The notes beneath the pieces were generated by a model, which saw only the letters and a list, made by a program, of their open reading frames with translations, did not search any database and was not told the DNA's origin. This document shows positions 1 through 50,993 of a stretch of 50,993 nucleotides of DNA, piece by piece. The stretch comes from Lachnospiraceae bacterium (GTDB lineage Bacteria > Bacillota > Clostridia > Lachnospirales > Lachnospiraceae), in contig JAGAPK010000014.1 of the NCBI GenBank assembly GCA_017623295.1, positions 1 to 50,993 on the forward strand, in the 5' to 3' direction. The position numbers were made by a program, and so were the translations under genes. The stretch's first letter is position 1; every line of letters starts with the position of its first letter.

Positions 1-121
1 AGTGTCCCAGCGGTGTGGAATCTCCAGTTACAAAAAAGCTGAGCGGGATTCGATGCCTGTTTGCCATGTGAAAGTTTATACTGTAACGCTATTATATCAT
101 ATCTGTAAATATAGTAAATCC

Positions 122-241
122 CGGGAAAGTTGTTTACAAAACGGGATTTTTATATACAAAATGGGAAAGTTGTTTACAAAAGGAGATTTTCATTTATAAA
201 ATGGGAATCTTGAAGTACAAATGGGAATCTCGGATTGCAAT
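122..241. repeat. Six tandem degenerate 20-bp repeats
   Basis: Six units start exactly 20 bp apart at 122, 142, 162, 182, 202 and 222. The consensus is close to TGGGAAAGTTGTTTACAAAA. A related single unit lies at 16-35 and a weaker one at 67-86. Regular arrays of transposase-sized sites are typical of the ends of some transposons, so this is probably the terminus of an element that lies mostly left of the window. That interpretation is inference; the repeats themselves are plain in the sequence. The units differ from the terminal repeats of the IS21 element at 497-3082. Confidence 0.7.
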
Positions 242-300
242 TCATCAAAAGAAATAATATGTAGGAACGAGGAACTGTAGTAGTGGATAATGAAAGCAAT

Positions 301-346
301 TTTTAGCCCATTATGTTATTGATATCAATAACATAATGGGCTAAAA
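301..346. repeat. Perfect 46-bp palindrome
   Basis: Positions 301-323 are the exact reverse complement of 324-346, centred on GATATC, with no loop. Neither direction is followed by a T-tract, so it does not look like a normal intrinsic terminator, although it lies downstream of the minus-strand tRNA-like sequence at 379-464. The rest of 242-378 is AT-rich with no convincing gene. Confidence 0.85.
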
Positions 347-378
347 TATTAAAAATTCTATAAAATGCTTATTTAAAC

Positions 379-464
379 GCCTGCTCAGGGACTCGAACCC
401 CTATCGCCTTTTATAGCTACGCTTGTTTTCAAGACAAGTCTCTTATCAGTTAGAGTAAGTAGGC
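379..464 (-). tRNA. Degenerate tRNA-Ser(UGA)-like sequence
   Basis: Read on the minus strand this folds as an 86-nt class II tRNA. The 7-bp acceptor stem (GCCTACT / AGCAGGC) has one A-C mismatch. The anticodon stem is CTTGT/ACAAG with loop CTTGAAA (anticodon UGA, Ser), followed by a long variable arm and a T-arm with TTCGAGT loop. The last T-stem pair is A-G and the D-loop lacks the usual GG. No CCA is encoded. The mismatches suggest either a divergent mobile-element tRNA or a tRNA pseudogene. The IS21 element lies only 32 bp upstream of its 5' end and may have separated it from its promoter. Confidence 0.45.
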
Positions 465-496
465 ATAAACGCTGATATTTCGACTTGAACGCAAAC

Positions 497-567
497 TGAT
501 TATTACGGTGCGGCAGAGCCGCCAGTCCGGTGTGGCGTGAGCCACCTGTCCGGACTAACGGAGCCAC
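497..567. repeat. IS21 left multiple terminal repeats
   Basis: Three degenerate copies of a roughly 20-bp unit with a GAGCCAC/GAGCCGCC core and adjoining TCCGG lie at about 502-523, 525-545 and 549-567. Their reverse complement matches the repeats at 2989-3082. Known role in this family: IstA transposase binding. Confidence 0.75.
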
Positions 568-579
568 TTTATAAATTGG

Positions 580-1356
580 CTATTTTACCTGTGCTGGGTC
601 AAGCCCATAGACCTCTCTCATGGAAATGTCCTTGGAAGGATCCACACTCTCGATATCAATTTTATATGAGTCGTAAGATATACGGTCCATGATTGCATCT
701 GCAAGAGTGCTTTCGCCACCACAGATTTGCTGATACCATTCAGATTCACGATACTGTGAACAAAAGATGGTCGAGCTTCTCTTACGTCTCTTGTGAATAA
801 GTTCAAAAAGATCCCGTGCTTCAGATTCGGTTAGTTTCAGTAATAACCATTCATCAATGATTAATAAAACCGGATTTGTATATTTCTTAAGCACATTTGC
901 AAAGTTCCCATCTGACCGGGCAGCTTGTAAATCCAAAAGCAGATCCGGCAGACGTACATATTTTACTGTGTAATACTGCTTACAGGCCTCCATGCCAAAA
1001 GCACAGGCCATGTAAGTCTTACCACTGCCGGTTGCACCGGTAATAAAGACGTTACGGTATTCTGCGATATATTCACAGGTTGCCAGCCGGGTGATTAAAG
1101 ATTTGTTTAGTTTGCGTCCTGAGGTATAATCGATTGCAGCTATGCTTGCATCCGGCTGTTCCAGTTCCGCATTTCGTATCAACCGCTTTAACCGGTTGTT
1201 TTTGCGATTGGTGTATTCAACATCCACCAGCATACCGAACCGGTCTTCGAACGGTACTTCCGTGATTGACGGATCGTCCATCTGAATCCGAAAAGCATCT
1301 GCCATTGAAGTCAAGCGCATTTCAATAAGTTTATCAGTTGTGCTTTGATTTATCAT
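580..1356 (-). CDS. istB: IS21 transposition helper ATPase IstB
   Basis: A 258-aa AAA+ ATPase that in the IS21 family assists IstA in target selection and strand transfer. Walker A GATGSGKT lies at residues 107-114 and Walker B LLIIDEW at about 164-170. The N-terminal helical region (1-80) is typical of IstB, and the length matches the family. The start ATG overlaps the istA stop by 4 bp (ATGA), and its GGAGGT ribosome binding site lies inside the end of istA, so the two are translationally coupled. No frameshift or stop is seen. Confidence 0.95.
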   Translation of the reverse strand: MINQSTTDKLIEMRLTSMADAFRIQMDDPSITEVPFEDRFGMLVDVEYTNRKNNRLKRLIRNAELEQPDASIAAIDYTSGRKLNKSLITRLATCEYIAEYRNVFITGATGSGKTYMACAFGMEACKQYYTVKYVRLPDLLLDLQAARSDGNFANVLKKYTNPVLLIIDEWLLLKLTESEARDLFELIHKRRKRSSTIFCSQYRESEWYQQICGGESTLADAIMDRISYDSYKIDIESVDPSKDISMREVYGLDPAQVK

Positions 1357-2906
1357 AATTTTTTACCTCCGTAATAACGGGCACCTCTGGTAATGCCACA
1401 TGGTTTTGTGTTTTCTGTGGAACTGCCGTCTGTCAGCAATGGTTTTGGATTATCCTTCATGGATACCAGAAGATTTTTGATGCTCTTGTAGCTGGGGTTG
1501 GAACTGAATGTCAGTGCTTTTGCACACACAGCTTCCAGTTTTGCAGGCGAATACTTCTCTGCAAGTTTTAAAAGTCCCATACAGCTACGGTAGGATTGCT
1601 GTTCCACCCTGCCGGAGATAAGTATTGCATCAACTACTTTACTTGTGTTAATTCCAATCGAATCTGCCCATCTGCGGAAACGGTCTCCGTTCCACTCCAG
1701 ATATTTCTGGTGGTCCGCAGGCATATGCCCCGTTACTGTTGAGTATTGCCCTGAGCGTCCATAAAGGCGCCGGTGGGATGCAATTCGGCTGTGATTAAAA
1801 AATATTTCAATCGTTGTTTCTGTTATACGCACATCGACCTTTTCTTTGATATACTGAAAGGGCACGGAGTAGTACATCTTATCTACTGCAATGTGATAGT
1901 TGAACTGGACAGTGGCTTGTTTCCACTCACACAGTTCAAAAGGTGTAGCAGGCAACGGAGCCAGTAATGGCATTTCTTCCCCAAGAAATAAACTGAGCCT
2001 GCTACATTCCTTTTTCTGGAATTTACGAGCATTATAGGCATCCAGTTTTTCCCTGATAGCTGCATTTAACTCAGCAAGTGAGAAAAACTGTTCATTTCGA
2101 AGGGCTGCGGTAATCCAGGTGGATATTTTTCCAACAGATCCTTCTACATTTGGTTTATCCTTGGGTCTCCGGACTCTTGCCGGAAGAATGGCGACATTAT
2201 AATGTTCTGCCATCTCGTGATACGTTGTGTTCAATGCCGGTGTGTACCAATCGCTCTTCTGGCGATTTATTGCAGTAATGCAGTTATCGGAAACAAGCAT
2301 GGGTGTAACACCGCCAAAGAATTGAAACATGTGGTTGTGGGCTTTGATCCAGTTATCAGTACGCTCGTTGATAAAAGCTTCCACATATGCATACTGACTG
2401 TAGGTCAGAACACCTACAAAAATCCATGCGTCGGTAATTTCGCCGGTATCCGGGTCAATGATGTGTGCCGGATCCCCGGCCCAGTCAACTTCAATCTGTT
2501 CACCAGGATTTCTTGGGATATGCATGGTGGCTCTGCGTTTTTCTTCATCCTTTTGGAGGTAGTAGCAGAACTGGGAATACATCAGAGGTTCGTCACCGCT
2601 CATTCGGCATTCCTCACAGTATTCCACCCATAAAAGTTTTTTGTTGACTCCATTCCGGAGAAGTTCTTTCCGGATGTAGTCGTAATCAGGCATACGTTTA
2701 TTCGATGCTGACTTGTCCTTTGGAAACATAAGGTTATCAAGGACGTTATCGGTCATATCAAAGTCTAAAGGCCATCTGAGTTGTAACTCATCCGCACGCT
2801 TTGTGACTTTGGCAACCGTGTTTCTTGAAACACCGCAGCTTGTTGCGATGTTTCGCTCGCTGAATCCCAGACTTTTAAGCCGAAGGATTTCTCGATATTT
2901 GGTCAT
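1353..2906 (-). CDS. istA: IS21-family transposase IstA
   Basis: A 517-aa DDE transposase. A helix-turn-helix covers residues about 10-35 (LGFSERNIATSCGVSRNTVAKV). The rve/integrase core carries D141 (IEVDWAG), D207 (VSDN) and E255 (NVEGSVG), the expected catalytic triad, followed by a Mu-type beta-barrel C-terminal part. The start ATG follows a strong AAAGGAGGT site 8 nt upstream. It is the first gene of a two-gene operon with istB. The gene is intact and of normal family length. Confidence 0.96.
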   Translation of the reverse strand: MTKYREILRLKSLGFSERNIATSCGVSRNTVAKVTKRADELQLRWPLDFDMTDNVLDNLMFPKDKSASNKRMPDYDYIRKELLRNGVNKKLLWVEYCEECRMSGDEPLMYSQFCYYLQKDEEKRRATMHIPRNPGEQIEVDWAGDPAHIIDPDTGEITDAWIFVGVLTYSQYAYVEAFINERTDNWIKAHNHMFQFFGGVTPMLVSDNCITAINRQKSDWYTPALNTTYHEMAEHYNVAILPARVRRPKDKPNVEGSVGKISTWITAALRNEQFFSLAELNAAIREKLDAYNARKFQKKECSRLSLFLGEEMPLLAPLPATPFELCEWKQATVQFNYHIAVDKMYYSVPFQYIKEKVDVRITETTIEIFFNHSRIASHRRLYGRSGQYSTVTGHMPADHQKYLEWNGDRFRRWADSIGINTSKVVDAILISGRVEQQSYRSCMGLLKLAEKYSPAKLEAVCAKALTFSSNPSYKSIKNLLVSMKDNPKPLLTDGSSTENTKPCGITRGARYYGGKKL

Positions 2907-2988
2907 AAGTGTGACCTCCTTTATCTGTATTCACACCGGAAGGTGCGTATCTACAGTATAAAGGAATTTATGTAATAGAGCTTAATAA

Positions 2989-3082
2989 GTGGCTCTGAAT
3001 TACCGGAACTACTGGCTCTGGTGAGCCGGTACGGTGGCTCTCAAAATCCGGTCAGATGGCTCAAAGGGTGCCGGTATAATCA
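2989..3082. repeat. IS21 right multiple terminal repeats
   Basis: Several copies of a GTGGCTCT...CCGG unit (starts near 2989, 3013, 3033 and 3054) lead to the terminal ATAATCA at 3082. They are inverted relative to the left-end copies. The istA promoter must lie within or next to this block. Confidence 0.75.
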
Positions 3083-3101
3083 CGCAAACACCATCTTAAA
3101 G

Positions 3102-3320
3102 ATGATTACTGGAAGATTGGCAATCTTTTTCATTACCAATCAGGGTATATCTGCATATATATACAATACTGAAGACGATACGGACGTATATTGCAAGGTA
3201 TTAGATGCACTAGGGGATAAAAAATATGTAAAAAGTGACCAGAGTGACCAAAATATTATTTCTTTTATAAAAGAGAAAAGGACTAAAAACCTTGAAAAAT
3301 CAACGCTTTCAGCCCTTTAA
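3102..3320 (+). CDS. Small unassigned open frame between IS21 and attL
   Basis: A 72-codon frame starting MITGRLAIFF and ending at a TAA just before attL. I do not recognise the protein and see no convincing ribosome binding site. If real, it is host DNA left of the prophage; the IS21 insertion lies a few codons upstream and may have removed its start. It could equally be chance coding in a noncoding junction of about 240 bp. Confidence 0.18.
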   Translation: MITGRLAIFFITNQGISAYIYNTEDDTDVYCKVLDALGDKKYVKSDQSDQNIISFIKEKRTKNLEKSTLSAL

Positions 3321-3324
3321 TAAA

Positions 3325-3352
3325 ACTGCGGAAGATGGGACTTGAACCCACA
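3325..3352. other. attL core (28 bp)
   Basis: The sequence ACTGCGGAAGATGGGACTTG plus AACCCACA is identical to 40921-40948. It is the duplicated acceptor 3' strand and T-arm of tRNA-Leu; to its right at attL the sequence turns to AT-rich phage DNA, so only a tRNA fragment remains here. Confidence 0.93.
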
Positions 3353-3389
3353 TAAAAAACTCTAAGAATACTGTGTTTTCAATGTTTCT

Positions 3390-4424
3390 CTAATTTTGTG
3401 TTGCATTTTGTGTTGCATTTTCAAAATATGAATTTATTTGATTATTGAATCGTTCTGTATAATCATCCATCGTATTTCTATATACTGCTTTCAAAATTCC
3501 ATCAGAACTCCAGCCGCCACGCTGCATGATGTACTGATCCGGAATACCAAGGGCGTGCATGATACTAGCCGAGTAGTGTCGCAAATCATGAAAACGAAAA
3601 TGCGGTATATCCAGTTTTTTCAAAGCAGAAGAGAAGCGAGCTGATATTTTGGAAGGTGTGATAGATACAATGGCGCCGGATTTAGGTAATACATCAATTA
3701 CGAATGATGGTAGGGTTACGTATCTATCACTCGAGGCTGTTTTGGTATTTTTCCTAATCCATTCAGCAGAATCATTCATAACAACAGCAGAGTGAATGTG
3801 AATGATATTTCCGGTGATATCTGCGCCAGTCAGTCCGCATATTTCAGATCGGCGTAGTGTGCCAAAGGCAGCAAGGTATACTGCTTTTAACATTTCTGTA
3901 TCGGTTCGCTTGAAGTATTCTATAATACGCTGAATATCTGTTTCGGTTGGGATATATGGAATCTCTTTTTCCTTCTTTGGCAGGGCAGTGTGTAAAGTAA
4001 GCGACGGAAAGTAGACTGAAAGCATGGCAGATAGTAATCCATGTGCATTCTTAACAGTCTTCGCATCCATCTTTGTAGAAAGGGAATTTACCCATATTTG
4101 AACGACTTCCTGTGAAAGATTTTCAAGCGTAAGCATTTGTATGTCGGAATAGTAGTTACGTCTGAGTGCTTTATATCCTCGGATCGTACTTGGGGACAGG
4201 ACATTACTTTTTATATTTATGTAATTGTCCAAGGCTTTTCCAACTGTGACTTTGAGAACATCCGGCTTTTTCTTTTTGGTTACGGCATATTCTGCCGCTA
4301 GATGTTCAGATTCTCGTTTTGTCTTCGCGGTAAAAGATTCATAATGGCGCTTGCCGTGTTCATCTGTATAGTCATATACAAGAGTGCGCCATTGACCTGA
4401 TGGAAGTTTCTTCGCTGTTGCCAT
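3390..4424 (-). CDS. int: Prophage tyrosine integrase
   Basis: A 344-aa tyrosine recombinase that carries out site-specific integration at tRNA-Leu. The N-terminal 1-50 region (QWRTLVYDYTDEHGKRHYESF) looks like an AP2-like arm-binding domain. A SAM-like core-binding domain covers about 60-145 and the catalytic domain about 155-325. Catalytic residues visible are R191 (TLRRSEICGL), a beta-hairpin K near 228, H279-x-x-R282 (FHDLRH), W305 in place of the second His (GGWSS) and Y315 (AVYRN). The ATG has GGAGGA upstream. It is transcribed toward attL, adjacent to the core. The C-terminus ends in a short NATQ repeat encoded by the arm-site repeats. Confidence 0.96.
   Translation of the reverse strand: MATAKKLPSGQWRTLVYDYTDEHGKRHYESFTAKTKRESEHLAAEYAVTKKKKPDVLKVTVGKALDNYINIKSNVLSPSTIRGYKALRRNYYSDIQMLTLENLSQEVVQIWVNSLSTKMDAKTVKNAHGLLSAMLSVYFPSLTLHTALPKKEKEIPYIPTETDIQRIIEYFKRTDTEMLKAVYLAAFGTLRRSEICGLTGADITGNIIHIHSAVVMNDSAEWIRKNTKTASSDRYVTLPSFVIDVLPKSGAIVSITPSKISARFSSALKKLDIPHFRFHDLRHYSASIMHALGIPDQYIMQRGGWSSDGILKAVYRNTMDDYTERFNNQINSYFENATQNATQN
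3399..3418 (+). other. Probable integrase arm-type site, left
   Basis: Two direct copies of TGTTGCAT separated by 4 bp form a 20-bp block that differs at one position from the block at 40777-40796 near attR. Paired short direct repeats in both arms are characteristic of tyrosine-integrase arm sites. Here the repeats lie inside the integrase gene and encode its last residues (NATQNATQN). Confidence 0.6.
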
Positions 4425-4445
4425 AATATCATCCTCCTTTGTGGC

Positions 4446-4480
4446 ATAAAAATGCCCGGTAACTTGTATTTTTACCGGGA
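4446..4480 (-). terminator. Intrinsic terminator upstream of integrase
   Basis: On the minus strand an 8-bp stem CCCGGTAA/TTACCGGG with a short loop is followed by CATTTTTATG. It sits between the lysogeny operon and int, so it should end or attenuate leftward transcription before the integrase. Confidence 0.65.
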
Positions 4481-4484
4481 GAAT

Positions 4485-4571
4485 GATATAATTCCATTTG
4501 TTGGGAATGGATTATATCGGTACTTCCGGTATAGTTCTATGCCGCTCCGGTGTTGGTAGCACTGGGGCGGT
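4485..4571. other. Two further hairpins in int leader
   Basis: An inverted repeat with arms at 4485-4497 and 4507-4518 (GATATAATTCCAT / ATGGATTATATC) is followed by a 12-bp stem at 4541-4552 / 4560-4571 (GCCGCTCCGGTG / CACTGGGGCGGT, with G-T wobbles). The last hairpin is followed on the plus strand by TTTATTTATT, so it could be a rightward terminator or part of a small RNA. With the terminator at 4446-4480 the whole int leader is unusually structured. Confidence 0.5.
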
Positions 4572-4592
4572 TTTATTTATTCTATGCGGTGG

Positions 4593-4853
4593 TTATAATA
4601 TTATAAAATTATCAACGTATAAGGCACCCCATAAATAATAGAATATGCAGGTCCATGCAATGGCCACTGTGGATAAAATAACACCAATATAGGAAATTGT
4701 ATTTTTATTGGTATCGGCATAGCTGATTAAACCAAGGATCAAGCCGATGATGCCTAGTATTCCGCCTATTATGTATATTCCGGTAATGATACCAATAACC
4801 CCTAAAATGATAGAAGCGGGGCCAGCTATTGGTGCTAATTTTGATTTCTTCAT
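4593..4853 (-). CDS. Small membrane protein, DUF4190-like
   Basis: An 86-aa hydrophobic protein with about three membrane segments (roughly 10-30, 31-48 and 54-78). The Gly/Ile-rich pattern GIITGIYIIGGILGIIGLILGLI resembles DUF4190-type small membrane proteins. It is the last gene of the leftward operon repressor - ImmA-like - PH/SHOCT - this gene, 16 bp after its neighbour. A role at the membrane of the lysogen (for example superinfection exclusion) is inference from position only. Confidence 0.7.
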   Translation of the reverse strand: MKKSKLAPIAGPASIILGVIGIITGIYIIGGILGIIGLILGLISYADTNKNTISYIGVILSTVAIAWTCIFYYLWGALYVDNFIIL

Positions 4854-4869
4854 ATAGATTTCCTTTATT

Positions 4870-5409
4870 TTATAACCCTAGAATCTGTTTTTTCTTCAAG
4901 TCAAATTCTCTTTGTGTGATTATCCCTTTATCTTTTAGTCGTTTTAGTTCTTCTAGTTTTCCATAATCATTAGATGAAGATGTTGATCCAGAGCTTTTTA
5001 ATCTAGAAATCAATTCTTGAATTAAATTATATAATTTGCTAGAGTTAGTATTTTCTAAGGCTACATTAAATTTCTCTTTCATACTATCAATCGTAATAAC
5101 ACCAAATGCAAGCCCTTTTTTATATGTGATGTCATTGATATTGTCCAAAAGTACTGTTTGCACAACTTCGCCGACAACCTTTTTCTGAGCCATAATTATA
5201 CGCTTATTAGTTATTGCATACGCAAAATTATTATCGTGTTTTGTCATAGATACAAAATTATGTAGCCCAACAAAACATAATAATACATCTTCACCGGAAG
5301 AAAGTTGATTTTCTATTACTGTAAAGTGTTTTAGAGTCCATGATTCTGTATTACCTTTTCCAAATTTGTTCTTTTTGCAGAAATTAAACATTTCTTTTGC
5401 TGTTTTCAT
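4870..5409 (-). CDS. PH-like and SHOCT domain protein
   Basis: A 179-aa soluble protein. Residues about 30-125 look like a bacterial PH domain (GEDVLLCFVGLHNF...AYAITNKRIIMAQ...ITYKKGLAFGVITID). Residues 150-179 are a SHOCT motif (LEELKRLKDKGIITQREFDLKKKQIL). SHOCT tails often accompany membrane or oligomeric proteins. The ATG overlaps the upstream stop by 4 bp and has AAGGAGA 7 nt upstream. Pairing with a small membrane protein suggests a lysogen-expressed accessory module; function is unknown. Confidence 0.75.
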   Translation of the reverse strand: MKTAKEMFNFCKKNKFGKGNTESWTLKHFTVIENQLSSGEDVLLCFVGLHNFVSMTKHDNNFAYAITNKRIIMAQKKVVGEVVQTVLLDNINDITYKKGLAFGVITIDSMKEKFNVALENTNSSKLYNLIQELISRLKSSGSTSSSNDYGKLEELKRLKDKGIITQREFDLKKKQILGL

Positions 5410-5645
5410 ATAGATTCTCCTTTATAATCGATCAATTTATGCGTATTTTTTTCAATTTCTTGCACATTATCTTTATCAAAATCATTTTCTGCAATATGCT
5501 TTAATGCATGACAGTAAGATTTCAACCGACTCTCTTGTGATAATCTCGCATTTAGAAATATTGTATAAGAATCATCTTCATTCTTTACTAGGTGTTCCGG
5601 TATTTTAGTATCCATATTTAAAAATTGTACATTAACATCTTCCAT
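5406..5645 (-). CDS. Short ImmA/IrrE-like protein, degenerate motif
   Basis: A 79-aa protein of the small ImmA-like kind often found beside phage repressors. The region FLNARLSQESRLKSYCHALKHIAENDF matches the zinc-peptidase helix, but the HExxH motif reads HALKH, so the catalytic Glu is Ala. It is probably not an active protease. An upstream GTG at 5654 is in frame, but AAAAGGG sits 8 nt before the ATG at 5645, which I prefer. It is co-transcribed with the repressor upstream and the PH-SHOCT gene downstream. Confidence 0.65.
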   Translation of the reverse strand: MEDVNVQFLNMDTKIPEHLVKNEDDSYTIFLNARLSQESRLKSYCHALKHIAENDFDKDNVQEIEKNTHKLIDYKGESI

Positions 5646-5726
5646 GTAAATCACCCTTTTGCATCATACTAAAAATCACGTCCAATAAAACGGACTATTA
5701 CTAAATTATTACTGCATTCCTTTTAG

Positions 5727-6095
5727 TTAATTAGAGCCCTTTTCTTGGTTATACAAGTTTTTCATAAATTCCATGTGTGCTTTAAAACGCTCCGGTGGCA
5801 TGTTGCGTTTCATGTCGAAGAGAGAGCGCATATCTTCATCTTCAAACATTTCCTGAGCCAGTTTAGCGGTTTCTTCATTGAGATAGTAGCCTTCATTTTC
5901 TTTCTCTTTTCCGGTTAATAGGTATTCCGAAGAAACATCTAAAAAATCAGCAATTTTTTGAATTTTATCTGCACTAGGAGTTATAGTTTTAAATTTTCCT
6001 ATATAACTTCGCGCAAACCCCAGTTCTTGTTCTAGTTTATTTATAGAATATCCTTTGAGTTTAGCAGCTTCTTTTACGTTTTCATATAATCCCAT
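5727..6095 (-). CDS. CI-like lysogeny repressor, XRE family
   Basis: A 122-aa XRE-type repressor. The HTH lies at about residues 5-60 (LYENVKEAAKLKGYSINKLEQELGFARSYIGKF...SADKIQKIADFLDVSSEYLL). The acidic C-terminal half lacks a LexA-type peptidase, so induction cannot be by RecA-stimulated self-cleavage. GGAGG lies 8 nt before the ATG at 6095; an in-frame TTG at 6110 overlaps that site and is rejected. It is divergent from the Cro-like gene at 6307, with CGCAA-N4-TTGCG operators between them. It is first in the leftward lysogeny operon. Confidence 0.88.
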   Translation of the reverse strand: MGLYENVKEAAKLKGYSINKLEQELGFARSYIGKFKTITPSADKIQKIADFLDVSSEYLLTGKEKENEGYYLNEETAKLAQEMFEDEDMRSLFDMKRNMPPERFKAHMEFMKNLYNQEKGSN

Positions 6096-6128
6096 AGTAA
6101 ATTCCTCCAAATTTTGCGCAATTTACTA

Positions 6129-6156
6129 TTGACATACGTAAAATCTTGTGTATAAT
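6129..6156 (+). promoter_or_regulatory. Rightward early promoter
   Basis: TTGACA at 6129-6134, a 16-bp spacer, TATAAT at 6151-6156: both hexamers are perfect sigma-A matches. Predicted start near 6163 gives a leader of about 145 nt before the Cro-like gene. A degenerate operator (CGTAA-AATC-TTGTG, 6137-6150) fills the spacer and a perfect operator lies at 6171-6184, so CI/Cro binding should block it. Confidence 0.8.
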
Positions 6157-6170
6157 GTAATTAAAGGTTA

Positions 6171-6184
6171 CGCAAGATTTTGCG
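6171..6184. promoter_or_regulatory. Operator palindrome 1
   Basis: CGCAA-GATT-TTGCG, a palindrome of 5-bp arms just downstream of the rightward -10. The same arms recur at 6272-6285. Related half-sites are seen at 6114-6121 (TTGCGCAA) and 6246-6250. Confidence 0.75.
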
Positions 6185-6233
6185 AATATCTAAAGAAAAA
6201 TAGCAGTTATTCTTTTTTGTTGGTGGTACTTCA

Positions 6234-6262
6234 AATATAGAATATTTTGCGTAACTTGTCAA
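6234..6262 (-). promoter_or_regulatory. Leftward repressor promoter
   Basis: On the minus strand TTGACA (plus 6257-6262), a 17-bp spacer and TATATT (plus 6234-6239). Predicted start is near 6227, giving a leader of about 130 nt before the repressor ATG. It points toward the rightward promoter, so the two converge across about 65 bp. A TTGCG half-site lies in its spacer. Confidence 0.75.
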
Positions 6263-6271
6263 TATAAAATT

Positions 6272-6285
6272 CGCAAAATATTGCG
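6272..6285. promoter_or_regulatory. Operator palindrome 2
   Basis: CGCAA-AATA-TTGCG, ending 15 bp upstream of the Cro-like gene's AAAGGAGGG-linked start and just upstream of the leftward -35. It has the same arms as operator 1. Confidence 0.75.
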
Positions 6286-6306
6286 TCTACCAAAGGAGGG
6301 TTGTAT

Positions 6307-6513
6307 TTGTCAATTTATAATAAGGTAAAAGATGCGTGTAAAGAGAAAGGAACAACGGTTAATGCGTTAGAAGAAAAACTTAATTTTGCACGTAGCAGTA
6401 TCTATAAATGGAATGTTCATAATCCGAGTGTAGATAAACTGATGGCAGTAGCAAAAGAATTGAATAAGCCAATTGAGTATTTTTTAGATGATACTACACG
6501 GACGATCCAATAA
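6307..6513 (+). CDS. Cro-like XRE regulator
   Basis: A 68-aa HTH protein (SIYNKVKDACKEKGTTVNALEEKLNFARSSIYKW...SVDKLMAVAKELNKPIEYFL) similar along its length to the N-terminal HTH of the divergent repressor. It is the expected Cro/antirepressor counterpart of the switch. The start is probably TTG at 6307: AAAGGAGGG at 6291-6299 is 7-8 nt upstream, whereas the in-frame TTG at 6301 abuts it. The following 6514-6630 holds only an 11-codon frame and no convincing gene. Confidence 0.82.
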   Translation: MSIYNKVKDACKEKGTTVNALEEKLNFARSSIYKWNVHNPSVDKLMAVAKELNKPIEYFLDDTTRTIQ

Positions 6514-6630
6514 AACATGACAGAAAGCAAGGTGAGGAAGTGAACGAAATAGTAGCACCAAATGTCAGAGAATAATTAAGAAGAAGTGTTTAAAGAGAAG
6601 TGTTCTTACACAAAAAAGCAACGCAATGTA

Positions 6631-7239
6631 TTAGAAAGAGGAATAGGGAATAGATTCAATGACAGTGACAGGTAATTCACATAATACTTCAATAGATGGA
6701 GAAGCAGAGGTAACACCATTCCAGTATTTTTTGGCCCATTCATGATATGCAAAAGGACTAAATACGGACTGACGGGCAGCATCTACTTTTAGAGTTAGGA
6801 GATCATCGCGCCAAAAAGAATCGCCAATGAATGTTTTGTTAGATGTTTCTATTATTTTTACTGTTGCATTGGACGTATCCATAGAATTTTTACACAGGAT
6901 ATTATACCAATGCACGACATCTTCTGGGCACCGGCAGGCGAAAAGTGAAGTAAGACGTGATGGAAAATGTGGAAAATGGAGTAATCGTACCATTTCAAAA
7001 ACATATTCGATGGTATATATACGAAAATTCGCGCATGTATTTTTTGAACTTTCAAGGGTGTCTAAACGTATGTCGAAAGGGTTTAAGTAGCGTTCGCCAG
7101 TCTTGCTTATACCGTTAGGATACAAGGAATTAAATAGAGTATTTGCTTCCAGTGTGTTTCGGGTATCAATTGGAAAACTTAACTGTTTTGATTTATCAGT
7201 GGGTAAAGTATTTTGTCGGTCAAGGTGATAAAGAATCAT
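6631..7239 (-). CDS. DUF2441-like protein, orphan leftward gene
   Basis: A 202-aa protein with pattern MILYHLDRQNTL at the N-terminus and EMVRLLHFPHFPSRLTSLFAC near residues 82-102, which I recognise as resembling the DUF2441 family (function unknown). The YH start and the Ser-Arg-x-Thr-Ser core recall ADP-ribosyltransferase-like folds, but that is a weak inference. It has AGGAG 8 nt before the ATG and is read leftward in the middle of the rightward early region, an arrangement typical of lysogen-expressed accessory genes. A defence, exclusion or conversion role is possible but not shown. Confidence 0.55.
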   Translation of the reverse strand: MILYHLDRQNTLPTDKSKQLSFPIDTRNTLEANTLFNSLYPNGISKTGERYLNPFDIRLDTLESSKNTCANFRIYTIEYVFEMVRLLHFPHFPSRLTSLFACRCPEDVVHWYNILCKNSMDTSNATVKIIETSNKTFIGDSFWRDDLLTLKVDAARQSVFSPFAYHEWAKKYWNGVTSASPSIEVLCELPVTVIESIPYSSF

Positions 7240-7345
7240 GATAAATTTCTCCTGCCATTCTTGTTTAGTACTACAACATTTGTAAATACAGTATATCGGA
7301 GAAAAACATTAAACACAAGACGTTTGTATGGAGGTGAAAATAAAA

Positions 7346-7624
7346 ATGCCAAAAGTAGCATTAGGAAATCCAAATTATGAAAAAATCTTCGGTGCAAAGT
7401 TAAAGGCTTCTGTTATTGGAAGCGGCAAACAGTGCAAGCAGGCAGCACAGTTTCTTGGAATCTGTGACAGGACTTTATCGGATCGGTTCAAGAATCCTGC
7501 GCCAATGACACTTGGACAGTTGAAGCTACTTATCAAAATGACAGATATGCCGCCGGATATTATTCTTCAATATCTGTATGAAGGAAAAACGACTGAGGAA
7601 TGCTCAGTCAGACGAAAGGAGTGA
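7346..7624 (+). CDS. Small phage DNA-binding protein
   Basis: A 92-aa protein with a probable helix-turn-helix at about 20-60 (GKQCKQAAQFLGICDRTLSDRFKNPAPMTLGQLKLLIKM), similar to short phage regulators. GGAGGTG at 7330-7336 is 9 nt before the ATG at 7346. An in-frame ATG at 7328 contains that site and is rejected. It opens the rightward early operon after the inverted DUF2441-like gene. It may act in early-gene control or replication. Confidence 0.68.
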   Translation: MPKVALGNPNYEKIFGAKLKASVIGSGKQCKQAAQFLGICDRTLSDRFKNPAPMTLGQLKLLIKMTDMPPDIILQYLYEGKTTEECSVRRKE

Positions 7625-7629
7625 GAAAC

Positions 7630-7746
7630 ATGTACATACCGCCATTTGTATGCGGAATCATCGTAGGAATTATTTTAATCATCGTTGTTGAGGTTGCAAT
7701 CGTGGTAGCTGATGAAAAGAAGAGAAAGGACAGAAAAGGAAAATGA
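7630..7746 (+). CDS. 38-aa single-pass membrane peptide
   Basis: Sequence MYIPPFVCGIIVGIILIIVV followed by EVAIVVADEKKRKDRKGK: one membrane helix (about 6-27) and a strongly basic tail. AAGGAGTGAG lies 5 nt upstream. Its stop overlaps the next gene's ATG (ATGA at 7743), so the two are coupled. The positive-inside rule puts the tail in the cytoplasm. Function unknown. Confidence 0.6.
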   Translation: MYIPPFVCGIIVGIILIIVVEVAIVVADEKKRKDRKGK

Positions 7747-8156
7747 AAAAGAAGATAGTTGCACTTCTGCTGGCATCAGTAATGTTCTTTCAGTTGACAA
7801 ACTATGCAAAGGCAAAGGAACCTGAAATAATTCCCATGAGCACCACGGCATATTACGAAGGAGAGATAACTGCATCCGGCACAAAACCAAGAAAAGGGAT
7901 ATGTGCTGTTAATAAAGAACGCTTAGGGCTTACTGCTATTGTATATTTAGATGAAAATGGAGAATTAGGAGAGATTCTTGGCTATTATGAATGTCTTGAT
8001 ACCGGCTTTGGTTCTGATCCAGACGGTGATGGAATCGGCAGTATTGAGGAAGGAAAATGCATAGATATTTACTTCCCAACACCAGAAGATTGTAAAGAAT
8101 GGATGAAACTGACAGGTGGTAAATGCCATGTACAGTTTATCTATGCAGAAGGATAA
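7743..8156 (+). CDS. Secreted 3D-domain protein
   Basis: A 137-aa protein with a signal peptide (KKKIVALLLASVMFFQLTNYAKA, cleavage near residue 25). Residues about 35-130 resemble a 3D (Asp-Asp-Asp) double-psi barrel (TTAYYEGEITASGTKPRKGICAV...LDTGFG...IDIYFPTPEDCKEW), a fold found in cell-wall-active proteins such as YabE and some lytic transglycosylases. It lies in the early rather than the lysis region, coupled to a membrane peptide. A role in altering the host wall early in infection is inference. Confidence 0.78.
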   Translation: MKKKIVALLLASVMFFQLTNYAKAKEPEIIPMSTTAYYEGEITASGTKPRKGICAVNKERLGLTAIVYLDENGELGEILGYYECLDTGFGSDPDGDGIGSIEEGKCIDIYFPTPEDCKEWMKLTGGKCHVQFIYAEG

Positions 8157-8162
8157 AAGCAG

Positions 8163-8200
8163 AAAAAATCCCTGCCACGACCGCAAATCAGAACAGGGAT
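8163..8200 (-). terminator. Possible leftward terminator
   Basis: On the minus strand ATCCCTG...CAGGGAT is followed by TTTTTTCTG. No leftward gene ends here, so it may be fortuitous or end an unannotated leftward RNA. The loop is 19 nt, which is long. Confidence 0.35.
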
Positions 8201-8263
8201 AAACAACAATCAATATGCTATTTCTATGTTTAATTTAGTATAGATGAAAGGAAAAGTCAATAA

Positions 8264-8932
8264 ATGAAAAAGTATGAATTTACAGGAGAGACAAAACAGG
8301 TAGGTGTTTTGGGAAATATCACAGTCAGAAGAATAAGGGCAACAATGGAGTTTGGGATAGTAAAAGTTGGTGATCTCGGTGGTTGGATCGAGAAAGAAGA
8401 AAATCTTGATCAGGAAGGTAATGCCTGGGTCTGGGGTAATGCCAAGATCTTTGGTAATGCCAAGATCTTTGGTAATGCCGAGATCTGGGGTAATGCCAAG
8501 ATCTTTGGTAATGCCGAGATCTGTGGTAATGCCAAGATCTTTGGTAATGCCAAGATCTGTGGTAATGCCAAGATCTTTGGTAATGCCGAGATCTGGGGCA
8601 ATGCCAAGATCTGGGGTAATGCCGAGATCTGGGGTAATGCCGAGATCTGGGGTAATGCCAAGATCTGTAGGACAAGCCATGTCCTAGTGCTGGGTCCTAT
8701 TGGAAGTCGTGATGCATTTACAACATTTTTCAGGGATAAAGACAACGAGATAACAGTAAGTTGTGGCTGTTTCCTTGGAAAGATAGATAGATTTCTTGAA
8801 AAGGTACAGCAGACACACGGAGATTCAAAGTATGCACTTGTTTATAGATCAACGGTAGAAGTCGCAAAGCTTCAGATTGATTTGACGAGCAATCAGACTG
8901 ATAACGGAGGTCAGGAAGATGGTGCAGTGTAA
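8264..8932 (+). CDS. Phage GNAxIx hexapeptide-repeat protein
   Basis: A 222-aa protein with a conserved N-terminus (KYEFTGETKQVGVLGNITVRRI...GDLGGWIEKEENLDQEGNA), 14 perfect-register hexapeptides GNA(K/E/W)(I/V)(F/W/C) at residues 52-135, and a C-terminal domain (136-222, FTTFFRDKDNEITVSCGCFLGKIDRFLEKV). The repeats probably stack as a left-handed beta-helix. Similar repeat proteins are common in Firmicute phages; function is unknown to me. The repeat tract is nearly identical at the DNA level, so copy number should change easily by slippage. AAAGGA lies 11 nt before the ATG. Confidence 0.75.
   Translation: MKKYEFTGETKQVGVLGNITVRRIRATMEFGIVKVGDLGGWIEKEENLDQEGNAWVWGNAKIFGNAKIFGNAEIWGNAKIFGNAEICGNAKIFGNAKICGNAKIFGNAEIWGNAKIWGNAEIWGNAEIWGNAKICRTSHVLVLGPIGSRDAFTTFFRDKDNEITVSCGCFLGKIDRFLEKVQQTHGDSKYALVYRSTVEVAKLQIDLTSNQTDNGGQEDGAV
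8417..8668 (+). repeat. 14 x 18-bp coding tandem repeat
   Basis: Fourteen uninterrupted 18-bp units close to GGTAATGCCAAGATCTTT. Thirteen contain AGATCT and thus GATC. Because the unit is a multiple of three, gain or loss keeps the frame. Long open frames on the other frames and strand here are by-products of the repeat. Confidence 0.95.
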
Positions 8933-9086
8933 GAAATGCGGCTATAACTATGACAATGGTGAGCTGATCGACGGCATCTGTCCTGAGTGCATGGAAGAAG
9001 AGAGACAGGAGCAGATCAGAGCCAATACGGTTGTAAGAATGATGAACAGCCCATCTTATCAGATGGAGTTAGAACTGGAGGTTTGA
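8919..9086 (+). CDS. 55-aa zinc-ribbon protein
   Basis: Starts MVQCKKCGYNYDNG; two CxxC knuckles (C4/C7 and C21/C24) make a short zinc ribbon, followed by a charged helix EEERQEQIRANTVVRMMNS. GGAGG lies 8 nt before the ATG, inside the end of the repeat-protein gene, which it overlaps by 14 bp. Probably a small nucleic-acid- or protein-binding early protein. Confidence 0.62.
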   Translation: MVQCKKCGYNYDNGELIDGICPECMEEERQEQIRANTVVRMMNSPSYQMELELEV

Positions 9087-9088
9087 GT

Positions 9089-9343
9089 ATGAGTTTAGAT
9101 GAAATGGCAGTAACAATACTGCTTAATCGGTATGAAGAATTACTTGATATAGAAACAAGGGAATCCTTCCTTAGAGATTATGTAAAACGGCACAATTATG
9201 TAGAGCGTGAAGAGATAATGAGAATACTGGGGTATCCGGAAGAAGCTGACAAAATAAGGGACCAGGAAGAAAAGAATCGTCAGGAATTTACTGATCTTTG
9301 CAATAAAATAAATGGGGTAAAACAGGATGCCGGAACAGATTGA
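9089..9343 (+). CDS. Hypothetical early phage protein
   Basis: An 84-aa mostly helical acidic protein (MSLDEMAVTILLNRYEELLDI...REEIMRILGYPEEADKIRDQEEKN). I do not recognise a family. The start at 9089 is set by GGAGG 7 nt upstream; longer in-frame extension to 8987 would overlap the zinc-ribbon gene throughout and is rejected. It lies 2 bp after the previous stop. Confidence 0.6.
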   Translation: MSLDEMAVTILLNRYEELLDIETRESFLRDYVKRHNYVEREEIMRILGYPEEADKIRDQEEKNRQEFTDLCNKINGVKQDAGTD

Positions 9344-9575
9344 AAACAAGATGGTAGTTGAATGGTGCTGGAATGATTCAATGCCGGACGAAATCAAAGA
9401 AAAATTGAAGGAACCGGGATATAGCGAACTTGGAACACATACCTTCGTACCTGATTCAGAAGCCTATGCTTATGCATTAGAACGTTGTCTGAACGGAAGC
9501 GAAGAAGATCAAAAAGAGTTCCGCGAAATGCTTGTTGAATGGTTCTATTCTGGGAACTGGATAAGGAGTGATTAA
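9327..9575 (+). CDS. Hypothetical early phage protein
   Basis: An 82-aa acidic protein rich in Trp and Glu (MPEQIENKMVVEWCWNDSMPDEIKEKL...EFREMLVEWFYSGNWIRSD). No family recognised. It overlaps the previous gene by 17 bp and ends immediately before the Sak3-like start, so it belongs to the early recombination operon. The upstream site GGGG is weak, suggesting coupling. Confidence 0.55.
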   Translation: MPEQIENKMVVEWCWNDSMPDEIKEKLKEPGYSELGTHTFVPDSEAYAYALERCLNGSEEDQKEFREMLVEWFYSGNWIRSD

Positions 9576-10187
9576 ATGCTTAAGAGTTATGAAGAAATGA
9601 GAAAGATCGATGTAACTCCCTATTGTGAGGAACGAGACGGAATGGCATACCTGAACTGGGCGAAATGCATTGATCTGCTTCATGAGAATGGAGCGGAAAA
9701 GGTTTATTGGGTACCTATTCCTGATGAAAAGACCGGGAACAGCTTAAGAATGACGGAAGCAGTCTTTGAAGATAAAAATAAGGTTACGAACCGTTGTTAT
9801 GAGACAAGGATCAAGGTTGTTATCGACGATCAAGAATATGAATTCCAGTCTCCTGTTATGAATGGTTCTAATCCTGTAAAAGACAACTCCATGAGCCAGC
9901 AGAGAGTATGGAACAGTATGTGCCGTTCTTTTGTTAAATGTGTGGCTATTCATACAGGGCTTGGTTTTAACTTGTGGCTTAAGGAAGAATACAATCCCTA
10001 TATGGCAATGCCTACGGAAGATTCAAAACCGTCTAAAACTCAACTGAAAGTTCTTGAAGATATGTGCGAAAAGAATCATGTAAACCTTGACGGATGGCTT
10101 ATCAGACAGGAAAGGACACGAGATACTGTCACGGCTAATGAGGTTGCCAAGATGCTTAGGGCAATGCAGGAAAAATACGGAGAGTAG
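9576..10187 (+). CDS. Sak3-like single-strand annealing protein (DUF1071)
   Basis: A 203-aa protein matching DUF1071/Sak3 phage recombinases: N-terminal GMAYLNWAKCIDLLHENGAEKVYW, then VMNGSNPVKDNSMSQQRVWNSMCRSFVKCVAIHTGLGFNLW near residues 94-135. Such proteins anneal complementary single strands during phage recombination and replication. The C-terminal 30 residues form a separate helical segment. The neighbours (HNH nuclease, Hjc-like resolvase) support a recombination module. Confidence 0.82.
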   Translation: MLKSYEEMRKIDVTPYCEERDGMAYLNWAKCIDLLHENGAEKVYWVPIPDEKTGNSLRMTEAVFEDKNKVTNRCYETRIKVVIDDQEYEFQSPVMNGSNPVKDNSMSQQRVWNSMCRSFVKCVAIHTGLGFNLWLKEEYNPYMAMPTEDSKPSKTQLKVLEDMCEKNHVNLDGWLIRQERTRDTVTANEVAKMLRAMQEKYGE

Positions 10188-10189
10188 CA

Positions 10190-10840
10190 ATGCACGCCCT
10201 TGTTAATATTGAGAAATATAAAGAATCAGAAGCTGGTACAGAACTTATTATTACGCTGCCAAATATGTACATTGGTGAGGATATTTTAAGAAAGCATATT
10301 AAAAAAGCTGAAATGCGGTTTGATGATGGACGTCATATCTCCGTAGATCAGAGGAAAAAGGCTTATGCAACGATACGGGATATTTCAGAATATACAGGTT
10401 ATCTTCCTGAGGAACAAAAAGAATGGCTTAAATATCTGCATATATGCCGCACCGGCGATGATTATTTTAGTCTTTCAGACTGTTCTATGGATACGGCAAG
10501 GGAATTTATCAATACCATACTGGAATATGCCATAGAAAACGGAATCCCTCTTTCTGATAATGCGATAGAGCGCACGGATGATGTAGGCAGGTATTTATAT
10601 TTCTGCATTATGAATAAAAAGTGTGCTATATGCGGCAGAGCAGGAGAAATACACCATGAAGATGCTATAGGAATGGGGAATGACAGGACCAAAATAGATG
10701 ATTCAGGTTATAAGAAAATATGCTTATGCCGGCTTCATCATACTATAGCACACCAAAGAGGTATTGAAGAGTTCCGGAAGATGTACAAAGTGTATGGAAT
10801 TATAGTGAAGGAGAACACAGATGAAAAACAGCAGAAATAA
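10190..10840 (+). CDS. Putative HNH nuclease (HNHc_6 type)
   Basis: A 216-aa protein. The C-terminal part (about 140-200) has a zinc/HNH-type motif: CAICGRAGEIHHEDAIGMGNDR, then CLCRLHHTIAHQRGIEEF. The N-terminal half resembles the domain seen in phage HNHc_6 proteins of recombination modules. GGAG is 7 nt before the ATG. It follows the annealing protein by 2 bp and overlaps the resolvase gene by 20 bp, so all three are co-expressed. Substrate unknown; a structure-specific DNA nuclease is likely. Confidence 0.8.
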   Translation: MHALVNIEKYKESEAGTELIITLPNMYIGEDILRKHIKKAEMRFDDGRHISVDQRKKAYATIRDISEYTGYLPEEQKEWLKYLHICRTGDDYFSLSDCSMDTAREFINTILEYAIENGIPLSDNAIERTDDVGRYLYFCIMNKKCAICGRAGEIHHEDAIGMGNDRTKIDDSGYKKICLCRLHHTIAHQRGIEEFRKMYKVYGIIVKENTDEKQQK

Positions 10841-11135
10841 AGGCGCTGCAGGAGAAAGAGAGCTTGCCAGTAAATTAAGGGATTATGGATATGCCGCAAG
10901 GAGAGGACAACAGTATTGTGGTGCCAATGGTGACGCTGATGTTATAGGTCTTCCGGGAATACATATTGAATGTAAGCGCGTGGAGAAACTTAACCTTTAT
11001 GATGCAATGGCACAGTCTGTACATGATGCAAAAGAAGGAGAAAAAGCAGCGGTATTTCATCGTAAGAATAACCATGAATGGCTTGTAACACTTCGTCTTG
11101 ATGATTTCATGAAGTTATATGGAGATAAACAATAA
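10821..11135 (+). CDS. Hjc-like Holliday-junction resolvase / PD-(D/E)XK nuclease
   Basis: A 104-aa protein with the order NKGAAGERELASKLRDYGYAARRG (catalytic E near 12), GDADVIGLPG (D near 38) and HIECKRVEK (ExK near 50), the PD-(D/E)XK signature seen in archaeal-type Hjc and phage resolvases. It is of normal small size. It likely resolves branched DNA from Sak3-driven annealing. The downstream 133 bp before the next gene contain no convincing feature. Confidence 0.8.
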   Translation: MKNSRNKGAAGERELASKLRDYGYAARRGQQYCGANGDADVIGLPGIHIECKRVEKLNLYDAMAQSVHDAKEGEKAAVFHRKNNHEWLVTLRLDDFMKLYGDKQ

Positions 11136-11268
11136 TGTTTATATGCGGTTGTAACACCTAATCATTTTGCCAATTTAGTATTATGGTTGAAAGAAACAGG
11201 TTTATGCGGGTATATCACACTATATTATGATTGCCCTTGCTTTTAAGCAGGGGCAGGAAAGGAGATAC

Positions 11269-11691
11269 ATGTATCGTTTTACTACATATGCAAAGAGAAA
11301 GACAAATACGGAAAGAGAACCTACACTTTCAATCATTGATCTGATACCTGTTGGCAGAGAGAATGCGATCAGCAGGCAGATGTTGACAGATAAATGCGTA
11401 TCGGTAGGTCTGATAGACAAAAGTATATCTGATAAGGACAGGGCCATGAGAAGGCTGGTGGAAAAGGCGAGACTCGATTATACCATCTTGAACATTTCAG
11501 ATGGAAACGGATATTACAGAGTATCGTGGGAAGATTTGCAGGATCTGCAACGCTATATTAGACAGGAAGATAGCAGGGCAAAAGCAGCATTCAGGAACCA
11601 TGCGCTTGCCAAGAAGCTGTATGAGGATTATAAGGCAGGAAGAATTAAGGATGATAAGGAAGTGGAGGAATGCAAGACGGAAAATACATAA
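11269..11691 (+). CDS. Hypothetical phage protein, winged-helix-like
   Basis: A 140-aa protein (MYRFTTYAKRKTNTEREPTLSIIDLIPVGRENAISRQMLTDKCVSVGLIDKSISDKDRAMRRL...) whose central part looks like a winged helix, with a basic helical tail. AAGGAG is 6 nt before the ATG at 11269; the in-frame upstream ATG at 11227 lacks a site. It overlaps the replication initiator gene by 22 bp, so it probably functions in replication or its control. Confidence 0.6.
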   Translation: MYRFTTYAKRKTNTEREPTLSIIDLIPVGRENAISRQMLTDKCVSVGLIDKSISDKDRAMRRLVEKARLDYTILNISDGNGYYRVSWEDLQDLQRYIRQEDSRAKAAFRNHALAKKLYEDYKAGRIKDDKEVEECKTENT

Positions 11692-12461
11692 AGTTATACC
11701 GTTCGTTCTTCGATTGGGAATGGTACAGGAATGAACACACTAAAAATCTGTTTATACACTGCTTATTAAAGGCAAATTGGAAGGAAGGTAAATTTGAGGG
11801 AAATGTAATTTCAAGAGGGTCATTCGTATCATCTATTGGAACTCTTGCGGATGAAACAGGTCTTACATGTGATGAGGTAAGAACTGCAATTAAACACCTT
11901 ATAAACACCGGAGAAATTACCAAGCAAAGCACAAACAAATATACCGTATTTACAGTGGTTAATTACGATTTATACCAAACAACTTCCCAAGCAGAACCCA
12001 AGCAAGACCCAAGCTATTCCCAAACTATTCCCAACAATAGAAGAAAAGAAAGAAAGGAAGAAGAAAAGAATAATATAAATACTTTGTGCAAAGCTGACGC
12101 TGATGCACTGCTTGAAAAACTATGGAAACTGTACCCATGCAAAAAGGGAAAAGGTCAGGTATCAGATGCAGCAAAAATGAGACTGCTTAAGATTGGTTAT
12201 GATGAAATGGTACGAGCCATTGATCGGTATAAGGCTGAATTGGAAAAAGACAGTGATTGGAGAAAGCCACAGAATGGCAGCACATTCTTCAACAGCGGAT
12301 ATGTTGATTATCTGGATGCGAATTATGAACCATCGAAAAAAAAGACTGGATCGAAGAATGGATTTAATAATTTTAAACAGAATGATTATGATTTCGAGCA
12401 GTTAGAAAGGGAGTTGATAAGTAATGAATCTGTACACGATTGTAACAGCGGATCAATATGA
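11670..12461 (+). CDS. Phage replication initiator / replisome organizer
   Basis: A 263-aa protein. The N-terminus (GKYIKLYRSFFDWEWYRNEHTKNLFIHCLLKANWKEGKFEGNVISRGSFVSSIGTLADETGLTCDEVRTAIKHL) matches the replisome-organizer winged helix of Firmicute phages. A basic Ser/Lys/Glu linker at 115-135 is followed by a DnaD-like C-terminal region (LLEKLWKLYPCKKGKGQVSDAAKMRLLKIG). It should bind the phage origin and recruit the host helicase; no phage helicase loader gene is seen. An origin may lie in its Asn/Lys-rich linker coding region, but I cannot identify iterons. Confidence 0.75.
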   Translation: MQDGKYIKLYRSFFDWEWYRNEHTKNLFIHCLLKANWKEGKFEGNVISRGSFVSSIGTLADETGLTCDEVRTAIKHLINTGEITKQSTNKYTVFTVVNYDLYQTTSQAEPKQDPSYSQTIPNNRRKERKEEEKNNINTLCKADADALLEKLWKLYPCKKGKGQVSDAAKMRLLKIGYDEMVRAIDRYKAELEKDSDWRKPQNGSTFFNSGYVDYLDANYEPSKKKTGSKNGFNNFKQNDYDFEQLERELISNESVHDCNSGSI

Positions 12462-12720
12462 ACTTCCGGTAAAATGTGATGTCAGAGTCCATGAAGCAGC
12501 TTCTTTCCTTGGAGTAACACACAGTTATATCCACCAGCTTATTTTCTACGGCAGGGCAAAGAACGGTTACAGGATAATTGTATCTAGAAAAACGACATTT
12601 GATCGCAAAGCGTACAGAAAACAGTATGACATGACGCACGACAGGAGCGAATATTTCAAAGAATATTACAAGAGAAAAGTTAGGAATGGAAAGAAATCTA
12701 CGCAACGAATACAGACATAA
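12424..12720 (+). CDS. Small HTH phage protein
   Basis: A 98-aa basic protein. Residues 20-60 (DVRVHEAASFLGVTHSYIHQLIFYGRAKNGYRIIVSRK) resemble a helix-turn-helix of the MerR/excisionase kind. The C-terminal part is Lys/Arg-rich (EYFKEYYKRKVRNGKKS). It overlaps the initiator gene by 38 bp. Probably a DNA-binding early regulator; an excisionase role is possible but it is far from int. Confidence 0.58.
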   Translation: MNLYTIVTADQYELPVKCDVRVHEAASFLGVTHSYIHQLIFYGRAKNGYRIIVSRKTTFDRKAYRKQYDMTHDRSEYFKEYYKRKVRNGKKSTQRIQT

Positions 12721-12835
12721 CAGTCAGTTTAGAAGATATGTTGATAAGTATTGCAAGCATCACGGTATCACAGTGGATGAAGCGGTAAAGCACGAACTGA
12801 TCAGACAGGCATATCTGTATTACACGGAAGTCTGA
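12686..12835 (+). CDS. 49-aa hypothetical protein
   Basis: Sequence starts MERNLRNEYRHNSQFRRYVDKY and ends AYLYYTEV; a basic, probably helical peptide. It overlaps the previous gene by 35 bp with a weak TTAGGA site. No family recognised. The 62 bp after it hold only the ribosome site of the next gene. Confidence 0.45.
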   Translation: MERNLRNEYRHNSQFRRYVDKYCKHHGITVDEAVKHELIRQAYLYYTEV

Positions 12836-12897
12836 GTGGTTAAAAATATTCCGTACAGAATATTGATATTCCATTTTGGAATAAAAAAGGAGATGGT

Positions 12898-13356
12898 ATG
12901 ATGCGCAAATGTCGTAGATGCCTATGCCGCAGTTGCTTAAATACTTGTGGCTGCAGGAATTGTCAGAAAACGGACGGATCAGTAACTTCTTGTGACAAAT
13001 ACAACCAATATGAGCAGCTAAGTTTTCTTGAGCCGTTACCAAAGCCTGTGCGGCAGAAATTAACGAGATTTTTTACATGGGACGATTACGGGATCAGCAG
13101 GGAAAGATATAAAGAATTATGTTCTATGTGTCATAAGAAAGAATATGCTGATCTGATACGTTCGGCGGCTTATACAGCCAACAAAGATATTGCGGAGTAC
13201 ATATTGTTGTCTGTGAAAGAAAACAAGTCCTATGAGGGCGTGGAATATGCACAAGGGCTTGGCAGAATACCATGCGGCAGGACAGATTTTTACGGATACC
13301 GCAGGCTGTTTTATCACATATTGGATGAAAAGATAAGACAGCGAGAAACAAAGTGA
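12898..13356 (+). CDS. Cys-rich hypothetical phage protein
   Basis: A 152-aa protein with a dense Cys cluster at the N-terminus (KCRRCLCRSCLNTCGCRNCQKTDG, eight Cys in the first 32 residues with more following), suggesting metal binding. The rest is helical (PVRQKLTRFFTWDDYGISRERYKELCSMCHKKEYADLIRSAAY) with a further CxxC. AAAAGGAG lies 5-8 nt before the tandem ATGs at 12898/12901. Unknown function; a zinc-dependent nucleic-acid-binding role is plausible. Confidence 0.6.
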   Translation: MMRKCRRCLCRSCLNTCGCRNCQKTDGSVTSCDKYNQYEQLSFLEPLPKPVRQKLTRFFTWDDYGISRERYKELCSMCHKKEYADLIRSAAYTANKDIAEYILLSVKENKSYEGVEYAQGLGRIPCGRTDFYGYRRLFYHILDEKIRQRETK

Positions 13357-13388
13357 AGAAGTAATTTAGACCATGATAAAAACATGGG

Positions 13389-13436
13389 GAAAGGAGCCGG
13401 AACCTTCCCGGGAATAAGGCGCGCCGGGTTCCTTTC
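13389..13436 (+). promoter_or_regulatory. Structured leader of PAPS-reductase-like gene
   Basis: The strongest ribosome-binding-like sequence, GAAAGGAG at 13389-13396, is about 49 nt upstream of the ATG at 13445 and is complementary to TCCTTTC at 13430-13436. The intervening DNA is GC-rich with nested inverted repeats (GGAAC...GTTCC, CCGG...CCGG, TTCCCGGGAA, GGCGCGCC). Only an A-rich 8-nt stretch separates the hairpin from ATG. The same layout precedes the next gene. Confidence 0.6.
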
Positions 13437-13444
13437 AGAAAGAA

Positions 13445-14560
13445 ATGAAAGAGACATATAAAAGCAGGGTATATACAGACAGACCGGATTATGCGGATTT
13501 TGAGCCGGCCGCAAAATTCGAAGCAATAAAAAGCATCATTGCGAAGCGACTCAGAGAGCATCCAAATGCGATCTGTTCATATTCTGGTGGCGCCGATAGC
13601 GACATTATGATTGACCTGATTGAAAGAACACGTGGGATTTTTTCATTACCTTCGATTGATTACGCATTTTTTAACACTGGATTGGAAATGAAAGCCACGA
13701 AAGACCACGTAAAAGCCATATCTGATAAATACGGTGTAGAGATTAAGGAATACCGCCCAAAAGTAAATATTGTACAGGCATCAAGGACATATGGTATTCC
13801 ATTTGTATCAAAAATCATGTCAGCAGGATTGAGCGAGTGGCAGAAAAAAAGCATTCCACTGTCTATCGCCCAGGAATATGAACAGGCAGAAGATAAAGCA
13901 GAAAAGCGGAAGGAACTGAAAGAACGGTATCCGAACTGCGAGAGTGTAATAAATTTCCTTTGCTGTTGTAACTCCGCCGGAGAGCCGAGACCGAATATCC
14001 AGCTTGTGATTAACTCATCAAAGTATATGCGGGATTTTATCGAAGAATACCCTCCGGGTTTCCAAATCAGCGCAAAGTGCTGTGATTACTGCAAGAAGCA
14101 GGTCGCACACAGTGTACAGAAGGATTACGACATGATAATCACGGGAGAGCGCAGGGACGAGGGCGGGATGCGGTCAGTTCCGCGTAAAGACAACACCGCA
14201 CTCTGCTTTACGGAGACAGGCAACGGACAGTACAGGCTAAGACCGCTGTACTATGTATCGGACAAAGATAAGGCATGGTATAAGGAACGCTACGGAATCA
14301 GATACTCTGACGCATATGAAATATATGGACTGACAAGGACGGGATGCTGCGGATGTCCCATATCATATAAGGCTGTAGATGATCTTGAAAAGATAAGGAA
14401 ATATGAGCCGAACGTTGTGAAAGCGGCGTGGAATATATTCGGTAAGAGCTACGAATACCGGATGCAGTATAACGAGTACAAGAAGGTGAGAATGGAGCAG
14501 GAAAAAGAAAAAGCAGAAAATATTGCAGGACAGATGAGTATTAATGATTTTATAAATTGA
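13445..14560 (+). CDS. PAPS-reductase/DndC-like PP-loop protein
   Basis: A 371-aa member of the phosphoadenosine-phosphosulfate reductase-like family (PP-loop ATP pyrophosphatase). The PP-loop is CSYSGGADSD at about 43-52. Two Cys clusters follow, KCCDYCKKQ near 208-216 and TGCCGCPISY near 295-305, which could bind a metal or Fe-S cluster as in DndC-type proteins. Such phage proteins have uncertain substrates; true sulfate assimilation is unlikely. It sits immediately upstream of a Dam-type methylase with a matching leader, hinting at DNA modification or its control. Start ATG at 13445; no good site closer than the hairpin. Confidence 0.78.
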   Translation: MKETYKSRVYTDRPDYADFEPAAKFEAIKSIIAKRLREHPNAICSYSGGADSDIMIDLIERTRGIFSLPSIDYAFFNTGLEMKATKDHVKAISDKYGVEIKEYRPKVNIVQASRTYGIPFVSKIMSAGLSEWQKKSIPLSIAQEYEQAEDKAEKRKELKERYPNCESVINFLCCCNSAGEPRPNIQLVINSSKYMRDFIEEYPPGFQISAKCCDYCKKQVAHSVQKDYDMIITGERRDEGGMRSVPRKDNTALCFTETGNGQYRLRPLYYVSDKDKAWYKERYGIRYSDAYEIYGLTRTGCCGCPISYKAVDDLEKIRKYEPNVVKAAWNIFGKSYEYRMQYNEYKKVRMEQEKEKAENIAGQMSINDFIN

Positions 14561-14563
14561 AGA

Positions 14564-14604
14564 AAGGAGCCGAGCCCTGCAGGCGAAAGTGTATACAGCT
14601 CCTT
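14564..14604 (+). promoter_or_regulatory. Structured leader of Dam-type methylase
   Basis: AAGGAGC at 14564-14570 is perfectly complementary to GCTCCTT at 14598-14604, 9 nt before the ATG at 14614. The loop contains CCTGCAGG. As in the preceding gene, the only good ribosome binding site is paired in a hairpin and lies about 45 nt from the start codon. Confidence 0.62.
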
Positions 14605-14613
14605 AAAGAAAAT

Positions 14614-15417
14614 ATGAAAGCAGTATTGAAGTATCCCGGCGCAAAGAACCGGATAGCAGATTGGATATGTTCATACATACCAAAGCATGATGTTTATGTT
14701 GAACCATTTGCCGGAAGTCTGGCGGTGCTTTTTAACAAGCCAAGATGCCATATCGAAACAGTAAATGATCTGCACGGAGAAGTAACAAACTTTTTCCGAG
14801 TCTTAAGAGACAAGCCGGACGAGTTAAAAAAACTGATTGATCTGACTCCGTATGCAAGAGAAGAATATGATTCTGCATATCAGGAATCTAAGGATAAAGT
14901 GGAAAGGGCAAGGAGTTTCTGCGTGCGTTGCTGGATGGGGTTCGGATGTGCAAACCTATATCACAATGGATTTAAAAGCGGACAACAGTCCCATAGTCCA
15001 AATCCGGCCAAAACATGGGCAGAGCTGCCGGACATCATGATGCAGGCGGCGGAAAGATTAAAAGGCGTACAAATAGAAAATCTTCCTGCACTGGAAGTCC
15101 TGAAAAGATATGACACACCGGACGTATTTGTTTATGCCGATCCGCCATATCTGCACGGAACACGAAAGAATTATCTTTATAAACATGAAATGTCAGACCG
15201 CGACCATGAAGAATTGTTGGATGCATTAACTTCTCATCCAGGACAAGTAATGATAAGCGGCTATGATAATGAACTGTATAACCGGTATTTAAAAGGGTGG
15301 AGAAAGGTGCAGAAAAATACGCTGGCAGAGAACGGTTTAAAACGAACAGAGACACTTTGGATGAACTACAGAGATATGCAGATGTCCTTTAATGATTTCC
15401 CGGAGGTGATGCCATGA
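14614..15417 (+). CDS. Dam-type (D12 class) DNA adenine methyltransferase
   Basis: A 267-aa N6-adenine methyltransferase. Residues 1-15 MKAVLKYPGAKNRIADW are the conserved start of the family. The AdoMet-binding motif is EPFAGSLAVLF near 30-40, and the catalytic motif is DPPY (VYADPPYLHGT near 172-182). Family length is normal. A TTG at 14557 would add 19 residues but these do not match the family, so ATG 14614 is chosen. It overlaps the next gene by 4 bp. The target sequence cannot be read from the protein; GATC is a common target of relatives. Likely role: protection of phage DNA or gene control. Confidence 0.9.
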   Translation: MKAVLKYPGAKNRIADWICSYIPKHDVYVEPFAGSLAVLFNKPRCHIETVNDLHGEVTNFFRVLRDKPDELKKLIDLTPYAREEYDSAYQESKDKVERARSFCVRCWMGFGCANLYHNGFKSGQQSHSPNPAKTWAELPDIMMQAAERLKGVQIENLPALEVLKRYDTPDVFVYADPPYLHGTRKNYLYKHEMSDRDHEELLDALTSHPGQVMISGYDNELYNRYLKGWRKVQKNTLAENGLKRTETLWMNYRDMQMSFNDFPEVMP

Positions 15418-15773
15418 AGAATAAGACGATACAGGAACATTTGATTGAATACAGAGAATCAATCTTAGAAGAACTGGAACACTGGAAATGCCTCAATGAA
15501 AATGGATGCAATGATCCGTTCTGGTCAGATGGTTGCAACATGAATTTGGTGCGGAACCACATCATTTACTATAAGAACGAGATCGCGAAACTTTGCGGGA
15601 TGAGCGGGATGGCATTGCCGGAAGAATACTATTGTCCTTTGCCGCCTAAAGTTGACAACAATTACATGGCAAATTTGAAACAAAAAGAGCGTGTGCGTAG
15701 GCTTATGCAGATGGGCAATGCACTGACTACAAGAAAGGTAAAGTTCGACAATCAGCAGTTAAGTTTATTTTAA
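15414..15773 (+). CDS. Hypothetical phage protein
   Basis: A 119-aa protein, helical, with scattered Cys (HWKCLNENGCNDPFWSDGCNMNLVRNHIIYYKNEIAKLCG) and a C-terminal QLSLF tail. ATGA overlap with the methylase suggests coupled expression; a methylase accessory role is only inference. No family recognised. The 97 bp downstream contain a loose inverted repeat (GCATAATATAT / ATATAGTATATGC) and no clear promoter. Confidence 0.6.
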   Translation: MKNKTIQEHLIEYRESILEELEHWKCLNENGCNDPFWSDGCNMNLVRNHIIYYKNEIAKLCGMSGMALPEEYYCPLPPKVDNNYMANLKQKERVRRLMQMGNALTTRKVKFDNQQLSLF

Positions 15774-15870
15774 CGATTGGACAAAGAATGAAGCAAAAAA
15801 GCGATCCAAGCAAGCATAATATATCCCTCCTGATATAGTATATGCTGGCTGGATGGAAAGGTGAAAAAGT

Positions 15871-16416
15871 ATGGAGAGATTAACAGAAAGAAATGAAAAA
15901 GATAGTGCATATTATTATCCTCATTGTTTTGATACAGGCTGCAAATCAAATTGCTATATATGTGATTTTGATACAAAGGTTTGTCAAAAATTAGGAGAAT
16001 ACGAGGATACCGGCCTTACCCCGGAGCAGATCATAGAGATTGATAAGCTGTATGCGGAGAAATGCAAGGAACTGGCAGATATTAAGCGGCAGTTACCACC
16101 GTGCAGGGTGGGAGATACGGTTTATCTTCGTGCTTTTTGCGCATACGTGATTGCCCACTACGACAGAGAAACAAATACCTCAGAATGCCCGTTTGAAGAT
16201 GACTGTGAATTTGAAGAATGCAGTAATTGTAATGAAAGATTATTTAAAACCACGATAGACGGCATTTTCAATAATGGTCACGGCTGGTACATGTCACTTG
16301 CAGGATTGTCAATGGAGATTCCGGTTGCAAACATCGGTAAAACCGTATTCCTCACACAAGCCGAAGGCGAGGAAGCCTTAAAGAGAATGGAGGACAGCGA
16401 TGCGGAAAGTATTTAA
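15871..16416 (+). CDS. Conserved Lachnospiraceae phage protein
   Basis: A 181-aa protein with the recurring phage pattern LGEYEDTGLTPEQI near residues 41-55, seen in many Clostridia prophages. Cys residues in the first 40 positions (HCFDTGCKSNCYICDFDTKVC) and again around 110-125 (CPFEDDCEFEECSNC) suggest metal binding. PCRVGDTVYLRAF resembles a small beta-barrel start. Function unknown. It overlaps the next gene by 17 bp. Confidence 0.65.
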   Translation: MERLTERNEKDSAYYYPHCFDTGCKSNCYICDFDTKVCQKLGEYEDTGLTPEQIIEIDKLYAEKCKELADIKRQLPPCRVGDTVYLRAFCAYVIAHYDRETNTSECPFEDDCEFEECSNCNERLFKTTIDGIFNNGHGWYMSLAGLSMEIPVANIGKTVFLTQAEGEEALKRMEDSDAESI

Positions 16417-16798
16417 AAAGATTATAGAGAATCTGGAGGAAAAGATAAAAGAATATGATAAGCGCATTGAGCGCAGAGAAGGAGCATGTTATTTTGACGA
16501 GACGGACGCAAATCGGAAGCTGGATGATAGAGCAAAAGGGCTTGAGCAGGCAATCGAAATCGTCAAACAGGTAGCCGCCGAGTACAACAACGGCTGGATT
16601 CCATGCAGCAAGCGGTTGCCGGAACGTGGAAAGGATGTTCTTGTAACTGTAAAATACACAGGCTTCATGGGAATGTATGGAATACGGATAAAAACCGGTC
16701 ATATGGAATTTGAAAATGGTTGGTTTGGAGATTGTGCCGGAGGAAAAGTTATAGCCTGGCAGCCCCTACCAGAGCCATATCATCCGAAGGGAGAGTGA
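16400..16798 (+). CDS. DUF551-domain phage protein
   Basis: A 132-aa protein: N-terminal coiled coil (1-60) then a DUF551 domain with the characteristic start WIPCSKRLPERGKDVLVTVKYTG and end VIAWQPLPEPY. DUF551 proteins are common in phage early regions; function unknown. It overlaps the preceding gene and is part of the small-gene early operon. Confidence 0.8.
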   Translation: MRKVFKKIIENLEEKIKEYDKRIERREGACYFDETDANRKLDDRAKGLEQAIEIVKQVAAEYNNGWIPCSKRLPERGKDVLVTVKYTGFMGMYGIRIKTGHMEFENGWFGDCAGGKVIAWQPLPEPYHPKGE

Positions 16799-16803
16799 GT
16801 TAA

Positions 16804-17100
16804 ATGAAATCGGTAATGGATATAACTGATGCCAAAAGGGTAATAAAAGACTTACAAGACAAGCTTTTTATTTGTGGGAAATATACTATAGAAACGGATA
16901 GTGGGTATGTAATTACAACAAAGAGTAAAAGACCTTATTGTAGAAAAAAGACCAACGCAGACCGCATCCAATCTATGAGTATTGACGAACTGGCAAAATT
17001 CTTGGAAAGTGTAGAAAACGCAGGGTACAGAGATGAAAGCATCGCACCAAGAGGAATAGACATGTTGGACTGGCTACGGTCAGAAGTGGAGGAATCATGA
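16804..17100 (+). CDS. Hypothetical phage protein, paralog of 18962-19111
   Basis: A 98-aa protein. Its first 40 residues (MDITDAKRVIKDLQDKLFICGKYTIETDSGYVITTK) closely resemble the 49-aa protein at 18962 (MDIKDAAKVIENLQNKPFICGDNAIIVSGGYVILKK). The rest is an acidic helix (IDELAKFLESVENAGYRDES...DWLRSEVEES). GGGAGAG lies upstream. Unknown function. Confidence 0.58.
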   Translation: MKSVMDITDAKRVIKDLQDKLFICGKYTIETDSGYVITTKSKRPYCRKKTNADRIQSMSIDELAKFLESVENAGYRDESIAPRGIDMLDWLRSEVEES

Positions 17101-17363
17101 CAGAACAGGAAACTATTAGATGGCAAAATGCATTCAGGGAAACATATAAAGGAATGCCTGAAAAACTTAATAAAGAAGCTAACGAGGCTTGCGATACGGC
17201 AATCTCCGCCCTTGAAAAGCAGATACCGAAGAAACCTACAGTTACTAAATATTATTACTTTTGTCCGGAATGTGGAACAAGAAGGAGTATAAAGCAGAAA
17301 CATAATTTTTGTCATGACTGCGGGCAAGCCATAGATTGGAGTGATAAAGATGAGACTAATTGA
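17097..17363 (+). CDS. Zinc-ribbon phage protein
   Basis: An 88-aa protein with an N-terminal helix and a C-terminal zinc ribbon YFCPECGTRRSIKQKHNFCHDCGQAI (CxxC...CxxC, residues about 57-82). ATGA overlap with the previous gene, and a 14-bp overlap with the next. The family TEQETIRWQNAF... is common in prophages; function unknown. Confidence 0.65.
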   Translation: MTEQETIRWQNAFRETYKGMPEKLNKEANEACDTAISALEKQIPKKPTVTKYYYFCPECGTRRSIKQKHNFCHDCGQAIDWSDKDETN

Positions 17364-17646
17364 CGCAGACGAATTTAAAAGGAAACTGGCAGCGATATCA
17401 AATGAATTGTCTAAATCGGCAACTAAAGCAAACGCTTTGATTGATTTAATTGATTTAATTGATATTCAGCCAACCGAATATGATGTGGACAAGGTTGTGG
17501 AGCAGTTGAAAGATAGAGAAAATTATCTGTTAAAAGAATTTGTATTTGCAGAAAAAGCAGAAGAAGTCAAGGAAAAAACTTTAGACAGAATTAATGAGAT
17601 AGACGGAATTATCGAAATCGTAAAGGCAGGTGGAGTAAATGAGTAG
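17350..17646 (+). CDS. Hypothetical phage protein (MRLIDADEF type)
   Basis: A 98-aa protein starting MRLIDADEFKRKL, a start shared by many short Clostridia phage proteins, followed by a coiled-coil-rich body with an in-frame duplication LIDLIDLID encoded by a 9-bp direct repeat. GGAG is 8 nt before ATG 17350; an in-frame ATG at 17341 is less well placed. Function unknown. Confidence 0.6.
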   Translation: MRLIDADEFKRKLAAISNELSKSATKANALIDLIDLIDIQPTEYDVDKVVEQLKDRENYLLKEFVFAEKAEEVKEKTLDRINEIDGIIEIVKAGGVNE

Positions 17647-18313
17647 AGTATTACCAATATTATTCAATGCCGATATGATCCGGGCGATACTGGACGGGAG
17701 AAAGACGGTTACAAGGCGAGTATGCAAAGACGGAAATGAATATACTGTGCCGGATATGAGTTTCTATGACGAGGATAAACGCACCTATGCAGTACATAAT
17801 TATGCGGATAAGGAGCATATAGACAAGTTAAGCCTTGCAGAGCGTACATGCCCAATCTGTCCGGGAGATATTCTGTATGTCCGGGAAACATGGAATTATG
17901 TTTACAATATGGACGACAACGACCAAAGCATAGAAGGAACTGGGCGTTATATTTATTATGCAGATGATCCAATGCCATTTTCACATTGGGTAGATACGGA
18001 TACAGGAGAGCATAAAGAACAAATGCCGTGGCGTCCCTCCATCCACATGCCGAAGGAAGCAGCCCGTATCTGGTTAAAGGTAACGAATGTAAGGGTGGAG
18101 CGGTTGCAAGATATGGATTGTGAAGATGCAATGAAAGAGGGAATTGACCCTAGATGCTGTATAAATCTTAATCACACGGTTGTTAAGTTCTCAAAACTAT
18201 GGAACTCCACCCTCAAGAAATCCGATCTTGACCGCTATGGATGGGACGCAAACCCGTGGGTATGGGTAATAGAATTTAAACGGTGTGAAAAGCCGGAAAG
18301 CGAGGGAATATGA
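17639..18313 (+). CDS. ASCH/PUA-like phage protein
   Basis: A 224-aa protein with the pattern PILFNADMIRAILDGRKTVTRRV at the N-terminus and ILYVRETWNYVY in the middle, characteristic of a phage protein family with an ASCH/PUA-like fold. Such domains are thought to bind RNA or modified nucleic acid; the exact role is unknown. It overlaps both neighbours (8 bp and 4 bp), so expression is coupled. Confidence 0.72.
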   Translation: MSRVLPILFNADMIRAILDGRKTVTRRVCKDGNEYTVPDMSFYDEDKRTYAVHNYADKEHIDKLSLAERTCPICPGDILYVRETWNYVYNMDDNDQSIEGTGRYIYYADDPMPFSHWVDTDTGEHKEQMPWRPSIHMPKEAARIWLKVTNVRVERLQDMDCEDAMKEGIDPRCCINLNHTVVKFSKLWNSTLKKSDLDRYGWDANPWVWVIEFKRCEKPESEGI

Positions 18314-18483
18314 CAAGGGAAGAAAAAGAATGTATTTTTAATGATTTTGATGGTGTAACTATAGAACCAAATGATCCTATGAATTTGGTCGAAATGAAAG
18401 CGTATGTTAAGGGATTTGAAGATGCGAGAAACACATTTTTTGATTCTGTCGACAAGTGTTATAGAAGTATGAAAACTGATTAA
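18310..18483 (+). CDS. 57-aa hypothetical protein
   Basis: Sequence starts MTREEKECIFNDFDGV and ends CYRSMKTD; acidic. ATGA overlap with the ASCH-like gene stop. The next gene follows an AAAGGAG site that overlaps this stop codon. No family recognised. Confidence 0.5.
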   Translation: MTREEKECIFNDFDGVTIEPNDPMNLVEMKAYVKGFEDARNTFFDSVDKCYRSMKTD

Positions 18484-18500
18484 AGGAGCGTGTGATAGAT

Positions 18501-18965
18501 ATGAGCGATAGACATTTATGCAAGGCAAAGAGGATTGATAATGGAGAATGGATTAAAGGTCATATAGCAATAAGCTATTCGTTGGCTTACATTATTCAAG
18601 CGCTGTCAGATGGAAATTTCAAATGGTATGATGTTGACCAATCCACCATCTGCAAGTGTACCGGGCTTAAGGAGAGGAACGGTAAGCTGATTTGGGAGAA
18701 TGACATTACTAAGTTAGTACTGCCGGATGGAGAAGTAAGATATTTCAAAGTATCATTTAAAAAAGTTATCAGAAAAGTATTGTGTCATCCCGATTTCGAT
18801 GATGACGTGGCAAAGGTGGAACTTAATGCCATTTGCTTTGAATGGAATGGATATGAATTATTTCCTTGTATTGACGAGAATGGAGTATCGGACGTTTCTA
18901 AGATGGAAGTGGTCGGTAATATTTTCGACAATCCCGAATTACTGGAAGACGGTGCAAACGCATGA
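18501..18965 (+). CDS. YopX-family phage protein
   Basis: A 154-aa protein matching the YopX family: start HLCKAKRIDNGEWIKGHIA, central STICKCTGLKERNGKLIWENDI, and terminal VVGNIFDNPELLE. YopX proteins are common in Firmicute phages and form small beta-rich oligomers; function unknown. AAAGGAG lies 12 nt before ATG 18501; an in-frame GTG at 18492 is too close to that site. Confidence 0.85.
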   Translation: MSDRHLCKAKRIDNGEWIKGHIAISYSLAYIIQALSDGNFKWYDVDQSTICKCTGLKERNGKLIWENDITKLVLPDGEVRYFKVSFKKVIRKVLCHPDFDDDVAKVELNAICFEWNGYELFPCIDENGVSDVSKMEVVGNIFDNPELLEDGANA

Positions 18966-19111
18966 TGGATATAAAAGATGCTGCAAAAGTGATCGAAAAC
19001 CTACAAAACAAACCTTTTATCTGTGGTGATAACGCTATTATAGTAAGCGGAGGCTATGTGATCCTAAAGAAAGAGGAATATGAGAAGTTGGGAAAAGGCG
19101 GATTGAAATGA
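18962..19111 (+). CDS. 49-aa paralog of the 16804 protein
   Basis: Starts MMDIKDAAKVIENLQNKPFI; about half of the residues match the N-terminus of the 98-aa protein at 16804-17100. It overlaps the YopX gene and the next gene by 4 bp each. The two copies in one operon suggest gene duplication with loss of the C-terminal helix. Confidence 0.52.
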   Translation: MMDIKDAAKVIENLQNKPFICGDNAIIVSGGYVILKKEEYEKLGKGGLK

Positions 19112-19227
19112 AAACAGTACAGGATGCTATTAAATACATAAAAGAGTACAACGGGTACAAAGAGTTTAAAGCTATTGGGCTTTTGTTGATCGCAATTTAT
19201 CAGGCGGTGAAAGGGGGCGCGGAATGA
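19108..19227 (+). CDS. 39-aa hypothetical peptide
   Basis: Sequence starts MKTVQDAIKYIKEYNGYKEF and ends YQAVKGGAE. It is linked by ATGA overlaps to both neighbours, which supports a real, coupled reading frame despite its size. Similar short peptides precede the late activator in related prophages. Confidence 0.45.
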   Translation: MKTVQDAIKYIKEYNGYKEFKAIGLLLIAIYQAVKGGAE

Positions 19228-19685
19228 GTAAAGCAGTATTAGTAATGGATAATTATGAGCTGTTAAAAGATAAAGAAATATTAGATACAGAACAAAAAAA
19301 GGAATACCTAAAAGAGTATGGGCGAGTTGTACGACAGATGGAACGAAGCGAATTGATAATTAAGGAAATGCGTCTTAATAGAATGATGCCAGTAGTTGTT
19401 AATGACGGTATGCCACATGCGCATAATAATACTGATCTATCTTCCTATGCTGCTATGTTAGATAAAGAGGAAAGACGGTATTTAAAATACAGATATCGGC
19501 GAATTAAGAAGTGCAAGGAAATAAGGGACAAGATAGAACAACTAACAAGTGAGGATGAAAAGGATGTTCTGATTTATAGGTACATAAAACTCATGAAGTG
19601 GGAAGATATTTGTGTGAAGTTGGAACATAGTTGGCAGCATATTCATAGAATCCATGCAAAAGCATTGAGAAATTTCAAGATGTGA
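19224..19685 (+). CDS. ArpU/DUF1492-like late-gene regulator
   Basis: A 153-aa protein ending in a sigma-region-4-like helix-turn-helix (DEKDVLIYRYIKLMKWEDICVKLEHSWQHIHRIHAKALRNF). The N-terminus is a basic helical region. This is the usual form and position (last early gene, just before terS) of phage late transcription activators of the ArpU/DUF1492 kind. It should act on the promoter region at 19690-19727. Confidence 0.78.
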   Translation: MSKAVLVMDNYELLKDKEILDTEQKKEYLKEYGRVVRQMERSELIIKEMRLNRMMPVVVNDGMPHAHNNTDLSSYAAMLDKEERRYLKYRYRRIKKCKEIRDKIEQLTSEDEKDVLIYRYIKLMKWEDICVKLEHSWQHIHRIHAKALRNFKM

Positions 19686-19726
19686 TTAAATGTTACTATT
19701 GATGTGTGATATAGTATAAGCTGATC

Positions 19727-19757
19727 AAAGAGTTAAGGGAGTCCTTAGCTCTTTTTT
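19727..19757 (+). terminator. Intrinsic terminator before terS
   Basis: GAGTTAAGG at 19730-19738, loop GAGT, CCTTAGCTC at 19743-19751 (one mismatch), then TTTTTT. It separates the early operon from the packaging genes. A TATAGT-containing -10-like element lies just upstream (about 19709-19720), so late transcription may start before the terminator and need antitermination. Confidence 0.7.
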
Positions 19758-19777
19758 AGTAGCGGATGGTGGTGATA

Positions 19778-20638
19778 GTGGCAAGGGAACCAAATAAAAA
19801 AGCAACAGAAGCAAGAAAATTATATCAAGCCGGCATGAAGTTGGTAGATATTGCAAATAAATTAGATGTTCCAGCGGGAACAGTAAGAAGATGGAAAAGC
19901 TCGTACAAATGGGACACGAATAAAAGCGAACGTTCGGAGAAAAAAACGAACGCTCGGAATAAAAAAGAACATATAGTAACTGATAAGAAGAAAACTATTG
20001 TGGATGAAGTCGAACAGATGGTAGAGAATTCTGATTTGACCGATAAGCAACAGCTTTTTTGTTTATATTACATCCGTTGTTTTAATGCAACAAAGGCATA
20101 TCAGAAAGCATATGGATGTAGTTACGAAACAGCTTTAACCAATGGCTCGGCTTTACTCGGAAATACTCGAATAAAGAATAAAATCCAAGAGTTAAAGAAG
20201 AATCGCCTTAACAGAGAAATGCTATCTGAGGAAGATATTTTTCAGAAGTACATGGATATTGCTTTTGCAGATATCACCGATTATGTATCTTTTGGGACAA
20301 AGGAAATTGAGTATACAGATAAAGCTGGGAATGATCGGAGAGCAGAAATATCATATGTTGATTTGAAAGAGAGTACAGAAATTGATGGTACACTCATCAC
20401 TGAAATATCACAGGGGAAAGATGGGGTGAAAATAAAACTTGCAGACCGTATGAAAGCCTTACAATGGATTGCTGACCATATGAACTTAGCAACAGAAGAA
20501 CAAAAAGTTAGAATTGGTATTCTGAAATCTCAGATCAAGCAAAAAGATGATGCAAAGGAGCAAGCACAGGATTGGAAAGCGGCCATTATTGAAATAGCAA
20601 AGCGAAGGGGTGAAAAAGTAAATGGAAGAACTGATTGA
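19778..20638 (+). CDS. terS: Terminase small subunit
   Basis: A 286-aa DNA-recognition subunit. An N-terminal HTH (EARKLYQAGMKLVDIANKLDVPAGTVRRWKSSYKW) is followed by a basic linker and the Terminase_2 core (LTDKQQLFCLYYIRCFNATKAYQKAYG...ALTNGSALLGNTRIKNKI). A long C-terminal region (200-286) makes it larger than minimal TerS. The start is probably GTG 19778, preceded by GGTGGTGAT; an in-frame ATG at 19766 is possible. It overlaps terL by 17 bp. Confidence 0.9.
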   Translation: MAREPNKKATEARKLYQAGMKLVDIANKLDVPAGTVRRWKSSYKWDTNKSERSEKKTNARNKKEHIVTDKKKTIVDEVEQMVENSDLTDKQQLFCLYYIRCFNATKAYQKAYGCSYETALTNGSALLGNTRIKNKIQELKKNRLNREMLSEEDIFQKYMDIAFADITDYVSFGTKEIEYTDKAGNDRRAEISYVDLKESTEIDGTLITEISQGKDGVKIKLADRMKALQWIADHMNLATEEQKVRIGILKSQIKQKDDAKEQAQDWKAAIIEIAKRRGEKVNGRTD

Positions 20639-22031
20639 TGCTTTGGAAATCTATTATGACAATCCGGTAGCTTTCTTGGAAGATATGCTTGATATGGAAT
20701 GTGACGATTGGCAGGGTGAAGTCGCAACAGATGTTGCAGCTTACCCAAAGACAGCGGTTAAGTCCGGTCAAGGTGTTGGTAAAACAGCACTGGAAGCCGG
20801 GCTTATTATTTGGTTCTTAGTTTGTAGACCCTATTCAAAGGTAATTGCCACAGCGCCAACTATGCAGCAACTTTATGATGTGCTTTGGGCTGAAATTGCA
20901 AAGTGGCTTGATTCATCCAAGGTCAAGAATCTTCTGGCTTGGACGAAAACGAAGGTTTACATGGTGGGTGATTCTGAACGGTGGTTTGCTACGGCAAAGA
21001 CAGCAACTAAGCCGGAAAACATGCAGGGCTTTCACGAAGATCACATGATGATTGTGGTTGATGAAGCATCCGGTGTTGCTGATCCTATCATGGAAGCTAT
21101 ACTTGGTACTTTGACAGGTGAAGATAATAAATTGCTTCTGATGGGAAATCCGAATAGGATTGATGGTGTGTTCTACGATTCGTTCAACAAAGATCGTGAT
21201 AAATATAGAACGCATACAGTTTCAAGCAGGAATTCAAAGAGAACTTCAAGAGATAACATTGCCATGCTTGAAGCGAAATATGGAAAAGATTCTGATGTTG
21301 TTAGGGTAAGGATAGACGGTCAGTTCCCTAAAGGGGCACTTGACTCATTTATATCTTTGGAAACTGTTGAACTTGCCTGTTCCAAGGGTAATCATATCAA
21401 ATCGGAAGAGGTTGCTGTAGCCAATACGCTTCATGTTGGAGTAGATGTAGCAAGATTCGGTGATGATAAAACGGTTATAACACCAAGGATAAGCACCAAG
21501 GTGTTTGAGTTTAGGAAGTTCACCAAGAAAGATACTATGGAAACTGCCGGAAATGTGATCCGATGTTGCATAGATTATATGAACCAATTTCCGAATCTGA
21601 AATATTGCGTGATCAAGGTTGATGATTCAGGTGTTGGCGGCGGTGTTACTGATCGTCTGAATGAAGTGATTCGTGAAAAGAAGTTACCATACAGAGTAAT
21701 TCCGGTGAACAATGGAGAATCTGCCACAGATGAATATTATTTCAATCTCGGGTGTCAGATTTGGGGACACGTGAAAGAACTTCTTGAACTTAACTTTTCA
21801 AATAATATGCAAGGTAAGATTGACGATCAGGGAAATTCAGTATGTGAAATTGAACTTCCCTATGATGAAGAAATGATCAAGCAGCTATCTGTTAGGAAAT
21901 ACCACATGACTTCCAAGGGGAAGATTCAGTTGGAGAGTAAAGATGATATGAAAAAGCGGGGTATTGGTTCGCCTGATACTGCCGATTCATTATCACTTGC
22001 GATGTATGAGCCTAACACATGGTTGTATTAA
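20622..22031 (+). CDS. terL: Terminase large subunit
   Basis: A 469-aa packaging motor. Walker A SGQGVGKT at residues 48-55, Walker B MIVVDEA at about 143-149, and a C-terminal RNase H-like nuclease starting at GVDVARFGDDKTV (D275), with further acidic residues in VDDSGVGGG and SPDTADSLSLAM. Family length is normal and all motifs are intact. It pumps phage DNA through the portal encoded next. Confidence 0.95.
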   Translation: MEELIDALEIYYDNPVAFLEDMLDMECDDWQGEVATDVAAYPKTAVKSGQGVGKTALEAGLIIWFLVCRPYSKVIATAPTMQQLYDVLWAEIAKWLDSSKVKNLLAWTKTKVYMVGDSERWFATAKTATKPENMQGFHEDHMMIVVDEASGVADPIMEAILGTLTGEDNKLLLMGNPNRIDGVFYDSFNKDRDKYRTHTVSSRNSKRTSRDNIAMLEAKYGKDSDVVRVRIDGQFPKGALDSFISLETVELACSKGNHIKSEEVAVANTLHVGVDVARFGDDKTVITPRISTKVFEFRKFTKKDTMETAGNVIRCCIDYMNQFPNLKYCVIKVDDSGVGGGVTDRLNEVIREKKLPYRVIPVNNGESATDEYYFNLGCQIWGHVKELLELNFSNNMQGKIDDQGNSVCEIELPYDEEMIKQLSVRKYHMTSKGKIQLESKDDMKKRGIGSPDTADSLSLAMYEPNTWLY

Positions 22032-22042
22032 AGGTGGGCGTT

Positions 22043-23500
22043 ATGCTAAAAACAAGTGAAATCAAGCGTTTTATTGAGGATGATAACTCTTCCGAAAAGA
22101 AGCGTCTTGCAAGACAAGGAATGAAATATTATGAAGGTGAACACAAGATCATGGGTTCGCGAATATTCTACTTTGATGCTGACGGAAAATTAAAAGAAGA
22201 TACTTTGAAAAGCAATATTAGAATTTCACATCCGTTTTTTACGGAATTAGTTGATCAGGAAGTACAGTATATGCTTTCTGGTGAGGGGAATTTCATTAAG
22301 TCAGATAACCCCGCTTTGCAGGATGAATTAGATACATATTTTGACGATTCATTCTGGTCAGAAGTATATGAAATGCTTACAGGGTGTATTTCCAAAGGTT
22401 TTGACTATATGTATGCATATCAGACTGCTGATAACCGGATTGGTTTTCAATGGGCTGATTCTATGGGTGTGGTTGAAGTCAGGGCAAAAGATACAGATGA
22501 TAAAACCGAATACATGATTTATTGGTATATTGACCGGATTGAAAAAGGAAAGAAAACGATCAAGCGCATTCAGGTATGGGATAAGGAACAGGTTTATTAT
22601 TATGTGCAGGTGAATGATGGCAATGTAACACTGGATAGGGATGCAGAGCTTAATCCAAAACCACATATAGTAACAGTAAATGAAAAGAAAGAAAAGTTTG
22701 GTTCTTCTTTTGGATTTATACCCTTTTTTAGACTAGATAACGGTTCAAAACAGTTCAGCGGTTTGAAGCCGATTAAAAATTTGATTGATGATTATGACTT
22801 GATGGCTTGTGGACTTTCTAATAATTTGCAGGATTTCACGGATGCAATCTATGTTGTATCCGGTTTTCAGGGTGCTGATCTTGATGAAATGGTGCAGAAT
22901 ATTAGAGCCAAGAAGCATGTTGGTGTGTCTGAAAATGGTGGTGTAGAGATTAAGACTGTTGACATTCCGTATCAGGCAAGACAGGTAAAACTTGATCTTG
23001 ATGAAAAGAACATTTACCGTTTTGGAATGGGATTTAATTCAGCACAACTTGGTGACGGAAACATAACTAATGTGGTTATTCGCTCAAGATATGCCCTGCT
23101 TGATTTGAAGTGCAATAAATTAGAAATCCGGCTGAAAGAATTCTTGAGAAAGATAATCAAAGTCGTATTGGATGAAATTAACAGGAATAACAGTACAGAT
23201 TATCAGATAAAGGATGTGTATTTCAAATTTCAGCGAGAGGTTATCACAAATGCTTCTGATAATGCACAGATTGAACTCACAGATGCACAGAAACAAGGGC
23301 AAATGATTGATAATCTGTTGAAGGTCTACAATATTCTTGATGATGAAACGATCATTCAGGAAATATGTGCCATACTTGATATTGATTATGAAAGTATCAA
23401 AGATAAACTTCCGAAGGACGAAGAAAAGGAAACAGAACAGATCAGACAGACATTGGACAATATTGTTCCTGATGATATAGGCGGTGATGCTGATGAATAA
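22043..23500 (+). CDS. Portal protein, SPP1 Gp6-like
   Basis: A 485-aa portal of the SPP1 Gp6-like family, recognisable from IKRFIEDDNSSEKKRLARQGMKYYEGEHKI at the start and the central ...GFIPFFRLDNGSKQFSGLKPIKNLIDDYDLMACGLSNNLQDF. The acidic tail is typical. AAAGGTG precedes ATG 22043; an in-frame ATG at 22019 lies in terL. It forms the dodecameric vertex for DNA entry. Confidence 0.92.
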   Translation: MLKTSEIKRFIEDDNSSEKKRLARQGMKYYEGEHKIMGSRIFYFDADGKLKEDTLKSNIRISHPFFTELVDQEVQYMLSGEGNFIKSDNPALQDELDTYFDDSFWSEVYEMLTGCISKGFDYMYAYQTADNRIGFQWADSMGVVEVRAKDTDDKTEYMIYWYIDRIEKGKKTIKRIQVWDKEQVYYYVQVNDGNVTLDRDAELNPKPHIVTVNEKKEKFGSSFGFIPFFRLDNGSKQFSGLKPIKNLIDDYDLMACGLSNNLQDFTDAIYVVSGFQGADLDEMVQNIRAKKHVGVSENGGVEIKTVDIPYQARQVKLDLDEKNIYRFGMGFNSAQLGDGNITNVVIRSRYALLDLKCNKLEIRLKEFLRKIIKVVLDEINRNNSTDYQIKDVYFKFQREVITNASDNAQIELTDAQKQGQMIDNLLKVYNILDDETIIQEICAILDIDYESIKDKLPKDEEKETEQIRQTLDNIVPDDIGGDADE

Positions 23501-24956
23501 AAGACAGCTTGAAGTTCAGAAAGCCCAAGCATCCGATGAAGCTCAGGTTATTAAGCAGCTAAAGCGTGTGTATACACAAGCAAGGAAGGATTGCGAAGCT
23601 AAGATTAGGGAACTTTCAAGCAGAACCGATATGGAAAATCTGCAAAGCATTGTGTTCCAAAAGCAGTATCAGGAAGTATTGAAAAATCAGATTGATGCTA
23701 TTTTGAACACACTGAACAATAACTCCTTTACAACAATTGCTGATTATTTAGGTAAATCTTATGAAAATGGATTTTTGGGAACACTTTATGATCTACAAGG
23801 TCAGGGTGTTCCTTTAATTTTCCCTATAAATCAGGAAGAAGTAGTTCAGGCTTTGCAAGTGGATTCAAAAATATCCCAAGGGTTGTATCAGCGTATGGGT
23901 GAAGATACTGATAATCTGAAAAAATCAATCAAAGCTGAATTGTCAAGAGGTGCTGCTAATGGCGAAAGTTGGAATCAGATAGCGGCACATATTGCAAATG
24001 GTATGAATAGCCCCTTTAATAAGGCATTTAACCGTGCTATTGGTATTGCAAGAACAGAAGGACATCGAGTAACCCAAGAAGCTACATATCACTGTCAGCA
24101 ACGTGCAAAAACCAAAGGTGCAGATGTAGTGAAACAATGGGATTCTACGCTCGACGGCGCGACAAGACCCACTCACGTTGAATTAAATGGTCAGATCAGG
24201 GAAATTGATGAACGGTTTGAAGTGGCGGGGCATAGTGCTCCTTATCCGGGGGCTTTTGGTATCGCAAGTGAGGATTGTAATTGTCGATGCTGTTTGTTAC
24301 AGCGTGCAAAATGGGCTGTGAGTGAGGAAGAATATTGTACTAAGTGGGATGGGAATAAGAATGAACTTGTCAGAATCAACGCAAAGAATTATGATAAGTT
24401 TAAGGAACAAGCAAAGATACATTTATTGAAAACACAGTTTCCTGATGATGTATTCAAAATAAATGGTATTACAGATGAAGTTAAGGACGAACTAGAAACT
24501 GCTTTGTTGAAATTAAAATCTGAATACGATATTAGGCTAAATGAAATATTAGTTGAAAAAGCAGGGAAAAATGATATTTTTATTACAGGCTATCATGATG
24601 GCGTTGTTGACATGGTAGTCAATGAAGCAGCGGATTTTGACAGAATTATAAGAAACATGAGAAAGAAATATAAAAATGATTTCTTTGCAGGAAAGACGTT
24701 GGAAGATTATCTTGCACATGAAATGGCTCATGTTATGATGTACCAAGATTGTACAACTGAAAATGAATATTACGCAAAATATCAACAGATTAATTCGTTG
24801 TATGGTGTCTTAAAAGGTATTTCTGGTTATGCTGATAAAGAAGAATCAGGGAATGAAGCATTAGCAGAAGCATTTGTTAGAGTGCGAAATAAAGAAAATG
24901 TGTCACCAATAGTAAAAGTATTAGTTGAATCTTATTTTGGAAGGTGGAAAAAATGA
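23493..24956 (+). CDS. MuF head-morphogenesis protein fused to zincin-like domain
   Basis: A 487-aa two-part protein. Residues about 1-280 are a SPP1 Gp7/Mu F-type minor head protein, with RAIGIARTEGHRVTQEA, then a DSTLDGATRPTHVELNG core and the terminal EDCNCRCCLLQRAKW. Residues about 320-487 are an added domain with HEMAH (HExxH, 24717-24731, near residue 409) and a downstream NEALAEAF that fits a third zinc ligand. MuF proteins with C-terminal enzyme or toxin domains are known in temperate phages. Start ATG 23493 (AGGCGG 8 nt upstream); 23484/23487 are alternatives. The next gene overlaps its end by 4 bp and may be its partner. Confidence 0.88.
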   Translation: MNKRQLEVQKAQASDEAQVIKQLKRVYTQARKDCEAKIRELSSRTDMENLQSIVFQKQYQEVLKNQIDAILNTLNNNSFTTIADYLGKSYENGFLGTLYDLQGQGVPLIFPINQEEVVQALQVDSKISQGLYQRMGEDTDNLKKSIKAELSRGAANGESWNQIAAHIANGMNSPFNKAFNRAIGIARTEGHRVTQEATYHCQQRAKTKGADVVKQWDSTLDGATRPTHVELNGQIREIDERFEVAGHSAPYPGAFGIASEDCNCRCCLLQRAKWAVSEEEYCTKWDGNKNELVRINAKNYDKFKEQAKIHLLKTQFPDDVFKINGITDEVKDELETALLKLKSEYDIRLNEILVEKAGKNDIFITGYHDGVVDMVVNEAADFDRIIRNMRKKYKNDFFAGKTLEDYLAHEMAHVMMYQDCTTENEYYAKYQQINSLYGVLKGISGYADKEESGNEALAEAFVRVRNKENVSPIVKVLVESYFGRWKK

Positions 24957-25126
24957 GTCTGAAATTACCAAAATGTGATTTTTGTAAGCATTTGGATGAG
25001 GGAGATTTTTACAAGTGCCCCGCATTTCCTAATGGTATACCTTTGGATAGCATATCAGATGATGAAGATGCAGAATGTTCTAATGGTATAAAGTATGAAG
25101 CTGATTCAAGCGATCAAAGCACCTAA
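24953..25126 (+). CDS. 57-aa Cys-rich protein, possible immunity partner
   Basis: Sequence starts MSLKLPKCDFCKHLDEGDFY, then KCPAFPNGIP and an acidic tail ending in CSNGIKYE. The CDFC/KCPAFP pattern is a small conserved type that I recall beside phage head genes and toxin loci. GGAAGGTGG lies about 6 nt before the ATG, which overlaps the MuF-zincin stop. An intrinsic terminator follows directly, so the two genes end this transcription block. Immunity or chaperone function is inference from position and size. Confidence 0.6.
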   Translation: MSLKLPKCDFCKHLDEGDFYKCPAFPNGIPLDSISDDEDAECSNGIKYEADSSDQST

Positions 25127-25142
25127 TAATGGTGCTTTTTAT
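25116..25142 (+). terminator. Intrinsic terminator after Cys-rich gene
   Basis: AAGCACC at 25117-25123, loop TAATAAT, GGTGCTT at 25131-25137, followed by TTT. It overlaps the stop codon of the small gene. Confidence 0.75.
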
Positions 25143-25213
25143 GTGCAATTTAATAAGGAAAGGTAAGGTGATCTAATATTTATCTCCCAACTATGGGTTA
25201 AATAGTAAATGCG

Positions 25214-25240
25214 CAGCATCCTGAATAGGGGTGCTTTTTT
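25214..25240 (+). terminator. Second intrinsic terminator before scaffold
   Basis: AGCATCC at 25215-25221, loop TGAATA, GGGGTGCT, then TTTTTT. The stretch 25143-25332 between the small gene and the scaffold gene contains no gene that I can support and no strong promoter. Confidence 0.68.
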
Positions 25241-25332
25241 AATACCTATCGTCAGTGGTGACGTAAAACACCTGCCAAGTAAATTCGTGACATAACACGT
25301 AAAAATTGTATGAAAGGTATAGGGTAAACGAT

Positions 25333-25917
25333 ATGACACTAAAGGAAATTTTAAAAACACAGGGGCTTACTGATGAACAGATCGAAAAAATCATCGGTGA
25401 GATGAAACAGAACAATATTTTCACGGCAAGTGAAGAAAACCTTGATACAAGGTATGGAAAGCTGAAAACTGATCATGAAGGTGTGACTAAACAGTTGACA
25501 GAAGCGAATGCTTTAATTGAGCAGTTGAAAAAAGGTACAACCGATAATGAAGCGCTACAGGGCAAAATCACAACCTATGAAACAACCGTTGCTGATTTGA
25601 AGACGCAGTTGGAGCAGGAAAAACTTAATTCTTCTATTAAGATTGCATTACTTTCCGCAGGTTGTAAGGATGTGGATTATGTAACGTTCAAGCTGAAAGA
25701 AAAAGGCGATCTTTCGCTTGATGAATCCGACAAGGTTAAAGGTATGGATGATAAAATTGCCGCCTTAAAAACGCAGTTTCCGGCACAGTTTGAATCTGCC
25801 AAGGATAATCAGATTGAGGTTAATCAGCTTCCAAAGGGTTATGATAGAAGTGGGACGGAAGAACCCAAGACTTTAGCCGAGGCCCTAAAACAGCAGTATG
25901 AAAAAGTTACAGAATAA
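25333..25917 (+). CDS. Phage scaffolding protein (Gp20-like)
   Basis: A 194-aa helical scaffold: MTLKEILKTQGLTDEQIEKIIGEMKQNNIFTASEENLDTRYGKLK, then a long coiled coil (about 45-110). It matches the phage minor structural GP20 family that guides capsid assembly and is expelled or degraded afterwards. The start ATG 25333 fits the family; the upstream in-frame codon at 25306 lacks a site. It precedes the capsid gene by 27 bp. Confidence 0.88.
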   Translation: MTLKEILKTQGLTDEQIEKIIGEMKQNNIFTASEENLDTRYGKLKTDHEGVTKQLTEANALIEQLKKGTTDNEALQGKITTYETTVADLKTQLEQEKLNSSIKIALLSAGCKDVDYVTFKLKEKGDLSLDESDKVKGMDDKIAALKTQFPAQFESAKDNQIEVNQLPKGYDRSGTEEPKTLAEALKQQYEKVTE

Positions 25918-25944
25918 GAAAGGTTAAATTTAGGTGAACAAATT

Positions 25945-26961
25945 ATGGCAGTTATGACACTGGAAGAAATTAAGAAGGGTATGTCTGATAAAGTATTCGG
26001 ACAGATCGTAGATATTTTCCTTAGAGAATCCGCGATTTTACATAAACTTTCCTTTGATGATTGTGTTTCCGCATCCGGCGGCGGTTCTACAATGAAATAT
26101 AAGTATCTGAGAAAGGTACTTCCTGCAACAGCGGAGTTCAGAAAATTGAATGGTAAATATACAGCATCCGCAGCAACCAAGCAGGAATGTGAAGCTGCAT
26201 TAGCCATCATGGGCGGCGCCGTTCAGATGGATAGAGTGCTGAATAAAACAGCGGGTAAGTTCGATAATCTTGCATGGCAGATCGAGGAACACATCAAAGC
26301 AGTTGTTTCCCTGTTCCATTATACTCTGATCAATGGTGATGCAACTACTACGGCAAGCGGTGATCATCCTGAATTTCAGGGATTGGATTCTATGCTTGCA
26401 GGTACAACTACAGAGTTTGGTGCGGATAAATCTATTGACTTATCCACTATTACTAATCTGAAAAACAATGCAGATGAATTCTATGAAGCACTCATGCTGT
26501 TGGTAAATACAACTAAGGCCGATGCACTCCTTATGAACACGGACATGATTGGTAAGATTCAGACGGTGGCAAGAATCCTTGGCTACAAGACGGAATCGGA
26601 AACTGCGTTCGGTAGAAAAGTAGTTAGTCTTGATGGGGTTCAGTTCATGGACTTACAGAATTATTACACTGTAGAATCCGGCACCGCCGTAGCGAATGCG
26701 GTTGTGAAGAAAGGAATTAGTAGAACAATCGGAAAAGATACATCTGCTACAACTGGACTTACTGACATTTATTCCGTTAAATTTGATGTAAATGATGGTT
26801 TCCACGGTATTAGCCTGAACGGCTCTTCCGTTATTGATCAGTACCTTCCTGACTTTAGTAAGCCTGGTACGGTAAAGGATGCAGAAGTTGAAATGATCGC
26901 TGCAACCGTACTGAAAAATACACAGCACGCAGGTGTTCTTAGAAATATTAAGATTGCGTAA
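25945..26961 (+). CDS. Major capsid protein
   Basis: A 338-aa coat protein, placed directly after the scaffold and before the connectors as in HK97-fold siphoviruses. Features include EEIKKGMSDKVFGQIVDIFLRESAILHKLSF, a central TLINGDATTTASGDHPEFQGLDSML and ADALLMNTDMIGKIQTVARI. The leader AAAGGTTAAAT...AGGTGA is repeated before the gene at 27035 and should give strong translation. Confidence 0.9.
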   Translation: MAVMTLEEIKKGMSDKVFGQIVDIFLRESAILHKLSFDDCVSASGGGSTMKYKYLRKVLPATAEFRKLNGKYTASAATKQECEAALAIMGGAVQMDRVLNKTAGKFDNLAWQIEEHIKAVVSLFHYTLINGDATTTASGDHPEFQGLDSMLAGTTTEFGADKSIDLSTITNLKNNADEFYEALMLLVNTTKADALLMNTDMIGKIQTVARILGYKTESETAFGRKVVSLDGVQFMDLQNYYTVESGTAVANAVVKKGISRTIGKDTSATTGLTDIYSVKFDVNDGFHGISLNGSSVIDQYLPDFSKPGTVKDAEVEMIAATVLKNTQHAGVLRNIKIA

Positions 26962-26967
26962 AGTTCA

Positions 26968-27002
26968 AAAAAAGGGTGTTGAATTGTTCAATGCCCTTTT
27001 AT
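26968..27002 (+). terminator. Intrinsic terminator after capsid gene
   Basis: A stem AAAGGGTGTTGAA / TTCAATGCCCTTT (two G-U pairs) with a TTG loop is followed by TTATTATC. It should reduce read-through from the capsid gene into downstream connector genes. Confidence 0.72.
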
Positions 27003-27034
27003 TATCTAAAAGAAAGGTTAAATAGGTGAAAATT

Positions 27035-27322
27035 ATGTCAGCAAAGAAAGATGAAACTGTTGTACAGGCAACAGAAAACGCAGAACAGAAAACAGAAAAC
27101 GCAGAACAGAAAACAGAAAACGCAGAACAGAAAACGGAAAACGCAGAACAGGCAGTTGTAGACACAGCCAAAAAGTATCTGGTGAAGGTTACCGATAACC
27201 CCAGTTATTGCGGGATTGGTGCAGGTGGTGTTCAGTTTGCAAATGGTCTGGCGGTTATCGAATCTGCAAGAATGGCGGCATGGTTCAAGGAGCACAAAGG
27301 TTACACAGTAACTGAACAGTAA
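27035..27322 (+). CDS. Phage head protein with TENAEQK repeats
   Basis: A 95-aa protein. The N-terminal part has four heptapeptides TENAEQK(K/A) encoded by 21-bp tandem repeats; the C-terminal half (KKYLVKVTDNPSYCGIGAGGVQFANGLAVIESARMAAWFKEHKGYTV) is a compact conserved domain often found between capsid and connector genes. Start ATG 27035 follows AGGTGA; an in-frame GTG at 27026 overlaps it. A head-decoration or connector-accessory role is likely but unproven. Confidence 0.65.
   Translation: MSAKKDETVVQATENAEQKTENAEQKTENAEQKTENAEQAVVDTAKKYLVKVTDNPSYCGIGAGGVQFANGLAVIESARMAAWFKEHKGYTVTEQ
27071..27154 (+). repeat. 4 x 21-bp coding tandem repeat
   Basis: Units at 27071, 27092, 27113 and 27134, the last with three differences. 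The consensus reads ACAGAAAACGCAGAACAGAA plus A and encodes TENAEQK. The first three copies are identical, pointing to recent slippage. Confidence 0.93.
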
Positions 27323-27340
27323 GAAAAGGCGGTGTTCTTA

Positions 27341-27868
27341 ATGATCGTAAAAACTGAAACTTTGCTTTCAATGGATGAATTTAAGGGAATGAATGCGGAT
27401 GTGCTTTCCATGAAACTTGAAGCTGTTGAAAGCCTGATCAGAAGTTACACCAATAATAATTTTCAGAACCGTAATATGAGGATTGAAACTCCGGTTGTGA
27501 GTGGTATGATACGTGGTCACTCACCTTTCTTTAAGGTGGGTGATACCGTACAGATTTCACAATCTATGGTGAATGATGGCTTGTATGTGATCATGGGAAT
27601 TACAGGCGAAGGAATAGTGCTTGATAAAGATTTGTACGATTTCCCATTGAACACGATAACAAAGGTGACTTATCCGGCTGATGTTCAGAAAGGTGTGATT
27701 GATCTTATGATTTGGGAAAAGGGAAACCGACAGAAAGTTGGTATCAAATCTGAAACACTGTCAAGACATTCTGTGACATATTATGATCAGGATGCAAGCA
27801 ATCAGGTTATGGGTTATCCGGTATCGTTACTTGGATTCTTAAAACCGTATATGAAGCCGAGATTTTAA
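27341..27868 (+). CDS. Head-tail connector protein (Gp6/DUF3199-like)
   Basis: A 175-aa adaptor. The helical start (LSMDEFKGMNADVLSMKLEAVESLIRSYTNNNF) followed by a beta-rich region with the pattern FFKVGDTVQISQSMVNDGLYVIMGI is typical of connector proteins with an inserted Hypothetical/DUF3199-like fold. AAGGCGG is 8 nt before ATG 27341. It should bind beneath the portal. Confidence 0.78.
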   Translation: MIVKTETLLSMDEFKGMNADVLSMKLEAVESLIRSYTNNNFQNRNMRIETPVVSGMIRGHSPFFKVGDTVQISQSMVNDGLYVIMGITGEGIVLDKDLYDFPLNTITKVTYPADVQKGVIDLMIWEKGNRQKVGIKSETLSRHSVTYYDQDASNQVMGYPVSLLGFLKPYMKPRF

Positions 27869-27884
27869 GTTAGGAGATAATTTG

Positions 27885-28220
27885 ATGATTGGTGGAAACA
27901 CAACAGTTAATATTCAGATAAAAACAGGTGCAAGTGGGAACGGGATCGGTGAAAAAGTTTCAAAGTGGGAAAATATTCAGACTATAATTGGATTTTTGGA
28001 TTTGTTAGACGAAGATACGAAACGCAGTACCTATAAAACAAAAATTCAGGAATCTACACATATTTTTATTTCTGATTATGTGAAACTTGATAAACGCATC
28101 AAAACAGAAAATAGCCGTCTTGTTGATGAAGATGGACTAACGTATGATATTTTGCTGATTGATGATCCAATGAAAATGCATAAGCAATTAGAAATTTATC
28201 TGAAATATACAGGTGGGTGA
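27885..28220 (+). CDS. Head closure / stopper protein
   Basis: A 111-aa beta-rich protein (VNIQIKTGASGNGIGEKVSKWENIQTIIGFLDLLDEDTKRSTYKTKIQESTHIFISDYV) at the position and size of SPP1 gp16-like closure proteins. TAGGAGA is 7 nt before ATG 27885 (an in-frame TTG lies just before). Confidence 0.72.
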   Translation: MIGGNTTVNIQIKTGASGNGIGEKVSKWENIQTIIGFLDLLDEDTKRSTYKTKIQESTHIFISDYVKLDKRIKTENSRLVDEDGLTYDILLIDDPMKMHKQLEIYLKYTGG

Positions 28221-28224
28221 TGAT

Positions 28225-28638
28225 ATGGCAGTAGAATTTACGGATAACAGTGCAAAGGTGAAAGCAGCTATTAATGAAGCATCCATTGCTTATCTGTACG
28301 AAGCGGGCGGTGAGCTGGAAGCGCAGGTTAAAAGAAATACGCGAGTAGATACCGGACAAACAAAAGGGCAGTGGCAATATGTTGTCGATGAATCAAAACT
28401 TGAAACAGTTGTAGGGAATTCACTTGAAAATGCCATTTGGGAAGAATTTGGCACTGGCGAATATGCCTTAAATGGAGATGGAAGAAAAGGCGGCTGGTAC
28501 TATGTTGATAAGAGAGGTGTAGGACATTTTACCAAAGGTAAAACGCCGTCAAGAGCGTTTCAGAAAGCGTTTACATCACTCAAAGCGGCACTTATTAAGC
28601 GGGCAGAAGATGTATTGAAAGCGAGGTTAAATGAATGA
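28225..28638 (+). CDS. HK97 Gp10-like tail-completion protein
   Basis: A 137-aa protein with RNTRVDTGQTKGQWQYVVDE, IWEEFGTGEYA and a C-terminal PSRAFQKAF motif, the signature of HK97 gp10-like head-tail joining proteins. GGTGGGTGATG precedes ATG 28225. It overlaps the next gene by 4 bp. Confidence 0.85.
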   Translation: MAVEFTDNSAKVKAAINEASIAYLYEAGGELEAQVKRNTRVDTGQTKGQWQYVVDESKLETVVGNSLENAIWEEFGTGEYALNGDGRKGGWYYVDKRGVGHFTKGKTPSRAFQKAFTSLKAALIKRAEDVLKARLNE

Positions 28639-29012
28639 GCATAGAATCACTTGGAATTGTGTCTGAGTTTATGGAATCACTCGGTTTGAATTATGAATTT
28701 ATGGAATGGACCTCTGATCCTGTTTATCCTTACTTTGTGGGTGAATATCAGGAAATACCACAACCAAATGAAGATGGTGAAGAAGAATCAACTTTCATTC
28801 TTACCGGATTTTCAAGGGATTCTTGGATTCAATTAGAGGAAGCAAAGGAAAAAATAAAAGAGCATTTTTCAAAAGTTGGAAAAATTGTCACTACTGAATC
28901 AAATTCAGCGATGGCAATTTTTTATGCAAATAGTTTCCCTATACAAACAGGGGATGCAGAACTAAAAAAGATACAAATAAATTTAACAGTAAAAGAATGG
29001 AGCGTGAATTGA
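28635..29012 (+). CDS. Tail terminator / minor tail protein
   Basis: A 125-aa protein (SLGIVSEFMESLGLNYEFMEWTSDPVYPYFVGEYQEIPQPNEDGEE...) in the slot of gp17-like tail completion proteins, just before the tail tube gene. The pattern is shared with many Clostridia siphophages. It is assigned by position and length more than by motifs. Confidence 0.72.
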   Translation: MSIESLGIVSEFMESLGLNYEFMEWTSDPVYPYFVGEYQEIPQPNEDGEEESTFILTGFSRDSWIQLEEAKEKIKEHFSKVGKIVTTESNSAMAIFYANSFPIQTGDAELKKIQINLTVKEWSVN

Positions 29013-29013
29013 C

Positions 29014-29769
29014 ATGAGAAAATCAGGAATTACAAAAACAACACCGCAGGATTTTATTCTAAACGCAGGTGTGGTGTTTAAAAATTTCAAATATATTTGG
29101 CGGGAAGCAAAGGAAATAACAGAAGGAGTGTATGAAAAAGGTGCGATAGAAATTGTTGAGGACGGAACAACGGAAACCGATAACACAATTCAGATCAGTA
29201 AGGTGAGAAATCCAAGTGTATCATTCATTACATTAGATACGGCATATACTGCCCCCGCCGTCGGTGATCATATTATCGGTGCATGGGATGATTCAGCAGA
29301 AAACGTCCTTGGTGCTACTTCCGGCGGTAATAAACTTTCTATTGTGCCGGAGATCAATCAGATTGATGTAGACGGTGCACTTGTTAAAGTAAAAGGATTG
29401 ACCTTAAAGCAGGGAGAAACAGGAAGCCTTGAAACAAATCTTGCACAGCACACAAAGGAATCATTTATCAGAGCTATTGTAGGTACAGAGCAGGATTCTT
29501 TGATTAAAGGATATTCACAGTTAACGACTAAGTCTTTGATTGAAGCATCTGATTATTTGGATAATATTGCCTATGTTGGCACTATGTCGGATGGTACAGA
29601 ATGTATTGTTATTATGGAAAATGTACTTTGTACATCCGGCTTTGAGATAGAAGCAAAGAACAAAGAAACCGCGGTATTAAAGGCAACCTTTGAATGTAAC
29701 GCAGGATTTGAAGATTCTCACGATACATTACCCATTTATATTTTTGTACCCCAGAAAGAAATAGCATAG
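29014..29769 (+). CDS. Major tail tube protein
   Basis: A 251-aa protein. It begins RKSGITKTTPQDFILNAGVVFKNF and ends with AKNKETAVLKATFECNAGFEDSHDTLPIYIFVP, resembling phage tail tube proteins of Firmicutes. It sits directly before the two tail chaperone genes, the usual order. The weak upstream site GGAGCG suggests coupling to the preceding gene. Confidence 0.83.
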   Translation: MRKSGITKTTPQDFILNAGVVFKNFKYIWREAKEITEGVYEKGAIEIVEDGTTETDNTIQISKVRNPSVSFITLDTAYTAPAVGDHIIGAWDDSAENVLGATSGGNKLSIVPEINQIDVDGALVKVKGLTLKQGETGSLETNLAQHTKESFIRAIVGTEQDSLIKGYSQLTTKSLIEASDYLDNIAYVGTMSDGTECIVIMENVLCTSGFEIEAKNKETAVLKATFECNAGFEDSHDTLPIYIFVPQKEIA

Positions 29770-29790
29770 TAGAAAAGGAGAAAATAGAGG

Positions 29791-30213
29791 ATGGATGAAA
29801 AACAGGTTGAAAATGCGAAAGTAGTTGAAGCTAGTGAAACGGTGCAGCAGGAAGAAACTATTGAAAGACCATATAAGTTAAGGAATTTGAAAGATAGTGA
29901 CCTGTTCCCTATGCTGAATATTTTGAAAAAAATCGGGATTAAAGATTTTAAAAGCGCATTTATTCAGGTGGCAGACGGAGAAAAGACAATCAAAGACATT
30001 GGTGCTTTGGTAGCTGTTGATCTGGCTGATATTTTAATCGGGAATCTGCCAAAAGTTGAAGAAGAAATATATTCTTTATGGTCAGATATTTCAGGAATTC
30101 CTGCAGAAGAAATTAAAGAGATGGAATTTGGCACACTTCCTCTTATGATCGCGGACACTTTTTCTAAAGCGAGAAATACATCTTTTTTCAAGGTGCTTAC
30201 CAAATTGCTTTAA
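29791..30213 (+). CDS. Tail assembly chaperone (G)
   Basis: A 140-aa protein (PYKLRNLKDSDLFPMLNILKKIGIKDFKSAF...) of the phage tail assembly chaperone type, with AAAAGGAG 10 nt upstream. Its 3' end carries T TTT TTC (30183-30189) in the right phase for a -1 shift, and the -1 frame is open from there through the next gene, allowing a G-GT fusion as in lambda-like tails. Confidence 0.8.
   Translation: MDEKQVENAKVVEASETVQQEETIERPYKLRNLKDSDLFPMLNILKKIGIKDFKSAFIQVADGEKTIKDIGALVAVDLADILIGNLPKVEEEIYSLWSDISGIPAEEIKEMEFGTLPLMIADTFSKARNTSFFKVLTKLL
30183..30189 (+). other. Candidate -1 frameshift heptamer
   Basis: T TTT TTC matches X XXY YYZ with respect to the upstream frame. Reading in -1 from here gives FQGAYQIALIGEFQFMDLL, joining the start of the downstream gene without a stop. 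Confidence 0.62.
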
Positions 30214-30230
30214 TAGGAGAATTTCAATTT

Positions 30231-30545
30231 ATGGACTTGCTGTATTCAAGATACGCAAGTCCTATTGAATTTATGAGTACCTATATTAATCAGGGGCGAT
30301 TTGGCGAATTTGTTTCGGAAATACTGGCATTAGATGCCATAAGAAAAAAAGATGAAGCAAAAGAAAAAAATGATGATAGGTTATGGGATGCATATGTACA
30401 TAGTATGTCGGACAAGACATTTGTCGAATGGAAGAAAGATTTAGAAGTAAATAAAAAACCTGTAAATTATTCCATGACCAACAAAGAAATAAAAGAAGTT
30501 AAACAACAGGCTGCTGATATTTTAAAGAAGATATCACCTGTTTAA
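30231..30545 (+). CDS. Tail assembly chaperone extension (GT part)
   Basis: A 104-aa protein (LYSRYASPIEFMSTYINQGRFGEFVSEILALDAIRKKDEAKEKNDDRLWDAYVHSM...) with the GRFGEFV pattern typical of the second chaperone frame in Firmicute siphophages. It is in the -1 frame relative to the first chaperone and can be expressed as a fusion; it also has its own ATG with TAGGAGAA 9 nt upstream. Confidence 0.78.
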   Translation: MDLLYSRYASPIEFMSTYINQGRFGEFVSEILALDAIRKKDEAKEKNDDRLWDAYVHSMSDKTFVEWKKDLEVNKKPVNYSMTNKEIKEVKQQAADILKKISPV

Positions 30546-30562
30546 ATGAAATGTAAGACATT

Positions 30563-30600
30563 CTCCCGCTATTTGCAGCGGGAGAGTTCATTTGTTTTTT
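30563..30600 (+). terminator. Intrinsic terminator before tape measure
   Basis: CTCCCGCT at 30563-30570, loop ATTTGC, AGCGGGAG at 30577-30584; the T-rich tract TTTGTTTTTT starts 6 nt later. Confidence 0.7.
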
Positions 30601-30618
30601 AATAAGTAGAAATTTAGG

Positions 30619-30649
30619 GACTGATTTTTTAGCGAATCAGTCTTTTTTT
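30619..30649 (+). terminator. Second terminator before tape measure
   Basis: GACTGATT at 30619-30626, loop TTTTAGCG, AATCAGTC at 30635-30642, then seven T. Together with the terminator at 30563 it forms a tandem pair between the chaperones and the tape measure gene. Confidence 0.78.
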
Positions 30650-30674
30650 GTATACAGAGAAAAGGAAATCTGTT

Positions 30675-33551
30675 ATGGAACTCTTTAAACTTCTTGGAAC
30701 AATTGCAATAGATACATCTGGTGTTGATTCTGCTGTATCGACTGTAAAAAGTAAAATGGAGTCTTTAGGTGAAAAAATAGAATCAGTTGGTAGTAAAGTA
30801 TCGGGAATCGGAACAAAACTGACACTTGGTGTTACGACACCGCTCACCTTTTTAGGCAAAAGTGCCATTACAACAGCGGCAGATTTTGAGTCTGCAATGT
30901 CTGAGGTTGGGGCAATATCAGGAGCAACAGGTGCAGATTTTAAAGCATTAGAAGAAAAAGCAAAAGAGATGGGAAGAACTACCAAGTTTTCTGCTTCTGA
31001 ATCAGCCGAAGCATTAAAGTATATGGCTATGGCCGGATGGAAAACGGAAGATATGCTGAATGGCTTGGATGGCATTTTAAATCTTGCAGCAGCTTCCGGC
31101 GCAGAGTTAGGAACTACTTCTGACATTGTGACGGATGCACTTACAGCTATGGGATATAGTGCTGGTGATGCAGGGCATCTTGCAGATGTTATGGCAGCAG
31201 CATCCAGTAATGCAAATACCAATGTAGAATTGATGGGCGAAACCTTTAAATATGCAGGAACAATGGCAGGAACTATGGGCTATGAAATGGAAGATGTTGC
31301 CCTTGCAATTGGATTGATGGCAAATAGTGGTATTAAAGGAAGTATGGCTGGTACTTCGCTTAATGCAATTATTTCCAGGCTTGCCACAAATACAAGCGGT
31401 GCTACAGACTGCATTAATGAACTCGGAGTAGAATTTTACAATGCAGATGGTTCAGCAAGAGATTTTGGAGATGTCATGGATGACCTCAGGGAAGCGACAA
31501 AAGGGCTGACCACAGAGCAGCAGGCAGAGATTGCTTCTACTGTAGCTGGGGAAGAAGCTAAAAAAGGTTTCCTGGCTATCCTGAATGCAACAGAAAGTGA
31601 CTACAATAAACTAAGGACAGCCATTGACAACTGTGACGGTTCGGCCCAAAGCATGGCCGATACAATGAATGATAATTTAAACGGTCAATTAACACTGCTT
31701 AAATCACAGTTAGAAGGTCTTGCTATTCAGTTTGTTACTTTAATTATGCCTTACTTAAAGCAGGGGGTAGAATGGCTGTCTAAAGTGTGTGATTGGATAG
31801 CTGGATTGGATGATAATACAAAGAAAATGATTATGACTGTGGCTGGTATTGCTGCTGTAGCAGGTCCCGTATTAGTAATTGGCGGAAAGGTTATATCGGG
31901 AGCCGGGAAAATCATTTCTGGTGTATCTGGTATTGTCGCCATTGTAGGTAAGCTATCTCCTGCAATTGGCGGTGTGATTTCGATTGGTGGAAAACTCATA
32001 GGCGGCGTAGGATCGCTAGTAGCTAAGGTGGGTTCTGGTTTGCTTCCTGCACTTGCTTCTATACCTGCACCGGTGTGGATTGTCATAGCAGTTTTGGGAG
32101 CCTTGGTAGTAGCCGGAGTTGCCATCTATAAAAATTGGGATGAAATTAAAGAGTTTGGTTCAAAAATATGGTCATCTATTAAAGATTTCGTAGGTAATGC
32201 TATCGAAGGTATTATAGGATTTTTCTCAAAAGTTGTAGATTTTATAAGCAATAACTGGCAGGGATTATTGACTTTTATTGTGAATCCTTTTATTGGTGGT
32301 TTTAAGCTACTTTATGATAATTGCGAGACATTTCGGAATTTTATTGATGGATTTCTAAATAATTTAAAAGAGGGATTTCAAAATTTTAAAGATAATATTT
32401 CCGAGAGATTCAATGAATTAAGGACAAATATTGCAGAAAAAGCCCATGAGATAAAAGAAAATGTTTCTGAAAAGTTTTCGGAAATGAAAGAATCTGTTGT
32501 TTCTAAAGTTGAGGAATTAAAAGCCGGGGCAATTGAAAAAATCAGTGACTTAAAAGAAAGGGCACATGAAAAAGTTTCAGAGATGAAGGAAGCAGTTGTT
32601 TCTAAAGTCGAGGAAATGAAAGAAAATGCATCATCTAAGATTCATGAAATGAGCGAAAAAGTTTCTTCTGGATTCCAAGAGATGAAGGATAGAGCCACAG
32701 AGAAATTCTCTGACCTGAAAGAAAAATGGACATCAAAATTTACAGAAACCAAAGAAAAGATGATATCTGAAGCTACAGAAATGAAGGAAAAGGTTGGGGA
32801 AAAATTAGAAGAATTTAAGACATATGCAGTTGAAAAGATTGAGTCCCTTAAGAACAGTTCAGTGCAGAAATTCCACGAATTGAAGGATGCAGCGGGAGCA
32901 AAAATATCCGAGTTGTCACAGAAAGGAATTGAAGGATTTAACAGCATTAAGGAAAAAGGCGGTGCTGCAATTAGCAGTTTAAAGGATTTTACAATCGCAA
33001 AATTTCATGAAATGGGAGAATCTGCAAGCAGTAAGTTTACAACAGTAGCTAATAGTATAGCAAACATTTTCGATAAGACAAAAGAAAAAGTACACGGTAT
33101 TGTAGAAGCTATAAAAGGATTTTTTAATTTTGAGTGGAAATTACCTGATATTAAATTACCACACTTTAGTATTGATGGAGAGTTTTCTTTAAATCCCCCT
33201 TCTATACCGCATTTTGGTGTTGAATGGTATGCAAACGGTGGTGTGCTGACTAATCCTACAGCATTTGGTTTTAATCCATATTCAGGAAATGTTATGGTTG
33301 GCGGTGAAGCGGGAGAAGAAGCGATTGCTCCGGTAGATATTTTAAAGGCATATGTGCGGGAAGCGGTAGCTGACAGCAATGCGAAGTTATATGATGTGTT
33401 GAATGCTATTTTGGTTCTATTACAGGAATATATACCTGTAATGGGGAATAAGCAGCTTGTTTTAGACACAGGTACATTGGTGGGAGAACTTGCCGAACCC
33501 ATGAATGAAGAACTTGGAAGGATTACATATATGAGAGGTAGGCGTAATTGA
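30675..33551 (+). CDS. Tail tape measure protein
   Basis: A 958-aa protein. The N-terminus (LFKLLGTIAIDTSGVDSAVSTVKSKMESLGEKIESVGSKV) and region 80-320 match the TP901-type TMP core. Hydrophobic, Gly-rich segments lie around 375-490 (MIMTVAGIAAVAGPVLVIGG and following). A long coiled-coil block with recurring SEKFSEMKE/SKVEEMKE units covers about 560-790. The C-terminus contains GGEAGEEAIAPVDIL. It sets tail length (about 140 nm by the usual 1.5 Angstrom per residue rule, inference). AAAAGGA is 8 nt before ATG 30675. Confidence 0.93.
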   Translation: MELFKLLGTIAIDTSGVDSAVSTVKSKMESLGEKIESVGSKVSGIGTKLTLGVTTPLTFLGKSAITTAADFESAMSEVGAISGATGADFKALEEKAKEMGRTTKFSASESAEALKYMAMAGWKTEDMLNGLDGILNLAAASGAELGTTSDIVTDALTAMGYSAGDAGHLADVMAAASSNANTNVELMGETFKYAGTMAGTMGYEMEDVALAIGLMANSGIKGSMAGTSLNAIISRLATNTSGATDCINELGVEFYNADGSARDFGDVMDDLREATKGLTTEQQAEIASTVAGEEAKKGFLAILNATESDYNKLRTAIDNCDGSAQSMADTMNDNLNGQLTLLKSQLEGLAIQFVTLIMPYLKQGVEWLSKVCDWIAGLDDNTKKMIMTVAGIAAVAGPVLVIGGKVISGAGKIISGVSGIVAIVGKLSPAIGGVISIGGKLIGGVGSLVAKVGSGLLPALASIPAPVWIVIAVLGALVVAGVAIYKNWDEIKEFGSKIWSSIKDFVGNAIEGIIGFFSKVVDFISNNWQGLLTFIVNPFIGGFKLLYDNCETFRNFIDGFLNNLKEGFQNFKDNISERFNELRTNIAEKAHEIKENVSEKFSEMKESVVSKVEELKAGAIEKISDLKERAHEKVSEMKEAVVSKVEEMKENASSKIHEMSEKVSSGFQEMKDRATEKFSDLKEKWTSKFTETKEKMISEATEMKEKVGEKLEEFKTYAVEKIESLKNSSVQKFHELKDAAGAKISELSQKGIEGFNSIKEKGGAAISSLKDFTIAKFHEMGESASSKFTTVANSIANIFDKTKEKVHGIVEAIKGFFNFEWKLPDIKLPHFSIDGEFSLNPPSIPHFGVEWYANGGVLTNPTAFGFNPYSGNVMVGGEAGEEAIAPVDILKAYVREAVADSNAKLYDVLNAILVLLQEYIPVMGNKQLVLDTGTLVGELAEPMNEELGRITYMRGRRN

Positions 33552-34177
33552 TGAATGGTGCGGTATTTGGAGATAAATTTTCAAAAGATTATAAGGCGAT
33601 CATGAATTATGCGCGGATTACACCAGCGGCAATCAAGGAAAATTATATTGATATCGCAGGCGGGAATTCATCCATTGATCTGACAGAAGCTGTTGGGGGT
33701 GTCGTGTTCGAGGATGGCACGATAGAGTTTATGTTTACACTGATAGATTTTGATAAAAAAGAATCCATGAAGAATGATCTGCATGGAAAAAGAATGCAGA
33801 TCATTTTGGAGCGTGAAGAGAACTTTTATTATGATGGCAGAGTTACCTGTACAAAAGACGAGTGGATAAACGGGCATTATGAATTGTATTTTACAGCAAA
33901 AGTAAAACCATATAAGTACGAAAAGCGTGAAACAATCCATATTGAAAAGGTAAATAATACAGAAAAAGAAATCCGGCTTGTTAATTCAAGGATGCCTATT
34001 ATGCCTGAAATTAAAGTAGAAGGAAATCTTTATCTAACCTATGAGAATATTCGATACCATTTGACGGATGGTGCATATCAGATTCCAGAAGTAACCTTAT
34101 ATGAAGGATTAAACCGCATAAAGGTATCAGGGATAGGAACGATCCAACTTACCTACAGGAAGGGGCGATTGATTTGA
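33551..34177 (+). CDS. Distal tail protein (Dit)
   Basis: A 208-aa protein at the Dit position, with DLTEAVGGVVFEDGTIEFMFTLIDFDKKESMKNDLHGKRMQIILERE resembling siphovirus tail component proteins. Its ATG overlaps the tape measure stop by 1 bp. It should form the hexameric hub joining tube and Tal. Confidence 0.8.
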   Translation: MNGAVFGDKFSKDYKAIMNYARITPAAIKENYIDIAGGNSSIDLTEAVGGVVFEDGTIEFMFTLIDFDKKESMKNDLHGKRMQIILEREENFYYDGRVTCTKDEWINGHYELYFTAKVKPYKYEKRETIHIEKVNNTEKEIRLVNSRMPIMPEIKVEGNLYLTYENIRYHLTDGAYQIPEVTLYEGLNRIKVSGIGTIQLTYRKGRLI

Positions 34178-35754
34178 TTATTATAAAAAATGGCAATTGT
34201 CAAATATATCACCCCAAGAATCCCTATTTACAATTAGTTAACCCTAAACTGACTTTGGAAGATAATGGTGCCGGAAGTCTGACGTTTAAAATCTATGAAT
34301 CAAATTTGAATTATGAGACAATCCAAAAATTATATCCTGTTATTTCTGTTATCAGGAACAACCAAACCATCTTCAAAGGTAGGGTTATCACAGATAAAAA
34401 AGACTTTTATAATGGGAAAAGCGTTGAAGTAGAGGGGCAGCTTACATTCTTCAATGACTCGTATGTTGATCCGTTTGATTTCAGTGGTTCACCGGAAGAA
34501 CTTTTTAAAATGCTGATTGAGAATCATAATTCGCAGGTAATGGAGTGGCAACAGTTTAAAATAGGCGTAGTCACGGTAAGCGATCCCAATGATTATATAG
34601 TTAGAAGCAGTGAGTCGATGCTAAATACATGGGATGCACTAAAGGAAAAATGCTTCAAATCTTCCTTGGGTGGTCATATCCGTATTAGGTATGAAAAAGA
34701 TGGTGATTATATCGACTGGCTTTCTGACTATGAGACGGTATCGTCACAAAGTATTGAATTCGCGAAGAATTTAATAAATTTAAGTTCTACAGTTGATGCT
34801 GCGGAGACATATACCGCCATACGACCTATAGGGGCGGAAGTAGATGGAAAAAAGATTGATATTTCATCGGTAAACGATGGTAAGAGATACATTGTTAATG
34901 AGGAAAAAGCAAAAAAATATGGAATTATATATGCACCTGAAAGTGAATCGACATGGAGCGATGTGACATTACCCCAAAACCTTCTTAAAAAGGCAATGGA
35001 AAAGCTTTACGGAATATTTATTACCTTGAAGGAAACTTATGAGATCAATGCGGTTGATCTGAATTTAACAGATGAAAATATAGAAGCGTTGAATATTTGT
35101 GAATATGTTCCCGTTATAAGCCGAATGCACAATATTAACAGCAAATATTTGTTAAGTAAGGCTGACATTTATATAGCTGAACCACAGAATACAGTTTATT
35201 ATCTGGGGGCAACGAAAAGAACGCTCAGCGATTTGAATAGCAGTAATTCAAAAACGGCTACGGCAGATATCCCAAAGGATATTAGCGCGTTTAATAACGA
35301 TGCAAAGTATGTATCAGAGCAGCAGGCAGAGGAAATTTTGGGAGAATATGCAAAGACAGAAGATGTAGAAAATATCGTAACACACTACATGGAGCAAGTA
35401 CCTGCGGGGAAAGATGGCAAGGACGGCGCAAATGGTTTATCTGCTTATGAAGTGGCACTTGCCAATGGGTTTGAGGGAACAGAAGGGGATTGGCTCACGT
35501 CATTAAAGGGTTCCGATGGAGTTGACGGAAGTGATGGTGTAGATGGATTATCGGCATATGAGGTTGCAAAAAATAACGGATTTATAGGAACACAAATAGA
35601 ATGGCTAACATCTCTAAAAGGTGATCGGGGGGATGTTGGTGCAGACGGCTATACACCGATAAAGGGAATTGATTATTGGACGGAAAGCGATATGAACACC
35701 ATAAAAGAGTATATAAGTTATGAACTGGGGGTTGTAGAAAATGGCTCTTACTGA
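34174..35754 (+). CDS. Tail-associated (Tal) protein with collagen-like tail
   Basis: A 526-aa protein. Residues 1-370 resemble the prophage tail endopeptidase family (ILIIKNG-type start, DNGAGSLTFKIYESN, VEGQLTFFNDSYVDPFDF). From about 405 it has Gly-x-y triplets (AGKDGKDGANG, GSDGVDGSDGVDG, GDRGDVGADG) around two copies of LSAYEVA-NGF-GT-WLTSLKG, a repeat common in Firmicute tail proteins. Start is TTG 34174 with AGGAAGGGGCG upstream. It probably forms the tail tip, with the triplet region flexible or trimeric. Confidence 0.82.
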   Translation: MIIIKNGNCQIYHPKNPYLQLVNPKLTLEDNGAGSLTFKIYESNLNYETIQKLYPVISVIRNNQTIFKGRVITDKKDFYNGKSVEVEGQLTFFNDSYVDPFDFSGSPEELFKMLIENHNSQVMEWQQFKIGVVTVSDPNDYIVRSSESMLNTWDALKEKCFKSSLGGHIRIRYEKDGDYIDWLSDYETVSSQSIEFAKNLINLSSTVDAAETYTAIRPIGAEVDGKKIDISSVNDGKRYIVNEEKAKKYGIIYAPESESTWSDVTLPQNLLKKAMEKLYGIFITLKETYEINAVDLNLTDENIEALNICEYVPVISRMHNINSKYLLSKADIYIAEPQNTVYYLGATKRTLSDLNSSNSKTATADIPKDISAFNNDAKYVSEQQAEEILGEYAKTEDVENIVTHYMEQVPAGKDGKDGANGLSAYEVALANGFEGTEGDWLTSLKGSDGVDGSDGVDGLSAYEVAKNNGFIGTQIEWLTSLKGDRGDVGADGYTPIKGIDYWTESDMNTIKEYISYELGVVENGSY

Positions 35755-36073
35755 CAAACTGACTGCAATAGCAAATGCGATAAGGAGCAAAACAGGGCAA
35801 AGTGAAAAGTTGACACTAAGCGAAATGGCAGCAGCGATATATAACATAGACACGTCTGGTGGTACCGGAAGCGGTGACAGCTTTGGGATCAAATATATTT
35901 ATTCAAATGTAGATACATTTTCGAATATCTATGACTTTACTACTCAGCTTGGAAGGTTGGCATCAATTCCATTGGGGGAATATCCCCCTGATATTTTTAA
36001 AATCAATGTTAGTATAGTTCCGACTTTTACTACAGATTTTGCAGCAATATCAAAAGAAATTATAGAGGTGTGA
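35741..36073 (+). CDS. Short tail-fibre protein
   Basis: A 110-aa protein starting ALTDKLTAIANAIRSKTGQSEKLTLSEMAAAIYNI, a module found in many Clostridia phage tail proteins, followed by an unknown 60-residue part. It overlaps Tal by 14 bp and ends 1 bp before the next start. It may be the N-terminal anchor of a multi-polypeptide fibre. Confidence 0.7.
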   Translation: MALTDKLTAIANAIRSKTGQSEKLTLSEMAAAIYNIDTSGGTGSGDSFGIKYIYSNVDTFSNIYDFTTQLGRLASIPLGEYPPDIFKINVSIVPTFTTDFAAISKEIIEV

Positions 36074-36074
36074 T

Positions 36075-36878
36075 ATGTATTTTAGAAAATATTTTGCAGG
36101 AAATACTATAGGAGCATTGAATGAAAGGCAAACAGGTGTAACATTTGGTGCAGCTTCAACTACATATACTGTTTATAAAAATCAAACAAAAATTTTGGGT
36201 AATGCAATTGCAGAAACTTTAAGATCCGCAGGAATGAATGCTGTCTACGATGAACAAAACTTTATTCTTTATCCTGATAAGGATGAAGGATTCGGAATCG
36301 GAATAATCAAAACCGCTTTGGCAACACATACTTTTGTGTTTTTTGGTTCGGATGCTACATTAAATTCAGCAGCGGTTACTTCTTCCGGCACATCATACCA
36401 GCCATTTGACGCGAGTGGGGACGCTTATAAATTTTATGTAACTGTTATCGGTGATCCGCAAAGTCTATTAAGGGTACATATTGGGACATATTCAAGTGTT
36501 ACATCTACCTCTTATGGGTTTGCAATCGGGGTCGGAAAAGATATTAGAAATAACAGAAAAGTAAGATTTACTACGTCAAATCCAACTTATTCAACAGTTG
36601 CTTTTTTTACTAGATATGCAGATGACTGTTCGTTGGTTGATGGGATTACATATAGCGGTGGTGCTTCTTTTTCGCAAACAGCTGTTACAGGGACTACAGG
36701 ATATTTAATGCTGATTCCGGCATTTGCAACAAACGGATTTATTACTATGGATAACGCTTTCATTGGCTGTTCAATATTAAATTCTGGTAGTACAGCGTTT
36801 TATAGTATAAATGGAGAAGAATATTATTATCCGGCTAGCACATTATTGTTAAAATGTCCAACACAAATAAGTATCTAA
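36075..36878 (+). CDS. Hypothetical tail structural protein
   Basis: A 267-aa beta-rich protein with high Ser/Thr/Gly/Ala content (SSGTSYQPFDASGDAYKF, TYSSVTSTSYGFAIGVG, SGGASFSQTAVTGTTGYLM). No family recognised. The position between the short fibre protein and the BppU-like gene supports a tail-tip structural role. AGAGGTGTG precedes the ATG. Confidence 0.65.
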   Translation: MYFRKYFAGNTIGALNERQTGVTFGAASTTYTVYKNQTKILGNAIAETLRSAGMNAVYDEQNFILYPDKDEGFGIGIIKTALATHTFVFFGSDATLNSAAVTSSGTSYQPFDASGDAYKFYVTVIGDPQSLLRVHIGTYSSVTSTSYGFAIGVGKDIRNNRKVRFTTSNPTYSTVAFFTRYADDCSLVDGITYSGGASFSQTAVTGTTGYLMLIPAFATNGFITMDNAFIGCSILNSGSTAFYSINGEEYYYPASTLLLKCPTQISI

Positions 36879-36894
36879 AAGGAGATGATGAAAC

Positions 36895-37764
36895 GTGACA
36901 ACATTAGAATTACAATTAGAAAATCAGCTTTTGACTATTCTAAACCAAGAAATCATAGCAAGCGGTGATACAAACACTGATCAATGCGCTTTTTCTTTTA
37001 GTGACGAATGGGAAGGGTATGTTAAAACAGCGGTATTCTATCAGGACAAAGCTAATACACAATATGTGGTACTTGAATCCGATGATACCTGTATGATTCC
37101 GGCTACTGCAATGGCAAGAGAAGGGAATCTTCACATAGGTGTATTCGGGATCAGTGGGTCTAAGGTGCTTACTTCTACAGTAGAAACAATTTATATCAAT
37201 GAAGGTGCAATATCCGGTGAAGGGATTAGTACAGAGCCGAGTGATGATGTGTTCCTTGCGATTGTTGCACAGTATCAAGGTATAGCGGAACTGATGCATA
37301 CTTATGATGAAAAAGCAACAGAATTGTTGAATCAGACTGCTAACTTGAATAAGGAAACGCAACAGGCGATCGCAGAGCAAAACGAAATATTACAGAGTCT
37401 TAATGCCTTTGACGTAACAGAACTTGGATACAGAATGTCTGCTATGGAAATGACCTTAAGCGGTTATGGGAATATTATCAAAGAAGAACATGAAAAACTT
37501 GATAATAAGTTACAAATCATTGAGGACAGTGCGTTTTTGATTGAGAATGTTGAGGTAACGTTCAATGAGGATAACGAGTATATCCTAAATGATGGGCGGA
37601 TAACGGATAAGTGTATTGTAAATGCATATTTTGACGCGATATCTGTTGAAAGCGCATTAAACCATGCAATTTATGTAGAATCCTTTGACGGATACATCAG
37701 ATTTTCCACAACAACAAAATTTGATGATACATTGATATGCACGATTGAAGTAAGGAGGTACTAA
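36895..37764 (+). CDS. BppU-like baseplate / fibre protein
   Basis: A 289-aa protein. Residues 1-110 (TLELQLENQLLTILNQEIIASGDTNTDQCAFSFSDEWEGYVKTAVFYQ...) resemble the N-terminal baseplate-binding domain of BppU-type proteins. A helical section (115-215) and a beta C-terminus follow. It starts at GTG with AAAAGGAG 10 nt upstream. Likely connects receptor-binding parts to the baseplate. Confidence 0.68.
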   Translation: MTTLELQLENQLLTILNQEIIASGDTNTDQCAFSFSDEWEGYVKTAVFYQDKANTQYVVLESDDTCMIPATAMAREGNLHIGVFGISGSKVLTSTVETIYINEGAISGEGISTEPSDDVFLAIVAQYQGIAELMHTYDEKATELLNQTANLNKETQQAIAEQNEILQSLNAFDVTELGYRMSAMEMTLSGYGNIIKEEHEKLDNKLQIIEDSAFLIENVEVTFNEDNEYILNDGRITDKCIVNAYFDAISVESALNHAIYVESFDGYIRFSTTTKFDDTLICTIEVRRY

Positions 37765-37767
37765 TCT

Positions 37768-38916
37768 ATGTTAGGAAGAACGAATGCGGTATATGCAGAA
37801 AGTACAGAAACGGCATCTTTGTCTTTTGAAAGTGAATCTATATTAACCCCTTCGTCTAGTGATATATGGAAAATTGAATATATAAATAATGTATATTTTG
37901 TCTTTTTGGATAATTTTTCTGTTTTGTTTGGTACAGACATAAGTAGTTTGAAAATCCTGCAAAAAGAGGGAAGTAATCTATTAGCAACGCATGTTGTTTA
38001 TAAAGATGAAACATATGCATTTATATCTACAAGTGTAACCTTATCAAGCTCCGGTACACAATATTTTAACGTATATATATCAACAGATTTAATAGATTTT
38101 GATGTCATTACGATTTCAAATAATATTTTAAAAGGTACAGACTTATTTGGAATTTTTTTAAGTAGCACAAAAAAGATCATTGTAATGACACAGCGTTGTT
38201 TAGGTATATTTGACTCGTTCAATGAAATGAAAGAGGGAACAGCTTCAATCGTTGAATTTACATATATATCAATTAATTCAACGAAAGACTCAAAAAATCA
38301 AAAAAGAAAAACCAGAATTTTAAATGATAGAATATTCACTGGGTATGATGGGGATTCGAGCCCATATGTTATTACGTTGGATGGTAATAAAGAAACTATA
38401 GTAGATCAACCAGCCATTATACATGGAAAATTTTATTTTTGTAATTCTACGTACCCTAGTACAACTATAATTTATTATTCGCTAAATGGTGTTGATTATT
38501 TAAAGATAGCCGAGGTAGATATATTTTTTAAAAGCATTGAACTTGTAGAATATGAGGATGGTGCTATTGGTATTTTAGCAAAAACAAATGATACTTACGG
38601 TTTTGCATTAGTTGAAGCAAATTCTGAAATTTCCAACGCGTTGAGTAATCTCGTAGACGGAAAAGGTATAATTGGAACGATTAATTGCTTTTGCAATGTC
38701 GGTATGTATACATATTTAGGTTGCACAGGTGGCGTAATTATGAAAACATGGGTTGATTATTCTGGTAAGGGTAATACCCCAAATGTGACCGTGTTAAAGA
38801 CCTTGAGTGCAAAACAGGCATTGAATGAATCAAAGTCATACACAAATGAACAGATTGCAGCGTTGGAAGAAAGAGTAGCAGCGTTGGAAGCGTTAACAAC
38901 AATCTCAACTGAGTGA
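37768..38916 (+). CDS. Candidate receptor-binding tail protein
   Basis: A 382-aa protein. Residues about 25-330 consist of repeated short beta strands (IWKIEYINNVYFVFLDNF, THVVYKDETYAFIS, VYISTDLIDFDVI, KIAEVDIFFKSIEL) suggestive of a beta-propeller. The C-terminus is a short coiled coil (ESKSYTNEQIAALEERVAALEAL) typical of trimeric fibres. AAGGAGGT precedes the ATG. It is the last structural gene before lysis genes, and its AT content is higher than that of its neighbours, consistent with exchange of host-range modules. Confidence 0.65.
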   Translation: MLGRTNAVYAESTETASLSFESESILTPSSSDIWKIEYINNVYFVFLDNFSVLFGTDISSLKILQKEGSNLLATHVVYKDETYAFISTSVTLSSSGTQYFNVYISTDLIDFDVITISNNILKGTDLFGIFLSSTKKIIVMTQRCLGIFDSFNEMKEGTASIVEFTYISINSTKDSKNQKRKTRILNDRIFTGYDGDSSPYVITLDGNKETIVDQPAIIHGKFYFCNSTYPSTTIIYYSLNGVDYLKIAEVDIFFKSIELVEYEDGAIGILAKTNDTYGFALVEANSEISNALSNLVDGKGIIGTINCFCNVGMYTYLGCTGGVIMKTWVDYSGKGNTPNVTVLKTLSAKQALNESKSYTNEQIAALEERVAALEALTTISTE

Positions 38917-38943
38917 TTTATTTGTATTATATCAAAGAAAGTA

Positions 38944-38991
38944 TAAAAACCGCTTATATGACTGTTATATGAGGTCATAAAGGCGGTTTTT
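38944..38991 (+). terminator. Intrinsic terminator before holin
   Basis: AAAAACCGC at 38944-38952 pairs with GCGGTTTTT at 38983-38991, with an inner ATGAC/GTCAT helix. The T-run is within the stem and continues TGTATT. It separates tail from lysis genes. Confidence 0.72.
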
Positions 38992-39027
38992 GTATTAAAT
39001 AAAATTATAAAGAAAAGAGGAAAAAAT

Positions 39028-39519
39028 ATGGAAAAGAACAATGTTGTAAGAATGGTAACTACAGGATGTGCAGGGATCGTATCGGCGGTGGCGGCATGGC
39101 TGTTTGCCAGGCTGGGAATTCTGCTGTATGTGATCGTAACACTGGCGGTGATGATGTGTATTGACTATCTGACTGGAATGCTGGCAAGCAAGTACGAGGC
39201 GATTGATCATCCCAATGATGCAAATTATGGATGGAATTCCAAAAAGGGAGCGAAAGGAATTATCAAGAAAGTGGGTTATCTGTGTGTGATTACTGTAGCG
39301 ATCGTGGTAGACTACATCATTATGCAAGTGGCAGAGACTGCTGGAATCGAAACAAATATTAAGGCTTTTTTCGGACTGCTGGTGACTGTATGGTATCTCC
39401 TGAATGAGCTTCTTTCCATTATTGAAAATGTCGGCAGGATGGGGGCACCGGTACCGGAATGGCTTACCAAGTACATAGCGGTGCTGAAAAATAAGATTGA
39501 TACAAAAGGTGGCGAGTGA
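39028..39519 (+). CDS. Phage holin (toxin secretion/lysis holin family)
   Basis: A 163-aa membrane protein of the PF05105-type holin family. Three to four hydrophobic segments lie at about 10-30, 33-52, 88-105 and 112-135, with the family pattern IDYLTGMLASKY and GWNSKKGAKGIIKKVGYL. AGAGGAAAAAAT precedes the ATG. It should permeabilise the membrane for the endolysin encoded 4 bp downstream. Confidence 0.9.
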   Translation: MEKNNVVRMVTTGCAGIVSAVAAWLFARLGILLYVIVTLAVMMCIDYLTGMLASKYEAIDHPNDANYGWNSKKGAKGIIKKVGYLCVITVAIVVDYIIMQVAETAGIETNIKAFFGLLVTVWYLLNELLSIIENVGRMGAPVPEWLTKYIAVLKNKIDTKGGE

Positions 39520-39521
39520 TC

Positions 39522-40769
39522 ATGGTAATAGGAGTAAACTGTGGGCATACAGTCAACGGTGCCGGTTATGGCGCCGTTGGCATTATTAAGGAAAGCGAGC
39601 ATACAAGGCTGGTAGGACAGGCACTTATGGACTTGCTCAGGGCAGCAGGCATAGAAGTCATTGATTGCACAATAGATTCGGCAAATAGTCAGAACGAATA
39701 TCTGGCTGCCGCCGTGGAACTTGCCAACAAGCAGGAACTTGACTGGTTTATTAGCATCCACTTCAATGCATCCTCAGCACATACCGGTCATGGCGTGGAG
39801 GTTTATACTTATGAGGGCAGACCGTATCAGGATGCACTGGATGTGTGCAGCGGTATAGCAGCCCTTGGCTTTACAAATCGCGGAGTTAAAGCCGGAACTG
39901 GGCTGTATGTGATCAGGAAAACGAAAGCCAAGGCCATGCTGATTGAATGCTGCTTTTGCGACAATGAAGAGGATGTTGCTTTATACAATGCAGTAGGAGC
40001 ACAGGGAATTGCTAAGGCGATCTGTAATGCCATCCTGCCGTACGCAGAAGATCAGAATATGGGAACACCAATCATGGGAAACAGCAAAGCAACAGCAGAG
40101 CAGCTAAATGCTTTACTGTTAGCTAAGAATCCACAAGCAACAGGTTATCTGCATCTTGCCGAGATTTTCTTAGAGGAAGGTGTAAAAGAAGGTGTAAGAG
40201 GTGACGGAGCATTCTGCCAGGCGTTGATCGAAACAGGATGTTTCAAGTTTGGCGGTGATGTGCAGCCGGATCAGCATAACTATGCAGGACTTGGAGCTAC
40301 AGGCGGCGTACCGGGGCTTTCCTTCCAGGATGACAGGACAGGCATCAGGGCACAAATCCAGCATCTTAAGGGATATGCAACCACTAGCCCATTGATTCAA
40401 GAATGTGTTGATCCCAGATATAAATATGTCAGTAAGGGCTGTGCTCCAACCTTTGAACAGCTTTCGGGGAAATGGGCGGTGCCGGGATATTCTGGGTATG
40501 CAAGCCTTGAAGCGGCATGGGCTGCGAAAGATTCCTATGGGGATCACATCGTGCAGTTACTTGATCTGGCAGTAGGAAAGGAAGTTGCGCCGATGCAACC
40601 GGACAATACCGATCGGGACGAAACAGCGCCGGAAGGAATGCTGTATGTAGTCCAGGTGGGAGCTTATAAGAGTCTGAATAATGCTAAGACATTGCAGGAT
40701 AGACTAAAGAAGACAGGGATTATTTCAGAGGTTAATTTATATAAAATAGAAACAAGTAACATAAAGTAA
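39522..40769 (+). CDS. Endolysin: amidase plus glucosaminidase, truncated SPOR
   Basis: A 415-aa lysin. Residues 1-175 are an Amidase_3 N-acetylmuramoyl-L-alanine amidase with zinc ligands visible in NCGHT, SEHTRL and SIHFNAS plus the catalytic E in LIECCF. Residues about 190-350 look like a glucosaminidase (TAEQLNALLLAKNPQATGYLHLAEIFLEEG...NYAGLGATGG). The last 45 residues begin a SPOR domain (LYVVQVGAYKSLNNAKTLQDRLKKTG) that stops short of the usual 70 or so. AAAGGTGG is 10 nt before ATG 39522; an in-frame GTG at 39516 overlaps the holin end. Confidence 0.9.
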   Translation: MVIGVNCGHTVNGAGYGAVGIIKESEHTRLVGQALMDLLRAAGIEVIDCTIDSANSQNEYLAAAVELANKQELDWFISIHFNASSAHTGHGVEVYTYEGRPYQDALDVCSGIAALGFTNRGVKAGTGLYVIRKTKAKAMLIECCFCDNEEDVALYNAVGAQGIAKAICNAILPYAEDQNMGTPIMGNSKATAEQLNALLLAKNPQATGYLHLAEIFLEEGVKEGVRGDGAFCQALIETGCFKFGGDVQPDQHNYAGLGATGGVPGLSFQDDRTGIRAQIQHLKGYATTSPLIQECVDPRYKYVSKGCAPTFEQLSGKWAVPGYSGYASLEAAWAAKDSYGDHIVQLLDLAVGKEVAPMQPDNTDRDETAPEGMLYVVQVGAYKSLNNAKTLQDRLKKTGIISEVNLYKIETSNIK

Positions 40770-40776
40770 AAAATCA

Positions 40777-40796
40777 TGTTGCATTTCGTGTTGCAT
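40777..40796 (+). other. Probable integrase arm-type site, right
   Basis: TGTTGCAT-TTCG-TGTTGCAT, one base different from 3399-3418 and in the same orientation. It lies 124 bp from the attR core. Confidence 0.6.
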
Positions 40797-40862
40797 AGCT
40801 TGAATTTTTATCTCAAAAATAAGAATTGAGATTCCGTTTATAGCATTAAACAAACAACTTAA

Positions 40863-40912
40863 AAATCCCGTATTTATGCGTTTTTTCAACTATTCGCATA
40901 AATACGGGATTT
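40863..40912 (-). terminator. 18-bp-stem terminator between endolysin and tRNA-Leu
   Basis: A perfect 18-bp inverted repeat (40863-40880 and 40895-40912) with a 14-nt loop. On the minus strand it follows the tRNA-Leu 3' end by 10 nt and is followed by TTTTTAAG, so it should terminate tRNA-Leu transcription. It is phage DNA, so the prophage has supplied the tRNA with a new terminator. Confidence 0.8.
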
Positions 40913-40920
40913 CTTCAATT

Positions 40921-40948
40921 ACTGCGGAAGATGGGACTTGAACCCACA
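40921..40948. other. attR core (28 bp)
   Basis: Identical to 3325-3352; it includes the acceptor 3' strand and T-arm of the intact tRNA-Leu gene. Confidence 0.93.
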
Positions 40949-41006
40949 CGACCTTGCGGTCACAAGATCCTTAGTCTTGCTCGTCTGCCAATTCCGACAC
41001 TTCCGC
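40923..41006 (-). tRNA. tRNA-Leu(AAG)
   Basis: Minus strand; acceptor stem GCGGAAG / CTTCCGC, D-arm with GGCAGAC, anticodon stem CAAGA/TCTTG with loop CTAAGGA (anticodon AAG), variable arm TGACCGCAAGGTCG, T-loop TTCAAGT, discriminator A. 84 nt, no encoded CCA. The prophage is integrated at its 3' end and restores it. Confidence 0.94.
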
Positions 41007-41029
41007 GTACGTTTCACAACGCAAGTAAT

Positions 41030-41058
41030 ATAATACTGTTTTTGTTAAAAAAAGTCAA
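41030..41058 (-). promoter_or_regulatory. tRNA-Leu(AAG) promoter
   Basis: On the minus strand TTGACT (plus 41053-41058), 17-bp spacer, TATTAT (plus 41030-41035), 23 bp upstream of the tRNA 5' end. The remaining 41059-41251 is AT-rich with no gene. Confidence 0.72.
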
Positions 41059-41251
41059 TAGCTTTTTGCAAAATATTTCAGTGGAATTTTTCAGTGTTTT
41101 TTAAAAGTTTAACAAAATAAATTTTTTTGTTTAAAAAGTCTTTCAGTAAAAAGCAAGACACGATATACTAATATACAAATATGAATGAGGCATGAAGGAT
41201 TTACCATAAATGTATAGGTAAAGCAACAATATAAGGTAAGGAGTGAGCAAT

Positions 41252-42058
41252 ATGTATGAATTTACAGATGATTGTCTGATTGGCGTAGAAAAACTGGATA
41301 ATGAGCATAGGGAGTTATTTCGGATTATCAATGAAGCTATGAATCTGCTTGGCAATGAGTTCAAAGAAGATAAGTATGATGATATTGTGCAGATTCTAAA
41401 CGAATTGAAAGACTACACGGAGTATCATTTCCGCCATGAAGAGAAGTATATGGAGGAGATTAACCATCCGGAGTTGTTGCTTCAGAAAAGACAGCATATG
41501 GAATTTACAGCGAAAATAAATGAACTGGATGCAATTGTTGATTTCCGGGAACAGCATGAAGTATTGGAGGAACTGTTAAAGTATCTTGTCACATGGTTAT
41601 ACCGTCATATTATCGGCAGTGATATTATGATTGGTAAAATGATGCCCATGGAGCAGTGGGAGAAACAGCCCAAATTTGTCTTTTCTGATGAATATTACAC
41701 CGGTATTGAGTTTGTGGATAATGAGCATAAAGAGCTTTTCCGTATTATCGAAGATGTTAATCAGGTAATTATGAATGATTATGTTCATGATAAATATGAC
41801 GAGATTGTGCGCCTGTTGGAAGAATTAAAGAATTATACCCAGTATCATTTCAATGATGAAGAAGAGTATATGACAAAAATCGGCTATGAAGGGTTGGGGG
41901 CACAGAAGAAAGCACATGATGCATTCATAAATCGTCTGGAGGAGTTAGATTTAGAAGAGATTGATGATAACCAACAGCAGACGCTGGAAGAACTTATGGA
42001 ATTTTTGACTAGTTGGCTTGTAAATCATATTTTACATATGGATAAGAAGATTAAATAG
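41252..42058 (+). CDS. Tandem-domain bacteriohemerythrin
   Basis: A 268-aa protein made of two hemerythrin domains (about 1-130 and 140-268) that align with each other. Each has the iron-ligand pattern: DNEHRELF / DNEHKELF, YHFRHEEKYM / YHFNDEEEYM, KRQHMEF / KKAHDAF, and a terminal WLYRHIIGSD / WLVNHILHMD. Hemerythrins bind O2 (or NO) at a non-haem di-iron site; in anaerobes a role in oxygen sensing or scavenging is likely. AAGGAG is 8 nt before ATG 41252. The gene stands alone between the two tRNA-Leu genes. Confidence 0.9.
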   Translation: MYEFTDDCLIGVEKLDNEHRELFRIINEAMNLLGNEFKEDKYDDIVQILNELKDYTEYHFRHEEKYMEEINHPELLLQKRQHMEFTAKINELDAIVDFREQHEVLEELLKYLVTWLYRHIIGSDIMIGKMMPMEQWEKQPKFVFSDEYYTGIEFVDNEHKELFRIIEDVNQVIMNDYVHDKYDEIVRLLEELKNYTQYHFNDEEEYMTKIGYEGLGAQKKAHDAFINRLEELDLEEIDDNQQQTLEELMEFLTSWLVNHILHMDKKIK

Positions 42059-42139
42059 AAAGTTAAGCCAGGGATCAAAGGAGAAAATGAGAGCGGCAAA
42101 AGCAAAAAGTTGAAAAAGAATAAAAGTTAAAAAATGGGC

Positions 42140-42168
42140 TTGACATGCGGAGCAAAAGAAGATACAAT
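42140..42168 (+). promoter_or_regulatory. tRNA-Leu(CAG) promoter
   Basis: TTGACA at 42140-42145, 17-bp spacer, TACAAT at 42163-42168, 11 bp upstream of the tRNA 5' end. Confidence 0.8.
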
Positions 42169-42179
42169 ATCAATTGTTC

Positions 42180-42263
42180 GCAGAAGTGGCGGAATTGGCA
42201 GACGCGCACGGTTCAGGTCCGTGTGGTGGCAACACCATGAGGGTTCAAGTCCCTTCTTCTGCA
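42180..42263 (+). tRNA. tRNA-Leu(CAG)
   Basis: Acceptor GCAGAAG / CTTCTGC, D-arm with GGCAGAC, anticodon stem CACGG/CCGTG with loop TTCAGGT (anticodon CAG), long variable arm TGGTGGCAACACCATG, T-loop TTCAAGT, discriminator A. 84 nt, no encoded CCA. Confidence 0.94.
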
Positions 42264-42267
42264 TGGA

Positions 42268-42295
42268 AGAGATAATCGAAAGATTATCTCTTTTT
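42268..42295 (+). terminator. Terminator of tRNA-Leu(CAG)
   Basis: AGAGATAATC-GAAA-GATTATCTCT, a perfect 10-bp stem with tetraloop, followed by TTTTCTTT. Confidence 0.9.
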
Positions 42296-42391
42296 CTTTA
42301 CAAAAGCATTATTGTAAAAAGGAAAAAATCATAAAAAACGGAAAGGTAAGTTGCCAACAGAGTGTTGATATACTCCCGCCAATACAGTTGT

Positions 42392-42420
42392 TTGCTTTTT
42401 CATAAAGAGTATGTTAGAAT
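42392..42420 (+). promoter_or_regulatory. Candidate promoter of GerMN lipoprotein gene
   Basis: TTGCTT at 42392-42397, 17-bp spacer, TAGAAT at 42415-42420, about 45 bp upstream of the ATG. Moderate match. Confidence 0.5.
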
Positions 42421-42465
42421 ATAACCCGATTCAGTGACAGTTGCGAAAGATTTCGGAGGAGTATT

Positions 42466-43197
42466 ATGAATAAGAGAATGAAAATAACATTGGCAGCTGT
42501 TGCCGCTATGTTTATCATTGCTGCTTGCAGCAACGCTGCTGAGAACACAACGACTGTAGGAGAAAATGTAGTCCCGGAGGCGTCTTCTGGGGAGATGCTG
42601 GTAGATGGTTTGGAATACTTATTAAGCGAGGATAAGGAAGATATTATACAGATTCCTGATGCGATGGAATCTGTATCGGATACCGAATCGGAAGAAGCGG
42701 ATACGATAGAAGAATTTGAGGATATCCCCACAGACGATAGGGAGGCAGATACAGAACAGGTGGAACTGATTCTGTATTATAGTAACGGAACCTTTGACAG
42801 TCTTGATTCTGATCTTGTGGAAGCAGAGAAACTGACTGCCGAGACACTCATATCTGCGCTTTCCAGACATAATATTGTATCATTGGATACCAAGGTACTC
42901 TCTTTTGAGGAAGAGGAAATAGTGGGCGGTAAGATATTGCATCTGGACTTGTCTAAGGCAATTGATGAGTATTTAAGAACGATGACCAGAGAGGCAGAGA
43001 GTATTATTATTGCATCCATTACAGATACCTTCTTGGAAAATTATAAGGCTGATTCTATTTATATTACCGTAGATGGAGAGCCGCTTACGACTCCATATGC
43101 CGTGTATGATGAGCCTTTAAAAAAGTGTATGCCGCAGGATCTGATAGAGAATGTGGAAAGCGTAGAAGAAGAGGAAAAGGAAAATGGCAGAGATTAG
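42466..43197 (+). CDS. GerMN-domain lipoprotein
   Basis: A 243-aa lipoprotein: signal peptide with lipobox IIAAC (Cys near residue 21), an acidic Glu/Asp/Ser-rich linker (40-95), then a GerMN-like domain ([49 protein letters not shown]...[36 protein letters not shown]). GerMN domains are extracytoplasmic and occur in sporulation and envelope proteins. GGAGGAG is 6 nt before the ATG. It overlaps the next gene by 14 bp. Confidence 0.85.
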
Positions 43198-43813
43198 TGC
43201 GCGTGAACAGTTGATATTTGATATTACACAGATTGAGTGGGATATGTTTCAGCATGTCTATAATACAGGCGGCAGAGCATCCTGTCAGGATGATCCTGAC
43301 ACCTTTTTCAAGATGCGTATGAGCCAGTGGATGGTCTATTCTGATGAGGTGCTTCACAGTTATTTGGAAGACTGTGAGAATGCTTATCAGGAGGGGAGAA
43401 ATCTTCTGTTTGAAAAGTATGGCAGGATGATGGAGACTACATTCCCGGAGGAATATGAGCAGATTAAGGAGCATCTGCCTGATGTTTCTGATAAGGAAGA
43501 GCTTGTAGAGAAGATTGTGAAGATCAATCTGGAATGGGATGCGAAGATGTTAGAAGAGTATCCGAATCTGCGTAACAGGGGCAGAGTGCTCACAACTGCA
43601 GAGGACGGTATCATGGCAGGATCGTCCATGGAGAGTTATTTGAGATGTGAATTGTTGTCCTATTCTAAGAAGACATTGGAACTGATCCGGCAGGAGACAG
43701 AGGAAGCATATCAAAAAGGCGAGAGCCTGTTGAAACAGACCATCGCCAATGAAACGTTATTCTACGGCTATACTTCCCTGGAAGAAGCGGAAGAAAAACA
43801 CGGTAAACTTTAA
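43184..43813 (+). CDS. DUF4125 family protein
   Basis: A 209-aa soluble helical protein with the DUF4125 pattern: [60 protein letters not shown]. Function unknown; the family is common in Lachnospiraceae. It is co-transcribed with the lipoprotein gene. A bidirectional terminator follows. Confidence 0.82.
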
Positions 43814-43819
43814 AAAAAT

Positions 43820-44524
43820 TTAAAAATGCAAGCGTCTGCGTACTTCGTTGCGCAGGCGTTTTTTAGCGAGAATCGTAATCAGCGCTATGTCGATGATGAC
43901 ACATACGGTTAATACTACTGCCGACCATGTAATCGCATAGGGGCGGTTTATAAGATGCCGGATCAGCAGTTCCAACGATACACAGAATGCCGGAATCTCT
44001 ATGAACAGGTAGAGTGCACCGGACAGGATCGTAAAGGGAAAGATCTTGGCAAGCAGCGTATATAGTTCCATCATGCCCGTCAAAAGGATGGCAATGGGAA
44101 GTCCCAATTGCCAAAACCATACATCGGAAGAGGTTAAGCGGCTGATTAGAAACAGATAGACCGCTATAGCAAGTCCGTCCGAAAGTAAAGAGATATAAAG
44201 CGGTGTCTTACTGTAGAAGACCGCCGGAAAGGTAAAGACGAACAGGCAGATACAGATGCCGATTACCAGAAGCGACCATAGAGAAGCATGAAATACCAGC
44301 AGATTTAACAGCAGGCAGGTTACACTTGTGGCAGTCAGGACCACGGACAGCAGGATGCCTAAATCCTTGCGCTTCACGGTTTCCACCTGTCCTTTGTTAG
44401 CAGGATAGGGGGAAGAAGGTAATTCTTTGTTTTTTTCATTCGGATTAATAACGGGTGTATTGCAAAGGGGACAAGCCTGCAAGGATGGTTCCAGCTCTAC
44501 ACCGCAGTTGACACAGTATGACAT
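43820..44524 (-). CDS. Zinc-ribbon membrane protein (DUF6320-like)
   Basis: A 234-aa protein. An N-terminal zinc ribbon (YCVNCGVELEPSLQACPLCNTPV, Cys pairs at about 4/7 and 18/21) is followed by a Pro-rich linker and about six membrane segments from residue 55 to 222. This matches DUF6320-type proteins, which I recall next to acyltransferase genes in Lachnospiraceae. It lies 17 bp after the acyltransferase gene in a leftward operon. Confidence 0.78.
   Translation of the reverse strand: MSYCVNCGVELEPSLQACPLCNTPVINPNEKNKELPSSPYPANKGQVETVKRKDLGILLSVVLTATSVTCLLLNLLVFHASLWSLLVIGICICLFVFTFPAVFYSKTPLYISLLSDGLAIAVYLFLISRLTSSDVWFWQLGLPIAILLTGMMELYTLLAKIFPFTILSGALYLFIEIPAFCVSLELLIRHLINRPYAITWSAVVLTVCVIIDIALITILAKKRLRNEVRRRLHF
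43829..43868. terminator. Bidirectional terminator between convergent genes
   Basis: GCGTCTGCG...CGCAGGCG forms a stem at about 43832-43859, followed by TTTTTT on the plus strand and TTGCATTTTT on the minus strand. It overlaps the 3' end of the leftward gene. Confidence 0.78.
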
Positions 44525-44541
44525 AATGGATTCCTTTCTTT

Positions 44542-45873
44542 CTATATCGTTTCAAAATCACGGTTGCTTTCAATTCTGACATGGATGCCGTCCTGTACCA
44601 ATTTGCGGAAAAAGTAGCGTTCCACATCGGCTTCCACAATACTGCTGGCAAAGTTGATAGTCAGGATATCTTCGAAACTGATAATGGCGCAGTTGGTACG
44701 GGAAGAGAATGGCTGGCCCATATAAATATCGAAGCGTTCGATGTGGGGCTTCATGCTTTCAGGTACTTGGAGTGCGCCCATGTTGGTGAGTCCGGCGGAA
44801 GAATTTTTATCCTGTACTTTCGTGTAAAAGGTGCGGACTACCAGATCTTTGATAAAAAGAGGTACTACGCGGATCACAGGATTGCGCTGTGTGGCAGCGT
44901 TGGTAGTGATATCGCCGCGCAGAAATTTCTCGTTGATATAATAACGCATGTAATGATGAATCTGGTTTACAATCTCTTCAAAGGTATATTCTCCGAGACG
45001 GGGGTCTATAGAAGGATATACCATAGTAATGAAATTGCGCAGTGTCCTGGAAGGGAAGAAGCGGCGCAGGTTGACCGGCATGGCGATCCGTACCGGACGC
45101 AGCTTTAAGTGGAACTCCTGAGACTGCTTTTGCAGTAAGGCATACAGAAGCACCGCATTCAGATATTCCGTGATGCTGGCGTTGTACTTTTTAGCTACCG
45201 TTACGACTTCTTTGACAGATAAGACACCGTCTATAATGTTTAACGTATAAAACGGTTCCTTAGTGCCGCGGATACGATAGGTCTTCTCTGCGGGGCGGGG
45301 CGGTCTTACCTGGGCATGGGCATAGCGCATATAAGCATCTTCCAATTCCTCAGGATCAGGTTGGCTATGGATATCCAGCACGAAGCCGGAAGGCGTGATT
45401 GGGTGTCCTTTCAGTTCTAAGTAAACGGCTGTCAGCGTCTGCAGCAGACACATACCGCCTGTGCCGTCTCCCAGACAATGATGTGCTTCCAGGGCAATTC
45501 TGTTTTCATAATAGTAAACCCTAATAAGATAACGATTGTTACTCTTGAAATCCATTGGCATACAGGGATTCTTGATATCCTCCCTGACGTAGGGACCGGG
45601 GCGGTTATTCGGCTCTAAGTACCGCCAGAACATCCCTTTGCGAATGGCAACTTTATAAGTGGGAAAACGGGGAAGTGTCCTGTCAAGGGCTTCTTGCAGC
45701 AGATCGGAATCGACAGGCTCTTTCAGTACCACTGAGAGTCGGTAGACGGAAGAAAAATCACGTCGCTGCAGGGTGGGATAGACGATGGCGGACAGATCCA
45801 GTTTGTACCAGACATCTTTTTTGCCTTTACCCGATGATTTCGTTTTAGAAGTTGATAAATCTTGCTTTGCCAT
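44542..45873 (-). CDS. Condensation-type / alcohol acyltransferase-like protein
   Basis: A 443-aa protein of the condensation-domain/WES-acyltransferase superfamily. The catalytic HHxxxDG motif is HHCLGDGTGG at residues 131-140. Other family features are the N-terminal DLLQEALDRTLPRFPTYKVAIRKGMFWRYLEPN and LRPVRIAMPVNLRRFFPSRTLRNFITMVYPSI near 270-305. It should transfer an acyl group from a thioester to an alcohol or amine; the substrate is unknown. It forms an operon with the DUF6320-like gene and is divergent from an esterase. Confidence 0.82.
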   Translation of the reverse strand: MAKQDLSTSKTKSSGKGKKDVWYKLDLSAIVYPTLQRRDFSSVYRLSVVLKEPVDSDLLQEALDRTLPRFPTYKVAIRKGMFWRYLEPNNRPGPYVREDIKNPCMPMDFKSNNRYLIRVYYYENRIALEAHHCLGDGTGGMCLLQTLTAVYLELKGHPITPSGFVLDIHSQPDPEELEDAYMRYAHAQVRPPRPAEKTYRIRGTKEPFYTLNIIDGVLSVKEVVTVAKKYNASITEYLNAVLLYALLQKQSQEFHLKLRPVRIAMPVNLRRFFPSRTLRNFITMVYPSIDPRLGEYTFEEIVNQIHHYMRYYINEKFLRGDITTNAATQRNPVIRVVPLFIKDLVVRTFYTKVQDKNSSAGLTNMGALQVPESMKPHIERFDIYMGQPFSSRTNCAIISFEDILTINFASSIVEADVERYFFRKLVQDGIHVRIESNRDFETI

Positions 45874-45972
45874 GAGTGTTTCGGAGTCCTTTTATTTTTC
45901 ATGAACTGTTAGTAATAGCCGCGGAGGAATCAGGGAGATTCGTTCCGTTCTGTAAATGCATGAATTAAACTT

Positions 45973-45981
45973 ATTATACCA
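45973..45981 (-). promoter_or_regulatory. Extended -10 promoter of acyltransferase operon
   Basis: On the minus strand TGGTATAAT, a full extended -10, about 100 bp upstream of the acyltransferase ATG. No good -35 is visible. The divergent esterase promoter in 45982-46070 is not clear. Confidence 0.5.
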
Positions 45982-46070
45982 CAGATTATCATAATTATGG
46001 TAAAATATGAGAAATAGATCGTGGTATACGGTGGAATGCAGATAAATACTAAATGGCAGAGGAGATTTTA

Positions 46071-47006
46071 ATGGCAATAGCAGACAGAAAAAATGCGAAT
46101 TTAATGAATCTGATCAAGAGAGTACACGGTGTTGTAGAGACTGCGGATATCGAGAAGCATAGGCAGTCACAGGATCATTTCGGTGCACTCCTTGGAACCA
46201 GTAAAGATGTAATGATTGAGGATTTGGAGATTCGGACGGCGTCAGGAATCGGGATAACGGAGAAGGCAAATACCTGTATTCATGGGGAATGGACTTGTGT
46301 AAACCGCGCTCATATGAAGAAGTATGTGATTCTCTATTGTCATGGCGGCGGCTATTCCACAGGCAGCAGCCTGTATGCCAGAACACTGACCAGCAAACTG
46401 GCAGCTTCTACCTCTATGGATGTATTAAGCTTTGACTACAGACTGGCGCCGGAGCAACCTTATCCGGCGGCGACAGAGGATGCCATGCAGGTGTGGAATT
46501 ATCTGATGCTGTTAGGTTACGGAGCAAGGGATATTATAGTGGCAGGAGATTCGGCAGGAGGCAATCTGGCTCTCTCTTTGACGTTAAAGCTTAAAGAGGA
46601 AGGACGTCTTTTGCCCCGCGGGCTTGTGCTGATGTCTCCCTGGACGGATTTGACGTCATCCGGTAAATCTCATGTTTCTAAAGCTGCGATTGATCCGGTC
46701 TTGAATGCGTCCTATTTGGAAGAGATGATACACAATTATGCTGACGGGCAGGAACTGACAGACCCGTTGATCTCTCCGTTATTTGGGAATTATGAAGGCT
46801 TTCCGCCTACTTATATTCAGGTTGGGAGCAATGAGATCTTATTGGACGATTCGGTAATGCTTTATAAGAAGCTTCTGAAAGCAAATGTATCCGTGAAACT
46901 GGACATGTTCAAAGGTATGTGGCATGTGTTTCAGATGTCTCCGTTTAAGACGGCTTATGAGGCGATGGATAAGAATGCAGAGTTTATTTATGATGTTTGT
47001 CGTTAG
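46071..47006 (+). CDS. Alpha/beta hydrolase, HSL-type esterase
   Basis: A 311-aa hydrolase of the hormone-sensitive-lipase group: oxyanion motif HGGGYSTGS near 94-102, nucleophile motif GDSAGGNLAL near 163-172, and a C-terminal catalytic His in GMWHVFQM. The catalytic Asp is probably in DPLISPLFG or the EILLDDS segment. AGGAG is 6 nt before ATG 46071; an in-frame ATG at 46053 lacks a site. Divergence from the acyltransferase suggests that the two act on related esters. Confidence 0.88.
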   Translation: MAIADRKNANLMNLIKRVHGVVETADIEKHRQSQDHFGALLGTSKDVMIEDLEIRTASGIGITEKANTCIHGEWTCVNRAHMKKYVILYCHGGGYSTGSSLYARTLTSKLAASTSMDVLSFDYRLAPEQPYPAATEDAMQVWNYLMLLGYGARDIIVAGDSAGGNLALSLTLKLKEEGRLLPRGLVLMSPWTDLTSSGKSHVSKAAIDPVLNASYLEEMIHNYADGQELTDPLISPLFGNYEGFPPTYIQVGSNEILLDDSVMLYKKLLKANVSVKLDMFKGMWHVFQMSPFKTAYEAMDKNAEFIYDVCR

Positions 47007-47061
47007 GAAGAATGCTGAGAGCATGCGTTCTTTCCAGAGACATGTTTTAATAAATAGCATG

Positions 47062-47070
47062 TGTTATACT
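47062..47070 (+). promoter_or_regulatory. Candidate promoter of dgt operon
   Basis: An extended -10 TGTTATACT, about 100 bp upstream of the dgt ATG. The -35 is weak. Confidence 0.4.
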
Positions 47071-47170
47071 AAAACAATAAAAAATTTGAAGAAAGAAAAA
47101 GGATTTAAGCTGTCGGGAGCGAATAATAGAAATAGAGCAGTTGTTTTTTTCAGAGAAGAAAGGCATAGCT

Positions 47171-48175
47171 ATGAATATACGAGAAGGTTTGGAACAATGG
47201 GAGAAAGAATATCTCAGTCCCTATGCGATGCTCAGTATGAATTCCAAAGGCAGGATGAAGGAGGAAGAGCAGTGCGATATCCGTCCGGTATTCCAGCGGG
47301 ATCGGGACAGGATCATACATAGCAAATCTTTCCGAAGACTTAAAGACAAGACCCAGGTATTTTTGACACCGGAGGGAGATCATTACAGAACCCGTCTGAC
47401 CCATACACTGGAGGTCAGTCAGACTGCAAGAACGATCGCCAAGGCACTGCAGCTAAATGAAGATCTGGTGGAGGCAATTGCCTTAGGCCATGATCTGGGG
47501 CATACACCTTTCGGGCATGCCGGGGAGCGGGCGCTTAACAGAGCCTGTCCTTATGGTTTTAAACACAATGAGCAGAGTGTGAGGACTGTGGATCTCCTGG
47601 AGAAGGATGGGCAGGGCATTAATTTAACTTATGAAGTCAGAGACGGTATTTTAAATCATCAGACATCCAGTATGCCAAGTACGCTGGAAGGTAAGATTGT
47701 CCGTCTGGCAGACAAGATTGCTTATATTCATCATGATATGGATGATGCCGTCAGAGCGGGTATTTTAAAGGAAGCGGATGTGCCAAGGGAGATTGGTTCC
47801 GTGATCGGCTACAGCTGCGGGCAGCGTTTGGATTTCTTTATTCATAATATTGTGATAAACAGCAGGGACAAGAATGATATCTGTATGTCGCCGGAAGTGG
47901 CGCAGGCAATGCAGAATATGCGTATGTTCATGTTTCAGAATGTATATAAGAATCCCCTCGCGAAGAGCGAGGAAGGTAAGGCAGAGAAAATGATTGTGAC
48001 ATTATATGAGTATTATATGGATCACACGGAGAAACTGCCGAATTTCCTGTTTAAGTTATTGGATGCGGGAGAACCGCTTGAGAAGATTGTATGTGATTAT
48101 ATCAGTTCCATGACAGACCGTTTTGCCATTGCGCAGTATCAGGAGATTTATATTCCGAAAACATGGCATGGTTAG
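47171..48175 (+). CDS. dgt: dGTP triphosphohydrolase-like protein
   Basis: A 334-aa HD-domain dNTPase. The substrate pocket and HD motifs are visible: RRLKDKTQVFLTPEGDHYRTRLTHTLEVSQTAR, then ALGHDLGHTPFGHAGE, and later VRLADKIAYIHHDMDDA. It hydrolyses dNTPs to nucleosides and triphosphate. GAAAGG is 7 nt before ATG 47171; an upstream in-frame start at 47141 is unsupported. Placement before dnaG and rpoD is usual in Lachnospiraceae. Confidence 0.9.
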   Translation: MNIREGLEQWEKEYLSPYAMLSMNSKGRMKEEEQCDIRPVFQRDRDRIIHSKSFRRLKDKTQVFLTPEGDHYRTRLTHTLEVSQTARTIAKALQLNEDLVEAIALGHDLGHTPFGHAGERALNRACPYGFKHNEQSVRTVDLLEKDGQGINLTYEVRDGILNHQTSSMPSTLEGKIVRLADKIAYIHHDMDDAVRAGILKEADVPREIGSVIGYSCGQRLDFFIHNIVINSRDKNDICMSPEVAQAMQNMRMFMFQNVYKNPLAKSEEGKAEKMIVTLYEYYMDHTEKLPNFLFKLLDAGEPLEKIVCDYISSMTDRFAIAQYQEIYIPKTWHG

Positions 48176-48309
48176 GACGAGATTTGACAGAAGCCGCATA
48201 AAGAGGTGTAAAGTGTGAGGGATTACCTATCTAAAAGTCTGTATAAGAATCAATGTGCGGATATCTGCTCTGACATGGAAGTTTAGTAAGAAAAGGCGTG
48301 ATTGTACAA

Positions 48310-50079
48310 ATGTATTATCCGGAAGAACTGATTGAAGAAGTCAGATTGAAAAATGATATTGTGGATGTGATTTCCGGGTATGTCCGGCTGCAAAAGAAAG
48401 GAAGCAGCTATTTTGGACTATGCCCCTTTCACAATGAGAAATCCCCATCATTCTCCGTATCGGGAATCAAACAGATGTATTACTGCTTCGGCTGCGGAGC
48501 AGGAGGCAACGTGATTACCTTTTTGATGGAATATGAGAATGCCACGTTTCAGGAAGCGGTTAAGATGTTGGCAGACCGTGCCGGTATCCGGCTGCCTGAG
48601 ATGGAATACTCAGAGGAGGCGCGCAAGAAAGAGAGCAGGCGGGCGAAGCTTTTAGAGATTAACAAGGAAGCCGCCAAGTATTTTTATTATATGCTGCGTT
48701 CCCCTAAGGGACAGGTGGGATACCAATATCTTGCGGGGAGAGAATTGTCGGATGAGACGATGAAAAAATTCGGTCTGGGATTTGCGGATGGCGCCGGATC
48801 GGATCTGACAGCTTATCTGCGTTCCAAAGGGTATGCCGATGAATTGATCAAAGAATCCGGCTTGATCGGGTTTGATGAGAAGCGTGGTATGCATGATAAG
48901 TTTTGGAACAGGGTTATGTTTCCCATTCAGGACAGCAATCACCGGGTGATCGGATTCGGCGGACGTGTCATGGGAGATGCGAAACCCAAATATTTAAATT
49001 CGCCGGAGACCATGATTTTTGATAAGAGCCGAAATCTGTACGGGCTTAATTTTGCCAGAACCTCGCGGAAAGGCAATATTATTCTATGTGAAGGATATAT
49101 GGATGTAATTGCCATGCACCAGGCGGGATTTACCCAGGCGGTTGCCTCTCTTGGCACAGCCTTTACGACGGGACAAGCCAGTCTGCTTCGAAGATATACG
49201 GAAGACGTGCTGCTTGCCTACGACAGTGACGGCGCCGGAGTCAATGCGGCGCTGCGGGCCATCGGCATCTTGAAGGAATCGGGTTTAAGAGGCAAGGTCA
49301 TTAATATGCAGCCTTACAAAGATCCGGATGAATTTATGAAGAATCTGGGGGCGGAAGCCTTTCAGGAGAGGATCGATCAGGCGGAGAACAGTTTTTTCTT
49401 CGAACTGAGGATATTGGAGCAGAATTATAATATGAATGATCCCGAATCCAAGACCGCATTTCACAGAGAGATCGCTAAGAAACTGTGCGGCTTCGAGGAA
49501 GAAGTGGAACGGGAGAATTATATAGAGTCTGTGGCAGAGAAGTATCATATCGGATTTGAGAATCTGAGAAAACTTGTAAGCGGTTATGCGGCAAGGACAG
49601 GTTTGGTACAGCCGGTTGCCAGACCGAAACCTACCGTGTCACGGAAAGATACACCGGAGGAGAATTCGAAGAGATCCCAGCGTTTACTGCTGACATGGAT
49701 TACGGAAGAACCGGAATTATATCAGAAAATCAAACCTTATATCGGAGCAGAGGATTTTACCGATGAAATGTACCGGAATGTGGCGGACAAGCTGTTTGCG
49801 GATTTGGAGCAGGGTAAATTCAATCCGGCGGCTATTATCAGTACCTTTGAGGAAGAAGAAGAGCAGCGTGCCGTGGCGGAGCTGTTCAATACCAAACTTA
49901 CTGAGATTACAACACCGCAGGAGCGGGAGAAGGCTTTTCATGATATCATCTATGCGGTGAAGAAGAACAGCTTTGAATACTATTCGGCACGAATGGGAAC
50001 GGACATGGATGCATTAAATCGGGTGATTTCCGGTAAAAAAGCACTGGAAACGCTCAGTAAAACGCATATTTCCCTGTAA
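48310..50079 (+). CDS. dnaG: DNA primase
   Basis: A 589-aa replicative primase. An N-terminal CHC2 zinc finger (CPFHNEKSPSF...YYCFGCGAGG, ligands C38, H41, C59, C62) is followed by a catalytic TOPRIM core (ILCEGYMDVIAMHQAGFTQAVASLGTAFT; LLAYDSDGAG) and a C-terminal helicase-interaction region (460-589). ATG 48310 gives the family start MYYPEELIEEVRLKNDIVDVI; a GTG at 48298 adds four residues and is closer to AAAAGG, so the exact start is uncertain. Followed by rpoD after 81 bp. Confidence 0.95.
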   Translation: MYYPEELIEEVRLKNDIVDVISGYVRLQKKGSSYFGLCPFHNEKSPSFSVSGIKQMYYCFGCGAGGNVITFLMEYENATFQEAVKMLADRAGIRLPEMEYSEEARKKESRRAKLLEINKEAAKYFYYMLRSPKGQVGYQYLAGRELSDETMKKFGLGFADGAGSDLTAYLRSKGYADELIKESGLIGFDEKRGMHDKFWNRVMFPIQDSNHRVIGFGGRVMGDAKPKYLNSPETMIFDKSRNLYGLNFARTSRKGNIILCEGYMDVIAMHQAGFTQAVASLGTAFTTGQASLLRRYTEDVLLAYDSDGAGVNAALRAIGILKESGLRGKVINMQPYKDPDEFMKNLGAEAFQERIDQAENSFFFELRILEQNYNMNDPESKTAFHREIAKKLCGFEEEVERENYIESVAEKYHIGFENLRKLVSGYAARTGLVQPVARPKPTVSRKDTPEENSKRSQRLLLTWITEEPELYQKIKPYIGAEDFTDEMYRNVADKLFADLEQGKFNPAAIISTFEEEEEQRAVAELFNTKLTEITTPQEREKAFHDIIYAVKKNSFEYYSARMGTDMDALNRVISGKKALETLSKTHISL

Positions 50080-50160
50080 TCAGGGGTAGGCTATTCGCAA
50101 AAAGATTTCATGTGCGGATAGGATATATAACTTGAAACATAGGAAGGATGGACCAGGTAT

Positions 50161-50993
50161 ATGGACGAAAATGTACAGGCAAAGTTTGAGGAACGGCTGA
50201 AAGACCTCTTAGCTATTGCAAAGAAGAAAAAGAATGTTTTGGAATATCAGGAGATCAATGATTTCTTTCATGATTTATCGCTGGAAGAAGAGCAGTTTGA
50301 CAAGATATTGGAAACATTAGAGCAGAATAATGTGGATGTGCTTCGAATTACAGAGGATGACGATGTAGATGACGAGGAAATCATACTGAACGAAGAGGAT
50401 GAGGTGGATGTTGAGAATATCGATCTATCCGTACCGGACGGGATCAGTATCGAGGACCCTGTCAGAATGTATTTGAAAGAGATCGGTAAAGTGCCGCTTC
50501 TTAGCGCAGAGGAAGAGATTGAGCTTGCCAAGAAGATGGAAATGGGCGATCAGGAAGCCAAGAAGCGTCTGGCAGAGGCAAATTTGCGTCTGGTGGTCAG
50601 CATCGCGAAACGATATGTGGGACGCGGCATGTTATTCTTAGATTTGATTCAGGAAGGGAATCTGGGTCTGATTAAGGCAGTTGAGAAATTTGATTACCGC
50701 AAAGGATATAAATTCTCTACCTATGCAACCTGGTGGATTCGTCAGGCCATTACGAGAGCGATAGCCGATCAGGCGAGAACCATCCGCATTCCGGTGCACA
50801 TGGTGGAGACGATTAATAAACTGATCCGTGTGAGCAGACAGCTGCTTCAGGAGTTAGGCCGTGAACCTACGCCGGAGGAGATTGCAGAGCAGATGAATAT
50901 GCCGGTGGAGCGTGTCCGTGAGATTCTTAAGATTTCCCAGGAGCCTGTCTCTTTAGAGACACCGATCGGTGAAGAGGAAGACAGTCATTTGGG
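50161..50993 (+). CDS. rpoD: RNA polymerase primary sigma factor, partial
   Basis: The first 277 codons of sigma-A; the gene continues past the window. Residues 1-95 contain the region 1.1-like part ([35 protein letters not shown]) and an acidic segment. Region 1.2 is [21 protein letters not shown]; region 2 is [31 protein letters not shown], then [22 protein letters not shown]; region 3 starts [16 protein letters not shown]. It forms the usual dnaG-rpoD macromolecular-synthesis pair. Confidence 0.97.

Follow-up and report, generated by a model that had tools for sequence, protein, structure and literature searches.

We describe a gene cassette in a prophage of a Lachnospiraceae bacterium that we interpret, with a probability of roughly three in four, as a polymorphic toxin of the MuF type, in which the C-terminal domain (CTD) of a phage head protein would act as a zinc metallopeptidase, a 57-aa protein encoded by an overlapping gene would provide immunity, and the virion would deliver the peptidase. 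An earlier note on the same DNA had read the locus as a phage-delivered metallopeptidase effector with immunity, and our results support that reading by comparative means, namely by the joint exchange of the two parts and by the dispensability of the CTD. The proposed course of events is as follows. The head protein would bear the zinc metallopeptidase as a C-terminal effector domain, and the immunity protein would be made by translational coupling with the toxin gene; the gene order and the overlap suggest that the peptidase and its partner are made together, late, along with the head. The small protein, probably folded around a C-C-C-C/H zinc knuckle, would probably bind the peptidase domain and block its activity in the producing cell during virion assembly, a role proposed by analogy with Apk2/IapK and Bxa. 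As MuF proteins are located in the head, infection of the next cell would bring in the peptidase along with the phage DNA and without the small protein, and the peptidase would there cleave a cytosolic target.

A predicted zincin domain on a phage head protein

The window, i.e., the whole stretch of 50,993 nucleotides that was analysed, represents a prophage in which integrase, terminase genes, portal, scaffold, major head protein, tape measure and endolysin are present. The gene of interest lies between the portal and scaffold genes and hence among the packaging and head genes of a temperate phage, where MuF polymorphic toxins are expected, and its product has the N-terminal MuF domain expected of them (E 8.8e-15; 55.9 bits against a Pfam cut-off of 29.6). 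The features of the locus are collected in Table 1. A MuF head protein fused to a zincin-like domain, as first supposed from the sequence, is indeed what we find, PF04233 and the conserved HEMAH, E455 and E459 being located in a single ORF.

Table 1. Features of the MuF gene, its partner gene and the surrounding cassette in the window.
Feature	Position	Strand	Evidence
MuF head protein with predicted C-terminal zincin effector domain, 487 aa	23493..24956	+	ORF (ATG 23493, stop 24956); PF04233
MuF domain, residues 145-268	23925..24296	+	Pfam PF04233
Predicted C-terminal zincin domain, residues 301-487	24393..24953	+	alignment A3; AlphaFold2; structure comparison
HEMAH, residues 409-413, predicted zinc ligands H409 and H413 and catalytic E410	24717..24731	+	A3; predicted helix
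Y446...E455...E459, predicted third zinc ligand region and tyrosine	24828..24869	+	A3; A6 pattern
Likely ribosome-binding site of the small gene, GGAAGGTGG	24939..24947	+	sequence
57-aa Cys-rich partner, predicted immunity protein, AFPxGIP family (phrog_33375)	24953..25126	+	ORF; profile; adjacency
Terminator-like hairpin across the partner stop codon	25116..25138	+	fold
Second terminator-like hairpin	25215..25235	+	mechanical terminator scan
Exchange cassette, CTD with partner and terminators	24416..25233	+	blastn against L027-L030, L033, L035, L036
Conserved non-coding leader of the scaffold gene, right cassette edge	25234..25332	+	blastn and comparison

The last 187 residues of the protein match no Pfam family above the cut-off. 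In an alignment of the window sequence with 11 relatives (A3), H409, E410, H413, Y446, E455 and E459 are invariant, and the invariance of six residues of active-site type in 12 sequences indicates that the HEMAH motif is not a chance match. The two glutamates E455 (24855-24857) and E459 (24867-24869) are contained in the segment GNEALAEAF, which places both the HEMAH motif and the downstream NEALAEAF ligand region of the earlier note at conserved positions of the domain. A pattern Y..E..xE follows HExxH in 51 of the 54 zincin rows of alignment A6. The fold is predicted to be that of a zincin: the AlphaFold2 model of the CTD has a pLDDT of 91 and a pTM of 0.87, and in it the conserved HExxH lies on one helix and the glutamate on a later helix.

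Structure comparison with VIA-align, applied to Foldseek's own match list, suggests a resemblance of the CTD model to lethal factor and PPEP-1, which we take to be M34-like zincins. Foldseek alone gave no match of the model in the PDB at E <= 0.001. A search of PDB sequences with the CTD profile (E up to 1) returned engineered or unrelated chains only and no M34/PF07737 chain, and among the Pfam matches of the window protein with E up to 1 there is neither PF07737 (ATLF) nor any of the Tox-MPTase1-5 models. In four of the five pairs compared, the dN/dS ratio of the CTD lies at 0.06-0.15, at dS values that are high or saturated. Taken together, the sequence and the model suggest that the CTD is a zinc metallopeptidase effector, which would have peptidase activity.

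Exchange of the C-terminal domain together with the small gene

MuF relatives were chosen by the N-terminal domain (48 loci) and complemented with loci from other searches. There are 59 complete loci, of which 41 are distinct by the last 150 residues, each with a related MuF domain; near-duplicate rows such as L028/L029 and L041/L042 remain in the locus set, and single-linkage CTD clusters, which merged several zincin types, were kept out of the counts. The C-terminal tail is long in 31 of the 41 distinct complete loci and short in 10, and a small ORF is found directly downstream of 29 of the 31 long tails versus 2 of the 10 short tails, which is the distribution expected of MuF polymorphic toxins, where the small ORF follows genes of the toxin type and not short ones. 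The combination of a conserved MuF part with a variable C-terminal domain, likewise expected of this class, is also present. Identity of the MuF part to relatives with differing tails reaches 81%, and the tails comprise zincins with HEMAH, HEYGH, HESGH, HEWGH, HEFGH, HEIGH, HEATH and other motifs, a JAB-like HNHP domain, a papain-like or ART-like domain, or merely ~42 residues (the labels JAB-like, papain-like and ART-like are tentative, being assigned by motif). A partner with the motif AFPxGIP follows all six HEMAH tails, one of which (L003) came solely from the CTD search, and none of the 25 other long tails. Where zincin tails of other types sit on this MuF backbone, the adjoining small genes are not of the AFPxGIP kind; the partner therefore does not accompany zincins in general, which counts against our preferred reading.

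The extent of the exchanged segment is apparent from nucleotide comparison. For the seven relatives with another CTD or none (L027, L028, L029, L030, L033, L035 and L036) the blastn match ends on the left at 24316-24415 and resumes at 25234-25249, and these breaks of homology at the cassette edges indicate that the CTD, the partner and the terminators are exchanged as a single stretch. One further relative, L037, has the left edge only, and the contigs of L025 and L026 stop at that edge. Relatives with the same CTD (L001, L034, L074 and L075) match through the CTD to 24993-25100 and again from 25516-25663. The earlier note had proposed to check whether relatives swap both parts together; judging by the blastn edges and by the distribution of the partner over the long tails, they do.

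The partner follows the CTD on different carriers as well. Run on the loci gathered by then, a profile of the CTD (E up to 1e-10) detected 26 distinct ORFs, and the partner lies immediately 3' in all 23 that have a 3' end, the other three being one ORF truncated at the end of its contig and two 5' fragments of disrupted genes. When the loci found through the partner motif (L112, L123, L134, L176 and L216) are left out, 18 such distinct ORFs with a 3' end remain, and all 18 carry the partner. Three weak matches (L102-L104, E 6e-4 to 8e-4) fall below the profile threshold and are without a listed partner. The pair is found on PF04233 MuF proteins and, in L079, L098 and L100, on PF06152 (Phage_min_cap2) proteins, and L080 is a standalone CTD with a partner on a bacterial contig. 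Over 19 loci, four of which came from the motif scan, the similarity of partners correlates with that of their CTDs after removal of the carrier (partial r 0.51, with 0 of 5000 permutations as high); the corresponding value for partner and carrier is 0.13 (p 0.07). Co-variation of the small gene with the domain, on which the earlier reading depended, is thus borne out, as CTDs of the same type come with an AFPxGIP gene and other CTDs with other small genes. In L009/L078 the toxin gene is broken and the partner is intact, and L079 has three partner copies in a row, which look like an immunity array.

The partner protein, its family and alternative roles

The 57-aa Cys-rich gene that had been noticed to overlap the MuF gene contains four Cys codons, and its start overlaps the toxin stop as ATGA at 24953. 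The terminator reported right behind it corresponds to a terminator-like hairpin, AAAGCACC-TAATAAT-GGTGCTTT, that holds the partner stop codon within its loop; a 61-nt fold with this hairpin has -14.8 kcal/mol (z -2.07, with 7 of 200 shuffles as good), and the hairpin is absent from the list of the mechanical terminator scan. The protein matches phrog_33375 with E 3.3e-4, as do 15 of 21 family members (best E 1.9e-9). Neither Pfam (best match among 13 members E 0.066) nor NCBIfam (best among 21 members E 0.085) has a family for the partner, and a search of plasmids with the window partner gave zero matches at E up to 1. The structural model of the partner is poor (pLDDT 50) and lends no support to the zinc knuckle or to the complex. 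The core of the family reads C..C...C.AFPDGIP...H/C, and its fourth place, taken as the first C or H past the motif by a regular expression and hence a suggestive count, is H in 82 of 89 and C in 7 of 89 sequences. These four conserved Cys/His suggest metal binding.

The motif C.A[FY]P[DN]GIP was scanned as DNA through IMG/VR, blind to neighbouring genes, and yielded at least 120 loci; all 120 listed match the family profile. Among the listed loci, 111 partners are distinct over their first 45 residues, with an upstream ORF in range for 100. Seventy of the 111 follow an ORF with HExxH in its last 260 residues, 30 follow another ORF and 11 have none in range. As controls, HExxH is found in 17 of 803 other open frames of at least 200 aa in all frames of the same loci (Fisher p 1.8e-63) and in the N-terminal 260 aa of 1 of 57 of the same upstream ORFs (those of at least 520 aa). 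Among the matches listed, E..[AST]E occurs after HExxH in 67 of the 70 upstream zincin ORFs, and the distance from stop to start is at most 10 nt in 56 of the 70 pairs. The 30 listed upstream ORFs without HExxH comprise, by eye, 8 JAB-like, 11 ART-like and 7 unclear ones and single zeta kinase-, RelA/SpoT- and GNAT-like cases and a zincin variant. Pfam, run on the 75 of the 100 listed upstream ORFs that are 300-900 aa long, assigned PF04233 to 43, PF06152 to 6 and ADPrib_exo_Tox to 4; ART-PolyVal, Peptidase_Mx and ATLF were found in 2 each, and zeta toxin, PARP, GNAT families and two portal families in 1 each. The nearest neighbour of a partner sequence belongs to the same toxin type for 63 of 70 zincins, 2 of 8 JAB-like and 4 of 11 ART-like cases, and clustering of partners by non-zincin toxin type is weak. 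That the family is common to JAB-, ART-, zeta- and RelA-like domains would be unexpected for a dedicated metallopeptidase inhibitor and counts against our preferred reading, as does the dependence of the clustering on the zincins.

In cellular genomes, a clear upstream zincin within ~1.5 kb is present in 2 (L093 and L228) of the 23 partner loci found with the profile (L083-L096 and L226-L234), a low proportion that we also count against this reading. One of the 23, L089, lies behind an ART-like frame, and in L231, outside the count of two, an ORF bearing HELLH is located 167 nt upstream of the partner. Two cultured phages carry the family. Flavobacterium phage lotta8 (Lotta8-2) has a MuF zincin with HEFGH and a partner, and in Brevibacillus phage Jenst the AFPxGIP gene is found two genes on from a virion-annotated HEIGH protein. 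Lotta8 belongs to a set whose abstract terms 38 isolates virulent and one other phage temperate (PMC7077304). As lotta8 is among the phages reported virulent, the pair is unlikely to serve solely in competition between lysogens, and the poor fit with such competition is a further observation counted against our reading. Tentatively, and at somewhat worse than even odds, phrog_33375 (CxxC...CxAFPxGIP...[CH]) may represent a general zinc-knuckle immunity fold for phage head-borne effectors, above all metallopeptidases and also JAB-, ADP-ribosyltransferase-, zeta- and RelA-like domains, with stray bacterial copies serving as orphan immunity against incoming phages.

The best surviving alternative, which we regard as unlikely, is that the phage injects the zincin as an enzyme of host takeover or anti-defence, and that the small protein, rather than conferring immunity, is a holding factor or zinc loader that keeps head-borne effectors inactive or aids their folding until packaging. 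It would account for one small-protein family beside unrelated effectors (zincin, JAB-, ART-, zeta- and RelA-like), for the partner in lotta8, among phages reported virulent (PMC7077304), and for the conserved Cys/His. However, different small partners accompany MuF proteins whose CTD is of another kind, the similarity of partners tracks the CTD and not the carrier, and both the retention of the partner where the toxin is broken and the three copies in L079 are more readily expected of immunity.

The earlier note had named a maturation protease cleaving the scaffold as a finding that would speak against its reading. Such a role of the CTD in processing scaffold or head proteins appears highly improbable, although phrog_595, annotated as head maturation protease, matches the window MuF ORF across residues 1-385 and one Foldseek match is an annotated capsid maturation protease. 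The domain is missing from ten distinct short-tailed relatives, among them L033 and L036 (68% and 66% identity in the MuF part) and L031 (a tail of 90 residues), and in other relatives JAB-like or papain-like domains replace it. A scaffold-like ORF is found downstream in 8 of the 10 short-tail loci (L031 has none and L053 is at a contig end). Since MuF relatives lack the CTD or have an unrelated one, and most short-tail loci keep the scaffold-like ORF, the CTD is dispensable for head maturation, and a domain absent or replaced in relatives is not retained as a maturation protease would be; we therefore reject this role. Just as improbable is a self-processing peptidase that sets free portions of a larger virion protein, a function proposed in 2017 for zincins in polyvalent phage proteins (PMC5512222), one of which is linked there to lethal factor endopeptidase by profile comparison, because the zincin here is the last and sole effector domain and there is no cargo beyond the MuF part.

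Comparison with known systems

MuF toxins, including metallopeptidase types with small downstream ORFs, are already known as a class (PMC5576092). Of 191 putative MuF toxins, 20% are reported to have a metallopeptidase domain, and 89.4% of the toxin genes to be followed by a small ORF (Jamet et al. 2017, PMC5576092); MuF delivery and Tox-MPTases had been reported in 2012 (Zhang et al. 2012, PMC3482391). The table of the latter paper gives no immunity for Tox-MPTase1-5 and lists Imm-SuFu for lethal-factor-like toxins, with MuF not among their delivery systems. We found the partner family and its motif (AFPDGIP, AFPNGIP, AYPDGIP, phrog_33375) named in none of the openly licensed PMC full texts, supplements aside.

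The partner family gives a handle on what controls metallopeptidase MuF domains and how they act. The AFPxGIP partner can also flag head-borne effectors in unannotated phage genomes; besides the 70 listed partners behind zincin-type ORFs, 23 more of the 111 are, by eye, behind an effector-like domain. Phages lotta8 and Jenst provide candidate toxin-immunity pairs on cultured phages, and with the pair one could test whether the purpose of phage-injected proteases is to harm, rewire or disarm the recipient cell.

The window shares with published MuF polymorphic toxins an N-terminal MuF part encoded among the head genes of a temperate phage, the exchangeable C-terminus and the small ORF behind it (PMC5576092, PMC3482391). 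In the passages of these two papers on metallopeptidase MuF toxins no immunity is assigned, whereas here a specific Cys-rich partner family accompanies the zincins. PHROGs assigns no function to phrog_33375, and the present analysis ties it to head-borne effectors. The lethal factor catalytic domain and PPEP-1 are ~9-14% identical to the CTD, which, unlike them, forms part of a phage head protein, is accompanied by a partner gene and has no PF07737 match. The closest parallels to the proposed mechanism are Apk2/IapK and Bxa, in which a MuF toxin is likewise bound and thereby blocked by an adjacent small protein (PMC12226406, PMC11699363), the small partner of Apk2/IapK occluding the active site (PMC12226406). 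As described in these papers, their effectors are an alarmone synthetase and an ADP-ribosyltransferase and a second, enzymatic immunity gene is present, whereas the cassette described here has a predicted peptidase and a single Cys-rich partner.

The scaffold-gene leader

The non-coding leader of the scaffold gene, which lies at the right edge of the exchange cassette, is conserved, and its two hairpins (see the table) were compared across 12 loci, where the stems covary, with 99% of cells being paired. Double-change cells in the stems number 13, compared to 4.7 in shuffled data; the number of pairs with double changes is 3, a count that is reached by 99 of 500 shuffles. The likeness of the window leader to the Rfam family GP20-b (RF03003) is sub-threshold (18.4 of 36.2 bits). 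The leader of the related locus L028 scores 21.6 bits against the same family, also below the threshold, and contains a DapZ match that is likewise sub-threshold, while GP20-b gave no match to the leader of L050. The tRNA gene found in L064 occupies the slot that is used for the toxin and its partner in other phages.

Features of the window and of related loci
Feature	Position	Remark
Scaffold-gene leader	25234-25332	conserved, non-coding; two 4-bp hairpins, drawn by eye
Broken MuF-zincin gene with intact partner gene	L009:1200-2012 (= L078 region)	partner gene lies behind broken gene
Three consecutive AFPxGIP genes	L079:4579-5647	behind Phage_min_cap2-zincin gene
Standalone zincin and partner	L080:3959-4740	on bacterial contig
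tRNA gene	L064:4961-5033	between short MuF gene and scaffold leader

Copies and variants of the locus

A segment of 3561 bp around the locus is identical between the window and L007, which comes from a different genome of the same genus (G046). This identity means that either the prophage moved only a short time ago or both genomes are almost the same. In the L079 array, the second AFPxGIP gene is preceded by a JAB-like fragment. An apparent methyltransferase/restriction-like gene pair (named by eye) is located upstream of the standalone zincin and its partner.

Other domains of putative head effectors

Of the 75 ORFs upstream of AFPxGIP genes (set A6), two match an intein splicing domain and one matches a Hint module, which suggests that some head effectors contain inteins or undergo Hint processing. 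In four relatives of the MuF segment 23493-24302 (L025, L027, L056 and L058), the C-terminal domain resembles papain peptidases, with the pattern GD.TSGSCAS recognized by eye. This domain is followed by a related partner of ~70 aa in L027 and L056 (and, by eye, in L058); the L025 contig stops behind the domain. The papain-like domain and its small partner may represent a second toxin/partner pair worth study.
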